From an uncultured Pseudomonadales bacterium (GTDB lineage Bacteria > Pseudomonadota > Gammaproteobacteria > Pseudomonadales > Porticoccaceae), in NCBI GenBank assembly GCA_905478975.1, contig CAJQKW010000017.1:1-46058 (forward strand): a DNA stretch of 46,058 nt, given 5' to 3'. The notes below the pieces were generated by a model. The model was not told the DNA's origin, made no database searches, and was given only the letters and a program-made list of their open reading frames with translations. Of this stretch, positions 1-46,058 are shown one piece after another; position 1 is the stretch's first letter; every line of letters starts with the position of its first letter. The position numbers and the translations under genes were made by a program.

Positions 1-1
1 C

Positions 2-118
2 TTCCAATTTATTATGCAGGATAAGCGTTTTGACGGGATTCCATTGGTTCTGGAAACCATAGACCCGTCAATTTGGGCAGATGAAATAGAGATGCTGAAG
101 AGCTTTCAAACACCATAG
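2..118 (+). CDS. nfo: Endonuclease IV (Nfo), 3' end only
   Basis: The frame starting at base 2 is open from the window edge to a TAG at 116-118 and encodes 38 residues. They contain the segment [11 protein letters not shown] followed by WADEIEMLK. This matches the C-terminal end of endonuclease IV, an AP endonuclease that cuts 5' to abasic sites in base excision repair; the Glu of the LET segment is a metal ligand in that family. The rest of the gene lies left of the window. It converges on hemY. A sugar-phosphate isomerase of the same TIM-barrel superfamily is the only reasonable alternative. Confidence 0.8.
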
Positions 119-134
119 CTTTCAAACGCCAGCT

Positions 135-153
135 TAGAGCCGCTCTAGATTTT
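135..153 (+). terminator. Probable intrinsic terminator of nfo
   Basis: A short perfect stem (TAGAG/CTCTA, three-base loop) at 135-147 is followed by GATTTT on the plus strand, 17 bases after the nfo stop. The stem is short, so strength is uncertain. An 11-base direct repeat, AGCTTTCAAAC, at 101-111 and 118-128 lies just before it. Confidence 0.5.
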
Positions 154-171
154 CTACTCCTGCTCCTGTTC

Positions 172-1383
172 TTACTTTTCCTGGCACTCAAGTGCGGCGA
201 GCAGCCCCTGCCTATAAGCCTCGGCACTGGCTTTGCTGTCGCCGATCTTTTCCAGCACCGCGGCTAAATTGATAGAGCCCTGTACTGATGGACGCAGCTT
301 AACTGCGGCAATTAGATAGTCTTTAGCTTTACCCCAAAACTGCAACCGCTGGCAGATCTGCCCCAGTGCCAACAGCAGATCGGGATCTTGGCTGTGCTGA
401 ACAAACCATTTCTCAGCCACCGCCAACTGCTTCTCGGGACTGGCTGATTCAAGCTCACCAAATTGCACGACCAATAGCGGATGCCACTGTCGGTTTAAAC
501 TCTTGATCAGCAGTGCCTGTTGTTTTTCCACTAACTGAACTCTGCCAAGACTGGCGCTATAGCTGGCGACAACCTGGGGGTCACTATGCAATTTTTTCGG
601 GGTTAAATACCAAATATCCTCTAGCTCTGCCCTTTTCTGCCTGAGGGAACCCGCGCCATCAGACCTCAGACTCTCGAGCAGATTGCAGTAGACATCCTGC
701 TCTAAACTGACCATATCCTGTTCGCTGACAGCCTTAAAGTGGCGCAGGTCACGGAGTATTTTTTGCAGGGGAGCCCAGTCTTCCGCGAGATAGTAGGCAT
801 CGGCCAAGAGTCGCAAAAGCCCTTTATCTCGGGGGTTTTCATCATAGACTGCCTGAAGAAGGGTTAATGCCTCTCGGGGCTGCTCTTGCAGCAGATGCAG
901 TTCGGCCAAAGCCTTGTCGGCAATAAAGCCACTCTTTGGGTAGGCGATTTTCAGGCGCTGTAAAATCTGCCCCGCTTGCTCGAACTCCTCGTTGTCCGCC
1001 GCGGCCCGCGCTGCAAACAACAAATTCACCACTGGCATAGAGGATTTATTCGCCGACTGCGACAGTAACTTTGCCGCCTCCTGCCAATCGTCACCGGCAA
1101 ACAGCAACAGCCCCTCGGCAGTTTGATTGTGATTGCGCGCGCTGCGGCGATTGCGCCACCAGGACCTAAAACCGCCGGCGCCCATAACCCAGCGCCAGGT
1201 CAACAGCAACCAGAACAGCAGTGCAGTCGCGGCCACATAGATCAGCAGTCCGGTCCAGGCACTCATTTCAAGGGTGAATTCGGCAAAACTCAACAGTACA
1301 TAGCCACTGCCAAACTGTAATACCCAGACTGCCAGCGCACCCACCAGCAGGGCTAGGACGAGCAATAACAATAACTTTCTCAC
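172..1383 (-). CDS. hemY: HemY, inner-membrane TPR protein of the haem operon
   Basis: This 403-residue protein has two hydrophobic segments at its N-terminus (about residues 3-25 and 42-65) and then a helical TPR-like body. That is the layout of proteobacterial HemY, which is anchored in the inner membrane and linked to late protoporphyrin synthesis; its biochemical role is not settled. It is unrelated to the protoporphyrinogen oxidase also called HemY in Bacillus. The start is a GTG that overlaps the hemX stop by four bases (GTGA), so translation is probably coupled. It is the last gene of hemC-hemD-hemX-hemY. Confidence 0.9.
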   Translation of the reverse strand: MRKLLLLLVLALLVGALAVWVLQFGSGYVLLSFAEFTLEMSAWTGLLIYVAATALLFWLLLTWRWVMGAGGFRSWWRNRRSARNHNQTAEGLLLFAGDDWQEAAKLLSQSANKSSMPVVNLLFAARAAADNEEFEQAGQILQRLKIAYPKSGFIADKALAELHLLQEQPREALTLLQAVYDENPRDKGLLRLLADAYYLAEDWAPLQKILRDLRHFKAVSEQDMVSLEQDVYCNLLESLRSDGAGSLRQKRAELEDIWYLTPKKLHSDPQVVASYSASLGRVQLVEKQQALLIKSLNRQWHPLLVVQFGELESASPEKQLAVAEKWFVQHSQDPDLLLALGQICQRLQFWGKAKDYLIAAVKLRPSVQGSINLAAVLEKIGDSKASAEAYRQGLLAALECQEK

Positions 1384-2561
1384 TGTTCTGAGCCCTCATC
1401 AGCACTGCTGTTTTGGCGCAGATTGAGGGCCGTTTGGATGGCATTTTGGGAACCTGAGATATCTGGCAGCAGCTGACTCACGGGCCGCTCTGCTAAGGCT
1501 TGCAGTCGTGTAATCGACGCTTCGGACTCGCTGTTCAGCTGGAAATAGCTGCGTAATAATATCTCGGCTTTATTCAGACTGCTGCTATAGATCGTCTGTT
1601 CTTCCCGCAGCAATGCACTCTGAGCCTGCTCCAGAAGCAGATAGAGATTTTGACGCACCATGGTTTGTTCCGCACCGCTGAGCAGGGGCTCTATCGGCTG
1701 ATCTCGCTTTTTCAGGACAATCAGGTTGCCGAACTTTTCAGTAAAGCGATCAACGGTTTCAGCCAGAGAGCTTGGAGTCTGCTCGGTGCCCTGGGCTCCT
1801 AGAGCGACCTCAGGATCAGCATCAGCTTCAAGGATTGACAGTGCTTCAAGAATCGGCAGTGTTTCAAGGGCAGAGGAGATTGCCTGCAACTCCAGATAGA
1901 TACCCTCGCGGTCAACTTTTGCGGTTATGCGCAGGGCGGTAATATCCACCGCCAAGGCATTGCGAACCGCCATTAACTCGGGATCATTGAGCTGAATAAA
2001 AATATCATCGACGGTTTCTAGAATCGCCAGTGGGTTGTCGACGCTGCGCTCCACCTGAAGACGCTGATTGGCCAGGCGCACTAGATAGGCAGCCTCTGCC
2101 AACAGCCAATCGCCGCGAGTCGCTGACCCGAGGATGAGTATTTGCTCTGCCTGACGGTTGGCCACTAGACGCAGTGAATAGAGCTGCTTTTGCAACTGAT
2201 CAATATCTGTCGACTGCGCTTGGCCAGCTTTAACTAGCCCTTGCTGCTGCCTCTCAAGCTTCGCTTCCAGTGTCGCTAAGCTGCGTTGAACCTGATCCTC
2301 TAGAGTCATGCGCTGCTGCCACTGCATCCAACCAAACCCAGCCGACCCCGCCAGAGCAGCAATCAGCAATAATAGAAGAATGGTTTTAAACCAGGGAAAG
2401 GATTTTTTGGGGGCTTTATTCGCCGCAGTCTGCTTGCCCGCGCTCTTGTCATCACTCTTGCTTCGGCTCTTTGCAGATGGCTTGTCTGGGCTAGCACTGG
2501 CCTTCGCCGCATCGGTCTTGTCGCTGGCCACAGGTGCAGCGGGTTTTTTCTCAGTCACCAT
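1380..2561 (-). CDS. hemX: HemX-family protein of the haem operon
   Basis: The 393-residue product begins with about 55 residues rich in Lys, Ala and Ser. One transmembrane helix follows near residues 58-78, then a coiled-coil stretch (about 80-135) and a helical C-terminal domain. This is the HemX family, often mis-annotated as uroporphyrinogen-III C-methyltransferase although it lacks the methyltransferase fold. It is probably a membrane scaffold or regulator for haem enzymes in the cytoplasmic membrane. It lies 90 bp after hemD and overlaps hemY by four bases. Confidence 0.9.
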   Translation of the reverse strand: MVTEKKPAAPVASDKTDAAKASASPDKPSAKSRSKSDDKSAGKQTAANKAPKKSFPWFKTILLLLLIAALAGSAGFGWMQWQQRMTLEDQVQRSLATLEAKLERQQQGLVKAGQAQSTDIDQLQKQLYSLRLVANRQAEQILILGSATRGDWLLAEAAYLVRLANQRLQVERSVDNPLAILETVDDIFIQLNDPELMAVRNALAVDITALRITAKVDREGIYLELQAISSALETLPILEALSILEADADPEVALGAQGTEQTPSSLAETVDRFTEKFGNLIVLKKRDQPIEPLLSGAEQTMVRQNLYLLLEQAQSALLREEQTIYSSSLNKAEILLRSYFQLNSESEASITRLQALAERPVSQLLPDISGSQNAIQTALNLRQNSSADEGSEQ

Positions 2562-2651
2562 TTTCCCTCTTTTATTTCACGGCTTTTAAACGCCAAAAAT
2601 ATTTACTCATTAATCGAAGAGTAGCCCTTCAGTCACCCCTGATGCAATAAA

Positions 2652-3383
2652 TTACAGCGCTTTCTCCACCGCAGCCAACATTGACTCGGGCAGCGCATTC
2701 TCGGCACTGACAATATTGTTGTAACCCAGCTCCCGGGCAATCTCTGCCACGCGTTCACTGGGCACCACCACCGCTGTCTCTGCGCCAGACTCTCCGGACT
2801 GATCACCCAAGGCGGTCAGCAACTCGCCGCTGTGGGCCACTAGGCAATCATTTTTTGGCAACTGCTGGCGAGCCAAGAGCACTTGCTCTGGGTTGATTAT
2901 CCGCTTGTAGAGCTCGCAGTAATCAACTTGCGCACCGCGCTCAATCAAGGTATCACCAAGGATTTCGCGACCACCACAGCCGCGAAAAATAATCACCCGC
3001 TGATCCCTCAGATCCTGTAATTCAGGCAGCGCCAAAAGTGCCTCACTATTTTGTCGCCCACTCGGCGACAGGGCCGAAATATCCCCGTCGGCGAGTATTT
3101 GTGCGGTCTGTTGACCCACCGCAAAAAAATCTATGCCCTCAGGCATCATTGGCCAATAGCGATCCAGCCATTCAAGGGTCAGCTGAGCGGCATTGCCACT
3201 GACACAGATGGCCTTATGAAAATTATCCACTTCGAGAATCAGGTCTTTAATCGATTGGCCATCCACTATGGGCTCGATGGACATCACTGGAGTATGGGAT
3301 ACCTGGGCACCGCTCTGCTCAAGCAGGGCGATAAATTGATCCGCCTGCCGCGAGGGTCTGATCACCAGGATGCGCTGCGACAT
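2652..3383 (-). CDS. hemD: Uroporphyrinogen-III synthase
   Basis: HemD closes and rearranges linear hydroxymethylbilane to uroporphyrinogen III in the cytoplasm. The 243-residue product has the usual two-lobed HemD length. It opens with a strand and a PSRQAD segment, and has a VSGNAAQ segment near residue 61 and a RGCGGREILGDTL segment near residues 133-145, both typical of this poorly conserved family. Its ATG overlaps the hemC stop (TAATG), so the two are translationally coupled and act in consecutive steps. Assignment rests mainly on these motifs and on position. Confidence 0.92.
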   Translation of the reverse strand: MSQRILVIRPSRQADQFIALLEQSGAQVSHTPVMSIEPIVDGQSIKDLILEVDNFHKAICVSGNAAQLTLEWLDRYWPMMPEGIDFFAVGQQTAQILADGDISALSPSGRQNSEALLALPELQDLRDQRVIIFRGCGGREILGDTLIERGAQVDYCELYKRIINPEQVLLARQQLPKNDCLVAHSGELLTALGDQSGESGAETAVVVPSERVAEIARELGYNNIVSAENALPESMLAAVEKAL

Positions 3384-4363
3384 TAGTCTGCCCCGTAAAC
3401 CTCAGAGAGAATTTCACCTGCACCGGCGGCCAGTAAACGTTCGGCCAGCTCAATACCCAGCTGTTCGGCCTGCTCTACCGGAGCTGAGAGTTGATCTTGA
3501 AGAATACGGGTACCGTCGACGCTGCCCACTAAGCCCCGCAGTTGCAGTGAACTGCCCGCTTCATCGAGCTCTGCGTAACAGGCAATGGGTACCTGACAAC
3601 CGCCTTCCAAACGTCGATTAAGTGCCCGTTCAGCAGTGACGCGAAGGCGCGTCTGAGGATGCTCTAGGGGTTTCAATAATTCTATGGTGGCCTGATCGTC
3701 GAGACGACACTCAATGCCCACAGCGCCCTGACCGCCCGCTGGCAGGCAGAGTTCCGGCTCGAGTCGCGAGGCAATGCGCGCCTCCATGCCCAGTCGCACC
3801 AGTCCGGCGCTGGCGAGGATAATCGCGTCATACTCGCCATAATCGAGTTTCGCTAAACGAGTATTTACATTGCCGCGCAGGTCTTTGATCTGTAATTCGG
3901 GAAAGATCGCGCGAATCTGACATTGGCGGCGCAAGCTTGAGGTTCCCACCACAGATCCCGGGGGCAGCTCGGAGAGACTTGTGTAACGATTGGAGACAAA
4001 GGCATCGAGAGGGTCTTCACGCTCACAGATAATAGTAAGGCCCAGTCCCGGAGGAAATTCCATGGGCACATCTTTCATTGAGTGCACGGCAATATCGGCG
4101 CGGTCTTCCAACATCGCCACTTCAAGCTCTTTGACAAAGAGACCTTTGCCGCCGACTTTTGCCAGTGGCGTATCCAGCAGCACATCGCCGCGGGTGGTCA
4201 TGGCCACCAGCTGCACATCAAGCTGTGGGTGATTTTCGAGTAATCTGGCTTTTACAAACTCTGCCTGCCAAAGGGCTAAAGGGCTCTTTCGTGTCGCAAT
4301 TCGGATCGTCTGGGGCACTGAAATTCCATTACTGTTATTAACTAGTTGAGCATTATCGACCAT
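3383..4363 (-). CDS. hemC: Porphobilinogen deaminase (hydroxymethylbilane synthase)
   Basis: HemC polymerises four porphobilinogens into hydroxymethylbilane. Visible motifs are IATRKSPLA (residues 22-30), HSMKDVP with the catalytic Asp98, GTSSLRR (140-146), [10 protein letters not shown] (161-170) and EGGCQVPIA, whose Cys256 carries the dipyrromethane cofactor. The 326 residues include about 18 extra N-terminal residues before the usual start, so an internal start is possible, although no other ATG lies close to the conserved segment. The gene is 55 bp downstream of algR, as in Pseudomonas, and is translationally coupled to hemD. Confidence 0.97.
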
Positions 4364-4418
4364 TTAGCGGCACTTGGGCAGTTCTAATAAGGGGGATTTT
4401 ATTTGCGCCTGTACAGCC

Positions 4419-5138
4419 TTAAAGCTGCGGCACTAACTGCCTCAGTTTCGGCTCAAGGCGCCGACTGACAATTGGTTGAATAGTGATATCCCTTAGCTTG
4501 ACGGCAAGATGCCCCTCGGCGTAGGTGAGGCCTTCAATGGCATCCCGGGCTACCAATGCACTGCGGTGGACGCGAATAAACAGCTGCGAGAATTCTTCTT
4601 CAATATCTTTGAGGGTATCGGAGAGCACGGCTTCACCCTCAGCGGTGTAAGCGGTGACATATTTTTGATCGGCCTGGAGCAGTCTAATCTGCTCTACTGC
4701 AACTAATTCGAGGCCATTGTGGGTTCTGCTACAGAGGTGACGTCTATTGCTGCGAGCTGCACCGTTAAGTTGCGCCCGAGTATTGGTTCCTGCTCGCTGC
4801 AGCGCCGCATCCAGCTCAGCGGCTTTGATCGGCTTAAGTAAGTAGGCAAAGACTTTGGCATCAAAGGCCTGTAGTGCGAAGTCTTCAAATGCCGTGCAAA
4901 AAATAACCGCCGGCGGCGGGCTCATTTTTGCGATCTGCCGAGCCGCTTCGAGGCCATCCATCTCTGGCATGCGCACATCCATCAACAGTATATCGGGCAA
5001 ATATTGCTGTGCCATCTGCACCGCTTCGATACCATTTTTTGCTTCGCCGACAACCTCTACATCCAAATTTTTTTCAAGCAGACGCTGCATGCGGATCCGT
5101 GCCAGTGATTCATCATCTACGATCAATACCTTGATCAT
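4419..5138 (-). CDS. algR: AlgR-like LytTR response regulator
   Basis: This 239-residue protein has a receiver domain (residues 1-120, acidic pair at Asp8/Asp9, phosphoacceptor Asp54, Lys102 in the LKP motif) and a C-terminal LytTR DNA-binding domain (about 135-239, with IRVHRSALV). The length, the Asp54 position and the neighbours (hemC below, sensor gene and argH above) match AlgR, which controls exopolysaccharide and type IV pilus genes in Pseudomonas. A GGAGGG ribosome-binding site sits just before the ATG, inside the two-base gap to algZ. A role in controlling the exopolysaccharide locus 16 kb away is possible but not shown. Confidence 0.9.
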   Translation of the reverse strand: MIKVLIVDDESLARIRMQRLLEKNLDVEVVGEAKNGIEAVQMAQQYLPDILLMDVRMPEMDGLEAARQIAKMSPPPAVIFCTAFEDFALQAFDAKVFAYLLKPIKAAELDAALQRAGTNTRAQLNGAARSNRRHLCSRTHNGLELVAVEQIRLLQADQKYVTAYTAEGEAVLSDTLKDIEEEFSQLFIRVHRSALVARDAIEGLTYAEGHLAVKLRDITIQPIVSRRLEPKLRQLVPQL

Positions 5139-5140
5139 CT

Positions 5141-6205
5141 TTAACCCTCCAATGGTTTAAATAGAATCCTCGTATGGTAGTGATTTTTGAATACAGTTTC
5201 CTGTAACTCCGCATTGCCATTAAAGTAGGTCTCAAGCCGACTGCGCAAATTATCCAGCGCCAGCTGGTGGCCTGAGGTGTTCGTAGCAACAACACTCCCA
5301 TCATCAGTACTATTCGGGAGACTGTTGATCAGGTCTATAACCAGCCATTCTGATTGACGATAAATAACAATATAAAGAGCGCCCCCATCACGCGCCGGTT
5401 GCACCCCGTGGAATACCGCATTTTCAATTAATGGCTGCAAAATCAACGCCGGAACAAGAATATTGTTGAGCTCAACTTTAATATCCCAGCTGTATTCAAG
5501 GCGCTCATCGAGGCGCAATTTTTCGATTTCCAAATAGCGTTTGCAGGCCTCCACTTCCTCTTGCAATGTCACTGAGCTGGTGTTTTTTAGGGCATAGCGA
5601 AAAAGATCACAGAGGTTCTCGACTGTTTTCTCCGCCTTATCGGGGTCGATTCGAATCAGGGTCGCGAGGCTGTTCATGCTGTTAAATAAAAAGTGTGGTC
5701 GGATAGTTGCCTGCAAGGCCTGTAGTCTTGCCTCTAGACTGGCGCTCTGCTGTTGGTACAAACGCTGTTGTAGATAATAAAGCCTTAGAATCACGCCAGC
5801 GGGAATGGCGGCAATCAAAACGGTATTCAGTATTGAAACCGGGTCGGCTCGCCAGATCCTGCTGAGAGAATAGTTATTCCAGTATTCTGCGGCGACGGCA
5901 CAGAGAGCTGCGGCCAACAAAACCAAGAGATAATTAATCAGTGCCACACGAGGCAGTGTCAGGTGCAATAAGTAAGGTCGCGCACGACATAAAAACAGGG
6001 CGCTGATTAAAGCAATCCAACAGATTAACAGCGCAATTTTGCCCAGCCAGAGAAAATCGAAGTCGCCAATACCACTGTGAAGCAGCCCCATTAACACCGC
6101 CGATAAGGCCGCAATAACAAATATTCCCAACAATCCCTGTCCGCGACAGAGGTCAGGAATAAAATAATCGTCTATTTGAGTCTGATTTTCCCCTGAATCA
6201 CGCAT
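5141..6205 (-). CDS. algZ: AlgZ/FimS-like LytS-family sensor histidine kinase
   Basis: The 354-residue protein has four hydrophobic segments (about residues 24-43, 52-73, 87-106 and 125-141), a short coiled region, and then the His_kinase motif RPHFLFNSMNSL with His171. The ATP-binding part has LQPLIENAVFHG and a C-terminal DNLRSRL motif. This is the AlgZ/FimS type, which lacks a canonical HisKA domain and pairs with a LytTR regulator. It lies two bases upstream of algR and is divergent from argH across 70 bp, the arrangement known from Pseudomonas. Confidence 0.9.
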   Translation of the reverse strand: MRDSGENQTQIDDYFIPDLCRGQGLLGIFVIAALSAVLMGLLHSGIGDFDFLWLGKIALLICWIALISALFLCRARPYLLHLTLPRVALINYLLVLLAAALCAVAAEYWNNYSLSRIWRADPVSILNTVLIAAIPAGVILRLYYLQQRLYQQQSASLEARLQALQATIRPHFLFNSMNSLATLIRIDPDKAEKTVENLCDLFRYALKNTSSVTLQEEVEACKRYLEIEKLRLDERLEYSWDIKVELNNILVPALILQPLIENAVFHGVQPARDGGALYIVIYRQSEWLVIDLINSLPNSTDDGSVVATNTSGHQLALDNLRSRLETYFNGNAELQETVFKNHYHTRILFKPLEG

Positions 6206-6211
6206 TCTAGT

Positions 6212-6240
6212 TATGGCTCATCACTGTGATTAGCTATAAT
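6212..6240 (+). promoter_or_regulatory. Candidate argH promoter
   Basis: A perfect TATAAT lies at 6235-6240, 36 bases before the argH ATG, in the 70-bp gap between divergent algZ and argH. The -35 position (6212-6217, TATGGC with a 17-base spacer) is a poor match, so the promoter may need an activator. Assigned by sequence only. Confidence 0.45.
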
Positions 6241-6275
6241 CCTAGTCGCGAAATAACCACTGAGCAAACAAGTCG

Positions 6276-7703
6276 ATGAGTAAAAACGAAAACAGCGAGA
6301 CCAACCCAACTCCAGCCACGCAAACCAATCAGGCTTGGGGCGGCCGTTTTAATGAGCCAGTGGATGATTTTGTCGCCCGCTTTACTGCCTCGGTGAATTT
6401 TGACCAGCGCCTCTATCGCCAGGATATTCAGGGTTCTGTTGCCCATGCCAGCATGCTCTGCGAAGCCGGTGTATTAACCGCCGCCGAGCGAGATCAAATT
6501 CTGCTTGGCCTGCAAGAGATTGCAGCCCAGATCGAAGCCGGTGAGTTTCCCTGGTCCGTGGTTCTAGAAGATGTGCATATGAATATCGAGGCGGCTCTCA
6601 CCGCTAAAATCGGTATTATTGGCAAGAAGTTGCACACGGGCCGCTCGCGCAACGATCAAGTGGCTACTGATATTCGCCTATGGCTGCGTGACGAGATCGA
6701 TCATATAGCGCCGATTTTGACCCGCTTACAAGAGGGCTTGATCGGCCTGGCAGAGCAAGAAGCCAACACCATAATGCCTGGCTTTACTCACTTGCAAACC
6801 GCCCAGCCAGTGACCTTTGGCCACCATCTATTGGCCTGGAATGAAATGCTCGAGCGAGATTACAGCCGCTTGCAAGATTGCCGAGCGCGACTCAACCAGA
6901 GTCCCTTGGGTGCTGCTGCTCTGGCTGGAACCACCTACCCTATCGACAGAGCCTTTACCGCTCAGGCACTGGCCTTTGATAAGCCCACGGAAAATTCCCT
7001 CGACTCGGTCAGCGATCGCGACTTTGCCATTGAGTTCTGTGCCTTTGCCAGTATCTTGATGACGCATATGTCGCGGATGTCTGAGGAGTTAGTGCTCTGG
7101 ACCTCGGCGCAATTTCAGTTTATCAACCTGCCAGATCGCTTCTGCACCGGCTCGTCGATTATGCCCCAGAAGAAAAATCCCGACGTGCCTGAACTGGTGC
7201 GCGGCAAAACCGGCAGAGTTAATGGCCACCTTATCTCTCTACTGACCCTGATGAAGAGCCAGCCCCTGGCCTACAACAAGGACAATCAGGAAGATAAGGA
7301 ACCGCTGTTTGATACCGTGGATACAGTGCGTGACTGTCTGCGTGCCTTCGCCGATATGATTCCAGCCATCGAATCGCGCCCAGACATGATGTATGAAGCT
7401 GCCCGCCGCGGGTTCTCAACCGCCACTGATCTGGCGGATTATCTGGTCCGAAAAGGCATTGCCTTTAGAGATTCCCATGAGATTGTCGGCAAGTCGGTTG
7501 CCTATGGGCTGGCTGAAAATAAGGATCTCTCGGAAATGTCGCTGCAGGAGTTACAGCAATTTTCCACTGAAATCAGTGCTGATGTATTTGATGTATTGAC
7601 TCTAGAGGGATCAGTTGCTGCCCGTGATCATCTCGGCGGCACAGCCCCGGCTCAGGTTGTAGCCGCTGCTGGTCGTGCCAAAGCGCGTCTTATGGAGCGT
7701 TAA
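6276..7703 (+). CDS. argH: Argininosuccinate lyase
   Basis: ArgH cleaves argininosuccinate to arginine and fumarate, the last step of arginine synthesis, in the cytoplasm. The 475 residues show the fumarase/aspartase-superfamily signature [13 protein letters not shown] (residues 291-303, mobile catalytic Ser293), [12 protein letters not shown] (121-132) and the catalytic-base region [10 protein letters not shown] (169-178). About 19 polar residues precede the conserved WGGRF start, a little longer than usual. The gene is monocistronic: algZ is divergent on one side and cyaY convergent on the other. Confidence 0.98.
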
Positions 7704-7717
7704 GAACGGTCTTATCT

Positions 7718-7738
7718 GGCGCCTAATGAATGGGCGCC
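7718..7738. other. GC-rich hairpin between convergent argH and cyaY
   Basis: GGCGCC at 7718-7723 repeats as GGCGCC at 7733-7738 and forms a six-pair stem with a nine-base loop. It lies in the 59-bp gap between the convergent stops. Neither strand has a T-run directly after the stem, so it is not a canonical intrinsic terminator, though it may block read-through or protect 3' ends. Confidence 0.4.
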
Positions 7739-7762
7739 GAATAAAAAAGAGCTCAAGAGTCC

Positions 7763-8083
7763 CTAGAACTCGAAGCTGACGGCTTCGCCTGATTGGGCGA
7801 GGCAAGCTTGGCTGAGCATATCAATGAGTGGTTCGGCGCTGACGGTATTGCGCCAGACGCCCTCTTGCAACTTAAAGTGAAAACCACCGGACTTCGCCGC
7901 CAGCCAGATTTCACCCACCGCCCCTTGGCGTGAGAGAATTATCTGCGTGCCATTGGTTTCGCAAGTGATGGTCAGCATGCCAGCACTGTTTTCGTAGTCG
8001 ATATCCGCGCCACTGTCGTCAATGCTCTCTTCGATGGAAAACATCAGGTCGTCTGCCAACTGATTAAACTCTGCTTCATTCAT
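7763..8083 (-). CDS. cyaY: CyaY, bacterial frataxin
   Basis: CyaY binds iron and modulates the cysteine desulfurase IscS during Fe-S cluster assembly. I chose the ATG at 8081-8083 (MNEAEFNQL), which gives 106 residues, exactly the family's usual length; the frame is open 31 codons further upstream, but those residues do not look like frataxin. Visible features are the acidic first helix (EESIDDSGADIDYE), the strand LTITCETNGTQIILSRQ, and the conserved EIWLAAKSGGFHF segment. It is divergent from lptM-lysA-dapF, a standard gammaproteobacterial arrangement. Confidence 0.95.
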   Translation of the reverse strand: MNEAEFNQLADDLMFSIEESIDDSGADIDYENSAGMLTITCETNGTQIILSRQGAVGEIWLAAKSGGFHFKLQEGVWRNTVSAEPLIDMLSQACLAQSGEAVSFEF

Positions 8084-8172
8084 TTGCTCTATCCACCGCC
8101 AAGTTAGTCTTAGATTGGGCTCACGCCGCATATTTGTTTGAGTGTCGTCTGCCACTGCCGCTATACTGAACG

Positions 8173-8190
8173 CCATAGGTTAGGCTATGG
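8173..8190. promoter_or_regulatory. Inverted repeat between cyaY and lptM
   Basis: CCATAG (8173-8178) and CTATGG (8185-8190) form a perfect dyad with a six-base centre, and a further GCCATAG occurs at 8211-8217. It is in the 163-bp divergent intergenic region, where an operator could sit. No regulator is identifiable. Confidence 0.3.
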
Positions 8191-8246
8191 GCTAGGCCAT
8201 AAATTAAAGAGCCATAGCGCCCCCTCAACGGCAGGAATTATAAACC

Positions 8247-8465
8247 ATGTATCGTCATTTACTTGCGCACTTATTTAGCCATTTATCGCAGATCAGTGGA
8301 TCCTCAGCAATTCGATTTGCTGGCGTCATTGTTGTCGCCACGGTTTTATCCGGATGCGGTAATAAGGGCGCTCTGTATGTTCCGGAAGATGCTGCGACCA
8401 GCTATCAGTTACAAGCTGATCGATTACAGGCTGACCCAATACAAGCTCATCAAAACAAAGACTAA
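8247..8465 (+). CDS. lptM: LptM (YifL)-type small lipoprotein
   Basis: A 72-residue precursor has a hydrophobic stretch at residues 24-36 and a lipobox LSGC at Cys37, followed by GNKGALYVPED, the hallmark of the LptM/YifL family. LptM in E. coli is an outer-membrane lipoprotein that helps the LPS translocon LptDE mature. The N-region before the hydrophobic core is unusually long (about 23 residues), but no other in-frame start is visible. An AGGA ribosome-binding site lies 9-12 bases before the ATG. The gene precedes lysA by six bases, the usual location. Confidence 0.85.
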   Translation: MYRHLLAHLFSHLSQISGSSAIRFAGVIVVATVLSGCGNKGALYVPEDAATSYQLQADRLQADPIQAHQNKD

Positions 8466-8471
8466 ATTATT

Positions 8472-9731
8472 ATGCACCATGCCGTTAGCTCCCAAGATGG
8501 GAATCTGTTTATTGAACGCACGTCGCTCGCCACTGTTGCCAGCCAATTTGGCACGCCTTGCTATGTCTATAGCAAAGCCGCCATCAGCAATAACTTTCTC
8601 GCCTACCAATCCGCTCTGGCAGAAAAAGAGCATTTGATTTGCTATGCGGTGAAGGCCAATTCCAATATTGCCGTATTGCAAACCCTTGCCCAGCTGGGCG
8701 CCGGTTTTGATATTGTTTCCATTGGCGAGCTTGAGCGAGTCTTGCGCGCCGGTGGTGATCCGGCCAAAGTGGTTTTTTCTGGGGTTGCCAAGACCGCCAG
8801 TGAAATGCAGCGTGCCCTTGAGTTAGGGATTCACTGTTTTAATGTTGAGTCGGAAGCCGAGCTTGAGCTACTAAACAGCACCGCAGCCAGCTGTAATCTG
8901 GTCGCGGCCGTGTCTCTGCGGGTCAACCCCGATGTCGATGCGCAAACCCATCCCTACATTTCTACCGGACTAAAAGAAAACAAGTTTGGCATAGATATCA
9001 ATCTGGCCGCTCAGGTTTATCAACGCGCCGCCCAGATGGCCCATATCAACGTCGTCGGCGTCGACTGCCATATCGGCTCGCAGCTGGTGGATATAGCACC
9101 CTTTGTTGCCGCCCTGGAACGCCTGTTGGCGCTAGTGGATGAATTGGCGCAGCTGGGTATAACATTGCAGCATATTGATATTGGCGGTGGTCTCGGCGTG
9201 CGCTATGAACAGGAACAGCCGCCAACCCCTCAGAGTTATATGTCAGCGATTTTACCGCTATTAAAGGGCCGCAGCGAGACACTGGTGCTGGAGCCGGGCC
9301 GCTCCATTTGTGCCAATGCCGGAGTGATGTTGACTCAGGTGCAGTATCTAAAAAGCAATGGTGAGAAGAATTTTGCCATTGTCGACGCCGCCATGAACGA
9401 TATGATTCGCCCTGCCCTGTATCAGGCGTGGATGGATATCCAACCGATTTCCACCGGCAACTCCGAGAACGCGCTTTACGATGTGGTCGGGCCTGTCTGT
9501 GAGACTGGGGATTTTCTCGCCAAGGACCGATCTCTGGCGATCAGTGCTGGGGATTATCTCTGCCTGATGTCGGCAGGTGCCTATGGTTTTGTGATGAGCT
9601 CCAATTACAACAGTCGCCCTCGTGCGCCAGAAGTGATGGTCGATGGCGATCAGGTTCATTTAGTCAGACGACGGGAAACCCTCGAAGATCTGCTCAGCGG
9701 CGAAAGCTTGCTGCCCGCAGCAGCGAGATAA
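8472..9731 (+). CDS. lysA: Diaminopimelate decarboxylase
   Basis: LysA decarboxylates meso-diaminopimelate to lysine with pyridoxal phosphate. The 419 residues start with the family's HHAVSSQDGNLFIE and carry YAVKANSN with the PLP-binding Lys61. Also visible are HIGSQL, the glycine-rich DIGGGLGVRY, EPGRSICANAG and the late catalytic segment GPVCETGDFLAKDR. It sits between lptM (six bases) and dapF (five bases) in one operon; LysA and DapF share diaminopimelate as substrate and product. Confidence 0.98.
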   Translation: MHHAVSSQDGNLFIERTSLATVASQFGTPCYVYSKAAISNNFLAYQSALAEKEHLICYAVKANSNIAVLQTLAQLGAGFDIVSIGELERVLRAGGDPAKVVFSGVAKTASEMQRALELGIHCFNVESEAELELLNSTAASCNLVAAVSLRVNPDVDAQTHPYISTGLKENKFGIDINLAAQVYQRAAQMAHINVVGVDCHIGSQLVDIAPFVAALERLLALVDELAQLGITLQHIDIGGGLGVRYEQEQPPTPQSYMSAILPLLKGRSETLVLEPGRSICANAGVMLTQVQYLKSNGEKNFAIVDAAMNDMIRPALYQAWMDIQPISTGNSENALYDVVGPVCETGDFLAKDRSLAISAGDYLCLMSAGAYGFVMSSNYNSRPRAPEVMVDGDQVHLVRRRETLEDLLSGESLLPAAAR

Positions 9732-9736
9732 CGCTG

Positions 9737-10567
9737 ATGTTAATGAAATTCACAAAAATGCACGGCCTCGGCAATGATTTTGTGGTCATTGATGCGGTCA
9801 CGCAAAATGTCCGCATCACCGCTTCGATGGTACGGCGCTTGGCCGACCGCAAAACCGGTATCGGCTGCGATCAGGTGTTGGTTATCGAACCGCCTTCGGC
9901 AACGGATATTGATTTCGACTACCGTATTTTTAACTGCGATGGTGCGGAAGTTGAGCAATGTGGCAATGGCGCACGCTGTCTGGCGCGCTTTGTTCATGAT
10001 CGTCAATTGACCGGCAAAAAGTCGATTCGAGTACAAACCTCAAACCGCGTTATGACCCTAGATTTGATTAATAAGAATCAGGTTGCCGTGGATATGGGTA
10101 TTCCAGAACTGGACCCGCCAGCGATTCCGTTTCAAACTGACCAGTCAGCACTGACCTACGATATCGAGATTAATGGCCAGACAGAGAGTATTTTCGCCGT
10201 TTCCATGGGCAATCCTCATGCGGTGTTAACTGTGGCTGATATAGACAGTGCGCCAGTGGCAGAATTGGGTGCCGCACTGGAGTCCCATGAGCGTTTCCCC
10301 AACCGCGTCAATGTTGGCTTTATGCAGGTTGTCGACCGCAGTAACCTCAAGCTCAGAGTGTTCGAGCGTGGCGTCGGCGAAACCGAAGCCTGTGGCTCTG
10401 GTGCCTGCGCGGCAGCCGTGGCGGCCATCCAACAGAATCTTGCGGACTCACCAGTAACTGTTCACCTAACCCGAGGGTCTTTAAAAATAGACTGGAAAGG
10501 TTCTGGTCATGCACTGATAATGAACGGACCAGCGAAGTCAGTTTTTCACGGACGTATAAGAATATGA
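9737..10567 (+). CDS. dapF: Diaminopimelate epimerase
   Basis: DapF converts LL- to meso-diaminopimelate using two cysteines. Both are visible: Cys75 in EVEQCGNGARC and Cys219 in ETEACGSGACA. KMHGLGNDFVVIDA near the N-terminus is the family signature. The first ATG is used here (276 residues); a second ATG two codons later (9743) gives the more typical MKFTKMHG start and cannot be excluded. It overlaps the following DUF484 gene by four bases (ATGA). Confidence 0.97.
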   Translation: MLMKFTKMHGLGNDFVVIDAVTQNVRITASMVRRLADRKTGIGCDQVLVIEPPSATDIDFDYRIFNCDGAEVEQCGNGARCLARFVHDRQLTGKKSIRVQTSNRVMTLDLINKNQVAVDMGIPELDPPAIPFQTDQSALTYDIEINGQTESIFAVSMGNPHAVLTVADIDSAPVAELGAALESHERFPNRVNVGFMQVVDRSNLKLRVFERGVGETEACGSGACAAAVAAIQQNLADSPVTVHLTRGSLKIDWKGSGHALIMNGPAKSVFHGRIRI

Positions 10568-11244
10568 GCAAAGAAATAGCAGCCGATCCCATCGACAAAG
10601 TCGTGCGTGAATTCCTCCGCGACAACCCAACTTTTTTGGATGAGAACACCGATATTCTTGAAACCATGGTGCTGCCACACAATAGTGGCAAGGCGGTATC
10701 CTTGGTTGAACGTCAGGTTGGCGTGTTGCGCGATCGCAACAGCGAGATGCGTTCACGGCTGGATAATATGCTCCAGACCGCCAAGGATAATGATCTGCTG
10801 TTTGAAAAAACCAAACGCTTGGTACTCAACCTTTTGGAAGCGAAAACACTGGGCGCATTGGTCGAAGCCGTCTATGACAGCTTGGGCAAAGATTACGGTA
10901 TCGAATTTTACAGCCTGACCCTGTTCGGCGACGACAAAAAATTGCCCCGTACCATGGCGCGGGTTGCCTCCACGGAAAAAGCCAATGAGCGTGTTGGCAC
11001 GCTAATCGGCGCCAACCGCGCGGTTTGCGGCATTCTCCGGGAAGACGAAATGGTATTTTTGTTTGGTGAGCGCGGCCGTCAGGTGGGATCAGTGGCCGCT
11101 GTGCCGCTGCGCTATGACAGCCTCTATGGCATTTTGGCGGTGGGCAATAGTGACCCCAACTTCTATAAAAGCAGCATGGGCACGCTATTTCTCAGCTATA
11201 TCGCCGAGATACTTAACCGAGTGTTGCCCAGCCATTTAAAATAG
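10564..11244 (+). CDS. DUF484 family protein
   Basis: The 226 residues begin with a helical segment containing VREFLRDNPTFLDENTDILETM and the family's LVERQVGVLRDRN, then a GAF-like domain (about 95-220, ending SYIAEILNRVLP). DUF484 proteins are of unknown biochemical role and in many gammaproteobacteria stand in a dapF-DUF484-xerC order. Here the start overlaps dapF by four bases, but xerC does not follow: the next gene is the convergent rnr. The protein is predicted to be cytoplasmic. Confidence 0.88.
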   Translation: MSKEIAADPIDKVVREFLRDNPTFLDENTDILETMVLPHNSGKAVSLVERQVGVLRDRNSEMRSRLDNMLQTAKDNDLLFEKTKRLVLNLLEAKTLGALVEAVYDSLGKDYGIEFYSLTLFGDDKKLPRTMARVASTEKANERVGTLIGANRAVCGILREDEMVFLFGERGRQVGSVAAVPLRYDSLYGILAVGNSDPNFYKSSMGTLFLSYIAEILNRVLPSHLK

Positions 11245-11248
11245 CTCT

Positions 11249-11274
11249 CTAGAGTGGCTGTCTAGAGTGGCTGT
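11249..11274 (+). repeat. Two perfect 13-bp tandem copies after the DUF484 stop
   Basis: CTAGAGTGGCTGT occurs at 11249-11261 and again, identical, at 11262-11274, just after the DUF484 stop. It lies in the short convergent gap and has no clear function; it is probably replication slippage. Confidence 0.7.
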
Positions 11275-11287
11275 CTAAAGCAAGTAA

Positions 11288-11323
11288 GCCTAAATGCTAA
11301 GGAACTAGCTTTTAGGCGTTTTC
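11288..11323 (+). terminator. Intrinsic terminator of lptM-lysA-dapF-DUF484
   Basis: GCCTAAA (11288-11294) pairs with TTTAGGC (11311-11317), and inside it GCTA pairs with TAGC. On the plus strand the stem is followed by GTTTTC. It covers the stop codon of the convergent rnr gene (11305-11307), so the two transcription units share this DNA. Confidence 0.75.
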
Positions 11324-13794
11324 TTGCGCGCAGCTCCAGCGCCTTTATTACCCTGTCCAGCGGCCTTTGGCGCATTGCGACGACGCTTCGAACCAGGCGC
11401 TGAATCCCTGCCGCCAGCTCCAGACCGAGCACCAGCACCGCGTTTCTTTTTACTTTTGGGGCCCTGCTTAGAGTCTTGCTCACGTGGCTTTCTTGGAGAT
11501 TTTCCCGCAGGCCTTTTAGCGCCTGAATGGTTACTAGAATTTTCCTGCCCTGCTAATTCAAAATCAATTTTGCGCTCGTCGAGATTGACCCGAACCACCT
11601 TCACTGTCAGCTTGTCTCCCAAGCGGAATATACGGCCGGTGCGCTCGCCAACCATGCGGTGTTGCGAGGGCTCGTGAGTATAATAATCTTTCGGCAGACC
11701 GGTGACGTGAACCAGCCCTTCTACATAGAGTTCGTCGAGCATAACAAACAGGCCAAAACCGGTCACGGCGGTTACTACGCCGGGAAACTCTTGGCCTACT
11801 CGATCCACCAAATATTCACATTTAAGCCAATTGACCACATCCCGGGTCGCCTCATCGGCGCGGCGCTCGGTGACCGAGAGATGTGCTCCGGTCTCATCGA
11901 GACGCGGCAGTTCATAGGGATAGATATCCGCTTTGGCGATTTCTTTGGCGCCTTCAACCCGCACCACACCGGAAACTTTCTTGGTGCTGCGAATCAGGCT
12001 GCGAATGGCGCGATGCACCAAGAGATCGGCATAGCGACGAATCGGTGAGGTGAAGTGGGTGTAGCCGTCAAAGGCGAGTCCAAAGTGGCCAAGATTCTCA
12101 GCCTGATAAACCGCTTGGCTCATGGAGCGCAGCAGCACCGATTGAATCACCGAGGCGTCATCACGATTCTTTGCGGCCCTCAAAACCCGCTGGTAGTCCT
12201 CTGGCTGGGGATCATCTCCCCCACCCAAGCCCATTCCCAGTTCCCCAAGAAAGTCCCGCACCGAGGACAGGCGGTCTTCGCTGGGGCCTTCGTGGACTCG
12301 ATAGAGTGCTGGTAGCTTGGATTTCTCGAGAAACTGTGCGGTGCAGACATTGGCTGCGAGCATGCACTCTTCAATAAGACGGTGAGCTTCGGTGCGTTTC
12401 ACCGGAATAATCTGACTTATTTTGCGCTGGCTATCAAACAGGATACGGGTTTCCTGTGTATCGAAGTCGATGGCGCCGCGCTCACTGCGACGCTTGTGAA
12501 GCACGCTATAGAGATCATGCAGCGAATCGATCTGCGGCAGGATGGCGGCAAACTGGTCGCGAATATTGGCGTCGTCCGCCGATCCCCGCTCTTCAATAAT
12601 TTGCGCCACCTGGGTGTAGGTCATACGCGCATGAGAATACATGACGGCTTCGTAAAACTGGTATTTGGTCACGTCGCCCTCGCGACTGATCTGCATTTCG
12701 CAGACCATACAGAGACGATCTTCCCGAGGATTCAACGAACAGAGGCCGTTAGACAGCTTCTCTGGCAACATCGGCACCACATGGTTGGGGAAATACACCG
12801 AATTGCCGCGCTCAAAGGCTTGAATATCAAGGGCGCTGCCAGCTTTTACATAATGTGACACATCGGCGATGGCGACAATTAACTGCCAGCCACCGCGGGG
12901 CTTGGGCTGACAGTAGACCGCGTCATCAAAGTCACGGGCATCTTCACCGTCGATCGTGACCAGCGGCAGAGAGCGCAGGTCAACGCGGAATTCTTTGTCA
13001 GTAACATGATCCGGTATGGCATCGGTTTCCTCTTGAACTGCATTGTTCCACTGGTGGGGAATGCCGTAGTTGCGAATCGAGACCTCAATCTCTAAGCCGG
13101 GATCCAAATGGTCGCCCAAGACTTCAGCAATGTGGCCACTGGGCGGACTATTGCGCGACGGTGCGTCGGTGATGCCAACCAAGACAATCTGGCCCGCCGC
13201 AGCGCCATTCAGCTGATCAACAGCAATCAGGATGTCCTGACTGATACGCGGATTGTCCGGGCGCACAAAATGTATGCCACTCTCGCAGAAGTAACGTCCC
13301 ACCAGCTCGGTAGTCTTGCGCTCGACAACATCGACTAATGTCCCTTCAGGGCGACCGCGGCGATCTCGACCGGCAATCCGCACCAGCACGATGTCGCCAT
13401 CAAAGACTCGGCGCATCTGACGACTGGAGAGATAGATATCCTGCTCACCCGCTTCCAGCGGCGAGACAAAGCCATAACCTTCCGGATGACCAATAACACG
13501 CCCTTTGACCAAATTTAACTTGTCCAAAGTGCCGTAGCCATCAGCTCGATTACGTGCAACCTGACCATCCCGCTCCATCGCTCGAAGGCGCCGACGCATG
13601 GCTTCGATCTGCTCATCGTCAACCAGCTGCAAACCCACACAAATTTCCTCGTGAGTCAGAGGCCCTACACTTTCACGCAGATACTCGAGAACAAACTCTC
13701 GACTCGGCACAGGCTTCTGGTACTTGGATGCTTCGCGGCTAGCATAGGGATCGGTCGGTTTTTCTTTTCGAGACATAAAGGTTTTGGTATCCAT
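11305..13794 (-). CDS. rnr: Ribonuclease R
   Basis: RNase R is a processive 3'-to-5' exoribonuclease that degrades structured RNA. The 829 residues have an N-terminal winged-helix region (about 28-90) and cold-shock OB domains (about 95-260). The RNB catalytic domain holds the metal-binding motif IDGEDARDFDD (Asp282, 288, 290, 291) and HFTSPIRRYADLLVHR. An S1 domain (about 650-735) and a long Lys/Arg/Gly-rich tail (about 740-829) follow. A second ATG seven codons in (13776) is an equally possible start. The gene reads toward DUF484 and lies just downstream of the minus-strand RNA array and its terminator. Confidence 0.96.
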   Translation of the reverse strand: MDTKTFMSRKEKPTDPYASREASKYQKPVPSREFVLEYLRESVGPLTHEEICVGLQLVDDEQIEAMRRRLRAMERDGQVARNRADGYGTLDKLNLVKGRVIGHPEGYGFVSPLEAGEQDIYLSSRQMRRVFDGDIVLVRIAGRDRRGRPEGTLVDVVERKTTELVGRYFCESGIHFVRPDNPRISQDILIAVDQLNGAAAGQIVLVGITDAPSRNSPPSGHIAEVLGDHLDPGLEIEVSIRNYGIPHQWNNAVQEETDAIPDHVTDKEFRVDLRSLPLVTIDGEDARDFDDAVYCQPKPRGGWQLIVAIADVSHYVKAGSALDIQAFERGNSVYFPNHVVPMLPEKLSNGLCSLNPREDRLCMVCEMQISREGDVTKYQFYEAVMYSHARMTYTQVAQIIEERGSADDANIRDQFAAILPQIDSLHDLYSVLHKRRSERGAIDFDTQETRILFDSQRKISQIIPVKRTEAHRLIEECMLAANVCTAQFLEKSKLPALYRVHEGPSEDRLSSVRDFLGELGMGLGGGDDPQPEDYQRVLRAAKNRDDASVIQSVLLRSMSQAVYQAENLGHFGLAFDGYTHFTSPIRRYADLLVHRAIRSLIRSTKKVSGVVRVEGAKEIAKADIYPYELPRLDETGAHLSVTERRADEATRDVVNWLKCEYLVDRVGQEFPGVVTAVTGFGLFVMLDELYVEGLVHVTGLPKDYYTHEPSQHRMVGERTGRIFRLGDKLTVKVVRVNLDERKIDFELAGQENSSNHSGAKRPAGKSPRKPREQDSKQGPKSKKKRGAGARSGAGGRDSAPGSKRRRNAPKAAGQGNKGAGAARKKTPKS

Positions 13795-13851
13795 TGAATA
13801 AGCAGGCAGTCTATGTCTTATAGGCTATGGAGTAAAAGAAATTCGGCAGCC

Positions 13852-13889
13852 AAAAAAAACCCAGACTGGCAAATGCCATATCTGGGTTT
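13852..13889 (-). terminator. Strong intrinsic terminator ending the RNA array
   Basis: On the minus strand a nine-pair stem (AAACCCAGA/TCTGGGTTT, 13857-13889), with a further TGGCA/TGCCA pairing inside the loop, runs straight into eight T residues (13852-13859). It is in front of rnr and no protein gene ends upstream of it nearer than the kinase stop at 14765. It therefore implies a non-coding transcript across 13.9-14.7 kb. Confidence 0.9.
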
Positions 13890-13916
13890 CAACGGGGTAC
13901 CAATGATCTAACTACA

Positions 13917-14589
13917 TTTTGACTCGCACCATCCCTGGTGGACAACTTCCTACTACCTATGCGCTCATTACCTATGTACTCACACAACATCGGTAGTATC
14001 AAAACGGCTGTACCAATCTAGGCGGTTTCCTTAACTAGCCAACTCCCTGTCAGCTATGCCTCAAGCATCCTGCTTATTAGCGCCGTCTGTACAACAAATA
14101 TCTTTCGCCATCCCTAGCGTCGATCTTCCTGTTCGCAATGCATTCACGCAACATCGCTAGTATCAAACGACTATGCTAATTTGGCCTGTTTCCTTAACCA
14201 GCCAACTCCCTGTCAGCTGTGCCTCAAGCGTCCTGCTTATTAGTGCCGTCTGTACAACAAATCGTTACTTGCGCCTTCCATGGTGCCGATCTTCCTATTT
14301 GCGATGCATTCACACAGCATCGGTAGTATCAAAACGGCTAATGCTAATTTGGGCGGTTTCCTTAACTAGCCAACTCCCTGTCAGCTATGCCCCAAGCGTC
14401 CTGCTTACTAGCGCCGTCTGTAAAATAAATATTGACTCGCACCATCCTTGGTGCACGACTTCCTAGTCGCCATCTGTTCACACAAAATCGGTAGTGACAA
14501 AACGGTTAATGCTAATTTGGCTTGTTTCCTTACTAGCCAACTCCCTGTCAGCTATGCCTCAAGCGTCCTGCTTATTAGCGCCGTCTGTA
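13917..14589 (-). repeat. Four tandem units of 163-175 bp
   Basis: Units begin (minus-strand sense, at TACAGACGG) at 14589, 14422, 14254 and 14091, giving lengths of 167, 168, 163 and about 175 bp. The first half of each unit (about 75 bp, containing three GGA hairpins) is nearly identical. The second half diverges in sequence but keeps two GGA loops exactly 16 bases apart in every unit. A partial fifth tail (an AGGGATGG segment at 14628-14635) precedes unit 1. Unit lengths are not all multiples of three, and no spacers or direct-repeat periodicity of the CRISPR kind are present. Confidence 0.9.
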
Positions 14590-14669
14590 TAAAAAAGCAG
14601 TGTAGGACTGTTATCTATTCACCACTACCATCCCTTTGTACGCATCATGCTAGGGAGCCAATACAGGGT

Positions 14670-14694
14670 TCTATAATAGGCCTGTGATTGACAA
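14670..14694 (-). promoter_or_regulatory. Candidate promoter of the RNA array
   Basis: On the minus strand TTGTCA (14694-14689) is followed by TATTATAGA (14678-14670). The -10 choices TATTAT or TATAGA are good, but the distance to TTGTCA (10-13 bases) is too short for a standard -35, so activation is likely. A clear GacA site (TGTAAG, six bases, CTTACA) is not visible; only a degenerate TGTAAT half-site occurs at 14701-14706. Confidence 0.4.
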
Positions 14695-14764
14695 AAGAAA
14701 ATTACACTGACGAACTAGTACGAAAGGATTAGTTTTTGATTTGAGCAACGGTAGATTTTTTATT

Positions 14765-17008
14765 CTAGGAGGCGAGGAAGTCGTCAATATGCTGGCGAAT
14801 CTGCTCCACCCGCATAAGGTTTTTATCGGCATTCAAAGAACCGTAGTCTGCCCTAAAGGCCAGCACCATCTCCCGCAGTTCTGTCATGCCGTAGAGACCT
14901 GATAAACCCATTAAGTCGTGAACGATTTCACGCAGGCTACCGTTTTCATTATTTTTCAATTGCTCTTCGAGCTTATCGAGGCTTTGAGAGAGCGCTTTTT
15001 TTAGCTCTTCTACCGGGACTACTGTTGAAAGTAACCCGGCCCCTCTAGGGATCGGGGTATCGGTCACTCTGGCGACGACCTGAGTGAGGCTCTCGATCAG
15101 TTCGTTCTCATTAACCGGCTTGAGCAACAGCATCGCCGCGCCAGCCTCGGTAATTCGCTCTTGCTCAACCATGGTCACATCGGCAGTCAATGCAATGATC
15201 GGCGGGCTTTCGCCAGACTGCTGAATAATTGTTTCGCAGGCGGTAACGCCATCAACAAGCGGCATATGGATATCCATAAGAATTGCGTCCACGTGCAGTT
15301 CACAGGCGATCTCAATCGCCTCTTGGCCATTGTTTGCTGTCAAGCAGCTCGCGCCATAGCCCTTCAGCAAGCGCACGATCAGCTGCTGATTAAAGCTATT
15401 GTCTTCGGCAACCAAAATCGTCATGCCAGCCAGCACTTCATCGTGAGATACATGGCGATTCGATGTACCCACTAAAGCCTCGGCATTGGGCCCATTACTG
15501 ACACCCAGCTGACAGGTAAAAGAAAACACTGACCCTTCGCCAACTCTACTGCGAACTTTTATCTGCCCGCCCATCACCTGAACCAAATTCTTACAGATCG
15601 ACAGGCCCAAGCCAGCACCGCCGAAGCGTCGGTTTATCGATGTATCCTCTTGGGAAAATGGGTCAAAAAGGGTTGGGATCTTATTCTCTTCAATGCCCTT
15701 GCCGGTATCGGTAACCGAACAGTCCAATATCACTTTGCCCTCAAGATTGCTGAGACAGCGGATATCAACGCTTATAGATCCGCTGTCAGTAAACTTGATG
15801 GCGTTGCTTATAAGGTTGCTGATCACCTGAGTAAACCTCACCGGATCACCTACCAGTCCATGAGGAATTGCCTCATCAATGGTGTAGCTTAAATCCAGCC
15901 CTTTCTCCCGTGCTCGCTGGCGCTGAATAGACATAAGGTCAGCAATCCAAGACTCGATATAAAAGGATACTTTCTCCAGAGTGAAACCACCCACTCGGGC
16001 TTTTGAAAATTCGAGAATATCGTCAATCATGGTCAACAGCATATTCGACGACATATTAATAATACGCAGATGCTCATCGCGCTTTCCCGCATCGGTCTCA
16101 ATCGAAAGCAATTTTAAGAAACCAATAACCGCAGTCAAAGGCGTGCGCAGCTCATGGCTCATTCTGGCGAGAAACTGATCCTGAGCTTCCATAGCCTCTT
16201 CAAGCTCAATCAAGGTTATCTGGAGCTGCGCGGTTGCACGAGCGACTTCGCTTTGCATGCGCACACTGGACTGACGCACACTGGTCGCCAACTGATTGAT
16301 ACCCGACGCTAGCTTGCGTACTTCGACGGGCCCGGCCTCCACGGCCAAATTGTTGAGACTCCCGGCCTCCATGGACTCAACGACGCCGGTGAGCAACTCA
16401 ACCGGTCGAGAAATACTTCGCCCAATCCTCATGGATAGCCACGCGGCCACAAGCAACCCAAGAGTGGAGACCAGCACAATGGCAAAAATGCCCTCACGGT
16501 ACTGCTCTTCGAGTATTTTATCGGTCAGTGAAACAACCACCCAGCCCAGGGCATCGGCGCTGGGCTCCTGGCCCTCGTCATAGTCTTCGAGTGCCGGTGA
16601 CGTTAATGTCACCCGCGAATAAAAGTACCAGTTGTGGTCTATATAAACGGGCTTACCAAACTCGTAGGGACGGGGATTGCCGACAACACGGAGGTCAACT
16701 TCGCCTATAGCGACACTGGTATCTTGACTGGCATTGTAAAAAAGCAAGCCATTGACCGCCGGAATATCGAGCACCGACTCGCCGAGATCCATCAGCATTT
16801 TCTGGTTGTTGGAATACACCGCGAATTCAGCATTGGCAGAAATCTGCTGCGCTGCGACGGAACCGGTATTGTGCAGGTTAGCCAGCAGTACATTGCGCTG
16901 ACTGGATATCATATAGCTGGCTAGTACCATACAGAGCAATGTCAGCGGCAAAAGCGATGTGATTAGCAGCCGCGAGTGGATACTTAAAAATTGCCGTTTT
17001 ACTGCCAT
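14765..17008 (-). CDS. BarA/GacS-like tripartite hybrid histidine kinase
   Basis: The 747-residue inner-membrane kinase has a TM helix (about 13-33), a periplasmic domain (34-172) and a second TM helix (174-192). HAMP (about 193-250) and a coiled coil follow, then HisKA with His285 in MSHELRTP. The ATPase carries N402, the DTGKGIE and GGAGLGLS boxes; the receiver has Asp579 in LMDIHMP, and a C-terminal Hpt has His697 in VHDLMGLSG. This domain order, including the single periplasmic loop, is that of BarA/GacS, which drives transcription of Csr/Rsm RNAs through UvrY/GacA. The binding-protein gene ends one base upstream, which suggests ligand input through that partner. The Csr-like array starts about 100 bases downstream. 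Orthology to GacS is not proven. Confidence 0.85.
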   Translation of the reverse strand: MAVKRQFLSIHSRLLITSLLPLTLLCMVLASYMISSQRNVLLANLHNTGSVAAQQISANAEFAVYSNNQKMLMDLGESVLDIPAVNGLLFYNASQDTSVAIGEVDLRVVGNPRPYEFGKPVYIDHNWYFYSRVTLTSPALEDYDEGQEPSADALGWVVVSLTDKILEEQYREGIFAIVLVSTLGLLVAAWLSMRIGRSISRPVELLTGVVESMEAGSLNNLAVEAGPVEVRKLASGINQLATSVRQSSVRMQSEVARATAQLQITLIELEEAMEAQDQFLARMSHELRTPLTAVIGFLKLLSIETDAGKRDEHLRIINMSSNMLLTMIDDILEFSKARVGGFTLEKVSFYIESWIADLMSIQRQRAREKGLDLSYTIDEAIPHGLVGDPVRFTQVISNLISNAIKFTDSGSISVDIRCLSNLEGKVILDCSVTDTGKGIEENKIPTLFDPFSQEDTSINRRFGGAGLGLSICKNLVQVMGGQIKVRSRVGEGSVFSFTCQLGVSNGPNAEALVGTSNRHVSHDEVLAGMTILVAEDNSFNQQLIVRLLKGYGASCLTANNGQEAIEIACELHVDAILMDIHMPLVDGVTACETIIQQSGESPPIIALTADVTMVEQERITEAGAAMLLLKPVNENELIESLTQVVARVTDTPIPRGAGLLSTVVPVEELKKALSQSLDKLEEQLKNNENGSLREIVHDLMGLSGLYGMTELREMVLAFRADYGSLNADKNLMRVEQIRQHIDDFLAS

Positions 17009-18016
17009 CTACTTGCTCCCACCTTGCAGTCGTTCAAGGTAAAATTGCTCGTTCTCTATTGCCACATCAAGACTTGAGGCCACTGAATAATTGAAGTGCA
17101 TCGAATAGTATTTCGGCGGATAGGCTTGCCCTTCCTTAGCGGTAACCATCACAGTATCAGCAATCCATTCGGCAGCCTGTAGTGCCACATTTTGTGGCGA
17201 TGAGTAGATCGCAGCCAGTGCTCCGGCTTTCACATAAGTCCGTGAGAAAGCGATAACCGGCACCTTGTGCCGATAGCTGAGCTGGAGTATCCACTTCGCC
17301 GTTGCAATATTGATTAGACGACTGTCCGGCACCGGAATAAATACATCAGTGTTACGCATCAGCGGTTCGATCTTCGCAATAGGGTTATCTTTCGCCCCCA
17401 CTGTGACAAACTCTGGTGCCATACCGGCGGCACTAATGCTCTCTGCCAGCTTCTCTTGCCGCTCAACTGAAGATGGCCCAAGCATAACCCCCGCTTTTTT
17501 TGCTCTTGGCAAAAGTAACTTTGCCAGGCGAATACTGCGGCTGGTGGGCTGATCAATACAAATGGATGACACCTGACGGGCAAAGGCCCGATCGACAGAG
17601 CCAAAATGCTTGATCGCCAGCGCGGTAAAAGAGCTATCGGTTATCAGGACGCTAATAATTGGCACCCCGAGCTTGTATTGATAAGCCCTATCCGCCGCCG
17701 CGGTGCCAATGGTTACAAATACGTCCGCAGTCGCCATCGGTAGCGAGGCTACTGATTCAACAGCTGACTGCTCAGAGACAAACTCAATGGTATACCCATA
17801 CTTATCAGGAAATTCTTCTTCCAACTCCTCTTGAACAGTAGTCAGCACCTCCAAGTAGTCGGTTGTCGGTTTGCTGACCAAGAAAAACACCTCAACCGGG
17901 TCCGCCGCTACAACGCCACCGCTCATTATTGCCACGACAAAAAGCACCCGCATCGACCAACCTGATTGTGGTCGACCTCCGCGATATGCCTTCTTCTGTG
18001 ACAAGGTACTTCTCAT
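17009..18016 (-). CDS. Orphan ABC-type periplasmic binding protein
   Basis: The 335 residues start with a basic N-region and a signal sequence ending near VVAADP. A second ATG at 17953 (MRVLFVVAIMSGG) gives a more normal signal peptide, so the true start is uncertain. The mature part resembles the ABC_sub_bind (TrpX-like) family, with two Rossmann-like lobes and an ADVFVTIGTAAADRAYQYK segment near residue 100. No permease or ATPase gene is nearby. It abuts the hybrid kinase gene (stop and start touch), which suggests a sensor accessory like those feeding LuxQ- or TorS-type kinases rather than a transporter part. The ligand is unknown. Confidence 0.75.
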   Translation of the reverse strand: MRSTLSQKKAYRGGRPQSGWSMRVLFVVAIMSGGVVAADPVEVFFLVSKPTTDYLEVLTTVQEELEEEFPDKYGYTIEFVSEQSAVESVASLPMATADVFVTIGTAAADRAYQYKLGVPIISVLITDSSFTALAIKHFGSVDRAFARQVSSICIDQPTSRSIRLAKLLLPRAKKAGVMLGPSSVERQEKLAESISAAGMAPEFVTVGAKDNPIAKIEPLMRNTDVFIPVPDSRLINIATAKWILQLSYRHKVPVIAFSRTYVKAGALAAIYSSPQNVALQAAEWIADTVMVTAKEGQAYPPKYYSMHFNYSVASSLDVAIENEQFYLERLQGGSK

Positions 18017-18086
18017 ATATGACTCAATAATTCACTTGAATTTACAGCTATCCCGATTTGAAATTTATACTTTTCATGGGAAATTT

Positions 18087-20147
18087 CTAAGGCATTGAAA
18101 CCTTTAATCCTAGGACATATTGGGTTTTAAATTGGTTGTAATTACGAAACTCACTGTAGGGCTCCCCGGCATTTTGCACGACGAGTGACAGATCAATATT
18201 TGAGTTATTGATCGTCCAGCGTCTGCTGGCTTTAAGGTCAATGCGTGTATGGTTTTCTACATTAGTGCCAAGATAGTGCCTGGTTGCCGAACGATAGGAG
18301 ACCATCGAACTCAGGGTGACACCTCGATCAAAAGCATAACTGGTTAGCAGGCCTGCGCCATGCTTAAGACCATGTACACCCAGATCGCGAATCTCTAGCT
18401 CAGGGGAGGATCTGTATAGGGTCTCGCCGTCGATATCTGAGTAGCTGTAATGGCCCCGCAATAGGAAGCGATCATTGGGCCTGTAATGGGTCTGAATCTC
18501 AAATCCATCGACATTAAATCTGTCTGTGTTATCACGAATATTGACAAAATTATCCAGGTCCGGATAACCCGAGCGACGCTCGCCAATAACATCAGTCAAC
18601 TGTTCACGAAAGAGCCTCATATCAAAACTCAATGTGCGATCAAACAGGTAGCCCAGGTAACCAACCTCGAGACTTCTAAGGCGTTCATTATTGATGTCGG
18701 TATCTGAGATAACACTGGCATCAAGAATAATATCTTCATTGTAGCGAACAAGCTGCTGTTGCTGGCTCTCCAAAAGGGTCGGCGATCGGAAGCTGCGATT
18801 AAAGGCTACCCGGACTATATGCTCAGGATGCAATTGATAATTACCCGCGAGACGGTAGGAGAAGTAGCTGTCAGCACTGTCCTTTTTTTCCAGCACCAGG
18901 CCGCCATTGAGAACCAACCTATCAGAACTGGTCCACTCAAGATTGGTGTAGGCACGGTGCGACGTCTCGCTAAGGGAATCTGGTCTGTCGAATAACTCCT
19001 GTCCTTGAACTCGGTCGTGGCGCACTGCAACACCGGTCACCGCACGCAGGTTCTCCAGAGGGTTGAGTATGCCGCGCAGCTCAAGATCCCAGCGCTCGGA
19101 CTCGGCTCGATCAGTCTCGTCAACCACCAATTTGTCCGGCAGGCCGGGAAGCGGCCAGTTCGGAGAGCTATCAGGTATACCCAGGGCCTCGGATAAAAAT
19201 AACGGCGCGATCTGGTCGGTGGTCTCCATATCATTGTGGTAGAGAAGCATTTGCAGCTTGCTGCCACTGGACATCAAGCGGCTCCAATTAACATATTGAT
19301 ATTTGTAGGAGACCTTGCGTTTAATATACTCGCGCTCGCCTATGCCCAGATTACTCTCGCTGATGCCCGCTTGAAACTCAAGACTGTCACTGGCGTTCGG
19401 CGTCCACAGACCTCTAAAGGTGCCACTGAAATTTTCCGAACTGTCTTCGGCAATAACCGGCACACCTTGATCAAAAGAATTATCAAAGCCGTCGTTACTG
19501 CGGAAACTCAGACTGGTACGGTGGTTGACCGGGCCAAGGGTGCCGGTGTAGGCCAGATTTGCATTGCGAACATCACCAGTACCCAACTGAGAGTTTATGC
19601 TCCAGCCGCTATCAGCCAGGGGCGACCGAGTGACTATATTAATCGAGGCCAAAAAGGCGTTACTGCCGTCGGTCGAAGCATTGGCACCGCGGACAATTTC
19701 TACATACTCAATATCATCAAGTGTCACTCCAATGACGGACCAGTCGACCGCTGAAAAAATCGATTCGTAAACCGAGCGACCGTCGACCTTTACTTCGAGA
19801 CGCCGCGGATACGTATCACCCAGTGCGTGGTAGGTGGTTCCCATTCTGCTGCCATCGACAAAGTAGGTCTGAAACCCCGGCACCAAGCGGAACAGGTCGA
19901 TCACCCCAACGGCTGCAGAGGCCTGAATAGTCTGGCGATCAAGAATGGTGACTGAGGCCGGTGTCTGTGCCAGAGTTTGAGTCATGTGTGTCGGACCCTG
20001 AACCATAGGAATTTCAACGAGAAAATCATCTTCGGTGAGTACAGTTTGAGTCGAAATTAATCGCTGTTCGGCAGACAGAACATTAGCGGTGCCAAGCGCC
20101 ATTGAGCCCAGCAGTATCAGACACATTGGCCGTAAAGCAGTAGACAT
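18087..20147 (-). CDS. TonB-dependent outer-membrane receptor
   Basis: A signal peptide (about 1-26) precedes a plug domain (about 48-170, with TPASVTILDRQTI and DDIEYVEIVRGANAS) and a long beta-barrel of alternating strands that ends at Pro rather than the usual aromatic residue. At 686 residues it is within the family range. Plug and barrel style suggest a ligand-gated importer of a siderophore, vitamin or oligosaccharide; the substrate cannot be told. It sits between a response regulator (28-bp gap) and a binding protein with a hybrid kinase. It may therefore bring the signal molecule into the periplasm for that sensor. Confidence 0.85.
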   Translation of the reverse strand: MSTALRPMCLILLGSMALGTANVLSAEQRLISTQTVLTEDDFLVEIPMVQGPTHMTQTLAQTPASVTILDRQTIQASAAVGVIDLFRLVPGFQTYFVDGSRMGTTYHALGDTYPRRLEVKVDGRSVYESIFSAVDWSVIGVTLDDIEYVEIVRGANASTDGSNAFLASINIVTRSPLADSGWSINSQLGTGDVRNANLAYTGTLGPVNHRTSLSFRSNDGFDNSFDQGVPVIAEDSSENFSGTFRGLWTPNASDSLEFQAGISESNLGIGEREYIKRKVSYKYQYVNWSRLMSSGSKLQMLLYHNDMETTDQIAPLFLSEALGIPDSSPNWPLPGLPDKLVVDETDRAESERWDLELRGILNPLENLRAVTGVAVRHDRVQGQELFDRPDSLSETSHRAYTNLEWTSSDRLVLNGGLVLEKKDSADSYFSYRLAGNYQLHPEHIVRVAFNRSFRSPTLLESQQQQLVRYNEDIILDASVISDTDINNERLRSLEVGYLGYLFDRTLSFDMRLFREQLTDVIGERRSGYPDLDNFVNIRDNTDRFNVDGFEIQTHYRPNDRFLLRGHYSYSDIDGETLYRSSPELEIRDLGVHGLKHGAGLLTSYAFDRGVTLSSMVSYRSATRHYLGTNVENHTRIDLKASRRWTINNSNIDLSLVVQNAGEPYSEFRNYNQFKTQYVLGLKVSMP

Positions 20148-20175
20148 ATAGAACCCTTTTGATTTTTATTATCGG

Positions 20176-20847
20176 TTAATTGCTTGCTTCGGCACTTTCA
20201 TCAAGACCCAGTTTCTGGCCCAGAATACCTGCCTGTGTTCGATTGGCTAGACCCAGCGCGCGCAGCATGGCGCTGACATGGACCTTTACCGTATTTTCCG
20301 AGAGGTCGAGATCTCGGGCGATCTGTTTATTGGACCGGCCCTGGGTGATATGGCGCAAGATGTCCATCTGCCGCTTGGTCATCAGCCCGGCGATAATATC
20401 CGCATCGGCACCGGAGTCCACTTCATCAATAACTTTGGCCACATCCGGCATAGCTTCGCGAAGGGAATCAGGCACGTATTTATCACCTTTTAAGGCGCGA
20501 GAAATCGCCTCAAATAGCGCGTCTTTAGGAGCCGATTTTGTAACAAACCCGATGGCGCCAAAATCTAAACATTTACGGATATGGGCGGGGTTTTCAGAAG
20601 CAGAGAGAACAATAACCGGAAGATTGGGATAACTTTCACAGAGCATCGCGATAAAGTTAAAACCACCCCCAGCCCCGGGCATAAATAAATCGACAATAAC
20701 CAAGTCGATAGTGTCCCGAGCGAGGATTGTTAACGCAGTATCCCCATGATCTGTGGTGGTGACGTCAATACCCTTATACTCATCGAGCAATGTCGCCTTT
20801 AGTCCGACGCATACGAAAGCGTGGTCATCAACTATCAGAACGTGCAT
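20176..20847 (-). CDS. LuxR/NarL-type response regulator
   Basis: The 223 residues contain a receiver domain (IVDDHAF, phosphoacceptor Asp53 in IVDLFMPG, conserved Ser in VLSAS, Lys in TKSAP) and a LuxR-type helix-turn-helix (about 155-213, SNKQIARDLDLSENTVKVHVSAML). It is the first gene of the receptor-binding protein-kinase group and is the likely partner of the hybrid kinase. It belongs to the same broad family as GacA/UvrY but is not clearly GacA by sequence. Its leader has two AGGA motifs. Confidence 0.88.
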   Translation of the reverse strand: MHVLIVDDHAFVCVGLKATLLDEYKGIDVTTTDHGDTALTILARDTIDLVIVDLFMPGAGGGFNFIAMLCESYPNLPVIVLSASENPAHIRKCLDFGAIGFVTKSAPKDALFEAISRALKGDKYVPDSLREAMPDVAKVIDEVDSGADADIIAGLMTKRQMDILRHITQGRSNKQIARDLDLSENTVKVHVSAMLRALGLANRTQAGILGQKLGLDESAEASN

Positions 20848-20855
20848 GTTTTAAT

Positions 20856-20874
20856 TCCTTGTCTTCACGTCCTT
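20856..20874 (-). promoter_or_regulatory. Two AGGA motifs in the response-regulator leader
   Basis: On the minus strand ACAAGGA (20856-20862) forms the ribosome-binding site of the regulator gene, and GCAAGGA (20870-20876) lies 14 bases further upstream. ACAAGGA fits the CsrA/RsmA consensus (ACANGGA). Two such sites overlapping the ribosome-binding site are typical of CsrA-repressed messages. This is suggestive only, since AGGA is also the normal Shine-Dalgarno core. Confidence 0.35.
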
Positions 20875-20981
20875 GCGAATTTGACTTTAGCTATTCCCTA
20901 GCCAAGTCTGAATATAATACCTAATCAGTAACCAAATAGCCTTAATTTATTCATTACCGAATAATACCTTCAATGTAAGCC

Positions 20982-21004
20982 GGGAGCCATATCCCATGGC
21001 TTCC
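20982..21004. other. Hairpin downstream of prsT
   Basis: GGGAGCCAT (20982-20990) pairs with ATGGCTTCC (20996-21004) over nine pairs with one G-T. It begins seven bases past the prsT stop on the minus strand. No T-run follows on that strand, so it may be a 3'-end stabiliser or a Rho-assisted stop between the polysaccharide operon and the response regulator. Confidence 0.45.
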
Positions 21005-21011
21005 TTTCAGC

Positions 21012-23408
21012 CTACAAATCACTCAAGGCCAGGGATATTTGTGCCTGTAGTGACGCATCCGATGAGGCTAGATCTCTAGCCCGTTGCAACGACGCCTTCG
21101 CCTCATCCTCACGGCCCAGTAGACTTAAGCCGACACCACGGTGATAGTGAAACACCGCAACCGCCGGCGCCAATTCGATGACCTTTGCCAATAGCGGCTC
21201 AGCCACCTCAGGCAAGTCGGCTTTAATCAGCGCCCAAGCATAGGTGTCAACGAAGTAAGGTTGCTCTGAATCGGCAAAGCGTTCTGTGAGCTTGACCGCA
21301 CGATTAATATTTTCTGCCGATGCGTATTCATCAGTTAGTAGGCTGGCAAGGTTGTTGATCACTGCCTGATGGTCAGGATTAGTCTTGAGAACGTCTTCGT
21401 ACAGCTCAACAGCCCTGTCCTTATTGTTGAGTTTCTCATGGGCTGATGCCAGCAGTATCTTGAGTAAGCTACTGTCGGGCAACGCTTTGAGACCGCGCTC
21501 AAGGCTGTCAACAGCCGCTTGGGGATCACCCGCCGCGCGCTGGTTAGATGCCAGTGCCGTGTAGCCATTGACCCAGTTCGCGTCCTGTTCCAGGCCCTGT
21601 TCCAACAGATCCTGAGCCGTGGTTCGATCACCGCGCTTGCTATACACAGACGCCATTATCGACAGAGCCATCATATTGCTTGGATTTTTAGATCTAAATT
21701 GTTTGAGGTATTCCAGCAGCTTAGCTTCCTGACTAAGACGAAGGTAAGAGGTGGTGAGCCCCTCTAGCGCGCGCCCCATATCCGGGTTGATGGCCAGTGC
21801 CTGCTGATATTCATTAAGGGCGGTTTTATAGTCGCCCTGAGCTTGCATAGAGCGCCCGGAAAGATAATGACTAAAGGCAGGGTTGCGACCTATTTTGTCA
21901 ATTCGCGAGACGATTTTTTGCGAGCCTGCAAAATCCTGTTTCGACAACTTAATTTGCGCCAATATCGACAGCAGAATATCGTTATCTGGAGAGCGCAACA
22001 GGGCATCTTCGATAAGCCGCTCAGAGCGATCCACATCCCTTTTTTCCAGAAGACTTTGAATAACCGGCACCGCCGCCTGTACATTGCCCGGATTAATATC
22101 CAGCACCTTGCGGAAGGTGTCATCGGCCAACTGGCCTGAGCCAGAGGATAAATAGGCATTCGCCAACATCACTAGAGCAGCTTCAGATTCAGGATTGTTG
22201 CGCAACACAGTGCGCAGATCGCTGACCACAGCATCGATATCCTCGGCCAGAAGGTGGTAGCGGGCGCGCACTAGCAGAGCCTGCTCAAAGTGCCGATCGA
22301 CACTGAGTATTTCATTGGCCAGTTGCAGTGCCTTCTCATGCTCTCCGGCACTGAGTTGCATATCCGCTTTAAAGGCTTTCGCGCGAAACAGATGCTGGTC
22401 TTCGAAGTCACTGGAAATAATATTTTCCAACTCGGCCAGCACTCCGGCATTACTGCCCTTAGCCATCAATCGATCAATTCGGAAAAAGCGCAATTCAGCA
22501 TTTTGCGGATCTCTGGCGATATAGTGATCGAGCAATTCGTCCCCGGCCATTAAATCTTTCCCCGAGAGCAAGTCAACAATCACCATACGTACTTGGGTGT
22601 CACTGCTGTTGCGCCGCAAATAGTCTTCCAACACCTTGGCCGCGGCCTCAATGCGCTCACTGTCATTGAGCAGTTTTGCCAGCTTCAGGTAAAAGGCCTT
22701 CTCATCACGATTAGTCTTAATCAGCGTCCGATAATCTGCCTCCATGGCGACAACATCATTAATTTCCTGATTGATCTCCGTGCGTAACAGCAGCAGATGT
22801 AGATCGTCGTCTTCACGCTCAATCCAATCTGAGAGCATTGCCAAAGCCCCCTCTGTATCACCCTGCTTGTGCAGAATAGAGACTTTAATTGAGGCAATTT
22901 CAGCGGACTGGCTGTTCTGCGCCATGGCTTTATCAATGTACTCCATGGCCACGTCATAGAGATCTTTTTGCAGATAAGCCGACGCTTTAATGGCGTAGGC
23001 CTCAGCATTATTTGGGTCTAGTGCGAGAATAAAATCAGCCTTTTCTAAGGCACCGTCTGCCTGCTTAGCCAGCAGCAGCAGATAGGCGATTTTTATCTTC
23101 GCTTGCACATGATTGGGATCCAACTGCTCAACCTTAGACAGATTCTTATACAGCGCCTTCCAGTTTTGCTGTGTTTCAGCAATCAGGCCGAGATAATAAT
23201 AGGCACTGGCAAGCTTCGGGTCGATTTGCAGGGCATTGCGCAATTCAACATTGGCCTTCGACAGCTCACCCTCGGAGTAAAGCTCTATACCACTATTTAA
23301 ATAGCGATTGGCGGCCTCTTCTTTCGAGCCGCTGCATGCTGATATCGACAGCAGAAAAACACTGACCATAAAAAATCGACTAAGCGTCCTTATTACTTGT
23401 GCGCTCAT
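21012..23408 (-). CDS. prsT: XrtA-system TPR lipoprotein (PrsT-like)
   Basis: The 798 residues open with a lipoprotein signal and lipobox SISAC (Cys25), then consist almost wholly of TPR repeats (for example SAYYYLGLIAETQQNWKAL and FSHYLSGRSMQAQGDYKTAL). Size, lipobox and position match the PEP-CTERM/exosortase-associated TPR lipoprotein PrsT, thought to act in polysaccharide assembly or protein sorting at the envelope. The start overlaps the end of the exosortase gene by four bases, and a GGAGGG ribosome-binding site precedes it. It is the last gene of the cluster. Confidence 0.85.
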   Translation of the reverse strand: MSAQVIRTLSRFFMVSVFLLSISACSGSKEEAANRYLNSGIELYSEGELSKANVELRNALQIDPKLASAYYYLGLIAETQQNWKALYKNLSKVEQLDPNHVQAKIKIAYLLLLAKQADGALEKADFILALDPNNAEAYAIKASAYLQKDLYDVAMEYIDKAMAQNSQSAEIASIKVSILHKQGDTEGALAMLSDWIEREDDDLHLLLLRTEINQEINDVVAMEADYRTLIKTNRDEKAFYLKLAKLLNDSERIEAAAKVLEDYLRRNSSDTQVRMVIVDLLSGKDLMAGDELLDHYIARDPQNAELRFFRIDRLMAKGSNAGVLAELENIISSDFEDQHLFRAKAFKADMQLSAGEHEKALQLANEILSVDRHFEQALLVRARYHLLAEDIDAVVSDLRTVLRNNPESEAALVMLANAYLSSGSGQLADDTFRKVLDINPGNVQAAVPVIQSLLEKRDVDRSERLIEDALLRSPDNDILLSILAQIKLSKQDFAGSQKIVSRIDKIGRNPAFSHYLSGRSMQAQGDYKTALNEYQQALAINPDMGRALEGLTTSYLRLSQEAKLLEYLKQFRSKNPSNMMALSIMASVYSKRGDRTTAQDLLEQGLEQDANWVNGYTALASNQRAAGDPQAAVDSLERGLKALPDSSLLKILLASAHEKLNNKDRAVELYEDVLKTNPDHQAVINNLASLLTDEYASAENINRAVKLTERFADSEQPYFVDTYAWALIKADLPEVAEPLLAKVIELAPAVAVFHYHRGVGLSLLGREDEAKASLQRARDLASSDASLQAQISLALSDL

Positions 23409-25021
23409 TGGGTTCCCTCCAGGCTTTTAGCCGGCAAAAGTTGTAACAATTGATTTCGACTCGAGCGAATAAACGCCTGCGCGCGACGATCTGCATCTTC
23501 GATGCTCTCATCACCCAGCACCGGAGTCGTGACTCTAATCAGTGAGCCATCGGTACGGTTCAAGAACAGTGCATCCTTAAATAACATCCACTTTTTAATA
23601 TATTCATTGGCAACCGGAACACCGCGCTCCTCAAACCAATAATAGACAATCTGATCTTGCACGCCCTTGCGAATTACGACCCGATTGACTGGCATCTGAT
23701 CCACTGTGGTACGAGAAAAATTAGCAATCTCCCAGCCACCCCCGGGAATACAGACCTTAGGCGAATGCGGCGACACGCCTTTGCGCTGAGAGGCATAGTA
23801 AGCGACATAAAAATTGACTGGTCGCTGCTCAGAGTTGTGGTAATTGATCATCACATATTCGGTAAAACCAAGCTTATTGGCCACCTCTGTGTCGATGCTG
23901 TCATCCTGCCCCGTCCACTCATCAAGCTGTAGCGGGAACGTTGCCAGATTGGTCTTTTTCAATGTCGTAATCTCTTCACGAGACTCAATCGACATCAAAC
24001 TCACCAGTGCTGCAAGCAGCAAGGGAATCGCCGCGACAACCGGCAGCGGCCATTTCAAACCAGTCATACTGCCCGCAGCGTACTGATCGGCACTGACAGA
24101 AACCGGTACCGCAAAGGCCTCACGGATACTCTGACGGCTGGTCAGCAGTTCCATCAACAGCACCAAAAACAGCATCAAGCCACCGCAGGCCATAAAGATC
24201 AGCCAGCCTTCAAAATCATGTAAAAAGCCCTCTGCCATCTCGGTGCCCCAGTTATCCACCAGAAGACCGGTTATGGCGATACGCAGGCTATTCATGAAAA
24301 TAGTAATAGGCACCGTCGATAAAAACAGTAGCGCTTTTTTCCACAGCGACGCCTGATACAGATAGGCACCGATAAAACCCAGGCTCATCAACGGAAACAG
24401 GTAACGCAATCCACTACAGGCCTCGACTACCTGCAACTGGTAGTTACCCAAATCAATAATATTGCCACTCAGAAATACCGGGATGCGGCACAGACGAATT
24501 ATTTCAACACCCAGCTGAGACGAGAGTAGCTGTAGTTTTGAAGTCAGTATTACCTCAATAAAATAAGGTAGCGGCACAGCAAAACCGAGCAGCGCAATGG
24601 GCACCCAGGTATGGCGTGTCGCCGAACCCAAAAAGGCAATCGACAGGCCCAATAACAATAAAATAAACGAATAGTGAATCAGCATATACAGCGCACTGAT
24701 TTCGCCCACTAGAAGAACCGCCAGCGCTAAGGCAATAATCGGCAGACCCCACCAAGAAAAGTTCTGGTAACTGGCGGCGATTTGAAAGCGCCGCTCCCAG
24801 AGTATATATAGCGACACTAGCGGGATAATATAGCCGTGGCTGTACTCTTCCTGGAGCTGCCAGCGCAACACCGCTTCCGCGAGCCCGTCCCAATAGAGCC
24901 AAAAGCTTAGGCTCAAGGCCAACAGAAACAGAGCGATGCTCTGTTTAGGAGACATATCTACCCGTTTGTTACCATTGGGCCCTGGCTGAGCTGCCGTAAT
25001 ATTTTCGTCCTTAGAAACCAT
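23405..25021 (-). CDS. xrtA: Exosortase A fused to EpsI domain
   Basis: This 538-residue inner-membrane protein has multiple TM helices up to about residue 310. The exosortase catalytic set is visible: Cys202 in VEACSGLRYL, Arg247 in MNSLRIAITG and His268 in FLHDFEGW. The C-terminal part (about 345-538) is an EpsI-type domain, with HSPKVCIPGGGWEI and a VYYWFEERG-like segment. Exosortases cleave PEP-CTERM sorting signals at the membrane and couple to exopolysaccharide loci; EpsI fusions are common in the XrtA type. No PEP-CTERM substrate is encoded in the window. Confidence 0.92.
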   Translation of the reverse strand: MVSKDENITAAQPGPNGNKRVDMSPKQSIALFLLALSLSFWLYWDGLAEAVLRWQLQEEYSHGYIIPLVSLYILWERRFQIAASYQNFSWWGLPIIALALAVLLVGEISALYMLIHYSFILLLLGLSIAFLGSATRHTWVPIALLGFAVPLPYFIEVILTSKLQLLSSQLGVEIIRLCRIPVFLSGNIIDLGNYQLQVVEACSGLRYLFPLMSLGFIGAYLYQASLWKKALLFLSTVPITIFMNSLRIAITGLLVDNWGTEMAEGFLHDFEGWLIFMACGGLMLFLVLLMELLTSRQSIREAFAVPVSVSADQYAAGSMTGLKWPLPVVAAIPLLLAALVSLMSIESREEITTLKKTNLATFPLQLDEWTGQDDSIDTEVANKLGFTEYVMINYHNSEQRPVNFYVAYYASQRKGVSPHSPKVCIPGGGWEIANFSRTTVDQMPVNRVVIRKGVQDQIVYYWFEERGVPVANEYIKKWMLFKDALFLNRTDGSLIRVTTPVLGDESIEDADRRAQAFIRSSRNQLLQLLPAKSLEGTQ

Positions 25022-25024
25022 CTG

Positions 25025-26152
25025 TTACTCCAACAAAAACGCTTCAACACCCTGTAACCGCATCAGGCGACGGATCCGCCCACTGACCCGAAACAGGCCT
25101 AAAGCGCCACCGCGACGCAAAATATTGGCTTTCAGCAACATCAGAGTTCCCAACGCGGAACTATCAATATAGTCCAAATCCGCGCAATTGATCGAAACTC
25201 TGGGAATAGCCTGCAATTGTTCCAGAATCCTGCGACAACCCGACTGGAGCACTACCCCATTCACAGCGGTTGCTGAGCCGCCCAACTGCATTTCGACACT
25301 GCCACCCTCGCCATCATTGGTGATTTCCATGTGCAGCTTTTTATCCGCACGGCCCTGTAGGCACTTTTGATAGACCGCAAGGGGCAATACCTGGGTGGCT
25401 ATAAACCGCAGAAACCAGAGGCCGTCGACAAGGTAGCGTTTCCACAGCAGTGGCTCCTGAAAAACCCGCCACAGCCACTCCAGACCCATTTTTTGCCAGT
25501 GCTGCGGTGCGCGCTGAATACGGTCAGCCACAAAATTGATCACTGCGCCAAGGTGACTAATCACCGGTGCATTGAGCTTCTCGCGATTGCGCATAATCCA
25601 CTGCTGACCTTTTTTCGCCCCCAGCGCCACGACTAAGAAATCGGGCTGCGCTGCATTAATTTGCCCGATAATCTCATCACTGCTCATACTCTCTAGAGAA
25701 CCCATCCCTGGATTCAGTGCGCCACAGGCGATCATGCCCACAGAGCTTCGATTGAGGTTAGCGGCTGCCTGTTGCGCCACATCGCCCTGCCCCCCGAAAA
25801 AGAAGACCGAAATGGGCTTGTCCCGCTCGGTGTTCTGTAACCTTTCAAAAAGCGATGAACCGGCGACCCGGCTCTCCAGAGGAATACCCAGTAGTTTCGC
25901 CGTCCAGATCAAGGGCATACCATCTGCGACCACCAGATCGCTAGAAATCACCGACTCATAAAAAGACTGGTCACGCCTAGCCTCGACGATAAAGTTTAAG
26001 TTTGGCGTCGACAGGAAGCACTTGTCTTTGGTCTCAATCGCACGCTCAATAATCTCCAGAGCCTGATTCATATCCACCTGATCAAATGGCAGCCCCAACA
26101 GACTCCAGCAGACGCGATGGGATTTCTCTATCGCCGGACGCGATTGGCCCAT
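25025..26152 (-). CDS. WecB/TagA/CpsF glycosyltransferase with C-terminal STAS domain
   Basis: Residues up to about 260 form a WecB/TagA/CpsF (GT26) enzyme, with STPNLNFIVEA, VADGMPLIWTAKLLG and PDFLVVALGAKKGQQW. Such enzymes add a sugar such as N-acetylmannosaminuronate to a lipid-linked carrier. The last 100 residues are a STAS domain with the DYIDSSALGTLMLL switch motif of anti-sigma-factor antagonists. I chose ATG at 26150-26152 with GAG just upstream; a TTG at 26161, overlapping the preceding stop, is the alternative. The fusion is unusual and suggests enzyme activity or location set by a phosphorylatable protein-protein module. Confidence 0.85.
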   Translation of the reverse strand: MGQSRPAIEKSHRVCWSLLGLPFDQVDMNQALEIIERAIETKDKCFLSTPNLNFIVEARRDQSFYESVISSDLVVADGMPLIWTAKLLGIPLESRVAGSSLFERLQNTERDKPISVFFFGGQGDVAQQAAANLNRSSVGMIACGALNPGMGSLESMSSDEIIGQINAAQPDFLVVALGAKKGQQWIMRNREKLNAPVISHLGAVINFVADRIQRAPQHWQKMGLEWLWRVFQEPLLWKRYLVDGLWFLRFIATQVLPLAVYQKCLQGRADKKLHMEITNDGEGGSVEMQLGGSATAVNGVVLQSGCRRILEQLQAIPRVSINCADLDYIDSSALGTLMLLKANILRRGGALGLFRVSGRIRRLMRLQGVEAFLLE

Positions 26153-26157
26153 ATCAC

Positions 26158-26850
26158 TCAACAGAGGACTCCATTGGCCTTTTGGTAATTTTCAGGTGTG
26201 CCAATATCAATTAACTGGTTAATCGAATAGTTGCGCATCTGCCCAACCAATTTCGGAATCACATCAAAGCCAAGATCCAAAATCGAGGAATTAGAATACT
26301 CGGGGAAATAATCGAAAATATCAGGTTCAGCCACATAGATACCCGCCGCCGCATGATTCGACAGCGGTCTTTCTGGCTTCTCAACAAAGCCCCGAACTAC
26401 CCCCTCTGGATCGATTTCGGCAATACCGCAGCGCTCGGGACATTCCGCTTCAAACGTACCCAGCGTTAACACTGGGCGCTGCTGCATATGCGAGGCATAG
26501 AGATCGCCAAGGTCGACATCAGAGAGATTGTCGCCATAGATAATGAAAAACGGGCCGTCAGAACAAAAGTCGCGGTTTGCAGCAAGAGTGCCCGCACTGC
26601 CAAGCAGCGTTGGCTCATAAGAAACCCTCACACGGAGACCTTTAGGCGTGGAATCGGCAACAAACTCGCTCACCTGCCCCGCCAGCCAATGGGTGTTGAT
26701 CAATACCTCGGTGACCCCAGCCGCGAGCAATTTATCAAACCAGATTGCCAGCAGTGGCACCCCATTGATCGGCAATAGACACTTAGGGATCGAGTCCGTC
26801 AGCGGGCGCAGGCGCGTACCCAAACCGGCTATCAATAAAACGGCTTTCAC
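26158..26850 (-). CDS. HddC-like sugar-1-phosphate nucleotidyltransferase
   Basis: The 230 residues have the nucleotidyltransferase signature AGLGTRLRPLT with the downstream PKCLLPI lysine (residues 8-27), and the metal-binding YGDNLSD near residue 110. The closest functional fit is GDP-D-glycero-alpha-D-manno-heptose pyrophosphorylase (HddC), because heptose kinase and isomerase genes are in the same operon; a mannose-1-phosphate guanylyltransferase or other NDP-sugar synthase cannot be excluded. Start is a GTG overlapping the phosphatase stop (GTGA). Confidence 0.75.
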   Translation of the reverse strand: MKAVLLIAGLGTRLRPLTDSIPKCLLPINGVPLLAIWFDKLLAAGVTEVLINTHWLAGQVSEFVADSTPKGLRVRVSYEPTLLGSAGTLAANRDFCSDGPFFIIYGDNLSDVDLGDLYASHMQQRPVLTLGTFEAECPERCGIAEIDPEGVVRGFVEKPERPLSNHAAAGIYVAEPDIFDYFPEYSNSSILDLGFDVIPKLVGQMRNYSINQLIDIGTPENYQKANGVLC

Positions 26851-27470
26851 GTAGGTACGTCCATCATGGGATTGGTATGGGTGCGCAAGGCGTAGAGAGC
26901 CTCGTCGCTAATCGATATGGGCAACAGCTGGCAGTTATCCACCGGGATGGACTTGTAGTCAGACAGAGGTCGGCCCTGGGCATACAGAGCAACCACTCTT
27001 ATGACGGCGACATGACTGACCACTAAAATATTTTGCCCTTTGCCTTCAGTTTCAGCTTCAGCTTCGATATGGCGCATGCCGGCAATAACCCTTGCCTGCA
27101 ATTGCTCTAGAGTCTCCCTGCCCTTTAACTTCAGCCGGTCCGGCTGAGAGCTCCACAGCGCCCACTCTAGGGGATATTGCTGCTTAACCCGCGCCTCGCT
27201 CAAACCCTCCCAAGGGCCAAAGACCATTTCATTAAACGCCTGATCAAAGGTCACTTTCAGATTATTTTCCGAGGCCACAATGGTCGCCGTTTGCCCGGCA
27301 CGAGCCAGCGGGCTAGAAATGACTCGGTCGATGGATTTTGACGAGACTAGCTCGGCAGCCTGACCGGCCTGTTCGATACCGGTTGCGTTTAGGGGCTCGT
27401 CACTGCGACCTGAATAGACTTTATTGAGGTTCGAATTAATTTGCCCGTGGCGTAAAAAATACCAGTTCAT
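26847..27470 (-). CDS. Histidine phosphatase family protein
   Basis: The 207 residues carry the phosphohistidine RHG motif (FLRHGQINSN, His8), Arg in SSPLARAGQTA, Glu in NEMVFGPWEG and the second His in VVSHVAVIRV. That makes it a complete phosphoglycerate-mutase-like phosphatase, like CobC or GpmB-type enzymes. Its place between an HddC-like and an HddA-like gene suggests that it removes the 7-phosphate from heptose-1,7-bisphosphate in place of GmhB (inference). A 135-bp gap before it may hold a promoter. A six-pair inverted repeat (TTAACA/TGTTAA) overlaps its ribosome-binding region. Confidence 0.85.
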   Translation of the reverse strand: MNWYFLRHGQINSNLNKVYSGRSDEPLNATGIEQAGQAAELVSSKSIDRVISSPLARAGQTATIVASENNLKVTFDQAFNEMVFGPWEGLSEARVKQQYPLEWALWSSQPDRLKLKGRETLEQLQARVIAGMRHIEAEAETEGKGQNILVVSHVAVIRVVALYAQGRPLSDYKSIPVDNCQLLPISISDEALYALRTHTNPMMDVPT

Positions 27471-27531
27471 TTAACATTCCATTGTTAAGCTAAAATCTCG
27501 TCTATTTGACGGTCTTTGTTATGGCAGCCTC

Positions 27532-27555
27532 TATGTAAGCTTTTTATGTAAGCTT
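27532..27555. repeat. Direct repeat TATGTAAGCTT twice
   Basis: TATGTAAGCTT occurs at 27532-27542 and 27545-27555, in the 135-bp gap between galE and the phosphatase gene. The gap is AT-rich and holds no convincing ORF. The repeat could be a regulator site or slippage. Confidence 0.6.
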
Positions 27556-27605
27556 ATATAAAAAGTTAGGCTGATTTTCTCCCTACATCCAGTTTCTGTA
27601 TTACT

Positions 27606-28601
27606 TCAGGTATTCTTGTCGGCATAGCCCTTGGGATAGCGGTGATGCCAGTCATAGGCGGTTTGTATAATTGCCTCTAAACTGTGGGATGGTTGCCAAT
27701 TGAGCTCATCCCTAAGCTTTTTTGACGAGGCGACAAGAGTCGCCGGATCACCAGGCCTGCGGGGAGAAAAATGCCAATTGATCTTATTCGAACAGGCCTC
27801 TTCACACTGTTTTATTATTTCTAAGACAGAGGCTCCTGAGTTCGACCCAATATTATAAAAATGACCGACATTGGGTTGCTGATTTTCCATAGCCAACACA
27901 TGAGCCTGGGCAATATCTTCAACATGGACGTAATCCCTGACACAACTGCCATCCCGCGTCGGCCAGTCATCACCATAGACCAATAGCTTTTCTCGGCGAC
28001 CCACTGCGGTGTGAAAAGCCAATGGGATAAGATGGGATTCAGCACGGCGATCCTCGCCATATTCCCCATCGAGATCCGCACCAGAAGCATTAAAATAACG
28101 CATAACCGTAAACCCTAAGCCATAGGCTATGCGATAGTCATTGAGCATATTTTCACAGGCTAACTTTGTTGTTCCGTAGGGCGTTAACGGCATCTGTAAA
28201 TCAGCCTCATCCAGCGGCATCTTGTCGGTAAAGGCATAGGTGGCAGCAGTGCTGGAAAGAACAATATTCTTAATGCCACATTCGATCATGGCGTCGAGTA
28301 CATTCTTTGTGCCGACAACGTTGACCTCCCAATACTGGGCAGGCATAGCAATTGAGTCTGGCACCGATGCAACTGCGGCAAAATGCATCACCGCATCGAT
28401 TTTGTAACTATTGAGCGTATCGACTAAATGGCCTTTATTTAGAATGTCACCCACTATTAGGCGCTTATCTGAATCGGGAACTGCCTCAGCATTTCCTTCG
28501 CTGAGGTTATCAAAAGCATAGGCGTCATAACCTTTTTTAAGCAGATAGCGAAGGCATGCACTGCCCACGTAACCTGCACCTCCGGTACATAAAATTCGCA
28601 T
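27606..28601 (-). CDS. galE: UDP-glucose 4-epimerase
   Basis: GalE interconverts UDP-glucose and UDP-galactose with tightly bound NAD. The 331 residues show the Rossmann motif GGAGYVGS (7-14), Ser117 with SSTAATYA, Tyr142/Lys146 in PYGTTKLACE, and RYFNASGAD. Length fits GalE. It provides a galactose-type donor for the polysaccharide and lies 34 bases downstream of the heptose kinase gene. Confidence 0.92.
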   Translation of the reverse strand: MRILCTGGAGYVGSACLRYLLKKGYDAYAFDNLSEGNAEAVPDSDKRLIVGDILNKGHLVDTLNSYKIDAVMHFAAVASVPDSIAMPAQYWEVNVVGTKNVLDAMIECGIKNIVLSSTAATYAFTDKMPLDEADLQMPLTPYGTTKLACENMLNDYRIAYGLGFTVMRYFNASGADLDGEYGEDRRAESHLIPLAFHTAVGRREKLLVYGDDWPTRDGSCVRDYVHVEDIAQAHVLAMENQQPNVGHFYNIGSNSGASVLEIIKQCEEACSNKINWHFSPRRPGDPATLVASSKKLRDELNWQPSHSLEAIIQTAYDWHHRYPKGYADKNT

Positions 28602-28635
28602 AATAATCCCTTACATCCTTGTGTTTTAACTAATC

Positions 28636-29610
28636 CTAGTCGCTGATAAAAACCACTCGACTGCCCTGAGAGTCAAAGCTCACAGGTAAAGTCTTAGGGT
28701 TACCCAGTGCCGCAACGATTCTTTCGTGCCTCTCTGGTGGTGCGATAAAGTAGAGAAAGCCTCCGCCTCCTGCGCCAAGTAATTTACCGCCAATCGCACC
28801 CGCTTTTTTTGCCGCTTCATACCAATCATCGATTAGATTGTTGGTAATGCCGAAGCCCAGAGAGCGCTTTAAACGCCAGCCCTCATCTAATAGCTGACCA
28901 AACTCCTGCATATTCGCGCCACTAGAGACAATGTTCTTCATTTCTCCAGCCATGTCCCGCATCTCGGTCAAGACCGCTAACTTATCCGCAGTTCCCTGGG
29001 TCTGCTTTTCGAGAATCTTGCTCGCACTTCTCTGTTGATCGGTGTAGACCATCAACGAATGGGACTCGATATGTTTAAGGACATCGCGTTCACAGGGCAT
29101 TCGATCGACTCTCACGGTGCCATCGGAGTTGAAGCGGATATAATTCATGCCGCCAAAAGCCGCAGCGTATTGATCTTGCTTGCCGATTGGGTTGCCGAGA
29201 GTATCAATTTCAATATCACAGGCTAGTTGAGCAAGCTTTTCACTGCTGCTGACTTGCCCTCCCACGGCGCGAAAGGCATTGAGCAAGCCGACAGTTAAGG
29301 TGCTGCTGGAGCCTAGCCCGGTTCCCGCTGGCACATCAGCAATAGTCGTCACTTCCAATGGCTGGTTAATGCCGGCAGATAGCAAGGACTCTCGCACCAG
29401 ATCATGAGGAATTTCAGTGACGCTATTAGAAAACTCTGTCTTCGAGTAGCTCACCCGAAAGTTGTTTTCAAAACGCCGATGCACGGTGACATAAATGTGA
29501 TGGTTGAGAGCCACACTAAAGACCGCGCCAAAATCATGTTCATAGAACGCCTTGAGATCGGTACCACCACCGGCAAAACTCAATCGAAAGGGAGTTTGAG
29601 TAATTATCAT
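28636..29610 (-). CDS. hddA: HddA-like heptose-7-phosphate kinase (GHMP family)
   Basis: GHMP-kinase features are visible in the 324 residues: TPFRLSFAGGGTDL at the N-terminus, the ATP-binding VPAGTGLGSSSTLTVGLL near residue 95, and GAIGGKLLGAGGGGFLYF near the C-terminus. This combination fits D-glycero-D-manno-heptose 7-phosphate kinase, which makes the 1,7-bisphosphate on the GDP-heptose route. Two bases separate it from the upstream glycosyltransferase. Fucokinase-like activity is a weaker alternative. Confidence 0.85.
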   Translation of the reverse strand: MIITQTPFRLSFAGGGTDLKAFYEHDFGAVFSVALNHHIYVTVHRRFENNFRVSYSKTEFSNSVTEIPHDLVRESLLSAGINQPLEVTTIADVPAGTGLGSSSTLTVGLLNAFRAVGGQVSSSEKLAQLACDIEIDTLGNPIGKQDQYAAAFGGMNYIRFNSDGTVRVDRMPCERDVLKHIESHSLMVYTDQQRSASKILEKQTQGTADKLAVLTEMRDMAGEMKNIVSSGANMQEFGQLLDEGWRLKRSLGFGITNNLIDDWYEAAKKAGAIGGKLLGAGGGGFLYFIAPPERHERIVAALGNPKTLPVSFDSQGSRVVFISD

Positions 29611-29612
29611 CC

Positions 29613-30860
29613 TTAAGTACCATATCCAATTGTTGTCTTTGATCTATCACTGAAGATTTCGGCCAGGGGATCTAAGCAAGTTTCCAAATTAAACTTCTGC
29701 TCAATAACCTGGCGCCCAGCCTCAGAAAAGCCCCTTCTTAGAGCAGGGTCATCTATCAACAATTTGATCGCTTTGGCCAGGGCTTCAGCGTCATGCTCGG
29801 CAATAAGCAAACCGCTTTTCTTGTGCTCTATCAAGTCTGGAATACCTGCCACACTAGTCGAGATGCTCGGCAAACCAACGGCCATTGCCTCCATCAAAGA
29901 GCGCGGAATGCCGTCCACATCGTTATCCGCAGACCAACAACAGGGCTGGGCAAAAATATCGCCACCGCGCATCCAGCTATCGATATCCTCTTGCTTCAGA
30001 GCTTGCCCAGTAATGGTTAACAGATTATTTAACTTTAAAGATGAAGCTAATTGCTTCAGCTCTGCATATTGAGGGCCACTGCCAGCAATCTCACACTGGA
30101 ACTCCACTCCAAGGTCTCTCAGTAAGGCGCAGGCTTCTATCAGTACCGAATAACCCTTCTTTTCAACCAAGCGACCAAATGAAAGAATTCTCACCGGCCC
30201 GCTGCTTTCAGAGTAGCTGTAGGCATATTCGTTGAGATCTATACCGCAGTACACAATATGAATCTTTTCAGCATCGGCACCTTCGGCAATATAGAAATCC
30301 TTATGGAATTGCGAGATAGCGACGATAAAATCGGCATGCTTTACCTTGTCTTTTAAGGCACAGCGATCGCGGAAAAGATCCACCGCATGACCGGTAAAAC
30401 TAAACGGAATACCCAACAGCCAGGATGCATAAAAGCCGATGGTACCGCCCGATTGAATCCACTGAGAATGGATAAGCCGATAATTTTTAGAGCGGATTTG
30501 CCTCGCCCAGTGGCAGGCAACAAATAAGTGCGTCAAACCAGCGACCCGAGCGCGCAGATTTTCACGAGGGGAGACCAACCCATTCCAAAGAGCCGATAAG
30601 AATCGACCTTTAAACAAAAAGGGAGCCGATAGTATTGAGACAAGAAAAGAGAATATTGGCAGTGGATAGAGGTATTCGGTTTGCAGACTAATCCTATTTG
30701 CCCACTGGGAACTAAAAAAGGACTGATGCGGCCGGCGCATGGAGTACAGGTCAATATCGACCCCTTTCTCACCTAGCACTTTTAGCTCGGCAGCCACCCA
30801 GGCATTGCCAATACCATTGGTGGTGATATAACAAATTGAATTTCCCTTTGCTGCTGTCAT
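29613..30860 (-). CDS. Family 4 glycosyltransferase
   Basis: The 415 residues form a GT-B enzyme. The N-terminal domain includes HSQWIQSGGTIGFYASWLLG. The donor-binding domain (about 200-400) has RILSFGRLVEKKGYSVLIEA and the GIPRSLMEAMAVGLPSISTSVAGIPDLI retaining-transferase motif with its Glu. It transfers a sugar to the growing lipid-linked repeat unit in the cytoplasm. Donor and acceptor cannot be told. It is followed two bases later by the heptose kinase gene. Confidence 0.88.
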   Translation of the reverse strand: MTAAKGNSICYITTNGIGNAWVAAELKVLGEKGVDIDLYSMRRPHQSFFSSQWANRISLQTEYLYPLPIFSFLVSILSAPFLFKGRFLSALWNGLVSPRENLRARVAGLTHLFVACHWARQIRSKNYRLIHSQWIQSGGTIGFYASWLLGIPFSFTGHAVDLFRDRCALKDKVKHADFIVAISQFHKDFYIAEGADAEKIHIVYCGIDLNEYAYSYSESSGPVRILSFGRLVEKKGYSVLIEACALLRDLGVEFQCEIAGSGPQYAELKQLASSLKLNNLLTITGQALKQEDIDSWMRGGDIFAQPCCWSADNDVDGIPRSLMEAMAVGLPSISTSVAGIPDLIEHKKSGLLIAEHDAEALAKAIKLLIDDPALRRGFSEAGRQVIEQKFNLETCLDPLAEIFSDRSKTTIGYGT

Positions 30861-30888
30861 CCTGACATCCCTGTCCGCTTTATAGCGT

Positions 30889-31941
30889 TTAGCTGGCTCT
30901 ATATTCGATTATTTTCGCCGTCACACCGCGCATTTTATTAAAATAATATTTACTCACGCCCTGCGCTTCTGGCACTTTCCCAAGAGCAACAAAAGCACCA
31001 TATAACCAAGCCTGGGATTGGGAATTTCCGAGTATTTGCCTCGACCTAACGCACTTTTCCATCAGGCGAATATATAAAGATAGGACAAAGAGTATTGCCG
31101 TGAACACAAAGATCAGTGGCAGCTGAGATAAGGTCTGTGTCAGCAAAATTGTGACCAGGAATAAAAACAGAAGAGGGATACAAAACCCATAGGCGATAGA
31201 GCTAAGGACTTGACGCCTTTTATAGCACTCTTTGTACTGCTCTGAATTCTTGCCGTGCAGGTCAAAGCCATGGGCGTAAGCATGACCACATCTGACCGCC
31301 CGCAACCACCATTCAGTAAACTGGTGCATATTGGCATCATGCAGAGTCATGGCAGTATCAAGACGATGAATCACGAATCCATGGCCCCTAAGACGTAAAC
31401 AAAGCTCGCCCTCTTCTCCGGCAATCATCGATTCATTGAAGCCATTGGCTGCAACCAGCGGCTTCAGTCTATACATTGCATCGCCACCGCAGGCTTTTAC
31501 TTGCCCCTCGGCGCCCTGCCATTCCATATTGATGAGCCTGTTATACAGGGTGGCATCAGGGTAACGCTCCGAACGATTACCACAGACACTAATCGTCTTG
31601 GGGTTGGCAATTAAGAATTCATAAGCCGTGGGTATCCAACCGCTTATTACCTCACAATCACCATCGACAAATTGCACAAACTGGCACTCAGGATAATGTT
31701 CCACTAGATAACCAAGTCCGGTGTTTCGTCCTCTAGCCATGGTAAAAGGCTGCGTCATATCGAGATCGACGGCATTCACTCCAACCGACCTTGCATACTC
31801 AACACTGCCATCGCTGGAACCAGAATCCACATAGACCACCGGACCCTGGTGCTGAACCAGAATCGATGCCAGGCAGCGCTTTAATCGCTCACCCTCATTG
31901 CGCCCGATGACCACTACACCTATATCTAACCTATCAGTCAC
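30889..31941 (-). CDS. Family 2 glycosyltransferase with membrane segments
   Basis: A GT-A domain begins at once (VVVIGRNEGERLKRCLASI, VDSGSSDGSVEYA, QFVDGDCEVISGW), followed by a GEEGELCLRLRGHG motif. Two hydrophobic helices lie at about 240-285. The 350-residue protein starts with GTG and overlaps the isomerase gene by eight bases, with AGAGG before it. It is an inverting transferase, sugar unknown, at the inner membrane. Confidence 0.85.
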   Translation of the reverse strand: MTDRLDIGVVVIGRNEGERLKRCLASILVQHQGPVVYVDSGSSDGSVEYARSVGVNAVDLDMTQPFTMARGRNTGLGYLVEHYPECQFVQFVDGDCEVISGWIPTAYEFLIANPKTISVCGNRSERYPDATLYNRLINMEWQGAEGQVKACGGDAMYRLKPLVAANGFNESMIAGEEGELCLRLRGHGFVIHRLDTAMTLHDANMHQFTEWWLRAVRCGHAYAHGFDLHGKNSEQYKECYKRRQVLSSIAYGFCIPLLFLFLVTILLTQTLSQLPLIFVFTAILFVLSLYIRLMEKCVRSRQILGNSQSQAWLYGAFVALGKVPEAQGVSKYYFNKMRGVTAKIIEYRAS

Positions 31942-32530
31942 ACTGGGCCTCTGCAGCTACACGCTGGTTTGCATAGGCCATAATATATTGGGTTGTAACA
32001 TGCATCAGGCTCTGGTGGGCGTCTTCAGCCATGCCATAATTTTCGATCGGTATCCACACGCAGTGTTTGGCGATCTGGCGTAACTTGCCGCCCTTAAAAC
32101 CAACAAATGCAATCGTTGGTACACCGCGACTATTGGCATATTCACAGGCTTTGACCACATTGGGTGAGTTGCCACTGGAACTCACGAGCAACAGCGCATC
32201 ATTTTTCCCTAGGTAATATTTCAGTTGCTGACTAAAGACCTGCTCGTAATCTAGGTCATTACCCAAAGCCGTTAACATCGCTGTGTTGGAGGTTAGAGAG
32301 ATGGATTTAATCGTCGGCTGGCCCTCTGTGTGAGTACCTTTGGTAACATCGCAGACGGTGTGATCGCCAATCGCCGCACTGCCGCCATTACCCGCCACCC
32401 ATAGGGTGCCGCCTTTGTCTCTGACATCGAGAAAAGTATCCAACACCGGCTCTAGCGATGACTTATCGAATGAGTTCAGCACGCGAATATATTGCTGGTA
32501 GTAACCCTCTACAAACTCCATGAAATCCAT
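31934..32530 (-). CDS. gmhA: GmhA-like phosphoheptose isomerase (SIS domain)
   Basis: The frame is open 44 codons upstream, but AAGGAG lies eight bases before the ATG at 32530 (MDFMEFVEG), so this start gives 198 residues, the normal GmhA size. The SIS domain shows VAGNGGSAAIGDH, SLTSNTAMLTALGND and LLLVSSSGNSPNVVKA. GmhA converts sedoheptulose-7-phosphate to D-glycero-D-manno-heptose-7-phosphate, the first step toward activated heptose. Whether it serves lipopolysaccharide, the exopolysaccharide or both is not visible; its operon favours the latter. Confidence 0.85.
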   Translation of the reverse strand: MDFMEFVEGYYQQYIRVLNSFDKSSLEPVLDTFLDVRDKGGTLWVAGNGGSAAIGDHTVCDVTKGTHTEGQPTIKSISLTSNTAMLTALGNDLDYEQVFSQQLKYYLGKNDALLLVSSSGNSPNVVKACEYANSRGVPTIAFVGFKGGKLRQIAKHCVWIPIENYGMAEDAHQSLMHVTTQYIMAYANQRVAAEAQCD

Positions 32531-32544
32531 TTCTATTCTCCTTG

Positions 32545-33498
32545 TTAGCTCTTTTGTCCAACTCCAATACTGCCATCCTGTTCGAACTGCTTCCAGACGG
32601 ATGTTTGCTTCTGATTCAATAACTCTGTGGCCCTGCGCTTTCCCAAGAAAAGACACCGCCATTGGTAATTATTAATAAATTTTCTCAGCTGTCTGTCCTG
32701 ATATTTAGGAGACCCTTCTACAGCACTTCTCAGGTAACCCCAAAACATGGCCAAGCCACCGAAAAAATACGGCGGATGCACCATTCGATAAACCGATGTG
32801 GCAAACATATAAACCATACCAGTACCCATAAAATACTGCCCATAGCCGTGGCGCATACGCCCTGTATAGACATTGTCTTGACTAGAACCCATCACTCTGA
32901 GGTGTACGAAACGCAACTCAGGATCATCCCAGCTGCAAGCGATCCAGCCAAGCTGTCGACAACGATGGCAGTCAATCGCATCCCACATTACCTCAGAGAC
33001 AAAGCCACCGATCTGCTGAAAACAGCTGGCCCGATAAAACTTTGTCATACCCACGGACATCTCATCGCCCCGCTTCTCACTGACTAAACCACCATCGCAC
33101 TGGTTATAAGGTTTGCCACTGCAGGTGCCAATTCGCGGATTGGCCTTCATTTTGTCAATCAAGGTCTCGAAATAAGTAGCAGGTAGATCCAGATCTAGAT
33201 CTAACTTACACAGGTACTGGTAGTCATGGGGATCCACAGCGTCTAAACCTGCATAAAAAGCCTCAATTACCCCAGGCCCAACACTGCGGTGACCGCGGTT
33301 ATCTCGCGTAATGACATCAATAAAGTCATAGCGATCAGAATAGCTGCGCAGAATCTCAGGAGTTGCATCAGTGGAACCGTCATCGACGATAATCCACTTG
33401 GCAGGAAGCTGAGACTGGTTAATCACTGACTCCAGTGTCTTAATCATAAACTCGGCTTCATTTCGGCAAGGCGAAATCAGTAGGTAAGAATCGTCCAT
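32545..33498 (-). CDS. Family 2 glycosyltransferase
   Basis: This is a 317-residue GT-A protein: LISPCRNEAEFMIKTLESV, WIIVDDGSTDATPEIL and a CKLDLDLDLPATYF segment supplying the DXD-like metal site, then a RASCFQQIGGFVSEVMWDAIDC motif. The C-terminal third is aromatic-rich with one possible membrane-associated helix (VYMFATSVYRM). It ends 14 bases before the isomerase start. About 170 bp upstream of it (33499-33667) hold no gene that I can support. Confidence 0.85.
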   Translation of the reverse strand: MDDSYLLISPCRNEAEFMIKTLESVINQSQLPAKWIIVDDGSTDATPEILRSYSDRYDFIDVITRDNRGHRSVGPGVIEAFYAGLDAVDPHDYQYLCKLDLDLDLPATYFETLIDKMKANPRIGTCSGKPYNQCDGGLVSEKRGDEMSVGMTKFYRASCFQQIGGFVSEVMWDAIDCHRCRQLGWIACSWDDPELRFVHLRVMGSSQDNVYTGRMRHGYGQYFMGTGMVYMFATSVYRMVHPPYFFGGLAMFWGYLRSAVEGSPKYQDRQLRKFINNYQWRCLFLGKRRATELLNQKQTSVWKQFEQDGSIGVGQKS

Positions 33499-33667
33499 AT
33501 ATTCTCAATGAGTAGCTATCGAAATCCTTTTTCAGGCTAAAAGCAGCCAATAAAAACCAAGCTTACTTAACAGTCTCTACCAAGGGAACATCAAACAGGA
33601 TCTGAGACGGCCTTTAAGTTGATTTAGCCAACTGGTTCACATAACGAGTTACAGCTATAAATATAGT

Positions 33668-34588
33668 CTATTTTCCTCTCGGCGCATGACTTAGATCAAC
33701 CTTGGGCTGAGTTAAAAAGGATAGCTGGTTAAAGTTTTCGCAGTTCACTTCGCAACCCAATCGGTCACTCAACAACTTAAGGTCTTGGTCAAAGACTTGA
33801 GTGACCTTAGCTAACTGAAGCTCCGAGATCTGAGGCCTCTGAGACATAGTCAAGCGCCCTTTTATACGATCTCTTATCCCCTGAGGAACAAAGGTTCGCC
33901 TTAACCACTCCATTGGTAGCGAGTTAATCGCCAGTTCATAACCGGGGAATCGTCTGATCCGGTTTTTAGACACATTATCCGGCGCCTCATCAAAGTCCCA
34001 GCGGAGAGATGTGGGATCTGCAACGCCAATAAATTTGCCTATCAACTCCAGTAGTACCTGAGGGGATGATTTCAAATCATTAAACAACATCAACATAAGA
34101 GCGCCTTTACCAAAAGTATCAATAAAGGGCGTCAACTGTTTGTTATAGCAACTGTAACTGATCAGTTCCGGGTAGCGATCAATCGCCTGATTGATATCGC
34201 AGGTAATAACCCCTTCCGACCATTGGTGCACATAATGCGAAATAAGCCGATCCACTGGATGGCGCATCACATAGATCAGCTTGGAGTTAGGAATGGCGTC
34301 CTTTAGCCGTTGGATAGTATGGGGGTAATCGGGGAGCTTGGTGTAATGGGTGCTGGACTCTCCACAGATAGCGTCGGCCTCAGCCTCACTGAAAAGCCCC
34401 CGGTACCAACCTAGACCTTTCTTATAAATTGGGTCATCACTGAAGAAGTTCGGCTCTTTTGGCGTCGACATAAAAATGCCGGGCTGAGCACTCAGCTGTT
34501 TGTGCAATGTACTGGTGGCACTCTTCATGGCGCCGATAATAATAAAATCAGGTGAACGGCCAGGTTTGCTCATAACAGGCTTGCTCAT
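33668..34588 (-). CDS. Sulfotransferase family protein
   Basis: The 306 residues carry the PAPS-binding loop IIIGAMKSATSTLH (residues 16-29, Lys22) and the 3'-phosphate motif YVMRHPVDRLISHYVHQ. These enzymes move sulfate from PAPS to a sugar hydroxyl; in this context the polysaccharide is the likely acceptor. The start overlaps the preceding stop (ATGA). The first ten codons contain a tandem duplication of the start itself (MSKPV-MSKPG), so initiation could occur at either ATG (34588 or 34573). Confidence 0.88.
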   Translation of the reverse strand: MSKPVMSKPGRSPDFIIIGAMKSATSTLHKQLSAQPGIFMSTPKEPNFFSDDPIYKKGLGWYRGLFSEAEADAICGESSTHYTKLPDYPHTIQRLKDAIPNSKLIYVMRHPVDRLISHYVHQWSEGVITCDINQAIDRYPELISYSCYNKQLTPFIDTFGKGALMLMLFNDLKSSPQVLLELIGKFIGVADPTSLRWDFDEAPDNVSKNRIRRFPGYELAINSLPMEWLRRTFVPQGIRDRIKGRLTMSQRPQISELQLAKVTQVFDQDLKLLSDRLGCEVNCENFNQLSFLTQPKVDLSHAPRGK

Positions 34589-35556
34589 AAATAATTGTCC
34601 GGATGAATATAAGGCGCTGCTGGCTTAGCAAAGTTAGTCCAGATATCACGCCACTGCTTTTCGCAGATGTTAGGCTGATAAGCTCTATTGGCAAGCTTTC
34701 GGCCCATTGCTACAAGCCAGCCTAGATGCCAGAACATATTGGCCGCAAACAAGCCAAAGCGCCCAAAGTGCTTAAAATAATAACGTGCTCGCGACTCATA
34801 AAAATAGCGCGGCAAGCGCTTCTTCGTAGCGGCCTGGCTCTTAACAGGAGAACTGCCACCACGTAAATGTACGACATGGGCTGCTGGATTGTGAATGATT
34901 TTCCAGCCCACTTTATAGGCTCGTTTACAAAAATCCACATCCTCAAAGTACATAAAGAACTCTTCGTCTAAAAGACCTATATCCTCAAACACCTGCCGAC
35001 GGATAAGCACGCAGGCAAAGCTTGTCCACTCAGGGGAAGAGACCTCATTAGAGACCTCCAAAGGCACCTCATAGCGCTTAAATAACTTGGTAATTGGCCC
35101 GGTTGCAGCTGACCGGATCAATTCATTAATCGGCCGATGAAACCTGAAACAGCTTTCCTGTGGCGCTCCATCAAGCCATTCCAGGCGGGGGCTAGCCATA
35201 CCTATTTCAGGATTGTCCTCGAGAGTTTTCACTAACAGCTCAATAGCCCCGGGCCGAACTAGTGTGTCGCTGTTGAGCAGCAATACATATTCACTTGAGG
35301 CTTTTTTGATACCAATGTTATTGCCAGCAGAGAAGCCGCCATTGATGGGACTCTCATGCAATGAAACCGAGTTCTGCAATGCCAGTGTATTTATATGAGC
35401 TTCAATTTCACTCATAGAGTGGTCCATAGAATGGTTATCAATAAGCGAAACCTGACTGCAATTTAAAGCGCCAGTTGACTGCAAAGATTCAATGCAATCA
35501 ATAGTCAATTCTGGAGTTTTAAAGTTAACAATAATAATTGTATTTTCTAAATTCAC
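34585..35556 (-). CDS. Family 2 glycosyltransferase, rhamnosyltransferase-like
   Basis: The 323 residues match the GT2 group often called rhamnosyltransferases. Visible are IIIVNFKTPELTIDCIESL, SLIDNHSMD, INGGFSAGNNIGIKKASSEYVLLLNSDT with the acidic metal motif, and EEFFMYFEDVDFCKRAYKVGW. A C-terminal hydrophobic patch (LFAANMFWHLGWLVAMG) may touch the membrane. It overlaps the sulfotransferase by four bases. Confidence 0.88.
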   Translation of the reverse strand: MNLENTIIIVNFKTPELTIDCIESLQSTGALNCSQVSLIDNHSMDHSMSEIEAHINTLALQNSVSLHESPINGGFSAGNNIGIKKASSEYVLLLNSDTLVRPGAIELLVKTLEDNPEIGMASPRLEWLDGAPQESCFRFHRPINELIRSAATGPITKLFKRYEVPLEVSNEVSSPEWTSFACVLIRRQVFEDIGLLDEEFFMYFEDVDFCKRAYKVGWKIIHNPAAHVVHLRGGSSPVKSQAATKKRLPRYFYESRARYYFKHFGRFGLFAANMFWHLGWLVAMGRKLANRAYQPNICEKQWRDIWTNFAKPAAPYIHPDNYL

Positions 35557-35581
35557 ATTTAGGTTTCCTGCTGTTTTTTTG

Positions 35582-35631
35582 CCAAGACTTTAGGTCAAGG
35601 CTTTAGATCAAGGCTTTTAAACCAAATCTTT
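35582..35631 (-). repeat. 13-bp tandem repeat running through a stop codon
   Basis: On the minus strand about four degenerate copies of a 13-base unit (consensus AAAGCCTTGATCT) start inside the last codons of the upstream glycosyltransferase, cross its TAA and continue 35 bases into the gap. Because 13 is not a multiple of three, copy-number change would leave the present stop in place only if it occurred downstream of it. Confidence 0.65.
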
Positions 35632-36765
35632 AACATGATCAATAAATTGTCTCTGCCGAACAAACTGATGGCCTACCTCATAGGCATTTCTGGTTATCCG
35701 CAATCTCTCCGCTGGACTGTTAAGGTAGTGAACGACTTTTCCGTCAAAATCGGATAGATCCCAAGCAAGGGGAATGTAGGTTTCATAGGGAATAAAAATA
35801 TCGGGGTTGACCTTTAAATGGCTCATATCAGGCTTAATCAAGAGGCTTCCAAGGGCCATAGCTTCATAGTCACGCCAGCATATTTCGCCATAACCAAAGG
35901 GGCTAAAGGTAATCTTTGAGCGGCCAAGCTCTAGCAAATATTTCGCCCTAGGCAGTGACCCTTGGGCCACAGCATAATCAGTCGATAAGGCTGATGCCTT
36001 ATTTAAAGCGGCTGAACGCATGGCGTTATACCAACCGCTGCCACGGCTAGCAAAGCGTGCATTTAGATCGATGGGGCGCTGATTTTTCGGCATCTCCGCC
36101 CAGGAGAATAGGCTGTATAGATAAGGGGCGGATATAAACCCAATGCCCGTGGTTATTTTTTGGTCAATTGATTCGGGAACTTTATATTGCTGGCGCTGAT
36201 GCTCGCATTGATAGAGATGCCCGTAGTAATCCATTAGATTGGTATCACCAAAATAGGACGCTCGATATTGGTCAATATTCATAAAAACGGTTTTCTTAAC
36301 ATAGGTATCGATAAACGGATCAAGTGTCGAGGCCAGGCGCAGATCAGATGCAGCGAACCAATCGAAAAAGATTATCTTTGCCTGGGGACAGCTGGCTTTA
36401 AGCTGACTAAAAAGATCGTCGAGATCCTGAGCCGCAATATGAAAATGCGTCTGGACAATGATGACTTTGGGCTGAGAGGATTCTGTCATCTCCAGCTGGC
36501 CCCATGAACCGACAGGACATACCTTAAGCTCTAAGCCTAATAATTTACGAAGTATTTTGCGACTAACATGAAAGGGATATAATTGAGACTCAGCGATCGC
36601 GTTGGGATAATAGAGAAAAAGTAGCGTCGAGGAGTCAGTTCTAATTTTCTTCGGGACACGATATTTAGCTGATCGTACAAGGTTCCACAGCTTATCTTGC
36701 AGCTGGGATAAACCAATACGCATAGATAGCCTAAAACAAGACAACAGGAAAAACACTCTATTCAT
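35617..36765 (-). CDS. Glycosyltransferase family 1-like protein
   Basis: The 382-residue cytoplasmic protein has a C-terminal region like the Glyco_trans_1_2 domain: KITFSPFGYGEICWRDYEAMALGSLLIKP (about 280-310), where an Asp-Tyr-Glu replaces the usual donor-site Glu motif. The N-terminal half lacks recognisable motifs but is alpha/beta. It is probably a GT-B transferase or exostosin-like enzyme. A 194-bp gap upstream separates it from the beta-helix gene. Confidence 0.65.
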   Translation of the reverse strand: MNRVFFLLSCFRLSMRIGLSQLQDKLWNLVRSAKYRVPKKIRTDSSTLLFLYYPNAIAESQLYPFHVSRKILRKLLGLELKVCPVGSWGQLEMTESSQPKVIIVQTHFHIAAQDLDDLFSQLKASCPQAKIIFFDWFAASDLRLASTLDPFIDTYVKKTVFMNIDQYRASYFGDTNLMDYYGHLYQCEHQRQQYKVPESIDQKITTGIGFISAPYLYSLFSWAEMPKNQRPIDLNARFASRGSGWYNAMRSAALNKASALSTDYAVAQGSLPRAKYLLELGRSKITFSPFGYGEICWRDYEAMALGSLLIKPDMSHLKVNPDIFIPYETYIPLAWDLSDFDGKVVHYLNSPAERLRITRNAYEVGHQFVRQRQFIDHVKDLV

Positions 36766-36959
36766 ACCCTAACACTTGCTCCACTAAACTTCGCTTAATC
36801 ATTCACCCTCTGTAGCAGTCATCAACTCACTGCCCTGCCGGCAAATACCATGCATTAAAGTATAGACATGGAAAGGCGATTGGTTATTTTATTCTGCCGT
36901 TGGTTTAGTTGGAGTATTGGTAGTGGTGGTACCCATTAATGATTGCACTGCATCCTCAG

Positions 36960-38897
36960 TTATATAGAACAGGTCAGGCCGCCATAACCACCACGGATGT
37001 ATTCAGAGATGGCCTCAGCAGTTAAGTCTCGAGCCCAGGCTTCCTTAGATTGATCAGCGACTAGGTCGACAAAGGTATCTATTGAGCCAGATGCACCAAT
37101 TAATGCCAGGTATGTCTCGAAGCTTCGCCCAGGTTCAGAGAAGCTGTCCTGCTCGACGGTAGAGTTTATATCGCTGGTGGCCAGGGTCCATGAATCAAAG
37201 TCTTCATCGCTGCCATTGGCCTTAAACCACTGGCCAGCTTCTGCGGCAGAAAAATACTTATTACCGTCGAAGGAAACCGATGAAGAATTGTCGGCAAGCA
37301 CGACCCGCATATTACTCCCGGCCAGCTGAACATTATTGCCATCGATTGTTATATCCGTTTTCTCTTCAGAATCTACTGTAATAGCCGCGGTATTGCTGCC
37401 CGGATCATCCCTCATCAAACCATGAATGGTATTGTCTGAGATGCTGACACTGGAGCTGTGGCCAGCAAGATTGATTCCATAAAGATTGGTAACCAGAGGG
37501 TTGTCATTGTTTAGCAGGTAGTTGCCACAGATAGAGCCTGTCTGCCAATCACTGGCATCTATGTACCAACCCAAAGTTCTATTGGTTGGCTGGTCACGGC
37601 CAATGGCTAACAACACATTGTTTAGAATCGTGACATTTTCCCAGCGCGGTCCGGTGTCATGATCGGTATTGCCACCGGCACTGATACCTATTTCACCACC
37701 GACATAAAGATTCCCTTCCATCCATAGGTCATGAGATTCAACCGAGTCTAGAGTACCGTCTTTATCAGAGTTTGCAGCCCATTTGTTTTGAATGCTTGAA
37801 GATCGAAGGAATATATTGCCAATAAATTTGCTGTGGAAGGCCTCAGAAAAATAGGTGTTATGGTTAAACATGGTGGCCTGCCCTTCAGCCTCCTCGTTGC
37901 CACTGCCTTCCTGCTTCTTGTACCAACCATTGTGATCAAATATATTTTCCTCTAACAAAACTGAGGCATGAGAGGCATACATTCCCTGGGCGTGGGCTTT
38001 TTCGCTGTATGAATTGCGTACGATATTTCTCCGTACAACGATATCGTGATGGGAACCCCCTCCCTGGACATTGATGCCCTTAGTGAAGAAGTTAAAATAA
38101 TTACCCTCGATTAATACAGAGCCCATCACGGTGCCTTCCGGGCTATAAATACGCAGTCCAATGCTGTCGGCAACGTTGCCCCATCCGGAAAAATCGAGAG
38201 ATTCAGGGTCACGCTTGTGGGCCTTTAACCCCAAGCCGACAATTGCCACATAACTGACGTCAGCCCAGATCCGCAGAATTTCTGACTCATTACTTTTCAG
38301 TAGCGGACGCCCGCCACTATCGCCATAAGCAGTAATCACTGAACGCTCAGTTACCGAACGACCACTCTTTAGGGCAACTCGATCGACTAACTCCCACGTA
38401 TCTCCACGGAGTAGCAGTATCCAGTCAGGATAGTCATCGCGTACTTGATCAAGTGCCGCATGCACTGTTTTGAATGGCTTGATAAGCCCCGGGGCTTGGA
38501 TATCAGATATATCACGTGGCGCATAATACTCGGCCGTCTCATCGTCACCAGCTGATGAACTCACGTAGATTAATCGGCTGTCTTCGGAGGGTGTAAGAAT
38601 TGACCAACCACCGCTGTCCCAGCCACTGGTCTCACGGGGATATAAGTTAAATTCGCCAGCCTTTACAGTATATTCTTCTGTCAGAACGGCATCAGAGTCT
38701 GTATCTGCTGTGCTGACTACTGGATCCTGTGCAGCAGCCTGAGCTTGGGACTGATCCGAACTCTCACTATTTGCTGTAGCAGCTGAGCTTATGGATAAGT
38801 CTCCCGCTGTTGAACTATCGTCAACCTCTGGACTCGTTTTACAGGCGGTTAAGCCTATAAACACCACAAGGAACAAAACCTTACTCAAATAGCTCAT
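36960..38897 (-). CDS. Beta-helix lipoprotein (pectate-lyase fold)
   Basis: The 645 residues have a lipoprotein signal with LTAC (Cys19), a Ser/Ala/Asp-rich linker to about residue 70, then a right-handed parallel beta-helix. It is recognised by repeated Asn/Asp-ladder turns such as SVLIEGNYFNFFTKGINVQGG, DIVVRRNIVRNS and VTILNNVLLAIG. Such proteins in polysaccharide clusters are lyases, epimerases or surface binding proteins. No catalytic set is clear, so function is left open. It is transcribed away from the small ORF and GMC gene across 260 bp of non-coding DNA. A short alternative frame continues past its stop. Confidence 0.75.
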   Translation of the reverse strand: MSYLSKVLFLVVFIGLTACKTSPEVDDSSTAGDLSISSAATANSESSDQSQAQAAAQDPVVSTADTDSDAVLTEEYTVKAGEFNLYPRETSGWDSGGWSILTPSEDSRLIYVSSSAGDDETAEYYAPRDISDIQAPGLIKPFKTVHAALDQVRDDYPDWILLLRGDTWELVDRVALKSGRSVTERSVITAYGDSGGRPLLKSNESEILRIWADVSYVAIVGLGLKAHKRDPESLDFSGWGNVADSIGLRIYSPEGTVMGSVLIEGNYFNFFTKGINVQGGGSHHDIVVRRNIVRNSYSEKAHAQGMYASHASVLLEENIFDHNGWYKKQEGSGNEEAEGQATMFNHNTYFSEAFHSKFIGNIFLRSSSIQNKWAANSDKDGTLDSVESHDLWMEGNLYVGGEIGISAGGNTDHDTGPRWENVTILNNVLLAIGRDQPTNRTLGWYIDASDWQTGSICGNYLLNNDNPLVTNLYGINLAGHSSSVSISDNTIHGLMRDDPGSNTAAITVDSEEKTDITIDGNNVQLAGSNMRVVLADNSSSVSFDGNKYFSAAEAGQWFKANGSDEDFDSWTLATSDINSTVEQDSFSEPGRSFETYLALIGASGSIDTFVDLVADQSKEAWARDLTAEAISEYIRGGYGGLTCSI

Positions 38898-39157
38898 AGC
38901 TGTGCACTCTAGTTACTAATTAATTACTTAAAAACCTCAGAAGTACGGATAGTAAAGTCCTCAATTTCAGCTGTGGTAAAAGATCTCTGATAGCGTGACC
39001 TAAGTTGGCAATGGGAGTGCGAACTTGAACATAGCTCACATTAATGATCCCCAGCCTTGCCGGCAAAGAAAGGCGGCGCCGATGCGGGCTCCAGATCTAC
39101 AGCCCTTAGTGTCAATTTATAGGCTACATTTATAGGCCATATAAGCGAGATCTCAAT

Positions 39158-39358
39158 ATGCCTAAATCAGTCACCCGCCGCACAGTCTTTACTTCATTCT
39201 GTCTAGCCGCAGTGCCTATTCGGCTAGCTGCCACAGAAACAATGCCAGACAATTCGAACAGGCTATTGCAGCAGAAGATAGTCCCTGTAGATAATCAATT
39301 CGTTGCCGTAGACGGCTGGGTAATAACGCGCTCAGCGCTGGCCCAGAGGGTGAAATAA
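39158..39358 (+). CDS. Small secreted-looking protein before the GMC gene
   Basis: The 66-residue product begins MPKSVTRRTVF with a hydrophobic FCLAAVPIRLAA segment, which resembles a twin-arginine signal (paired Arg, then a hydrophobic stretch), followed by about 40 polar residues. It ends one base before the GMC oxidoreductase start, and AGAGGG just inside its 3' end serves as ribosome-binding site for that gene. A Tat-signal-bearing small partner that carries a GMC enzyme out is known from membrane dehydrogenases, so a hitchhiker role is possible. I do not recognise the family. Upstream, ATTTATAGGC is repeated at 39115-39124 and 39128-39137, close to a possible promoter. Confidence 0.6.
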   Translation: MPKSVTRRTVFTSFCLAAVPIRLAATETMPDNSNRLLQQKIVPVDNQFVAVDGWVITRSALAQRVK

Positions 39359-39359
39359 G

Positions 39360-40796
39360 ATGCTTCAAGATTTCAACCTTCTGAGTAATATAGACGGCGA
39401 ATATGACAGCTGCATTGTCGGCACCGGCCCCGCAGGAATGACTCTGGCACTGAAGCTCGCAGCCAGCGGTGAAAAGGTGCTTTTACTTGAGGCGGGTGGG
39501 CTGAGCTACTCAGATAGATCCCAAGAACTTTATGACTGTGAATCAGTGGGTCATGATGCATGGCCAAAGTACACGCGATTAAGGTATTTCGGCGGTACGT
39601 CAAATCATTGGTCGGGGCGCTGCCGCCCTTTCGAAAAATCCGACTTTTACGATCGCTCAATTAACGGCCTGCCAGGCTGGCCTATTCGCTACGGCGAAAT
39701 CGAGCCCTACCTGCCCGAAGCCATGACTATTTTGGATCTTGACCCTGACGCGGGCTTCAAACCGATCAACAAACCCAGCCTTGAAGATCACTTTTATCCC
39801 GACGCCTTTGCCCAGAGTCCACCCACTAGGTTCCAGGCTAAATACATTGATCAGATTACTGCTTCAGAGAACATCCACTGCTTTTTCAATGCGACCGCAG
39901 TGGATATAAAATTAGATCAATCTCATCAGGCTGTGACCCATATCCAAGTAGCCAATTACAATGGACTGAGCACCCCGGTAAAAGCCGGTACATTTATATT
40001 ATGTCTCGGCGGTCTCGAGACACCGAGATTTATGCTGAATTGCAATAAGCAGATTAAATCGGGTATTGGTAATAGGACTGATATGGTTGGGCGCTGCTTT
40101 ATGGAGCATCTAAATGTGCCTATGGGATCATTTCTATACCGGGAACCAGAGGCCTTTACCAAATTACAGTTTTTTACTGATGATCAATTTTGCCAAAGCT
40201 CCAGCATTGGCAAGTCAAATATCACCATGAGTATTGTCAGCTCGGTTAAATCCTATGGTCGCACAAAGGCGATAAAAACATTCTTTAAAAACCTTGCCTG
40301 CCAGATGCAAATCGAAGACAAGGTCCAGTTTATAAGTGATTTCAAATGTCCGGGAATGGGAACCATTGGCACTCTAATTGAACAGGCGCCCAATCTTGAT
40401 AGCAGGGTGAGCCTTGGGGACACAACCGATAGCTTCGGCCTTCTAAAAGCTCAGCTTAACTGGCAAATTGGTGCCTATGATCAGAATACAATCCGCCAAG
40501 CTGCACTCACTATGGCAAAAGAGTTTTCCAATGCAGGGCTAGGTCAAATTAGGCTGGCTGATTTCATACTTAACCCTGAGCAAGAGATTAAGTTTGGCCA
40601 TCATGCCCACCATATGGGGACTACTCGGATGTCAGATGATCCCAAGTATGGTGTTGTTGATCGAAATTCAAAGGTTCATGGTCTCGACAATCTTTACATT
40701 GCTGGCAGTAGTGTTTTCTCTACCGGTGGCGCATGCAATCCAACCATGCCCATTATTCAGCTGTGCTTGCGTCTAGCCGATCACCTCAAAGCCTGA
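39360..40796 (+). CDS. GMC-family FAD oxidoreductase
   Basis: The 478 residues have the N-terminal FAD motif DSCIVGTGPAGMTLALKLA with LLLEAGG, a YFGGTSNHWSGRCRPF segment, and the C-terminal GMC domain HHAHHMGTTRMS ... LYIAGSSVFSTGGACNPTMPI, with the His and Asn expected at the active site. GMC enzymes oxidise alcohols or sugars. No signal peptide is present, so export would need the small upstream protein. It and that protein are the only plus-strand genes inside the polysaccharide cluster. Substrate unknown; oxidation of a polysaccharide sugar is one possibility. Confidence 0.85.
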   Translation: MLQDFNLLSNIDGEYDSCIVGTGPAGMTLALKLAASGEKVLLLEAGGLSYSDRSQELYDCESVGHDAWPKYTRLRYFGGTSNHWSGRCRPFEKSDFYDRSINGLPGWPIRYGEIEPYLPEAMTILDLDPDAGFKPINKPSLEDHFYPDAFAQSPPTRFQAKYIDQITASENIHCFFNATAVDIKLDQSHQAVTHIQVANYNGLSTPVKAGTFILCLGGLETPRFMLNCNKQIKSGIGNRTDMVGRCFMEHLNVPMGSFLYREPEAFTKLQFFTDDQFCQSSSIGKSNITMSIVSSVKSYGRTKAIKTFFKNLACQMQIEDKVQFISDFKCPGMGTIGTLIEQAPNLDSRVSLGDTTDSFGLLKAQLNWQIGAYDQNTIRQAALTMAKEFSNAGLGQIRLADFILNPEQEIKFGHHAHHMGTTRMSDDPKYGVVDRNSKVHGLDNLYIAGSSVFSTGGACNPTMPIIQLCLRLADHLKA

Positions 40797-40814
40797 CTAG
40801 CCATTATTAGTCAG
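40793..40814. terminator. Hairpin spanning two abutting convergent stops
   Basis: CTGACTA (40793-40799) pairs perfectly with TAGTCAG (40808-40814) around an eight-base loop. It contains both the GMC stop (TGA, 40794-40796) and the flippase stop (TAG on the minus strand, 40797-40799), which touch without a gap. There is no T-run, so a bidirectional stop or a 3'-end block is inferred. Confidence 0.45.
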
Positions 40815-42137
40815 AGGAATATTTAAGCCGCCTAGCCACCAAAACCCAAGGCCGATTACGACAGCGGTAAAAAGAACCGCGGCTCCATCCACTTTTGGCA
40901 ACCAGATATTATGTCGCACTAGAAAGACCACCAGTACCGGATAAGAGATAAATTTGGAGATCGAGACTCCAGCGATAAGCCCTGCAACCCCATATTCTGA
41001 GCCTCCTACCAGCATACAGATGACCAGTAAGACACCGGATACCACCTGAAAAATCATATAGCCGAATGAATCACCGAAAGAGAGTAAGGCATTCGCCGAT
41101 GTGGCGGTTATCGCTGCGGCAATAGTTCCCACAGCCAGCACTTGCAACATCCAGCCCGCCGACTGGTATCTTGGGTCATAGAGAATATCAATCAGCAGCT
41201 GCCCACCAAACACAAGAGCTATGATTATTGGTAGAGAAAGCGCCAAAAGCCTAACCCTTGTCTTGGCCATCTGCGCCTTTACTGAGGCTCTATTCTCTCG
41301 AAATGCCATTGCATAAAGGGGCGTCATAACCTGTTGATTGATTTTTTGTAGCAGCTCATAGGCCATGCGCGACCATATGGCTGCAATAGCAAAGACACCC
41401 AAATCGGCTTTGCTGAGGAACAGGCCTAAAACTAAGACATCACCTTTATTAATAATTAGCGTTACCAATGAGCTGACAAAGATCCATTTGCCAAAAAATA
41501 GCATTGTGCTGGCAGATGTTCGATCAATAGAGAGTTTTATACTGTGCTTATAGGGCAATTTATAAGAGAGCAGACAAGTTAGAAATGCTCCAATTAGTCC
41601 ACCAATGGCAATGGCCCATATAGAGCGAAAATGCCACACGGCTGAAACGGTGATTACTGTGGTTATAAACTGGCTGCTGATCTCCCATAACAACAACTTA
41701 TCTAGCTGAATATGCCTCTTGAGGCTTAACACTGCCGGGGATGTAAAGCCTTGAAAGATAACGGTGGAGGCCACTAGGGGGATCAGCAAGACTAACTCTG
41801 TAGAGTCATAGGCCACAGCCATGGGGTAGGCCGCTAAAACACTGATAAACCAAATTAGCAGGCCACGGATAATCTGGAGTGTCCAGGCGGTGTTTAAGAA
41901 ATCAGGCTCATCGCCACGCTCATCTCTAATCACCGATGTCGAAATACCAATATCCGACATCATTTTTAAGCCCTGCAAAATGACCTGAACTAGCGCCATA
42001 AGACCAAATATCTCGGGAAACAAAAGCCGTGTGAGTATTAGATTACTCGCAAGCCTTATCGCCTGACTGCCGCCGTAGCCCAACACTGACCAGATGGTGC
42101 CCGAGTAAGCTCGACTGCGTTTCGCTCCAGTAGTCAC
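40797..42137 (-). CDS. Wzx-like polysaccharide flippase
   Basis: The 446-residue integral membrane protein has about 12 hydrophobic helices and the MATE/PST-family opening (GTIWSVLGYGGSQAIRLASNLILTR, then LFPEIFGLMALVQVIL). It likely turns lipid-linked repeat units across the inner membrane. The start is GTG. It is read from the same strand as the polymerase gene 48 bases upstream. Confidence 0.88.
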   Translation of the reverse strand: MTTGAKRSRAYSGTIWSVLGYGGSQAIRLASNLILTRLLFPEIFGLMALVQVILQGLKMMSDIGISTSVIRDERGDEPDFLNTAWTLQIIRGLLIWFISVLAAYPMAVAYDSTELVLLIPLVASTVIFQGFTSPAVLSLKRHIQLDKLLLWEISSQFITTVITVSAVWHFRSIWAIAIGGLIGAFLTCLLSYKLPYKHSIKLSIDRTSASTMLFFGKWIFVSSLVTLIINKGDVLVLGLFLSKADLGVFAIAAIWSRMAYELLQKINQQVMTPLYAMAFRENRASVKAQMAKTRVRLLALSLPIIIALVFGGQLLIDILYDPRYQSAGWMLQVLAVGTIAAAITATSANALLSFGDSFGYMIFQVVSGVLLVICMLVGGSEYGVAGLIAGVSISKFISYPVLVVFLVRHNIWLPKVDGAAVLFTAVVIGLGFWWLGGLNIPLTNNG

Positions 42138-42185
42138 TCTGTAACTAGACCTGGTGAACGCGCCACTGAATAAAAGGACATCAAA

Positions 42186-43559
42186 CTAGATTCCCACCGC
42201 TATATTATCCGGCGATTTAGCCTTCGGACCTTCGGCCTGAACCTGCTTAATGTATCGCTGACGGCCAATTAACCCGCCAAATAACAACCAAAAAAGTGGA
42301 TTCTCTGAGTGGTTGGGTATTTGGTCGAGCATAATCAGCGCGCACATCAGCAAATGCCCAGCGAGCAATGCTCTTTCCTTATGATCACTAATCAGATTAA
42401 AGCAGCTCGCCCCCTTCCACAGTGAGACAAACATTAGACCAAAAATTGACATAAACCCGACCACACCATACATGCCTATCAAGCCTATCCAATAGCCATC
42501 AATCACTGAATCAGCCAGTCGATTTCTACCCCAGACGCCCCAACCGAACCAGAGTCGTTCCAGGGCACGATCAAGCAGCCAGCCCTCTTGATTGAACCTA
42601 AACTGCAGAGATCCGCCCTGCCTAGAATCTACGGTATTGATTAACTCAACTAAGGATTCATGGGGGAAAAGCCCCAAAACGGACATCAGTGGATAGGTCA
42701 TTGCTGTAATAGCTATCAATAAGGCGATCTTAACTGAGACTCTATCCGCCAGTAGCTTAAGGCAGAAAAATAGCACGGCGCCTAAGATCATCGACCCAAA
42801 GCCTTTCGATAACACCAGCACCACAATCAGATACAAAATAATATGGCTATTTGAAAATCGAGTAACGGTTAGCTTCGCCTTGGATAAGGTTATAGCTGCA
42901 CCTAAAACCATTGTTAGAAAAATAGAAACCCAGAGACCATGGCCTAAGAAGACTACTGGCCGAAATCCGCCATAGCGCACTTGCTGACCCCAGGTATGAG
43001 GAAAGAAACCATAGATCCAGTTATGCAGCTGGGGGCTTAGACGAATCTCAATCAACGCTAACAATGAATAATATAAACCAGCGATTACCAATAGAGACAG
43101 AACCCTAATCTGATCTTCACGACTTCTAATTAGCTGTAAACCCAGAATAAAAGGCAATAAAAGCAGATACTTAGAGATTATTACCGAAAAAAGATCATAG
43201 TAGCTCAGTCCTGGTATAAACCGACCGACCTCTTCAATTGGATCACCATTTTTCATCACAGTAATGGTCAAACCAAGAACAAATAAAAGCATTAGGTTTC
43301 GTTCAATACTTGCCGAAGGAAGAAATGTCACTTTTTTATTAGCGATAAATCGACAGCCAAAGAAAGCCGATATAGCCGGTATTGTGTTTTTATCCAGCGC
43401 CGGAATGAGCGGGTAATCGATATCAACACCTTGGGGAAGCAGCAGGTAGCCCCCGACAATAGTCCAAAAAGTTGCTTCGAGAACCGGGTTTTTCTTATAT
43501 AAGACAAGTGCTACCAAAGGCCATAACAACAGCATGATATAAGCAAAAGTATTAGGCAT
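42186..43559 (-). CDS. Wzy/WaaL-like polymerase or O-antigen ligase
   Basis: The 457 residues form 10-12 hydrophobic helices with one large periplasmic loop in the C-terminal half (about 295-345, VDSRQGGSLQFRFNQEGWLLDRALERLWFG) rich in Arg. This is typical of O-antigen polymerase/ligase-family proteins, which join repeat units in the periplasm. Whether it polymerises or ligates cannot be decided; the neighbouring flippase supports a Wzx/Wzy route. Confidence 0.8.
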   Translation of the reverse strand: MPNTFAYIMLLLWPLVALVLYKKNPVLEATFWTIVGGYLLLPQGVDIDYPLIPALDKNTIPAISAFFGCRFIANKKVTFLPSASIERNLMLLFVLGLTITVMKNGDPIEEVGRFIPGLSYYDLFSVIISKYLLLLPFILGLQLIRSREDQIRVLSLLVIAGLYYSLLALIEIRLSPQLHNWIYGFFPHTWGQQVRYGGFRPVVFLGHGLWVSIFLTMVLGAAITLSKAKLTVTRFSNSHIILYLIVVLVLSKGFGSMILGAVLFFCLKLLADRVSVKIALLIAITAMTYPLMSVLGLFPHESLVELINTVDSRQGGSLQFRFNQEGWLLDRALERLWFGWGVWGRNRLADSVIDGYWIGLIGMYGVVGFMSIFGLMFVSLWKGASCFNLISDHKERALLAGHLLMCALIMLDQIPNHSENPLFWLLFGGLIGRQRYIKQVQAEGPKAKSPDNIAVGI

Positions 43560-43589
43560 CGCTAGCCCTCAATATAAAGCTGAGCATAT

Positions 43590-44657
43590 TTACCAAAACC
43601 CTATTCCGGATGTCTTTGCCAACTTTCTCTCAACCTTTACCAGCAATATAGATCGAACAAGGCTCGCTACTAAAATTACCGGAAACAAAATAATTCGCCG
43701 GGCAATACTGATATTTTTTAATTTTGAAAAGTACTTAAAATAAAATTTCCGTGGAATAAAGAAGTAATGTTTGACCTTATACTCGTCGATTAACTGCTTC
43801 AGCCAATCGCTATGAGTATTATTCCTGCGATCGATCAAAACCCCGGCATCCAAGCCTGTAGCTGGAACTTCACGCCAGAGAAAACCATAGATCACTGAAT
43901 TGATAAAAGTTCCTATCAAAAGACGCTCTTCATGGCGAAATAAAGATTTGAGCGACGAGTCCGGCGTAAAGTAATGCCATACATCATCGACCACTAGGAT
44001 TCGCTTAGTATTATCTGGCTGGGTGAATAAGTCGGTGACTAGCATGGCTCGCAAGAAGCCATCTTCAACCGGCAGACCGTCAGGCATATGCACTCGCCGT
44101 AATATATCGCCTTTGGCGCAATACAAAGACCCTGCAACAGCAGTACTTCCCTGCCTCATAAAACGAGAAAACAGTAGAGAAAGCCTTTCGAAAGGGGTTT
44201 TTTGTGCTTTGAGTTCAGTATCTTTTTTAGCCATATCGACAGCGAGATAAGCCTCATCGTTATGGCTCAATCGTTTGGTTAAGGTTGATAGTACGGCGCT
44301 ACTGCCAAATTCAATATCCGAGTCGATGCAGATAAAGTAGTCGACATCCTGAGATTCCTGGCGGTGAACGAACTGATTCCAGGCATGGCTTTTGCCGGCC
44401 TTTTTAATCTCAACGACCTGACCCTTGAAGCTAGATTGGCTTTTTAGATAATTGGTAGCGATCGGAACAGTGGTATCGGTACAGCCATTAGCCAATACAG
44501 ACACCGTAATATTTAAACTGGAAAATAGTGGTAGCTGGAAAATATCCTGGGCAGCAAGACTCTCCAAGGTGGTGAGAATATTATTCTCTTCATTGTGAGC
44601 AAAGACCCCAATAGAGATTGAACCACCCTTTAATCCATCGCCTTCGATCTGATCCAT
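43590..44657 (-). CDS. Family 2 glycosyltransferase
   Basis: The 355-residue GT-A protein shows ISIGVFAHNEENNILTTLESL, ANGCTDTT, DYFICIDSDIEFGSSAVL (acidic metal motif) and a HEERLLIGT segment. It ends in a basic region with a hydrophobic helix (RIILFPVILVASLVRSILLV, about 320-340), so it is likely membrane-associated. It starts immediately after the stop of the ATPase gene with no gap. Sugar specificity unknown. Confidence 0.85.
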   Translation of the reverse strand: MDQIEGDGLKGGSISIGVFAHNEENNILTTLESLAAQDIFQLPLFSSLNITVSVLANGCTDTTVPIATNYLKSQSSFKGQVVEIKKAGKSHAWNQFVHRQESQDVDYFICIDSDIEFGSSAVLSTLTKRLSHNDEAYLAVDMAKKDTELKAQKTPFERLSLLFSRFMRQGSTAVAGSLYCAKGDILRRVHMPDGLPVEDGFLRAMLVTDLFTQPDNTKRILVVDDVWHYFTPDSSLKSLFRHEERLLIGTFINSVIYGFLWREVPATGLDAGVLIDRRNNTHSDWLKQLIDEYKVKHYFFIPRKFYFKYFSKLKNISIARRIILFPVILVASLVRSILLVKVERKLAKTSGIGFW

Positions 44658-45578
44658 TTAGGATGCTGTCTCCAGCTCCGGTAACATCTCACTAATGCTA
44701 ATACCCTTAACCTCCTGCAACCAGTGCGCAACGTCCTGAACCTCTTTCGATTGCAACGCCGTAGGCCTGATCACCGCGGAAAGGTTACGGTCTTTAATCA
44801 CATCAATAATTAGCTGGGCATTGATACTCCTGCGCTCATCGGCAAAGGCATAAACCAAAGCCATATCGCAAAGAGTGTTAATCCGCCTCGGGACGCCCTC
44901 GGAGAAGCAGAAGATGGCGGCAATCGCATCACTGGTAAATATGGATTTAGTGCTGCCGGCGACCTTTAGACGGTGGAAGATATATTTACCGGTATCTACA
45001 TAGTCCATCGGGCGCAGATTAAAGTCGACGCCTATCCGTTGAGCAAACTGGGTTAGGCGTGGGTCATTGAGCTTTTCAATTAATTCGGGCTGACCAATAA
45101 GGATTAACTGCAAAAATACGTCGCTTGCGATATTCATATTGGAGATTAAGCGCAGCTCTTCGAGAGTTTCTTCGGAGAGGTTTTGGGCTTCATCAATGAC
45201 CAACAGTACACGCTTGCCGTCGGCATACTGATCCATCACGAACTCGGTGAACTTGCGCAATTTTTTGGCACTCTCAGGGCTCGGTTCTTCTAGATCAAAG
45301 GCATCGAGTATCCATGACATAAGATTACCAAATGAGGCATGGGTGTTATTGATCACCCCTATAACGACCTCGTCGCCCTCTTGGCCGAGCAGATAATGGA
45401 CTAGCGTGGTCTTGCCTGCACCTATATCACCGGTAATAACGGTAAAACCGGCCTGGCTGTGGAAGCCATATTCAAGCATGGTCTGAGCGCGTATATGATT
45501 TTTACTCAGAAACAAAAATTCCGGGTCTGGATTCAGACTAAATGGTTTTTCTTTTAACTTAAAAAACTCTTTATACAT
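44658..45578 (-). CDS. XrtA-associated ATPase (ExeA-like AAA)
   Basis: The 306 residues start with MYKEFFKLKEKPFSLNPDP, typical of the exosortase-associated and ExeA-like ATPases. Walker A is ITGDIGAGKTTL (residues 48-59), Walker B VLLVIDEAQNL (124-134), and a sensor-like QLILIGQPEL follows. The family is a marker of XrtA polysaccharide loci, usually beside the tyrosine kinase as here (32-bp gap). Its job there is unknown; energy supply or assembly control is likely. Confidence 0.88.
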   Translation of the reverse strand: MYKEFFKLKEKPFSLNPDPEFLFLSKNHIRAQTMLEYGFHSQAGFTVITGDIGAGKTTLVHYLLGQEGDEVVIGVINNTHASFGNLMSWILDAFDLEEPSPESAKKLRKFTEFVMDQYADGKRVLLVIDEAQNLSEETLEELRLISNMNIASDVFLQLILIGQPELIEKLNDPRLTQFAQRIGVDFNLRPMDYVDTGKYIFHRLKVAGSTKSIFTSDAIAAIFCFSEGVPRRINTLCDMALVYAFADERRSINAQLIIDVIKDRNLSAVIRPTALQSKEVQDVAHWLQEVKGISISEMLPELETAS

Positions 45579-45610
45579 ACTTTATTCAATCCCTGAATAG
45601 GTCCGGTGTT

Positions 45611-46057
45611 CTAAGCCTGAGATGGCATATATCCCGATTCGACAGTCTGTGATTTGTTCACCACGGTGCCAATAATGTTGGCGTTCTGCATGGACTGCAT
45701 GGCCTTGCGAATATCAATCTCTGAGTTGCATCCCTCTTCGATTACCAATAAAAAGCAATCCACATGGTTCAGTGCAGTCAACACATCATCCCGGGGCAAA
45801 ATCGCTGGCATATCATAGATAACAATGCGTGATTTATAGCGCTGGGTGAGTTCGCTAAATAGCGTCACCATTCGTGGGCTGGAGATCAGCTCGGATGAGT
45901 TGTCTAGGCTGCCACGACCTGGCAACAGCAGCAGGCGGTCGACACCTGGATTCACTAGCAGATCACCAATTTCTGCATCCCCTTGAAGGTAGTCGCTCAA
46001 TCCCAACTTGGGCTCAACAGCAAAATAGTTGCTGATGCCTGGATTGCGCAAATCCAT
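45611..46057 (-). CDS. XrtA-associated tyrosine autokinase, 3' end only
   Basis: The frame is open to the right edge, so this is the last 148 codons of a larger gene. The edge begins MDLRNPG, the Walker A' (DADLRNP-like) motif of bacterial tyrosine kinases, and RIVIYDMPAIL is Walker B. These enzymes, together with a Wzc-like chain-length protein, control polysaccharide polymerisation. The tail has only one Tyr near the end (ESGYMPSQA), rather than the usual Tyr cluster of Wzc. The first residues are missing. Confidence 0.85.
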   Translation of the reverse strand: MDLRNPGISNYFAVEPKLGLSDYLQGDAEIGDLLVNPGVDRLLLLPGRGSLDNSSELISSPRMVTLFSELTQRYKSRIVIYDMPAILPRDDVLTALNHVDCFLLVIEEGCNSEIDIRKAMQSMQNANIIGTVVNKSQTVESGYMPSQA

Positions 46058-46058
46058 A

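Follow-up and report, generated by a model that had tools for sequence, protein, structure and literature searches.

The minus strand between a hybrid histidine kinase gene and rnr in this DNA appears to encode a single non-coding RNA of ~810 nt that acts as a CsrA sponge by means of GGA hairpins, with an ancestral single module duplicated in tandem (a reading to which we assign a probability of roughly 0.86). The structure of the RNA, the conservation of its sites, its synteny, the presence of csrA and the variation in unit number are directly supported by the data; CsrA sequestration, with unit number setting the binding capacity, would be its most likely function. The window, i.e., the whole stretch of 46,058 nt that was analyzed, lies on contig C17 of a 2.24-Mb, 142-contig bin (80% complete) of the SAR92 type (Porticoccaceae), in which one csrA was found. 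HTCC2207 is placed in the SAR92 clade of the Porticoccaceae in the NCBI taxonomy.

The gap between the kinase gene and rnr measures 970 bp (13795 to 14764) and is filled by the array, its leader and its terminator, the units spanning positions 13920 to 14585 of the minus strand. Along that strand come first a palindrome and the TCAGTGTAAT box, then TATTAT and a leader that has a single GGA, and finally the four units, each with five GGA, and the terminator. The sole open reading frame of at least 80 aa within the gap (97 aa, plus strand) matched no Pfam family at an E value of ≤0.001. The features of the locus are as follows.

11305 to 13794: rnr, with RNB, cold-shock, and S1 domains
13852 to 13889, minus strand: intrinsic terminator, a fold followed by eight T
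13920 to 14087, minus strand: unit 4, last-type, five GGA sites (unit model, 116.7 bits)
14099 to 14250, minus strand: unit 3, middle-type, five GGA sites (unit model, 122.4 bits)
14265 to 14418, minus strand: unit 2, middle-type, five GGA sites (unit model, 133.5 bits)
14433 to 14585, minus strand: unit 1, first-type, five GGA sites (unit model, 180.3 bits)
14597 to 14606, minus strand: leader hairpin with invariant CTACACT (columns invariant in 15/15 RNAs; hairpin in the consensus fold)
14631 to 14633, minus strand: leader GGA site (AAAGGGAU; AGGGA invariant in 15 aligned RNAs)
14655 to 14662, minus strand: 5′ strand of the putative closing stem (ATTGGCTC), by transfer from the fold of 15 single-copy RNAs; it would pair with the 3′ end of a unit (GAGTCAAT type)
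14673 to 14678, minus strand: candidate −10 box TATTAT, as read from the sequence
14701 to 14710, minus strand: upstream TCAGTGTAAT box, separated from the palindrome by 5 nt (conservation among relatives)
14716 to 14732, minus strand: palindrome TAATNC-N4-GTANTA (upstream conservation)
14765 to 17008, minus strand: hybrid histidine kinase, HAMP-HisKA-HATPase-REC with a weak Hpt (context; the RNA does not need the kinase)
20176 to 20847, minus strand: LuxR-type response regulator, candidate partner of the kinase (79 to 97% identical in 11/12 named loci)

Elsewhere in the window, a LytTR response regulator and a His_kinase-type sensor form a pair at 4419 to 6205, adjoining hemC/hemD, and an exosortase of the EpsH type and an adjacent TPR protein lie at 21012 to 25021 beside the operon of the LuxR-type regulator, the TPR protein resembling PrsT of XrtA/PEP-CTERM systems below the cut-off of that family.

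An earlier note on this DNA had described a 970-bp kinase-rnr stretch with four minus-strand units, 21 GGA triplets on that strand against 3 on the other, their display in loops, and a strong minus-strand terminator, all of which held on reanalysis. The unit model finds four units (14431 to 14589, 14265 to 14422, 14097 to 14254, and 13918 to 14091), and Tandem Repeats Finder reports 13980 to 14596 with a period of 168, 3.7 copies, and 84% matches; a repeat finder that agrees with it on the array places the repeat starts 163, 168, and 167 nt apart. The recount gave 21 GGA on the minus strand, five per unit plus one in the leader, while the plus strand has 3 within 13852 to 14665 and 5 in the whole gap. 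As a raw count this is only modestly high (shuffle mean, 15.8; 101 of 2000 dinucleotide shuffles reach 21) and by itself a weak argument, whereas the A-N-GGA count is a strong one: 13 observed versus 4.4 expected, a figure reached by 1 of 2000 dinucleotide shuffles. In minimum-energy folds of 30 units, 72 of 159 GGA sit in hairpin loops, compared to 344 of 3198 in shuffles, and the mean unpaired probability of GGA is 0.75 (0.53 in shuffles). The sense strand folds better than shuffles (z, −2.9; 0/20 shuffles as good), the antisense strand less so (z, −1.7; 1/20).

The convincing evidence for the RNA comes from relatives. A DNA search located it in 18 of 56 genomes, its own included, all of the same genus, and the unit model R1 matches 24 of 50 genomes of the genus (E ≤ 0.01, strict filters); these R1-positive genomes mostly carry one module of ~225 nt. 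The order kinase-RNA-rnr, with the kinase either whole or broken, is found in the loci that extend to both sides. In the single ~225-nt RNA the 5′ end (ATTGACTC) pairs with the 3′ end (GAGTCAAT), i.e., columns 1 to 8 with 237 to 244 in the fold of 15 aligned RNAs, and the equivalent closing stem of the array is predicted by transfer from this fold. In that alignment, which has two RNAs from G034 and one from a contig ending soon after, 49 pairs are predicted, and 17 show two-sided changes. No complete sense frame longer than 24 aa occurs in the 15 single-module RNAs, and a protein-coding reading of the region was rejected on this ground and for want of a Pfam family. The homologous loci are in keeping with the earlier proposal of a structured non-coding RNA: the RNA stays at the same place, its changes are compensatory, and sense frames do not exceed 24 aa.

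A six-helix structure on 30 units from both arrays and singles has 93.5% of its cells paired, with two-sided changes in 14 of 30 pairs and 88 such cells versus 32.7 in shuffles. None of 500 shuffles reaches its paired share, its two-sided pairs, or its two-sided cells; a fifth structure measure, further pair types, showed no excess (35 versus 34.5, with 230/500 shuffles reaching the value). Slid controls were 24 to 46% paired, a comparison that favors the six-helix structure because it was drawn from the same 30 sequences; likewise, related sequences can beat shuffles without any structure, and the two-sided changes are the stronger evidence. Alignment A3 was made without unit 1 of L004 and without L008, which are cut by contig ends. 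Hairpin 4 is poorly kept in the later units, its helix being 84.4% paired.

GGA is present at the five sites in 26, 30, 30, 29, and 30 of the 30 units (145 of 150 site cells), the third site being counted within a 13-column stretch, and the GGA columns of four hairpins have a mean identity of 0.98 versus 0.76 elsewhere, a difference reached by 3 of 10000 random draws. The last loop reads A (1.00), N (0.37), GGA (1.00), N (0.47) and is closed by a covarying stem. It matches the ANGGAN hexaloop described for RsmE, of the CsrA family, in the accessible part of PMC7652899.

Two upstream motifs accompany the RNA at fixed spacing, and both persist where the RNA itself has diverged. Of 30 distinct upstream regions, 27 have the palindrome with at most 2 mismatches, and a 28th (G004) does so once the stretch is extended; 29 have the TCAGTGTAAT box with at most 1 mismatch. 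From its conservation, the palindrome is likely the activator site of the RNA promoter. The 30 regions derive from 32 rows that held two doubles (L088 = L027 and L093 = L033, judged by coordinates and sequence), with L004 left out. The upstream box contains CAGTGTA, of which the leader-loop string TACACTG is the reverse complement. Transcription would be expected to start about 5 to 10 nt downstream of TATTAT. At the other end, the minus strand of 13845 to 13900 folds to −25.4 kcal/mol (z, −5.1), in agreement with the strong terminator noted before. A simple consensus scan of the region reported no promoter and no terminator, the latter, we think, because the stem has a bulge. Since the exact palindrome is found once in the window and once in the genome, the array comes with a single promoter motif and a single terminator, most simply as one transcript. 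A search for a palindrome regulon gave 9 sites at ≤2 mismatches versus 13 in a backward control, so that no regulon is visible.

The GacA box has the consensus TGTAAG-N6-CTTACA. In the 21 upstream regions scored (without L004 and L019, start motif unmatched, and with L033 scored from a wrong start), its best match has 2 to 7 mismatches, shuffles averaging 4.3 to 5.0; with 300 nt of the kinase gene added, the best match in 16 loci has 2 (L013), 3 (L016 and L018), or otherwise 4 to 5 mismatches, shuffles giving about 4. A GacA-box reading of the RNA promoter was rejected: no box recurs upstream, and a different palindrome is conserved.

These upstream data also bear on the neighboring kinase, with which the earlier note had paired the array as a BarA/GacS-like sensor. 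The best of 145 NCBIfam families for this protein is indeed BarA/GacS NF008318, at 405.7 bits against a cut-off of 890, and its sCache_4 and Hpt matches are below their cut-offs. Its nearest named relatives are from a Porticoccaceae MAG (87%) and MOLA455 (86%), records labeled HTCC2207 or SAR92 being 61% identical. The genome's best UvrY/GacA match is a regulator scoring 156.8 of 280 bits; its neighbors, by reading of the translations, are a TonB-type receptor and a sensor kinase, and a GacA orthologue is therefore not established in this bin, which is only 80% complete.

An unlikely alternative is that the RNA serves the adjacent kinase/LuxR-type regulator operon as a local partner, being transcribed under control of that two-component system alone and standing outside the global Csr circuit. 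The surroundings would suit it, since a TonB receptor and an ABC substrate-binding protein are found upstream of the kinase in 12/12 named loci and the LuxR-type regulator in 11/12 (the contig of the twelfth starts too late to show it), and the palindrome is exact only once in the genome. However, G004, G029, and G056 retain only the 3′ part of the kinase (query residues 382 to 745, 528 to 746, and 608 to 747, respectively) and lack the TonB receptor, the ABC substrate-binding protein, and the regulator within 8 to 9.5 kb upstream, yet keep the RNA and its promoter motifs. These remnants beside a retained RNA indicate that the RNA is independent of the kinase in cis. Conversely, the RNA is missing between kinase and rnr in seven genomes that keep both. 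A functional pairing with a BarA/GacS-like kinase is thus not supported, given the kinase score, the lack of a recurring GacA box, the three kinase-remnant relatives, and the seven RNA-less loci; what survived of the earlier Csr/Rsm-type array beside a Gac-like kinase is the structured non-coding RNA, its sites, its tandem units, and csrA. Three relatives (L177, L178, and L180) have lost the kinase operon except for the kinase 3′ part adjoining the RNA. The kinase of G017 is broken into three frames.

The seven loci emerged from 13 genomes with a kinase match and no R1 match, which were read at the syntenic place. In 7 of the 13 the kinase is closely followed by rnr with no RNA there, and 6 of these 7 have csrA, so csrA does not require the RNA here. 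Overall, csrA was found in 42 of the 50 genomes (23/24 with the RNA and 19/26 without). Five small genomes (1.4 to 1.7 Mb; L114, L117, L120, L121, and L122) have an RNA-like stretch between the upstream motif and a terminator, with 4 to 5 GGA versus 5 to 9 in 14 single-module relatives measured alike; they carry ACCATAGA in place of the GGA loop of hairpin 5 and have kept csrA. G060 has a less clear RNA-like stretch with 2 GGA. From their place and motifs, the stretches in these genomes are presumably diverged relatives of the RNA. R1 scores in them are no better than on the opposite strand or in neighboring sequence and were set aside. A change or decay of Csr control in the five streamlined genomes is possible.

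The genome does carry the protein that such an RNA would bind. One csrA copy was found, as the earlier note's reading called for, scoring 92.1 bits and exceeding two CsrA equivalog cut-offs; its product closely resembles CsrA/RsmE chains whose structures are known and retains the stretch VHREEIYQRI. According to the accessible part of PMC7652899, CsrA binds GGA hairpins as a dimer. Beyond the papers cited here, the open-licence literature yielded nothing on CsrA of SAR92. We propose a minus-strand transcript that would start near 14665 and end at the terminator (13852), giving an RNA of ~810 nt whose 21 GGA sites, many of them in hairpin loops, would bind CsrA dimers; the capture of CsrA would in turn free the mRNAs that it represses. 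It is distinctly improbable that the structured RNA instead binds a different protein or acts by base pairing (e.g., via the CTACACT loop), its GGA hairpins serving another RNA-binding protein. The CTACACT leader hairpin, invariant in 15/15 aligned RNAs, is left unexplained by CsrA binding, but the A-N-GGA-N pattern with its free N positions, together with five GGA sites kept in 145/150 cells, is as expected from CsrA recognition.

Unit-model matches outside the genus were considered as distant Csr RNAs and rejected; nearly all belong to a dispersed, often tRNA-linked repeat, and one (L105) looks like chance. Because these matches are mostly the repeat, the RNA is claimed for the SAR92 genus only. 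The repeat is ~85 to 95 nt long and has three hairpins; copies often stand in tandem and are frequently close to tRNA genes, and its loci (L100 to L104, L106 to L108, L111, and L154 to L173) are in other genomes. A copy lies ≤250 nt downstream of a same-strand tRNA in 9/20 regions, and in G017 and G023 the tRNA concerned is the tRNA-Ser behind csrA. It was matched in 15 of 17 genomes tested, some weakly or partly via the SAR92 RNA, with up to 27 matches per genome. Some copies share a terminal GCACCAAGGATGGTGCGAGTCAAT string with the SAR92 RNA, and there is weak Rfam similarity to AaHKsRNA22 (34.4 of 39.8 bits). No paper on the repeat was found in the open-licence literature; it may constitute a second class of GGA-bearing RNAs.

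That the tandem units are themselves such a mobile or dispersed repeat, related to the tRNA-linked ones and without regulatory role, is very improbable. Some repeat copies of the order do end in the same hairpin and GAGTCAAT string, and the repeat model re-finds the RNA. Against this, the RNA occupies one syntenic place with conserved promoter and terminator, single copies show compensatory changes, and two GGA loops are present in only 13 of 31 repeat copies examined. In the window's own genome, no repeat copy was found at E ≤ 0.001 besides the RNA itself.

Within the sponge reading, the number of modules varies over a short evolutionary distance. The window has four units, G023 three, G001 at least three (its first unit is cut by a contig end), G057 two, and G056 and G065 one each. 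These six genomes form one clade in an rnr tree of 20 genomes (support, 100/100), built without L018 (start motif unmatched) and without G002 and G032, whose loci have no rnr. G023 and G057 are sisters on short branches, yet one unit apart. An assembly artifact of the metagenome bin is very improbable: although the window comes from a 142-contig bin, all four of its unit sequences are distinct, three units also occur in G023, a single contig of 2.96 Mb, and two in MOLA455, which has no MAG label. The kinase coordinates of G057 are those of MOLA455, a multi-unit carrier deposited under a strain name.

In a tree of the units, several forks of which are weak, the first units lie close to the single-copy type, and the last units of three genomes (G023, G057, and G001) cluster. 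A third cluster, of middle units, also takes in the lone unit of G056, and the lone unit of G065 falls with unit 4 of the window. We read this as suggesting one early duplication followed by gains and losses. The ancestral SAR92 RNA would have been one module of ~225 nt carrying some five to seven GGA sites, and the 3′ part of this module would have been duplicated in tandem inside the transcript, adding sites without a second promoter. Outside the clade, G034 has two whole RNAs, leader included, with starts 236 nt apart; no second upstream palindrome was seen in the short spacer between them.

CsrA titration would accordingly range from about five to seven sites in one-module species to 21 in the array, unit number acting as the dose. 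Whether tandem module number indeed sets binding capacity, changing from 1 to 4 between sister species by inter-unit recombination and so serving as a dial on a global regulator, we regard as an even bet; if so, a CsrB-sized sponge would be seen growing out of an RsmY-sized one. Module numbers of 1, 2, 3, and 4 form a natural series on closely related backgrounds, which makes it testable how many sites a sponge needs and how a long CsrB-type RNA arises from a short RsmY-type one.

As to class, the RNA displays GGA in loops and single strands, has a conserved non-coding structure, and shares its genome with csrA, as Csr/Rsm sponges do. No Csr family was returned by Rfam for the window and 10 relatives' loci, either at gathering level or at permissive E values. 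The covariance models for CsrB/RsmB (RF00018) and RsmY (RF00195) gave 10 and 12.9 bits against gathering thresholds of 71 and 57, a check suggested in the earlier note that thus yielded no match, and the RsmY model exceeded its cut-off in 0 of the 50 genomes of the genus. An NsiR1 match (22.4 bits, below cut-off), lying over the terminator hairpin, was discarded. The RNA would work like a Csr/Rsm sponge but falls outside the CsrB and RsmY Rfam families, and the SAR92 marine clade would gain a Csr-type regulatory RNA that no Rfam model recognizes.

Like CsrB and CsrC of Escherichia coli and RsmB of Erwinia, the array would be a long non-coding RNA with about 20 GGA, an intrinsic terminator, and a csrA gene in the genome; the accessible part of PMC11882849 gives 22 GGA sites for E. 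coli CsrB and 14 for CsrC, next to the 21 of the array. Unlike them, it is built from four homologous modules and has no recurring GacA/UvrY-type box. The single SAR92 module is of similar order to RsmY, RsmZ, and RsmX of Pseudomonas, which are short with few GGA hairpins, but it is closed by a stem between its 5′ and 3′ ends; the RsmY model gives only 12.9 of 57 bits. The three Csr RNAs of Pseudoalteromonas fuliginea (Pf1 to Pf3, with 25, 21, and 9 GGA; PMC11882849) are likewise from a marine gammaproteobacterium; they are three separate RNAs, without module structure in the part of their description available, whereas the SAR92 array is modular. Neighboring duplicated Rsm/Csr RNAs are known as well. 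The tandem rsmX-1 and rsmX-2 of Pseudomonas brassicacearum are separate genes, rsmX-2 with its own upstream activating site (accessible part of PMC7911923), and csrB2 and csrB3 of Aliivibrio salmonicida are neighboring genes (accessible part of PMC6262261, where the genus is once printed as Aeromonas). The earlier claim that a tandem arrangement was undescribed must be narrowed to this extent, although no account of a module array within one sponge transcript was found in the open-licence literature. Tandem whole Rsm/Csr genes are already published; what seems new is the module array inside one predicted transcript, in which, in contrast to rsmX-1/rsmX-2 and csrB2/csrB3, all SAR92 modules have a single promoter motif and a single terminator in common, their number varying between 1 and 4 in close relatives.
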